From positions 1-10,818 of the forward strand of contig CAMALN010000038.1 of NCBI GenBank assembly GCA_945836565.1: 10,818 nt of DNA, written 5' to 3'. Of the stretch, positions 1 to 10,818 are shown in pieces. The stretch's first letter is position 1; each line of letters begins with the position of its first letter. A program made the position numbers and the translations under genes. The notes under the pieces were generated by a model that was given only the letters and a program-made list of their open reading frames with translations, made no database searches and had not been told where the DNA came from. Origin of the DNA: an uncultured Lachnospiraceae bacterium. Lineage in GTDB: Bacteria > Bacillota > Clostridia > Lachnospirales > Lachnospiraceae.

Positions 1-305
1 TCTGCATCAAGACATACAAAGGCTGTCGGATTCTTGATTGCGATGCTAAAGAAGGCCTCTTCCCTTTGTCTTACACTATATGCGCCTCTGCTTACGGATA
101 AGTTTCCCTGTGTATCCATAAGCCCTGTGTCTGCGGATATTCTGATGCCCCTCTTTAAAAGTAAAGCCGCGATAATTGAAATAAGCGGTGCAGCAGTCAT
201 AAGAATCAAAAGTGTAAAATAAAAATGACTGTGCAGGAAAACATATAGCATAGCGTTCACAGCATAGAGTACAAGATATATAATTATTCGAGTAAAATTA
301 ATCAT
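1..305 (-). CDS. DUF58-like membrane protein, N-terminal 101 residues (cut by window edge)
   Basis: The ATG at 303-305 opens a frame that stays open to the window edge. The first ~50 residues form two hydrophobic helices (about residues 5-24 and 27-49), followed by RGIRIS and then a cytoplasmic or beta-rich stretch containing RGAYSVRQREEAFFSIAIKNPT. Two N-terminal membrane helices followed by an 'R..r...G......i.i.N.t' segment is the usual start of DUF58 proteins. The family link is also supported by position, because MoxR ATPase genes are typically followed by a DUF58 gene. The start lies 17 bases after the MoxR stop, with a weak GGTGA upstream, so it is probably translated from the same message. 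In known MoxR/DUF58 pairs the ATPase is thought to act as a chaperone or assembly factor for membrane-linked von Willebrand-type proteins. The catalytic or binding part is outside the window, so the identity rests on the N-terminus and its neighbour. Confidence 0.72.
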   Translation of the reverse strand, partial: MINFTRIIIYLVLYAVNAMLYVFLHSHFYFTLLILMTAAPLISIIAALLLKRGIRISADTGLMDTQGNLSVSRGAYSVRQREEAFFSIAIKNPTAFVCLDA

Positions 306-322
306 TCTATCACCATATGTCA

Positions 323-1249
323 CTACATTCTAGGCGGCTGTACTGCTCCAAGCAACATTCTAATCGCCTGATCAACATCTATCCTCTGTGCCTTTGCTCT
401 GGCACTGAGCTTAACTCTGTGTCCCAATACAGCCTTTGCACAATCCTGCACATCCTGGGCTGTCACATAGTCCCTGCCGTCCATAACAGCAGTCGCCTTC
501 GCCATACGAAGAAGTGCTATCGTACCTCTCGGACTTGCACCCATAGAGAATATATCCATGACTCTCGTCGCTTCAACGAGGCTTACTATATAGTCGTAAA
601 TCTCATCTCTGACAAACATATTATTTGTCTGCTCTCTTATCGCGATAAGCTCCTCCATAGTGATAATTTCCTTTACACTATCTATAGGCTTTGCGGCATT
701 ATTCTTCAATATCTGAACTGCATCCTCATGCGCCGGATAACCCATAGACAAACACACCATGAATCTGTCAAGTTGTGACTCCGGAAGCATCTGGGTACCG
801 GATGAGCCATAAGGATTCTCCGTAGCTATAACGACAAACGGCTCAGGAAGTGCCCTTGTAACTCCATCCACAGTAGCGTTGTGCTCCTCCATAACCTCCA
901 AAAGAGCTGACTGAGTCTTCGGAGAAGTTCTGTTTATCTCATCTGCAAGAAACAGATTACAGAATACCGCTCCCTCTCTGTATTCAAATTCCTTAGTAGC
1001 TGAATTATACATGGAAAATCCAAGTATATCACTTGGAAGTACATCCGGTGTAAACTGCACTCTCTTATGCGCCATGGACAGACTTCTCGCAAATGCAGTG
1101 GCAAGTGTGGTTTTTCCCACACCCGGTATATCCTCCATAAGAATATGTCCACCCGCTATTATCGCCGCAAGAACCTTATCAACCACCTGTTCCTTTCCTT
1201 TAATAACCTTGTTTACCTCCTCGGTAACCGCCCTTAATTTCTGCTGCAT
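323..1249 (-). CDS. MoxR-family AAA+ ATPase
   Basis: A 308-residue AAA+ ATPase of normal MoxR length. Walker A is IPGVGKTT (residues 41-48), Walker B is LFLADE (99-104), and these are followed by INRTSPKTQSALLEVMEE, the characteristic MoxR helix. Sensor 1 lies in IATENP (141-146), the arginine finger is in ESQLDRF (R162), and sensor 2 is ASPRG (238-242). A helical lid domain ends the protein. MoxR proteins use ATP to remodel or insert cofactors into partner proteins, often VWA-domain proteins encoded next door. Here the next gene is a DUF58-like membrane protein 17 bases downstream. The frame could begin at 1273, but GGAGG at 1255-1259 sits five bases before the ATG at 1247-1249 (MQQKLR), so I chose that start. 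Transcription probably begins at the extended -10 promoter at 1307-1334. The substrate is not evident from the sequence. Confidence 0.93.
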   Translation of the reverse strand: MQQKLRAVTEEVNKVIKGKEQVVDKVLAAIIAGGHILMEDIPGVGKTTLATAFARSLSMAHKRVQFTPDVLPSDILGFSMYNSATKEFEYREGAVFCNLFLADEINRTSPKTQSALLEVMEEHNATVDGVTRALPEPFVVIATENPYGSSGTQMLPESQLDRFMVCLSMGYPAHEDAVQILKNNAAKPIDSVKEIITMEELIAIREQTNNMFVRDEIYDYIVSLVEATRVMDIFSMGASPRGTIALLRMAKATAVMDGRDYVTAQDVQDCAKAVLGHRVKLSARAKAQRIDVDQAIRMLLGAVQPPRM

Positions 1250-1254
1250 TTTTT

Positions 1255-1259
1255 CCTCC
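1255..1259 (-). promoter_or_regulatory. Ribosome binding site setting the MoxR start
   Basis: GGAGG on the minus strand, five A residues before the ATG at 1247-1249. It lies inside the longer frame that begins at 1273, so it argues for the shorter start. Confidence 0.75.
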
Positions 1260-1306
1260 ATATATACCATCATACATCATATATTTTTAAGCATATTACT
1301 ACTTCC

Positions 1307-1334
1307 ATTTTACCATACATATTTATAATGTCTA
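1307..1334 (-). promoter_or_regulatory. Candidate sigma-A promoter for the MoxR/DUF58 unit
   Basis: On the minus strand, TAGACA (1329-1334) matches the -35 consensus TTGACA at five of six bases. It is followed 16 bases later by TAAAAT (1307-1312), which matches TATAAT at five of six. The bases just before the -10 are TGG, giving an extended -10 (TGn). It starts five bases past the A/T-tract of the malic enzyme terminator and predicts a leader of about 50 bases before the MoxR start. The site is seen in the sequence; its activity is inferred. Confidence 0.55.
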
Positions 1335-1338
1335 ATAG

Positions 1339-1375
1339 AAAAAAAGTATGCCTGTCCATAATCGGCAGGCATACC
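1339..1375 (-). terminator. Intrinsic terminator after the malic enzyme gene
   Basis: The arms at 1346-1356 and 1364-1374 form an 11-bp stem (GTATGCCTG paired with CAGGCATAC, plus one G-U and one G-C pair) around a 7-base loop. On the minus strand the stem is followed directly by seven T residues (1339-1345). It begins 15 bases after the malic enzyme stop and separates this transcription unit from the MoxR unit. Confidence 0.92.
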
Positions 1376-1389
1376 AACCCTATTGCTTA

Positions 1390-2559
1390 TTACTTAGTTA
1401 TTCCCAGCTTTACAGCTTCGTCTGCAACCGCCTTTGCTACAACCTTAGCTACTCTCTCATCAAATGCACCGGGGATAATGTACTCCTGAGCAAGCTCCTC
1501 ATCACTTACGATAGATGCAATAGCTCTTGCAGCAGCAAGCTTCATCTCCTCCGTTATACCGGTTGCTCTCGCATCAAGTGCGCCTCTGAATATTCCAGGG
1601 AATACAAGAACGTTATTTATCTGATTAGGATAATCAGAACGTCCGGTAGCAACTATATAAGCGCCTCCCTTTTTCGCCTCCTCCGGCATTATCTCCGGTG
1701 TAGGATTTGCCATGGCAAATACGATAGCCTTATCAGCCATTGTAGAAACCATCTCAGCAGAAACTATACCCGGCGCAGACACACCGATGAATACATCCTT
1801 GCCCTTCATAATCTCTGCAAGGCTTCCGCGCTGTCTATCCTTATTTGTAATCTCAGCCATCTCCTTCTGAGCCGGATTCATCCAATCCTCTCCCGGACAT
1901 AGGGCTCCATTTTTATCCACAAGAACTACATTTCCGATACCAAGCTGTAATAAAAGCTTACATATAGATATACCGGCTGAACCGGCACCGTTAATTACAA
2001 CATTTGCCTTGTCAAAATCCTTACCGGCAAGCTTAAGTGCATTGAGTAAGCCTGCTGATACCACGATTGCTGTTCCATGCTGGTCGTCATGGAATACCGG
2101 AATATCAAGCTCCTCCTTAAGTCTTCTCTCTATCTCAAAGCATCTTGGTGCAGAGATATCCTCAAGGTTAATTCCACCGAATACCGGTGCGATTCTCTTT
2201 ACAGTCTCAACTATCTCATCTACGTCCTTTGTGTCAAGACATATAGGAAATGCATCGACTCCGCCAAACTCCTTGAACAGAATTGACTTACCCTCCATAA
2301 CGGGAATAGCTGCCTCCGGTCCTATATCTCCAAGTCCTAAAACTGCTGTACCATCTGATACTACAGCTACTGTATTTGCCTTACAGGTATATCTGTATAC
2401 ATCATCCTTATTGTCTCTTATCCTTCTGCAAGGCTCTGCAACTCCCGGGGTATATGCTGTACTAAGGTCATCTCTGTCTTCAACCTTTACCTTAGACACA
2501 ACCTCAAGCTTTCCTCTGTTTTCCTCATGCATCTTTAAGCTTAATTCATTGTAATCCAT
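1390..2559 (-). CDS. Malic enzyme (malate dehydrogenase, oxaloacetate-decarboxylating), short bacterial type
   Basis: A cytoplasmic enzyme converting malate to pyruvate and CO2 with reduction of NAD(P). At 389 residues it has the length of the compact bacterial malic enzymes and lacks the phosphotransacetylase-like tail of long MaeB forms. Visible family motifs are STAYTPGVAEPC (residues 33-44, with the catalytic Tyr36), GLGDIGPEAAIPVMEGK (75-91, with the candidate catalytic Lys91), FGGINLEDISAPRCFEIE (127-144) and FHDDQHGTA (156-164, metal and substrate binding). The dinucleotide-fold GAGSAG is at 191-196, followed by FAMANPTPEI (281-290) and ATGRSDYPNQINN (304-316). The coenzyme preference cannot be read safely from the motifs. 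AGGAG at 2567-2571 lies seven bases before the ATG and overlaps the stop codon of the 85-aa gene, so translation may be coupled. A strong terminator follows. Its link to the upstream SMC genes is positional only. Confidence 0.96.
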   Translation of the reverse strand: MDYNELSLKMHEENRGKLEVVSKVKVEDRDDLSTAYTPGVAEPCRRIRDNKDDVYRYTCKANTVAVVSDGTAVLGLGDIGPEAAIPVMEGKSILFKEFGGVDAFPICLDTKDVDEIVETVKRIAPVFGGINLEDISAPRCFEIERRLKEELDIPVFHDDQHGTAIVVSAGLLNALKLAGKDFDKANVVINGAGSAGISICKLLLQLGIGNVVLVDKNGALCPGEDWMNPAQKEMAEITNKDRQRGSLAEIMKGKDVFIGVSAPGIVSAEMVSTMADKAIVFAMANPTPEIMPEEAKKGGAYIVATGRSDYPNQINNVLVFPGIFRGALDARATGITEEMKLAAARAIASIVSDEELAQEYIIPGAFDERVAKVVAKAVADEAVKLGITK

Positions 2560-2569
2560 CTTCCGTCTC

Positions 2570-2827
2570 CTAGTTCATTCTAACTTTTTCTATCTCTGCA
2601 TTACACTCAGCAATTCTTCCCTTTGCTTCAGTAATCTCTGTGACAATTGATGCAAGCTCTGCATCGTCACAGCCATTCTCATATCTCTTATATACTATCT
2701 CACCAATCTTCTGATAGTCATCCTTGATTAAAGTTTTCTCCTTGCTAATCTTGCTCTTGAGCTTTGTTACCTCCATAGCGTCATTAGCTTCACTCTTTAC
2801 TGTGTGCATAAAATCCTTGAATGCCAT
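2570..2827 (-). CDS. Small coiled-coil protein of unknown function (85 aa)
   Basis: The frame is open from 2866, but AGGAGG at 2835-2840 sits seven bases before the ATG at 2825-2827, giving a protein beginning MAFKDFMHTVKSEANDAME. The sequence is highly charged and almost entirely helical in character, with heptad-like stretches at about residues 15-48 (VTKLKSKISKEKTLIKDDYQ) and 55-83. The pattern of MAF-D, then KLKSKIS, then a long helix containing IGEIVYKRY resembles small Firmicute cytoplasmic proteins that often carry a C-terminal zinc ribbon; this one ends without any ribbon cysteines. It has no signal peptide or membrane segment. It lies 10 bases upstream of the malic enzyme gene and after a radical SAM gene, probably on the same message. 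No function can be assigned. Confidence 0.82.
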   Translation of the reverse strand: MAFKDFMHTVKSEANDAMEVTKLKSKISKEKTLIKDDYQKIGEIVYKRYENGCDDAELASIVTEITEAKGRIAECNAEIEKVRMN

Positions 2828-2834
2828 AATAAAT

Positions 2835-2840
2835 CCTCCT
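2835..2840 (-). promoter_or_regulatory. Ribosome binding site setting the start of the 85-aa protein
   Basis: A perfect AGGAGG seven bases before the ATG at 2825-2827. It rules against the upstream in-frame ATG at 2864-2866, which has no such site. Confidence 0.85.
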
Positions 2841-2869
2841 TGAAAATAAAAATTAATGAAATACAAAGG

Positions 2870-2911
2870 GTCCTAGCCAACTTTCCCGCTTCGCGGGCCC
2901 CTCTCTAGGAC
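2870..2911 (-). repeat. Compound inverted repeat overlapping the radical SAM stop codon
   Basis: Perfect 7-bp outer arms, GTCCTAG and CTAGGAC (2905-2911 and 2870-2876), enclose a second hairpin, CCCGC-GAA-GCGGG (around 2885-2897). The TAG stop of the radical SAM gene lies inside the outer arm. No clean T-run follows (CCTTTGTATTTC), so it is a poor intrinsic terminator. It could be a partial terminator, an RNA-processing or stability element, or the remnant of a small repeated element. It is the only intergenic structure in the run from the SMC genes to the malic enzyme. Confidence 0.6.
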
Positions 2912-3786
2912 ATATAATCAAACAAGCTTAGCTGCTCGCCCACCGTATTGTTCTTATATTCCCTCATATATCTGAAAAGCTCATCCTTATCATACACGAT
3001 TCCGTGCTCCTCACAGGTATTATATACCAGTTTGTTCAGCTTATCAACCTGAGGGCTTAACACCTCATATTGGTCTCCGAATTCCTTTATATATCTCTCC
3101 TTAAGCCCCGGAAACAGCTTATCCAGCTGACTGTAATAGTATTGTCTGTTTCCATCCCTTAATGTCATACCTGCACCAAAATACATAATTCCGTATACGC
3201 CGGCTTTTACACAATAGTCAAGCAGCCCTCGCATATTTTCCTCTGTATCATTGATATAAGGCAGGATAGGCGATATCCACACAATCGTCGGTATGCCCCT
3301 TTCCTTTAGCTTCATAAGCACCTCAAAGCGTTCCCTCGTGGTGCATACATTTGGCTCGAGCTTCCTGCAAAGCTCCTCGTCATAGGTTGTAAGAGTAATA
3401 GCCACTACACATTTTGTCTTCTTATTTATCTCCTCTAACAAATCAAGGTCCCTTAATATAAGCTTAGACTTTGTCTGTATAACGACGCCAAACTCAAATC
3501 TCGCAATCTGTGTAAGGCACTGTCTCATAAGCTTAAGCTCTGCCTCAAGAGGCATATAAGGGTCCATCATAGAGCCCGTGCCTATCATACCCTTACGACG
3601 CTTCTTCTTCAGAGTATTCTCAAGCAGATTCACTGCTCCGGCTTTGACCTCTATATCCTCAAAGTCATGGTCCATCTTGTAGCAGGTGCTTCGAGAGTCA
3701 CAGTATATGCAGCCGTGAGTACATCCTCTATACAAATTCATTCCATTTTGCGGCGACAATATCGCCTTCACTTCTTTATAATGCAT
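2905..3786 (-). CDS. SplB-like radical SAM protein with a C-terminal clamp-like motif
   Basis: A 293-residue radical SAM protein. The [4Fe-4S] ligands C22, C26 and C29 sit in GCTHGCIYCDSR, with the C-x3-C-x2-C spacing of the superfamily. The pattern of the spore photoproduct lyase-like group (COG1533) follows: GTGSMMDPYMPLE (69-81), IQTKSKLILRDLDLL (103-117), TLTTYDEELCRKLEP (131-145) and ISPILPYINDTEEN (171-184). It is unlikely to be the true spore lyase; most members of this group have no proven reaction. The extreme C-terminus contains QLSLF (285-289), which matches the pentapeptide that binds the bacterial DNA sliding clamp. The start is the ATG at 3784-3786, preceded by GAGGTG, only nine bases after the stop of the SMC ATPase. 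This suggests co-transcription with the SMC operon. A DNA-linked repair or modification role is an inference from the motif and neighbourhood. Confidence 0.9.
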   Translation of the reverse strand: MHYKEVKAILSPQNGMNLYRGCTHGCIYCDSRSTCYKMDHDFEDIEVKAGAVNLLENTLKKKRRKGMIGTGSMMDPYMPLEAELKLMRQCLTQIARFEFGVVIQTKSKLILRDLDLLEEINKKTKCVVAITLTTYDEELCRKLEPNVCTTRERFEVLMKLKERGIPTIVWISPILPYINDTEENMRGLLDYCVKAGVYGIMYFGAGMTLRDGNRQYYYSQLDKLFPGLKERYIKEFGDQYEVLSPQVDKLNKLVYNTCEEHGIVYDKDELFRYMREYKNNTVGEQLSLFDYMS

Positions 3787-3795
3787 CCTTCACCT

Positions 3796-6700
3796 CTATA
3801 TGAAATCAAAGCTTTCCTGCTCATACTCAAGCTCCTGATACTCCAGCTCATCCTGTTCAACCGTACTGGTGTAATCCGTAACAACCGTGAGCTGCTTTCC
3901 CTGAGACATCTGCTGTCCAAGGATATAATTCACATCGAATCTGCCTGTGATGGCAGGAGTTGCACCACGTGCCGGTACGATGAGCTGAACCTTATTGGCC
4001 TTAAGCATGGCAAATATCGGTTCCCAGATATACACGTCCTTAGCCGCTCCAAACGGGTTATCTATAAATATTGTCTTGGTTCTCATATCATCATTTGAAG
4101 CCTGATACATGCCGGAAATGTAATTGATAATCGAAACCAGGAACTGAATATATATACCCTGCGACTGTCCGGTGCTTCCCACCGCTTCCTCATACTTAAG
4201 GTAACGACTCTGCTCCTTTATCCTCTCTCTCTTGTACAGAGAAAGCTTTATGGCATTCATATCCGTCACTATGACTCCAAATAATTTCTTGAGTGTAAGA
4301 CTTGAACGTATAAACTTGATTCTGTCCTGATCCTTCTCATAGCCGTCTGCCTGTGCCACAAGCTTGTCTATGTAATCCGACATACGCTGCTTTAAGAACT
4401 CGTCCTTTACATATGGAATAGCAAGTCCAACCATCTGTATAGGCTCATCGTCAACTATTATTCTTGAAAGCTTAGGAAGCTTATCTAACTCAGTTCTTAC
4501 ATCTAGACATCTCTGCAGACACTGCTCCTCAAAGTTTGCCTTGATAGTCTCCATATCGGTGAGACTCTTCTCGATTCTATCCCTCTCAAGACTTATATAC
4601 TCTGCCGTCGTATTGAGATTCTCTAAGAGTTCCCTCGCCATATTATAATCGTCAGGAATCACTACGTCATCTCTTATAGTACGTGCTAGCTCATACACCT
4701 CCATCACATCAAGCGCCGTTGCCGTATTTCCCTTGAACTTAAGCAATTCATTCTTAGCACGCTCGATACCCTTTATGCTCTTGTCAAACTTAAGCAAGGC
4801 AGTCTCAAATATATTTCTAAGCTGGTCCTTACTCTCGTTTATGATGACTGCATGCTCCAAGCTTATATCATAGGTTACTACAATTCTCTTAACATCCTTG
4901 TAGAGCTCTATCATATAACCCTGCTGTCTCAAATACTCTCTGCACGCCTTCTCGGAGGCTTTATACTCATCCTCCAATCTCTTAAGCAGCTGCTCACCGC
5001 TTTCAAGATTCGATACAATCTCTGATAGGCTTGCATCCTGCTCCTCATATGTGCCAAACTGCTTTTCAATGCTTGAGATAGCATATTCTATACTACCCTC
5101 AAGCTTGCTTATCTTCTGTGAGACCTCTTTTATCTCTGCCTCACAAGCCTTTATCTGTTCCTTGACATTTTCCATATTCACCCTTGAGGCATGAAGTATA
5201 TCCTCATCTGATGCAAACAGAAGATTATGCTTCTCCATATCCTCAAGCTTTTTGATGCTTGTGCCGCGTCTTTCTATACTCTTTAAGGTTCTGTCCATAG
5301 AGGTCTTTATTGTATCCATTATCTCTCTCTTATCCTCTATGGTTCTGGCATCAGCACTTCCTACTTCTACCATAGCCTTAAAACGTGCTTTTAGCTCATC
5401 GTCACTTGATGCTATAACCTCATACTCCTTATCCACGAGATAGTACGCCTTGTAGTTCTCATCCCACTCTCTTACAAGCTCTGCCTCCTTCTTCTGAAGA
5501 AGCTCAAGTCTCGCCTCAGCGGAAGCTACATCTATACCCTCATCCGCAGACGAATTTGTAAGCTCATCTACATTTTCAGACAGACGTCTTATATCCTCTG
5601 CAGCAGCCTTTGATACCGCCTCCTGCTTCGATACAAGCTCTTCTATGGAAAGTACGGTAACAAGCTTGTTATTATCCTCAAGTCTGATGTCATAAGCATC
5701 CTTCAATTCATTTATCTTATCTGTTAATGCTTCAAGAGTCTTCTCTGTATCTGATATCGACTTTTTCAAAGCATCTATATCATCCCTAAGCTTCTGTTCG
5801 GAATCCTTCGCATCACTAAGCTTTTTCTGTGCTTCCAATATTCCGCTCTCAAGAAGTCTTATGATAAATGTCTGGTCCTCCTTAAGTGCATCCAGCATAT
5901 CCTCCCAGACCTCTTTTTTCATAAGCATTTCCTTTACGGAATCATTATTAGCCTTAGTGAGTGCAGCTATAGTCTCGCTGTCTAAGATATATTCAGGCTT
6001 TGCCCCTACAGTAAATACATGCTCTCCGAGATACATGGCCTTTTCATCTACAGACTTCATATCATAGACCACAACCATCTGCGTTCCGGTATTGACATCA
6101 CAGATATTCGGGTCTTCCTTAATAGAGGAATAATCATCGACAACAACACCGTAAACTATATCCGGATTGGTTGTAAGCACCTTCTTCTTCGCTTCCTCCG
6201 GAAGTGCCATAATATAATCCATGCCGGACATTGCAAGCTTACCGTGTCTTGTCTCTATATAATCCAGAAGCTTATTTACCGCCTCTGAATTCTCGATGAT
6301 TCGCCCCTCAGCAAGCTGCCTGCTTCTCTTTTCAGCACGGGCAATGTTTTGCTCTAATACATATATATCCAAAATTGTTGAGGTAATCTTCTGTGCGATA
6401 GTTTCCTTTAATGCATCTATATCCTCAGTCTTATATATATTTCTGAAATTAGATAGTCTTCCTTCTGCTTCCTGATATTTGTAATTATCAGCCTCCAGCC
6501 CGGCTATATCTTCCTCCAGGCGCTCCAGCTGTTTGCCCTTAAGCATAAGCTCAAGCTTTAGGTCATTTAAGCTTATCTGGGCCGACCTCTTTTCTTCCTC
6601 GGAATTATTTATCTTTTCCTTTAGGTCAGAAAGCGCACCCTCGTTTTCCTCAAGCTGCTCATCATAGCTCGCGAATTTTATGTCATTCATAGACATTCTA

Positions 6701-8205
6701 ATCTTGGACAGACGCTCGCTTAATGCTACTATGTCCTCATCCGCTGCCTCCTTACGACTCCTGGCTACAGCAAGAGCTGTCTTCGCCTCAGACAAAAGCT
6801 TATCCTGAAACTCACGCTTAAGCTTATCCTCTGTAAGCTCCTCAGAAAGCTTTGCAATCTGCGAACGTATGTCAGCAAGCGCAATATCCGTTCTCATCTT
6901 GATATTGTAGGCATAAGCATATATAGCCTCCTCATCAAGCTTTGAATCTGCCATTATATTTTTGAGTAATTCCTCGTACTCATGGTACTTGGCCCTATCC
7001 GTCATATAATCAAGATACTCGTTGATGCTTTCCTTAAGATTGTATTCCTCCATCAAAGAATCAAGTCTGCCTCTGGCTTCCTTAAGCTTATCATTTAATG
7101 CTTTATCACGCTCGGCAAGCTCCTTTATCTGATTCTTATCACGTGCAACCTTTAAGCATTCTATCTTCCTTCGCTGGCCGCCAAGCTGAAGCTGCTTCTC
7201 ATCCCTTGCACGATTTAGCTCCTCCATTTGCTCCTCGTCATTCTTCGCAAACTCTGCTCCTGTTACGCAGACATTTGCCAATATGTCTGTAAGCTCGCTT
7301 TTTTCTTTATACAGATCCATAAATGAAGCAACCCTATCAGCAAGCACATTTATAAGCTCAATCTGATGATCATAGCTCGATATATCCTTTTTCTTCTTGG
7401 CAAGTACAGTAAGCTGCTCCTTTATATCCATAAGCATCTTTGCCATCGAAGAGCTTCCATCATCCTCTCTGGCAGTCTTAACCATATATGCCTTTTCTAT
7501 AATCTCCTCTATAAGAAGATCCTCAACTACCTTTCTGGTAGTCTTATAATTATTCTCAAAATACGTTCTGACATGTCCCTCAGTCTTGTTGATACCTCGT
7601 ATTATCTCCCACTGGCTCTCGTGAAGACCAAAATTACTGATATATCTCTGATATTCTCCCTTTCGCTCAAATACACGAACACGAAGGCGCATGTCACTTC
7701 TCTCTAAGTCCTTCAGATAATTGCGAAGTCCCTGAAAGGTGACCCTCGTGCCGTCCTTAACAAGCGGCAGATTGATTATGTCATTCTTATTGTAGTCCCT
7801 GTAGAAAATACAATAATTAAAATATTCTATAGAAGCCACATCTGCATTTGCATTATCAGTCTCTGACTCCGAAGCCTCCTTTGCCTTTCTGGCACAGAAG
7901 CCCGTAGTCATATATCTGTAGCCCTCGCTGTCCTCACCCGGCTCAAGCTTCCACTCCACAAGCGAGTGTATGGTAGTATTCCCATTTCCGGTTCTAAACA
8001 GCTTCTCGATAGGTTGCTTCTCATCCAATGTACAGTTCGGTATCATATTCTGCATAAGAAGCAGCATAAGAACACTCTTACCGCCACCGTTTGCCAAGTC
8101 GTAGAGTGTGTTCTTGCCATGCATTCTCATGGTGAAATCATCATAATACTGCGTTCCGAAATTATATTTTACGTTATTCACTCTTATTCTGTTGATACTA
8201 GGCAT
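3796..8205 (-). CDS. SMC/MukB/JetC-like coiled-coil ATPase
   Basis: A 1469-residue protein with SMC layout. An N-terminal ATPase half carries the P-loop LANGGGKS (residues 37-44). Long charged coiled coils cover roughly 260-640 and 760-1240, separated by a globular hinge-like region at about 642-750 (NPDIVYGVVVDDYSS and after). The C-terminal ATPase half has an ABC-type signature region, GSTGQSQG (1343-1350), and a Walker B strand, TIFIDNPFG (1378-1386), with a D-loop-like AAKD next. In this class ATP binding joins two heads, and the dimer with its kleisin and small subunit extrudes DNA loops. Two oddities are that the first Walker A glycine is Leu and that the residue after Walker B Asp1382 is Asn rather than Glu. 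The tail is acidic with a doubled ELEY. A GTG frame begins at 8214, but GGAGG at 8214-8218 lies eight bases before the ATG at 8203-8205, giving an ATGCCTAG overlap with the previous gene. Confidence 0.9.
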   Translation of the reverse strand: MPSINRIRVNNVKYNFGTQYYDDFTMRMHGKNTLYDLANGGGKSVLMLLLMQNMIPNCTLDEKQPIEKLFRTGNGNTTIHSLVEWKLEPGEDSEGYRYMTTGFCARKAKEASESETDNANADVASIEYFNYCIFYRDYNKNDIINLPLVKDGTRVTFQGLRNYLKDLERSDMRLRVRVFERKGEYQRYISNFGLHESQWEIIRGINKTEGHVRTYFENNYKTTRKVVEDLLIEEIIEKAYMVKTAREDDGSSSMAKMLMDIKEQLTVLAKKKKDISSYDHQIELINVLADRVASFMDLYKEKSELTDILANVCVTGAEFAKNDEEQMEELNRARDEKQLQLGGQRRKIECLKVARDKNQIKELAERDKALNDKLKEARGRLDSLMEEYNLKESINEYLDYMTDRAKYHEYEELLKNIMADSKLDEEAIYAYAYNIKMRTDIALADIRSQIAKLSEELTEDKLKREFQDKLLSEAKTALAVARSRKEAADEDIVALSERLSKIRMSMNDIKFASYDEQLEENEGALSDLKEKINNSEEEKRSAQISLNDLKLELMLKGKQLERLEEDIAGLEADNYKYQEAEGRLSNFRNIYKTEDIDALKETIAQKITSTILDIYVLEQNIARAEKRSRQLAEGRIIENSEAVNKLLDYIETRHGKLAMSGMDYIMALPEEAKKKVLTTNPDIVYGVVVDDYSSIKEDPNICDVNTGTQMVVVYDMKSVDEKAMYLGEHVFTVGAKPEYILDSETIAALTKANNDSVKEMLMKKEVWEDMLDALKEDQTFIIRLLESGILEAQKKLSDAKDSEQKLRDDIDALKKSISDTEKTLEALTDKINELKDAYDIRLEDNNKLVTVLSIEELVSKQEAVSKAAAEDIRRLSENVDELTNSSADEGIDVASAEARLELLQKKEAELVREWDENYKAYYLVDKEYEVIASSDDELKARFKAMVEVGSADARTIEDKREIMDTIKTSMDRTLKSIERRGTSIKKLEDMEKHNLLFASDEDILHASRVNMENVKEQIKACEAEIKEVSQKISKLEGSIEYAISSIEKQFGTYEEQDASLSEIVSNLESGEQLLKRLEDEYKASEKACREYLRQQGYMIELYKDVKRIVVTYDISLEHAVIINESKDQLRNIFETALLKFDKSIKGIERAKNELLKFKGNTATALDVMEVYELARTIRDDVVIPDDYNMARELLENLNTTAEYISLERDRIEKSLTDMETIKANFEEQCLQRCLDVRTELDKLPKLSRIIVDDEPIQMVGLAIPYVKDEFLKQRMSDYIDKLVAQADGYEKDQDRIKFIRSSLTLKKLFGVIVTDMNAIKLSLYKRERIKEQSRYLKYEEAVGSTGQSQGIYIQFLVSIINYISGMYQASNDDMRTKTIFIDNPFGAAKDVYIWEPIFAMLKANKVQLIVPARGATPAITGRFDVNYILGQQMSQGKQLTVVTDYTSTVEQDELEYQELEYEQESFDFI

Positions 8206-8926
8206 CCTCTCCACCTCCCAGTACCTTGTATATCTTGCCTCGGTATTCCTCGAAATAATTCTCTACTACCGCCTTGAAACGGTTAGTAGGATAATATCTG
8301 CCCTCAACCTCGACAAAAAGCTTCTGCGATATAAGGAAGTTTAGAGCAAGCTTTATATAGCCGGTGCGTGATGCCCTTGATGCCCTGTTTTTGTCCTTGT
8401 CCTCTGATGTAACCGCAGGCAGCTCATCCCACAAAAGCGCGAGTGCCTTGAAGCTTTCCTCACTTATCTCATCCATTGCATATACTGAGATATCATTTGT
8501 GATAACCGACAGATAATCACTTACCTGCTTCATGATATCCTCAAGTCGCACATACTCCTTTACCTGATATGATGCAGAATCCTGATAGAACGAGAGCAAG
8601 GTGTTATACATTATAAAGTACACCATATAAAGCTCCTTGTTTATTCTAAGGCCGAGTATTCGTTTCATATCATCATTTGTGTAACCGAATATACGGTTTC
8701 CCTCGCCTGCTGTGATATATATGCTCTCCTCATATTCATACACACTCAGGTTAAGCTTCTTCAATAATCTGGTTACTATGTCATAAACTGCAGAGTTCGA
8801 ATAGTACTCCTCATACATCTCTCTGGTATCAGGATTGGAACGTGAGATGTCCTGTCCGGTAATAAGTGCGGCATATATATCCAAGGCCTTATCCAAGCTT
8901 CTGTCAATGCTCATATCCTCCATCAT
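8198..8926 (-). CDS. MukE/JetB-like small subunit of the SMC complex
   Basis: A 242-residue soluble protein encoded between the kleisin-like and SMC-like genes, the position of MukE, MksE and JetB. It is predominantly helical, with two winged-helix-like portions: the first around residues 35-95 (VYDIVTRLLKKLNLSVYEYEESIYIT), and the second at the C-terminus (YIKLALNFLISQKLFVEVEGRYYPTNRFKAVVENYF). That strand-turn-strand wing after a helix is typical of these subunits. It could belong to the DUF6063-type JetB group, but I cannot confirm this without a profile search. Such subunits bridge the kleisin and DNA. AGGAGG (8932-8937) precedes two adjacent ATGs; the first overlaps the upstream TGA as ATGA, and the second has the more usual spacing. 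The stop overlaps the start of the ATPase gene. The function is inferred mainly from size, fold pattern and gene order. Confidence 0.8.
   Translation of the reverse strand: MMEDMSIDRSLDKALDIYAALITGQDISRSNPDTREMYEEYYSNSAVYDIVTRLLKKLNLSVYEYEESIYITAGEGNRIFGYTNDDMKRILGLRINKELYMVYFIMYNTLLSFYQDSASYQVKEYVRLEDIMKQVSDYLSVITNDISVYAMDEISEESFKALALLWDELPAVTSEDKDKNRASRASRTGYIKLALNFLISQKLFVEVEGRYYPTNRFKAVVENYFEEYRGKIYKVLGGGEDA
8214..8218 (-). promoter_or_regulatory. Ribosome binding site setting the SMC ATPase start
   Basis: GGAGG eight bases before the ATG at 8203-8205, inside the end of the small-subunit gene. It favours the ATG over the in-frame GTG at 8212-8214, which is embedded in the site itself. 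Confidence 0.7.
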
Positions 8927-10557
8927 CCGTTCCTCCTTTCTTTCTCTGTAGTTCCCTTTGTAAATCTCATATTTGTTACCATAAATCTGTCGTCCACAGT
9001 CTCAGTCTCCTCTTCAAGCTGTCCCAAGGCCTCAAGCTCACTATAGGTAGACACATTTTTGTACCTTCTTGCCATCCTTGCATCTGTGATATCAAGTACA
9101 AGCTGCTCATCTATATCAAACTCTATTGTAAATGCCAGATTCTTAAATCGTTCCTTTGCATCCTTGCTCAAATACTCGATAACCATACCCTCAAGCATAG
9201 TGTCCTGTTTTACGAGCATATCTGACATATGGTATTCCTTCTTACCTGCCAAGTGTACAAGGAATGCATAATAATCTCTGTTTCCGTATATTTCTTTACC
9301 GAATTTAACCTCGAGAATCGTGTTGAATTCCTTGAGTGTAAGACTGTTCCACTTGTCTATCTGGTCGAGAAGCTCATAGAACATCCTTGCGAAATTCCTG
9401 CCTATCTCCTGCTCAAGCAACTCATCCTCATATATGAAATCAAGATCAAGCTTTGCCTTTTCCGCCTTCTCACCCTTATCCTTATCCTCCGCCTTAAGCG
9501 TCAGGATATTATCTATCGACTTCATACTAAATGTCTTATCTATCCTGGGCGCAAAAAGAGGCATGAGCACTGCTCCCATAAGAGCAGGCTTATCCTTATC
9601 CATAATATTTGCAAGAGCCTGTCTGAAATCAAATACCGGTCTTAGCTTTCTAAGCTTTGCCCTGCTTATAATCTTGTCTGATAGCTGAGTGAGCTCCATA
9701 GTCTCTGCTATAAGCCTGCTGTGATTATATATTGTCCTCTTAAGCTCGGTCTCAAGTGCGCTTATCTCCTCCATCGCCTTAGAATTCGGAGTCGCCTTCT
9801 CTATCGTCTTATCCACCAATGCCTTGTTCTTCGCGAAAAGCTTCTGCTCCTCACTAAACCACTTGGCAGTGTTGGACATATATTCCTCATACGCCTTACT
9901 TCCTTCGAATACATCTATGCTAAGAAGCTTAAGCACCTGATCCTTCTTCATAACCAGCTCTCTCAGCTGAGAATTAATTCTCTTTACTACATCTATACCA
10001 CCCTTGAAGTTATTCGATGTAATCATCTTCTCCAGTAGAAGCTGGGATATATTTATCTTACTCTCGTCCTTTATCTCCTTAGTGTCGAGATAGAATTCGA
10101 TACCCTCAGGTGTAATTGTATATAGCACCTGTCCGTTCTCTATCCTGCTGTCTATAAGTCTGACTCTACTTACCTTTTTTTTCCTGTTCTCGGGATCATA
10201 GAAGGAAAACTCGAATGCACGTCCGTCATTTTTCAGCTTATCAAATATGTAAAGTGCAAGCTGCTTCTCGTCCTCCGCCGATTCCTTAAGCTCGAAATCC
10301 CTATGCAAAAGCTCGAGCACGAAGTCCTCATATTCATCATAGGTTATGTCACGCTCGTGGAAATTATTTTCGTTAATAAAAAAACGCAGGGATGCCATAG
10401 TAATATATCCCATGTCAAGCGAAGCATACCTTCCCTCTTTATATTGAGAAAACGTGGTCTCGCTCAGCACAAAAAAAGGATAATACTTTTTCAGGTTCTG
10501 CATCCTCGCGCTATGCTCTGCAATTATATCGTTTATCATCACGTGCTTAAGTGCCAT
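8923..10557 (-). CDS. Kleisin-like (MukF/JetA-like) subunit of the SMC complex
   Basis: A 544-residue soluble protein, first of the three SMC-complex genes. The N-terminal third looks like paired winged-helix domains: YITMASLRFFINENNFHERD and on (50-90), then VLYTITPEGIEFYLDT (145-159). LLLEKMITSNNFKGGIDVVKRINSQL (173-198) follows and resembles the MukF-type helical region after its winged helix. The middle (about 200-310) is helical and coiled-coil-like. A charged linker (about 356-370, AEDKDKGEKAEKAK) leads to a C-terminal domain that should contact the ATPase head. In MukBEF and Wadjet complexes this subunit links the two heads and binds the MukE/JetB subunit. It may match the DUF5716/JetA family, which needs a profile search. 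A TTG frame opens at 10581, but GAGGG (10562-10566) precedes the ATG at 10555-10557. The stop overlaps the next start as ATGA. Assignment rests on fold pattern, size and operon order. Confidence 0.8.
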   Translation of the reverse strand: MALKHVMINDIIAEHSARMQNLKKYYPFFVLSETTFSQYKEGRYASLDMGYITMASLRFFINENNFHERDITYDEYEDFVLELLHRDFELKESAEDEKQLALYIFDKLKNDGRAFEFSFYDPENRKKKVSRVRLIDSRIENGQVLYTITPEGIEFYLDTKEIKDESKINISQLLLEKMITSNNFKGGIDVVKRINSQLRELVMKKDQVLKLLSIDVFEGSKAYEEYMSNTAKWFSEEQKLFAKNKALVDKTIEKATPNSKAMEEISALETELKRTIYNHSRLIAETMELTQLSDKIISRAKLRKLRPVFDFRQALANIMDKDKPALMGAVLMPLFAPRIDKTFSMKSIDNILTLKAEDKDKGEKAEKAKLDLDFIYEDELLEQEIGRNFARMFYELLDQIDKWNSLTLKEFNTILEVKFGKEIYGNRDYYAFLVHLAGKKEYHMSDMLVKQDTMLEGMVIEYLSKDAKERFKNLAFTIEFDIDEQLVLDITDARMARRYKNVSTYSELEALGQLEEETETVDDRFMVTNMRFTKGTTEKERRNG

Positions 10558-10561
10558 AATT

Positions 10562-10566
10562 CCCTC
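10562..10566 (-). promoter_or_regulatory. Ribosome binding site setting the kleisin-like start
   Basis: GAGGG four bases before the ATG at 10555-10557. The spacing is short, but the in-frame TTG at 10579-10581 has no such site and directly follows the terminator T-run. Confidence 0.55.
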
Positions 10567-10579
10567 GTATTCCGGCGGC

Positions 10580-10627
10580 AAAAAAATATCTTAACTATGC
10601 CGCTTTCTAAATCGCATAATTAAGATA
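10580..10627 (-). terminator. Intrinsic terminator between the membrane-protein gene and the SMC operon
   Basis: The arms at 10614-10627 and 10587-10600 form a 14-bp stem on the minus strand (TATCTTAATTATGC with GCATAGTTAAGATA, one G-U pair) around a 13-base loop. Seven T residues (10580-10586) follow directly. It lies about 50 bases after the stop of the upstream gene and 22 bases before the kleisin-like start. It probably ends the upstream transcript, but it lies in the leader region of the SMC operon, so it could also act as an attenuator. Confidence 0.87.
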
Positions 10628-10656
10628 ATTTTAATATAAAATCGGTTGAAATACAA
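10628..10656 (-). promoter_or_regulatory. Candidate sigma-A promoter of the SMC operon
   Basis: On the minus strand TTGTAT (10651-10656) is a weak -35 (TTG conserved). After exactly 17 bases comes TAAAAT (10628-10633), a good -10 in an A/T-rich setting (TTATATTAAAAT). Transcription would begin near 10621, inside the 5' arm of the adjoining terminator. No better-placed promoter was seen between the upstream stop codon and the kleisin-like gene. Confidence 0.42.
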
Positions 10657-10675
10657 GAGTTGCCAATACGCTTTC

Positions 10676-10818
10676 TCATCGTTGATTATTCTCCATATCT
10701 TCTGCCTTTTTGTAATCCACATACTGACCTGCCGTTATTGCCAGTATAAAGAATATAATAAAAGATAATCCCAGGAACAGAAGATATTTCTTAGAGGATT
10801 TTGTATTTGCTCTAACAC
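10676..10818 (-). CDS. C-terminal part of a small membrane protein (cut by window edge)
   Basis: This frame is open from the window edge to a TGA at 10676-10678 and supplies 46 residues. It contains a lysine-rich stretch (NTKSSKKY), then one strongly hydrophobic helix (LLFLGLSFIIFFILAITAG, residues 12-30), then a short charged tail (QYVDYKKAEDMENNQR). The positive residues before the helix suggest its N-terminal side is in the cytoplasm and the tail outside. The protein may be a single-pass membrane protein or the end of a larger one. No family is recognised. The terminator at 10580-10627 probably closes its transcript. Confidence 0.6.
   Translation of the reverse strand, partial: VRANTKSSKKYLLFLGLSFIIFFILAITAGQYVDYKKAEDMENNQR

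What the first reader, a model, noticed from the sequence alone, without database searches (positions are those of the whole stretch)
3796..10557. MukBEF/Wadjet-like SMC complex with no JetD nuclease beside it
Three translationally overlapped genes encode a kleisin-like, a MukE-like and a large SMC-like ATPase subunit in the order of JetA-JetB-JetC. In Wadjet anti-plasmid systems a fourth gene, jetD, encodes the TOPRIM-type nuclease. Here the position after the ATPase is taken by a radical SAM gene, and the upstream side is closed by a terminator and a small membrane protein. The flanking genes look like ordinary housekeeping genes. The set may therefore be a chromosomal condensin-like complex that does not cleave DNA, or a defence system with a different or distant effector. 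The gene order is seen; the complex assignment is from family knowledge; the function is inference.
Basis: partly seen in the sequence, partly recalled or inferred. Interest (0 to 1): 0.75.

Follow-up and report, generated by a model that had tools for sequence, protein, structure and literature searches.

The report
Nuclease-free Wadjet turned chromosome-maintenance machine
A DNA-handling machine that other bacteria use to destroy plasmids has, in a branch of gut bacteria (Lachnospiraceae), lost its DNA-cutting part and is now inherited like an ordinary housekeeping gene set, which suggests that a defence weapon became a chromosome-care machine.

Summary
jetA-jetB-jetC (10557-8923, 8926-8198, 8214-3796, minus strand) encode a MukF-like kleisin, a MukE/JetB-like KITE and an SMC ATPase, closest to PADLOC's type III Wadjet models. 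One correction: in type III loci jetD lies UPSTREAM of jetA, and the window is a whole contig ending 261 bp upstream of jetA, so only relatives could settle its absence. They do. A jetD profile finds nothing in 128 loci of this subfamily; it finds jetD in 20 of 20 ordinary type III loci (19 trained it) and in 17 of 20 independent outside loci. The subfamily is nested among jetD-bearing lineages and its sister keeps jetD: jetD was probably lost. The complex then behaves like a core gene. Its jetB is in 35 of 37 genomes of the window's genus (18 of 18 good ones). Its tree follows RpoB (23 of 32 splits; ordinary type III 4 of 17). Its flanks are conserved (13 of 39 follow dnaX-ybaB-recR). ScpB coexists. 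Best reading: a second, non-cutting chromosomal SMC complex domesticated from a type III Wadjet, parallel to P. aeruginosa MksBEF. The inheritance is shown; the cellular function is inferred.

The parts
8923..10557 (-). jetA-like kleisin (MukF-like), 544 aa; ATG at 10557
   Evidence: PADLOC JetA3 PDLC00560 712 bits; model's top four PDB hits from MukBEF/MukEF entries; start by conserved N-terminus
8198..8926 (-). jetB-like KITE subunit (MukE/JetB-like, two winged-helix-like units), 242 aa
   Evidence: PADLOC JetB3 338 bits, Pfam DUF6063 157 bits; model hits from JetABC, MukEF and Nse1 entries
3796..8214 (-). jetC-like SMC ATPase, 1472 aa; Walker A NGGGKS at residues 42-47, ABC-signature-like STGQSQG at 1347-1353, Walker B-like D1385-N1386
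   Evidence: PADLOC JetC3 PDLC00581 1782 bits over the whole length; motifs invariant in the 36 aligned subfamily JetC
2905..3786 (-). radical SAM protein, 293 aa, 9 bp after jetC, probably the same transcript (inferred); related to the PA0069 and Rv2578c radical SAM families but below their cut-offs
   Evidence: Pfam Radical_SAM 51 bits; NCBIfam 158 and 147 bits, cut-offs 360 and 430; next gene after jetC in 38 of 92 distinct loci
10580..10627 (-). hairpin with 14-bp stem, 13-nt loop and T7 tail, probably the terminator of the upstream gene
   Evidence: fold z -3.7; stem found by script; not conserved in relatives (6 of 38)
10676..10818 (-). C-terminal end (47 codons with stop) of a small membrane-protein-like ORF cut by the contig end
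   Evidence: read directly from the sequence; no family search was run on it
1390..2559 (-). malic enzyme, conserved neighbour of the window lineage
   Evidence: Pfam malic/Malic_M; family c10 in 6 of 39 subfamily loci, window included
323..1273 (-). MoxR-type AAA+ ATPase, conserved neighbour of the window lineage
   Evidence: Pfam AAA_3 188 bits; family c15 in 5 of 39 loci, window included

Best explanation
This is a second, chromosome-directed SMC complex that descends from a type III Wadjet system and has lost the JetD nuclease. Inferred mechanism: two JetC ATPases, closed by the JetA kleisin and JetB KITE pair, load on DNA and translocate or extrude loops with ATP, as is proposed for MukBEF and Wadjet JetABC. 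With no JetD attached, a completed or stalled loop is not cut. The complex therefore works as an auxiliary condensin beside Smc-ScpAB, in nucleoid compaction, segregation or replication/repair-coupled DNA handling. Shown here: subunit families and (weakly) folds, ATPase motifs, lack of jetD across the subfamily's loci, probable loss from a jetD-bearing ancestor, purifying selection, inheritance that follows RpoB, near-core jetB within two genera, conserved neighbours, coexistence with ScpB. Inferred: complex assembly, motor activity, chromosomal substrate and cellular role.
For: (1) jetD: a JetD3 profile in six frames finds 0 of 128 subfamily loci and 20 of 20 ordinary type III loci (19 of those 20 supplied the profile). 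Independent controls: 17 of 20 loci from outside the family, the sister L229 among them, and 5 of 5 genomes with ordinary type III that did not supply it. Genome-wide it gives E<1e-100 in 24 of 24 genomes with an ordinary type III jetB (two of them, G151 and G174, also carry the subfamily) and only E 1.8e-5 to 9.4e-4 in 5 of the 37 genomes with the subfamily alone. (2) Probable loss: 42 subfamily rows (SH-aLRT 99) are nested among jetD+ lineages with jetD+ L229 as sister. (3) Vertical inheritance: 23 of 32 splits shared with RpoB in 35 taxa (shuffles: mean 0.25, max 3), strong splits 16 of 20 shared, 2 in conflict; ordinary type III of the same family (20 taxa) 4 of 17 shared, strong 1 of 11 shared, 10 of 11 in conflict; 12 taxa linked to dnaX-recR 9 of 9 shared. 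Subsampled to 20 taxa: median 0.65 (range 0.35-0.82) against 0.24. (4) Near-core jetB: 35 of 37 genomes of the genus, 18 of 18 high-quality; second genus 50 of 61, 26 of 31 high-quality. (5) Flanks: 35 of 39 loci hold a flanking family shared by at least 3 loci, against 4 of 20; subsampled to 20, median 15, range 8-19; dnaX-ybaB-recR upstream in 13 of 39. (6) ScpB in 38 of 39. (7) dN/dS at most 0.085 for the Jet genes where it could be computed. (8) Fold hits.
Against: Family-wide presence is patchy: 39 of 299 genomes, about one per genus, so many losses or some transfer are needed. A simple distance correlation with RpoB did not separate the groups (JetA 0.64 vs 0.52, JetB 0.33 vs 0.65, JetC 0.46 vs 0.54). 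Two strong subfamily splits conflict with RpoB, and the window itself is not in that test because its RpoB is incomplete. The lowest subsample (0.35) comes near the ordinary value (0.24). 11 of 37 subfamily-only genomes hold some JetD_C protein on another contig, so help in trans is not excluded there. The basal member L098 is cut at jetB, so its jetD state is unknown. Most genomes are incomplete assemblies. In the second genus jetD was not searched genome-wide. JetC has Asn where SMC ATPases have the catalytic Glu of Walker B (recalled), although all 19 aligned ordinary type III JetC have it too. No functional data exist.
Confidence: 0.7

Rival explanations
1. It is still a defence system: JetABC senses small circular DNA and either recruits a different or distant effector (for example a TPR-AAA protein, a type I/II JetD in trans, or a host nuclease) or silences the plasmid by compaction without cutting, as is proposed for Smc5/6 and viral circles.
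For: The subunits are closest to PADLOC type III Wadjet models. A TPR-plus-AAA-like protein family lies within two genes after jetC in 26 of the 36 subfamily loci of the first set where a gene after jetC is visible. 11 of 37 subfamily-only genomes carry a JetD_C protein elsewhere.
Against: The TPR-AAA gene is found in only 3 of the 80 loci of the second set, most of them nearer to the window, and in none of the window lineage's loci held here. 26 of 37 subfamily-only genomes have no JetD_C hit, nor has the single-contig genome G919. Vertical inheritance and near-core presence are unusual for defence genes; the ordinary type III systems of the same family behave oppositely.
Confidence: 0.2
2. 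jetD is present but missed: it lies beyond the contig end in this incomplete genome, or has diverged beyond recognition.
For: The window ends 261 bp upstream of jetA, where jetD would be; the genome is 71% complete.
Against: 100 of 110 distinct relatives show at least 1.2 kb upstream of jetA and none has jetD. 33 of 37 genomes of the genus have no JetD_C hit, and the four hits lie on contigs other than that of the subfamily jetB. The gene next upstream is recR in 10 of the 100 loci and unlabelled in 90. The profile finds jetD in 17 of 20 independent outside loci.
Confidence: 0.04
3. The complex is a decaying remnant of a Wadjet system without function.
For: The nuclease is gone; L077 has jetA split into two ORFs.
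Against: dN/dS at most 0.085 where computed; 18 of 18 high-quality genomes of the genus keep jetB; ATPase motifs are invariant in 36 of 36 aligned JetC.
Confidence: 0.02

Closest known systems
Wadjet type III (JetABCD)
   Same: Homologous kleisin, KITE and SMC subunits in the same order; best PADLOC matches are JetA3, JetB3, JetC3.
   Different: No jetD, where ordinary type III has it directly upstream of jetA; vertically inherited and near-core in two genera. The ABC-signature region STGQSQG differs from NSGGEG of 15 of 19 ordinary JetC, but the jetD+ sister L229 shares it.
MksBEF of Pseudomonas aeruginosa
   Same: A MukBEF-like SMC complex without the nuclease subunit, in a species that also has Smc-ScpAB; [quoted passage not shown] table passage of PMC4255302).
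   Different: By recall, that complex derives from another (type I-like) branch; the present one belongs to type III and to Lachnospiraceae, so it would be an independent loss. The relation of the two was not tested on a tree here.
MukBEF of enterobacteria
   Same: Kleisin, KITE and SMC architecture; predicted folds hit MukF and MukE entries.
   Different: MukBEF apparently replaced Smc-ScpAB (PMC10586767, passage), whereas ScpB coexists here in 38 of 39 genomes. Sequences are far apart: searches with the JetA and JetB alignments found no MukF or MukE in the PDB.
MksBEFG of Corynebacterium glutamicum
   Same: MukBEF-like complex coexisting with Smc-ScpAB.
   Different: Retains the MksG/JetD nuclease and acts on plasmids, not the chromosome (PMC7083940 and PMC10123090, passages read).

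Membership tests
Wadjet type III defence system | JetA, JetB and JetC of type III | tested here: met
   PADLOC JetA3/B3/C3 at 712, 338 and 1782 bits
Wadjet type III defence system | JetD (TOPRIM nuclease) in the operon | tested here: not met
   0 of 128 subfamily loci against 20 of 20 ordinary loci, 19 of which trained the profile, and 17 of 20 independent outside loci; 3 of the 19 training proteins checked and all match PADLOC JetD3. In the window itself the jetD position lies beyond the contig end.
Wadjet type III defence system | Restriction of plasmid transformation | not testable with these tools
   needs a bench test
MukBEF/MksBEF-type SMC complex (nuclease-free) | Kleisin subunit of MukF type | tested here: met
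   Foldseek top four hits from MukBEF/MukEF entries, E 7e-5 to 3e-3, probability 1.00, but TM 0.21-0.22; JetA3 profile
MukBEF/MksBEF-type SMC complex (nuclease-free) | Tandem winged-helix KITE subunit of MukE type | tested here: met
   top 13 hits from JetABC, MukEF/MukBEF and Nse1/MAGE entries, TM 0.34-0.45
MukBEF/MksBEF-type SMC complex (nuclease-free) | SMC ATPase with Walker A, signature and Walker B around long coiled coils | tested here: inconclusive
   Walker A and an S-x-G-Q signature are invariant; the residue after the Walker B Asp is Asn, not Glu; coiled-coil matches to myosin and SMC chains (best 60 of 92 shown)
MukBEF/MksBEF-type SMC complex (nuclease-free) | Acts on chromosome organization | not testable with these tools
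   only indirect evidence: vertical inheritance and near-core presence
MukBEF sensu stricto | Replaces Smc-ScpAB in the genome | tested here: not met
   ScpB found in 38 of 39 subfamily genomes, own genome included; Smc and ScpA were not searched
Lamassu (LmuB) | SMC-like LmuB with LmuA effector | tested here: not met
   only 20 bits of partial match to LmuB and no LmuA match among the four window proteins scanned

The most novel reading that the evidence does not exclude
A type III Wadjet was domesticated in Lachnospiraceae into a lineage-core, non-cutting condensin coupled to replication and repair genes, and it gained new partners: a large TPR - acidic linker - AAA-like protein beside it in many lineages, and a radical SAM protein in the window lineage. 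That would be a new SMC system with its own loader or regulator, independent of both MukBEF and P. aeruginosa MksBEF. (Probability lowered from 0.3 to 0.25 on recheck, because only 3 of the 80 second-set loci show the TPR-AAA gene.)
Probability: 0.25. Interest if true: 0.78.

Novelty: new variant of a known kind. Interest (0 to 1): 0.62.

Why it matters
Whether MukBEF-like condensins arose from plasmid-defence machines is an open question; a review calls this tempting to speculate and gives P. aeruginosa MksBEF as a likely case of JetD loss (PMC10586767, passages). Here the step can be followed inside one bacterial order: a jetD-bearing sister, a jetD-free clade, and ordinary, horizontally moving type III systems in the same family as a control. 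It also warns annotators: 39 of the 63 JetB3 places found in 299 genomes of the family belong to the group without jetD and could be counted as defence by profile matches alone. Carriers deposited as strains, not as metagenome bins, exist (Eubacterium ruminantium ATCC 17233; Eubacterium sp. MSJ-21, whose contig has the same length as one of a genome in the window's genus), so the function can be tested.

Tried and rejected
Radical SAM as replacement effector: rejected as a general account. It is next to jetC in 38 of 92 distinct loci; those of them that are on the tree fall in one clade of nine rows; and it lies at the other end from the jetD position.

RecR (a TOPRIM protein) as a replacement for JetD: noted because recR sits exactly where jetD would be, but the one RecR scanned has the full domain set (HhH, Cys4 zinc finger, Toprim, C-terminal) within dnaX-ybaB-recR. 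Read as a housekeeping neighbour.

Hairpin before jetA as a conserved attenuator: rejected; 6 of 38 rSAM-linked loci and 13 of 72 others have any such hairpin.

Replacement of Smc-ScpAB: rejected (ScpB only).

Plasmid linkage: the JetC search in PLSDB gave 1 record with a 24% match over 20%. The control with an ordinary type III JetC gave 3 records covering 9-14%, so the test does not discriminate.

Patchiness control in an ordinary type III genus: the genus held only 2 genomes (1 of 2 with jetD), uninformative. So near-core presence has no matched control.

Mantel correlation with RpoB: does not discriminate, perhaps because the ordinary set holds distinct subgroups; the split comparison does.

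Sequence search in PDB with the JetA, JetB and JetC alignments: only coiled-coil or chance matches in what was shown.

Rows dropped: L075 and L077 from the tree (under half of the columns filled); G000 and G129 from the RpoB comparison (short RpoB); 17 duplicate loci from the distinct set. Only 6 of the 80 scan loci were put on the tree. In one search the label 'd-' of L111 is an ORF-picker error (the six-frame search finds its jetD) and that of L098 stands for unknown; the fewest changes of jetD state printed there, 5, includes both. Of 24 ordinary type III places, 20 neighbourhoods were fetched (G038, G136, G157 and G281 not). dN/dS: pairs with saturated dS gave no value, two gene comparisons failed with an error, and several computed dS exceed 1.

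Papers: PMC10586767, PMC10123090, PMC7083940, PMC12287153, PMC10197239, PMC4255302, PMC12153180 and PMC10512200 were seen as passages found by term, none in full. PMC3179180 (recalled as the MksBEF discovery paper) is not held. Searches whose listings and passages showed no description of a jetD-free type III clade, in an open-access library only.
Full report
What is there. The window is the whole contig 38 of a 71%-complete genome assembly (1.64 Mb in 238 contigs). Named relatives point to Lachnospiraceae: a same-genus contig of 116,240 bases has the same length as one deposited as Lachnospiraceae bacterium RUG12564. On the minus strand lie, in order of transcription, the end of a small membrane-protein-like ORF, a hairpin with a T-run, jetA, jetB, jetC, a radical SAM gene, a 98-aa ORF, malic enzyme, a MoxR ATPase and a cut ORF whose longer relative matches DUF58. 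The three Jet genes overlap. PADLOC matches are JetA3, JetB3 and JetC3 at 712, 338 and 1782 bits; the neighbouring radical SAM protein matches no PADLOC model.

Subunit folds. Sequence searches of the PDB show only coiled coils or chance matches. AlphaFold2 models from subfamily alignments were therefore compared. The JetB model (mean pLDDT 80) has two winged-helix-like units. Its 13 best PDB hits come from JetABC, MukEF/MukBEF and Nse1/MAGE entries (E 4e-4 to 4e-2, TM 0.34-0.45). The JetA model (mean pLDDT 78, pTM 0.41) has an N-terminal region of helices and strands, long helices, a low-confidence linker around 336-367 and a C-terminal domain. Its best four hits come from MukBEF/MukEF entries (E 7e-5 to 3e-3, TM only about 0.2). 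JetC has Walker A NGGGKS, an S-x-G-Q signature (STGQSQG) and a Walker B-like IFIDNPFG; the key residues are invariant in 36 relatives. The residue after the Walker B Asp is Asn in these 36 and in all 19 aligned ordinary type III JetC. 15 of those 19 read NSGGEG at the signature.

jetD is missing as a rule, not by accident of the contig. A JetB3 profile found 63 places in 61 of 299 genomes of the family, in two clear groups: 39 at E below 1e-50 (the window's subfamily) and 24 at 6.5e-26 or weaker (ordinary type III). Neighbourhoods of 38 of the first group (plus the window) and 20 of the 24 in the second were fetched. In the ordinary group jetD sits upstream of jetA: 19 of 20 by ORF calling (in L104 other genes lie between), 20 of 20 by six-frame profile search. 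Nineteen of these twenty built the profile, so the independent controls matter: 17 of 20 loci outside the family and the five ordinary genomes that did not supply it. PADLOC confirms JetD3 on the three proteins tested. In the window's subfamily the same search finds none in 128 loci: the window, those 38, 80 loci from a scan of GTDB genomes with the JetA alignment (the best 80 of 207 confirmed), and 9 more from the genus. Of 110 distinct loci with jetA, 100 show at least 1.2 kb upstream. Genome-wide, JetD_C (PF09983) is found in 23 of 24 genomes with ordinary type III and in 11 of 37 genomes with only the subfamily, there always on another contig. In the genus it is in 4 of 37 genomes, on contigs other than that of the subfamily jetB. 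The single-contig genome G919 carries jetA, jetC and the radical SAM gene and no JetD_C hit.

It was probably lost. A tree of 83 concatenated JetA/B/C rows puts 42 subfamily rows in one clade (SH-aLRT 99) inside jetD-bearing lineages. Its sister L229, from another family of the same order, keeps jetD with the ENKD and GDxD motifs, although a nearly invariant Glu is Val. A second jetD-free pair (L230, L231) and a single locus (L243) lie elsewhere, which suggests further losses; their whole genomes were not searched. Caveats: a quick search with a simple model; the more basal L098 is cut at jetB, so its jetD state is unknown.

It is inherited like a core gene. Trees of the subfamily and RpoB (35 taxa; the window is not among them, its RpoB being incomplete) share 23 of 32 splits (shuffled labels: mean 0.25, maximum 3). 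Of strong splits, 16 of 20 are shared and 2 conflict. The ordinary type III systems of the same family (20 taxa) share 4 of 17, and 10 of their 11 strong splits conflict. The contrast mostly survives subsampling to equal size: median 0.65 (range 0.35-0.82 in 24 draws of 20) against 0.24. A cruder distance correlation did not separate the groups, which is told here against the claim. Within the window's genus 35 of 37 genomes, and 18 of 18 high-quality ones, have the subfamily jetB. In the genus of G160 it is 50 of 61 and 26 of 31. A matched control genus for ordinary type III was too small. Across the family it is in 39 of 299, so losses must have been frequent.

Its neighbourhood is conserved. 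35 of 39 subfamily loci hold a flanking gene family seen in at least three loci, against 4 of 20 ordinary loci; subsampled to 20 the subfamily median is 15, range 8-19. In 13 of 39 loci the upstream genes are dnaX-ybaB-recR, with recR next to jetA in 10. For 12 of these the RpoB and Jet trees agree on 9 of 9 splits. In the window lineage jetABC-radical SAM-malic enzyme-MoxR, with or without the 98-aa ORF, recurs across genera, and the radical SAM gene lies 9 to 160 bp after jetC in 38 of 92 distinct loci. Selection is purifying, with dN/dS of 0.085 or less for the Jet genes wherever it could be computed among ten pairs; many dS values are high or saturated. ScpB is present in 38 of 39 subfamily genomes, so this is an additional complex.

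Interpretation. A defence system that moves horizontally would be expected to look like the ordinary type III group. The jetD-free group looks like a chromosomal gene set. JetD is the cutting subunit and JetABC the sensor, for which loop extrusion is proposed (PMC10586767, passages), so a JetABC without JetD should handle DNA without cutting it. The closest precedent is MksBEF of P. [quoted passage not shown] I therefore read the window's set as an independently domesticated, type III-derived auxiliary condensin. That it loads on the chromosome, extrudes loops and aids segregation or repair is inference. Non-cutting plasmid silencing, or an effector in trans, remains possible.

A candidate new partner. 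Within two genes after jetC, 26 of the 36 first-set loci with a gene visible after jetC carry a 646-1320 aa protein with N-terminal TPR repeats, a long linker (acidic in the one read through) and, in some, a weak C-terminal AAA-like match. All 26 link into one group by BLAST, with 63 columns conserved at 75% or more. Single linkage through TPRs and acidic stretches can overstate this. Against it: the profile finds only 3 further loci, in the 80 of the second set, and none in the window lineage's loci held here.

Noticed in passing
L063:4074-6839, L061:13274-16363, L073:13139-15586 and 23 similar genes after jetC: A large TPR - linker - AAA-like protein lies within two genes after jetC in 26 of the 36 first-set jetD-free loci with a gene visible there, but in only 3 of the 80 second-set loci; a possible functional partner, with no PADLOC match for the one tested (L063).
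   Followed up: partly
window JetC residues 1385-1386 and relatives: The Walker B position of the catalytic Glu (recalled) is Asn (IDNPF) in all 36 subfamily and all 19 ordinary type III JetC aligned, and Ser in L230, so type III JetC may hydrolyse ATP differently from other SMC ATPases.
   Followed up: partly
window JetC residues 1346-1354: The signature region reads GSTGQSQGI in the subfamily and its jetD+ sister L229 but NSGGEGF in 15 of 19 ordinary type III JetC; it marks a deep branch of JetC, not the loss of jetD.
   Followed up: yes
upstream of jetA in L061-L063, L071, L073, L077, L079, L081, L084, L087: recR, itself a TOPRIM protein, lies exactly where the TOPRIM nuclease jetD lies in ordinary type III loci; probably a coincidence of location, the one RecR scanned having the full domain set.
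   Followed up: partly
L230 and L231 (family f2, same order), L243 (same class): Further JetABC sets without jetD beside them, on separate branches of the tree: possible independent losses of the nuclease; whole genomes not searched.
   Followed up: partly
L205 and L207: Contigs deposited as Bacteroidales/Bacteroides MAGs carry the Lachnospiraceae-type locus and have the same lengths (72,045 and 115,782) as contigs of genomes placed in the window's family and genus, so the deposited names are probably wrong.
   Followed up: no
window 2570-2866: A 98-aa ORF with no Pfam or NCBIfam match at E 0.001 is conserved between the radical SAM gene and malic enzyme in several genera.
   Followed up: no
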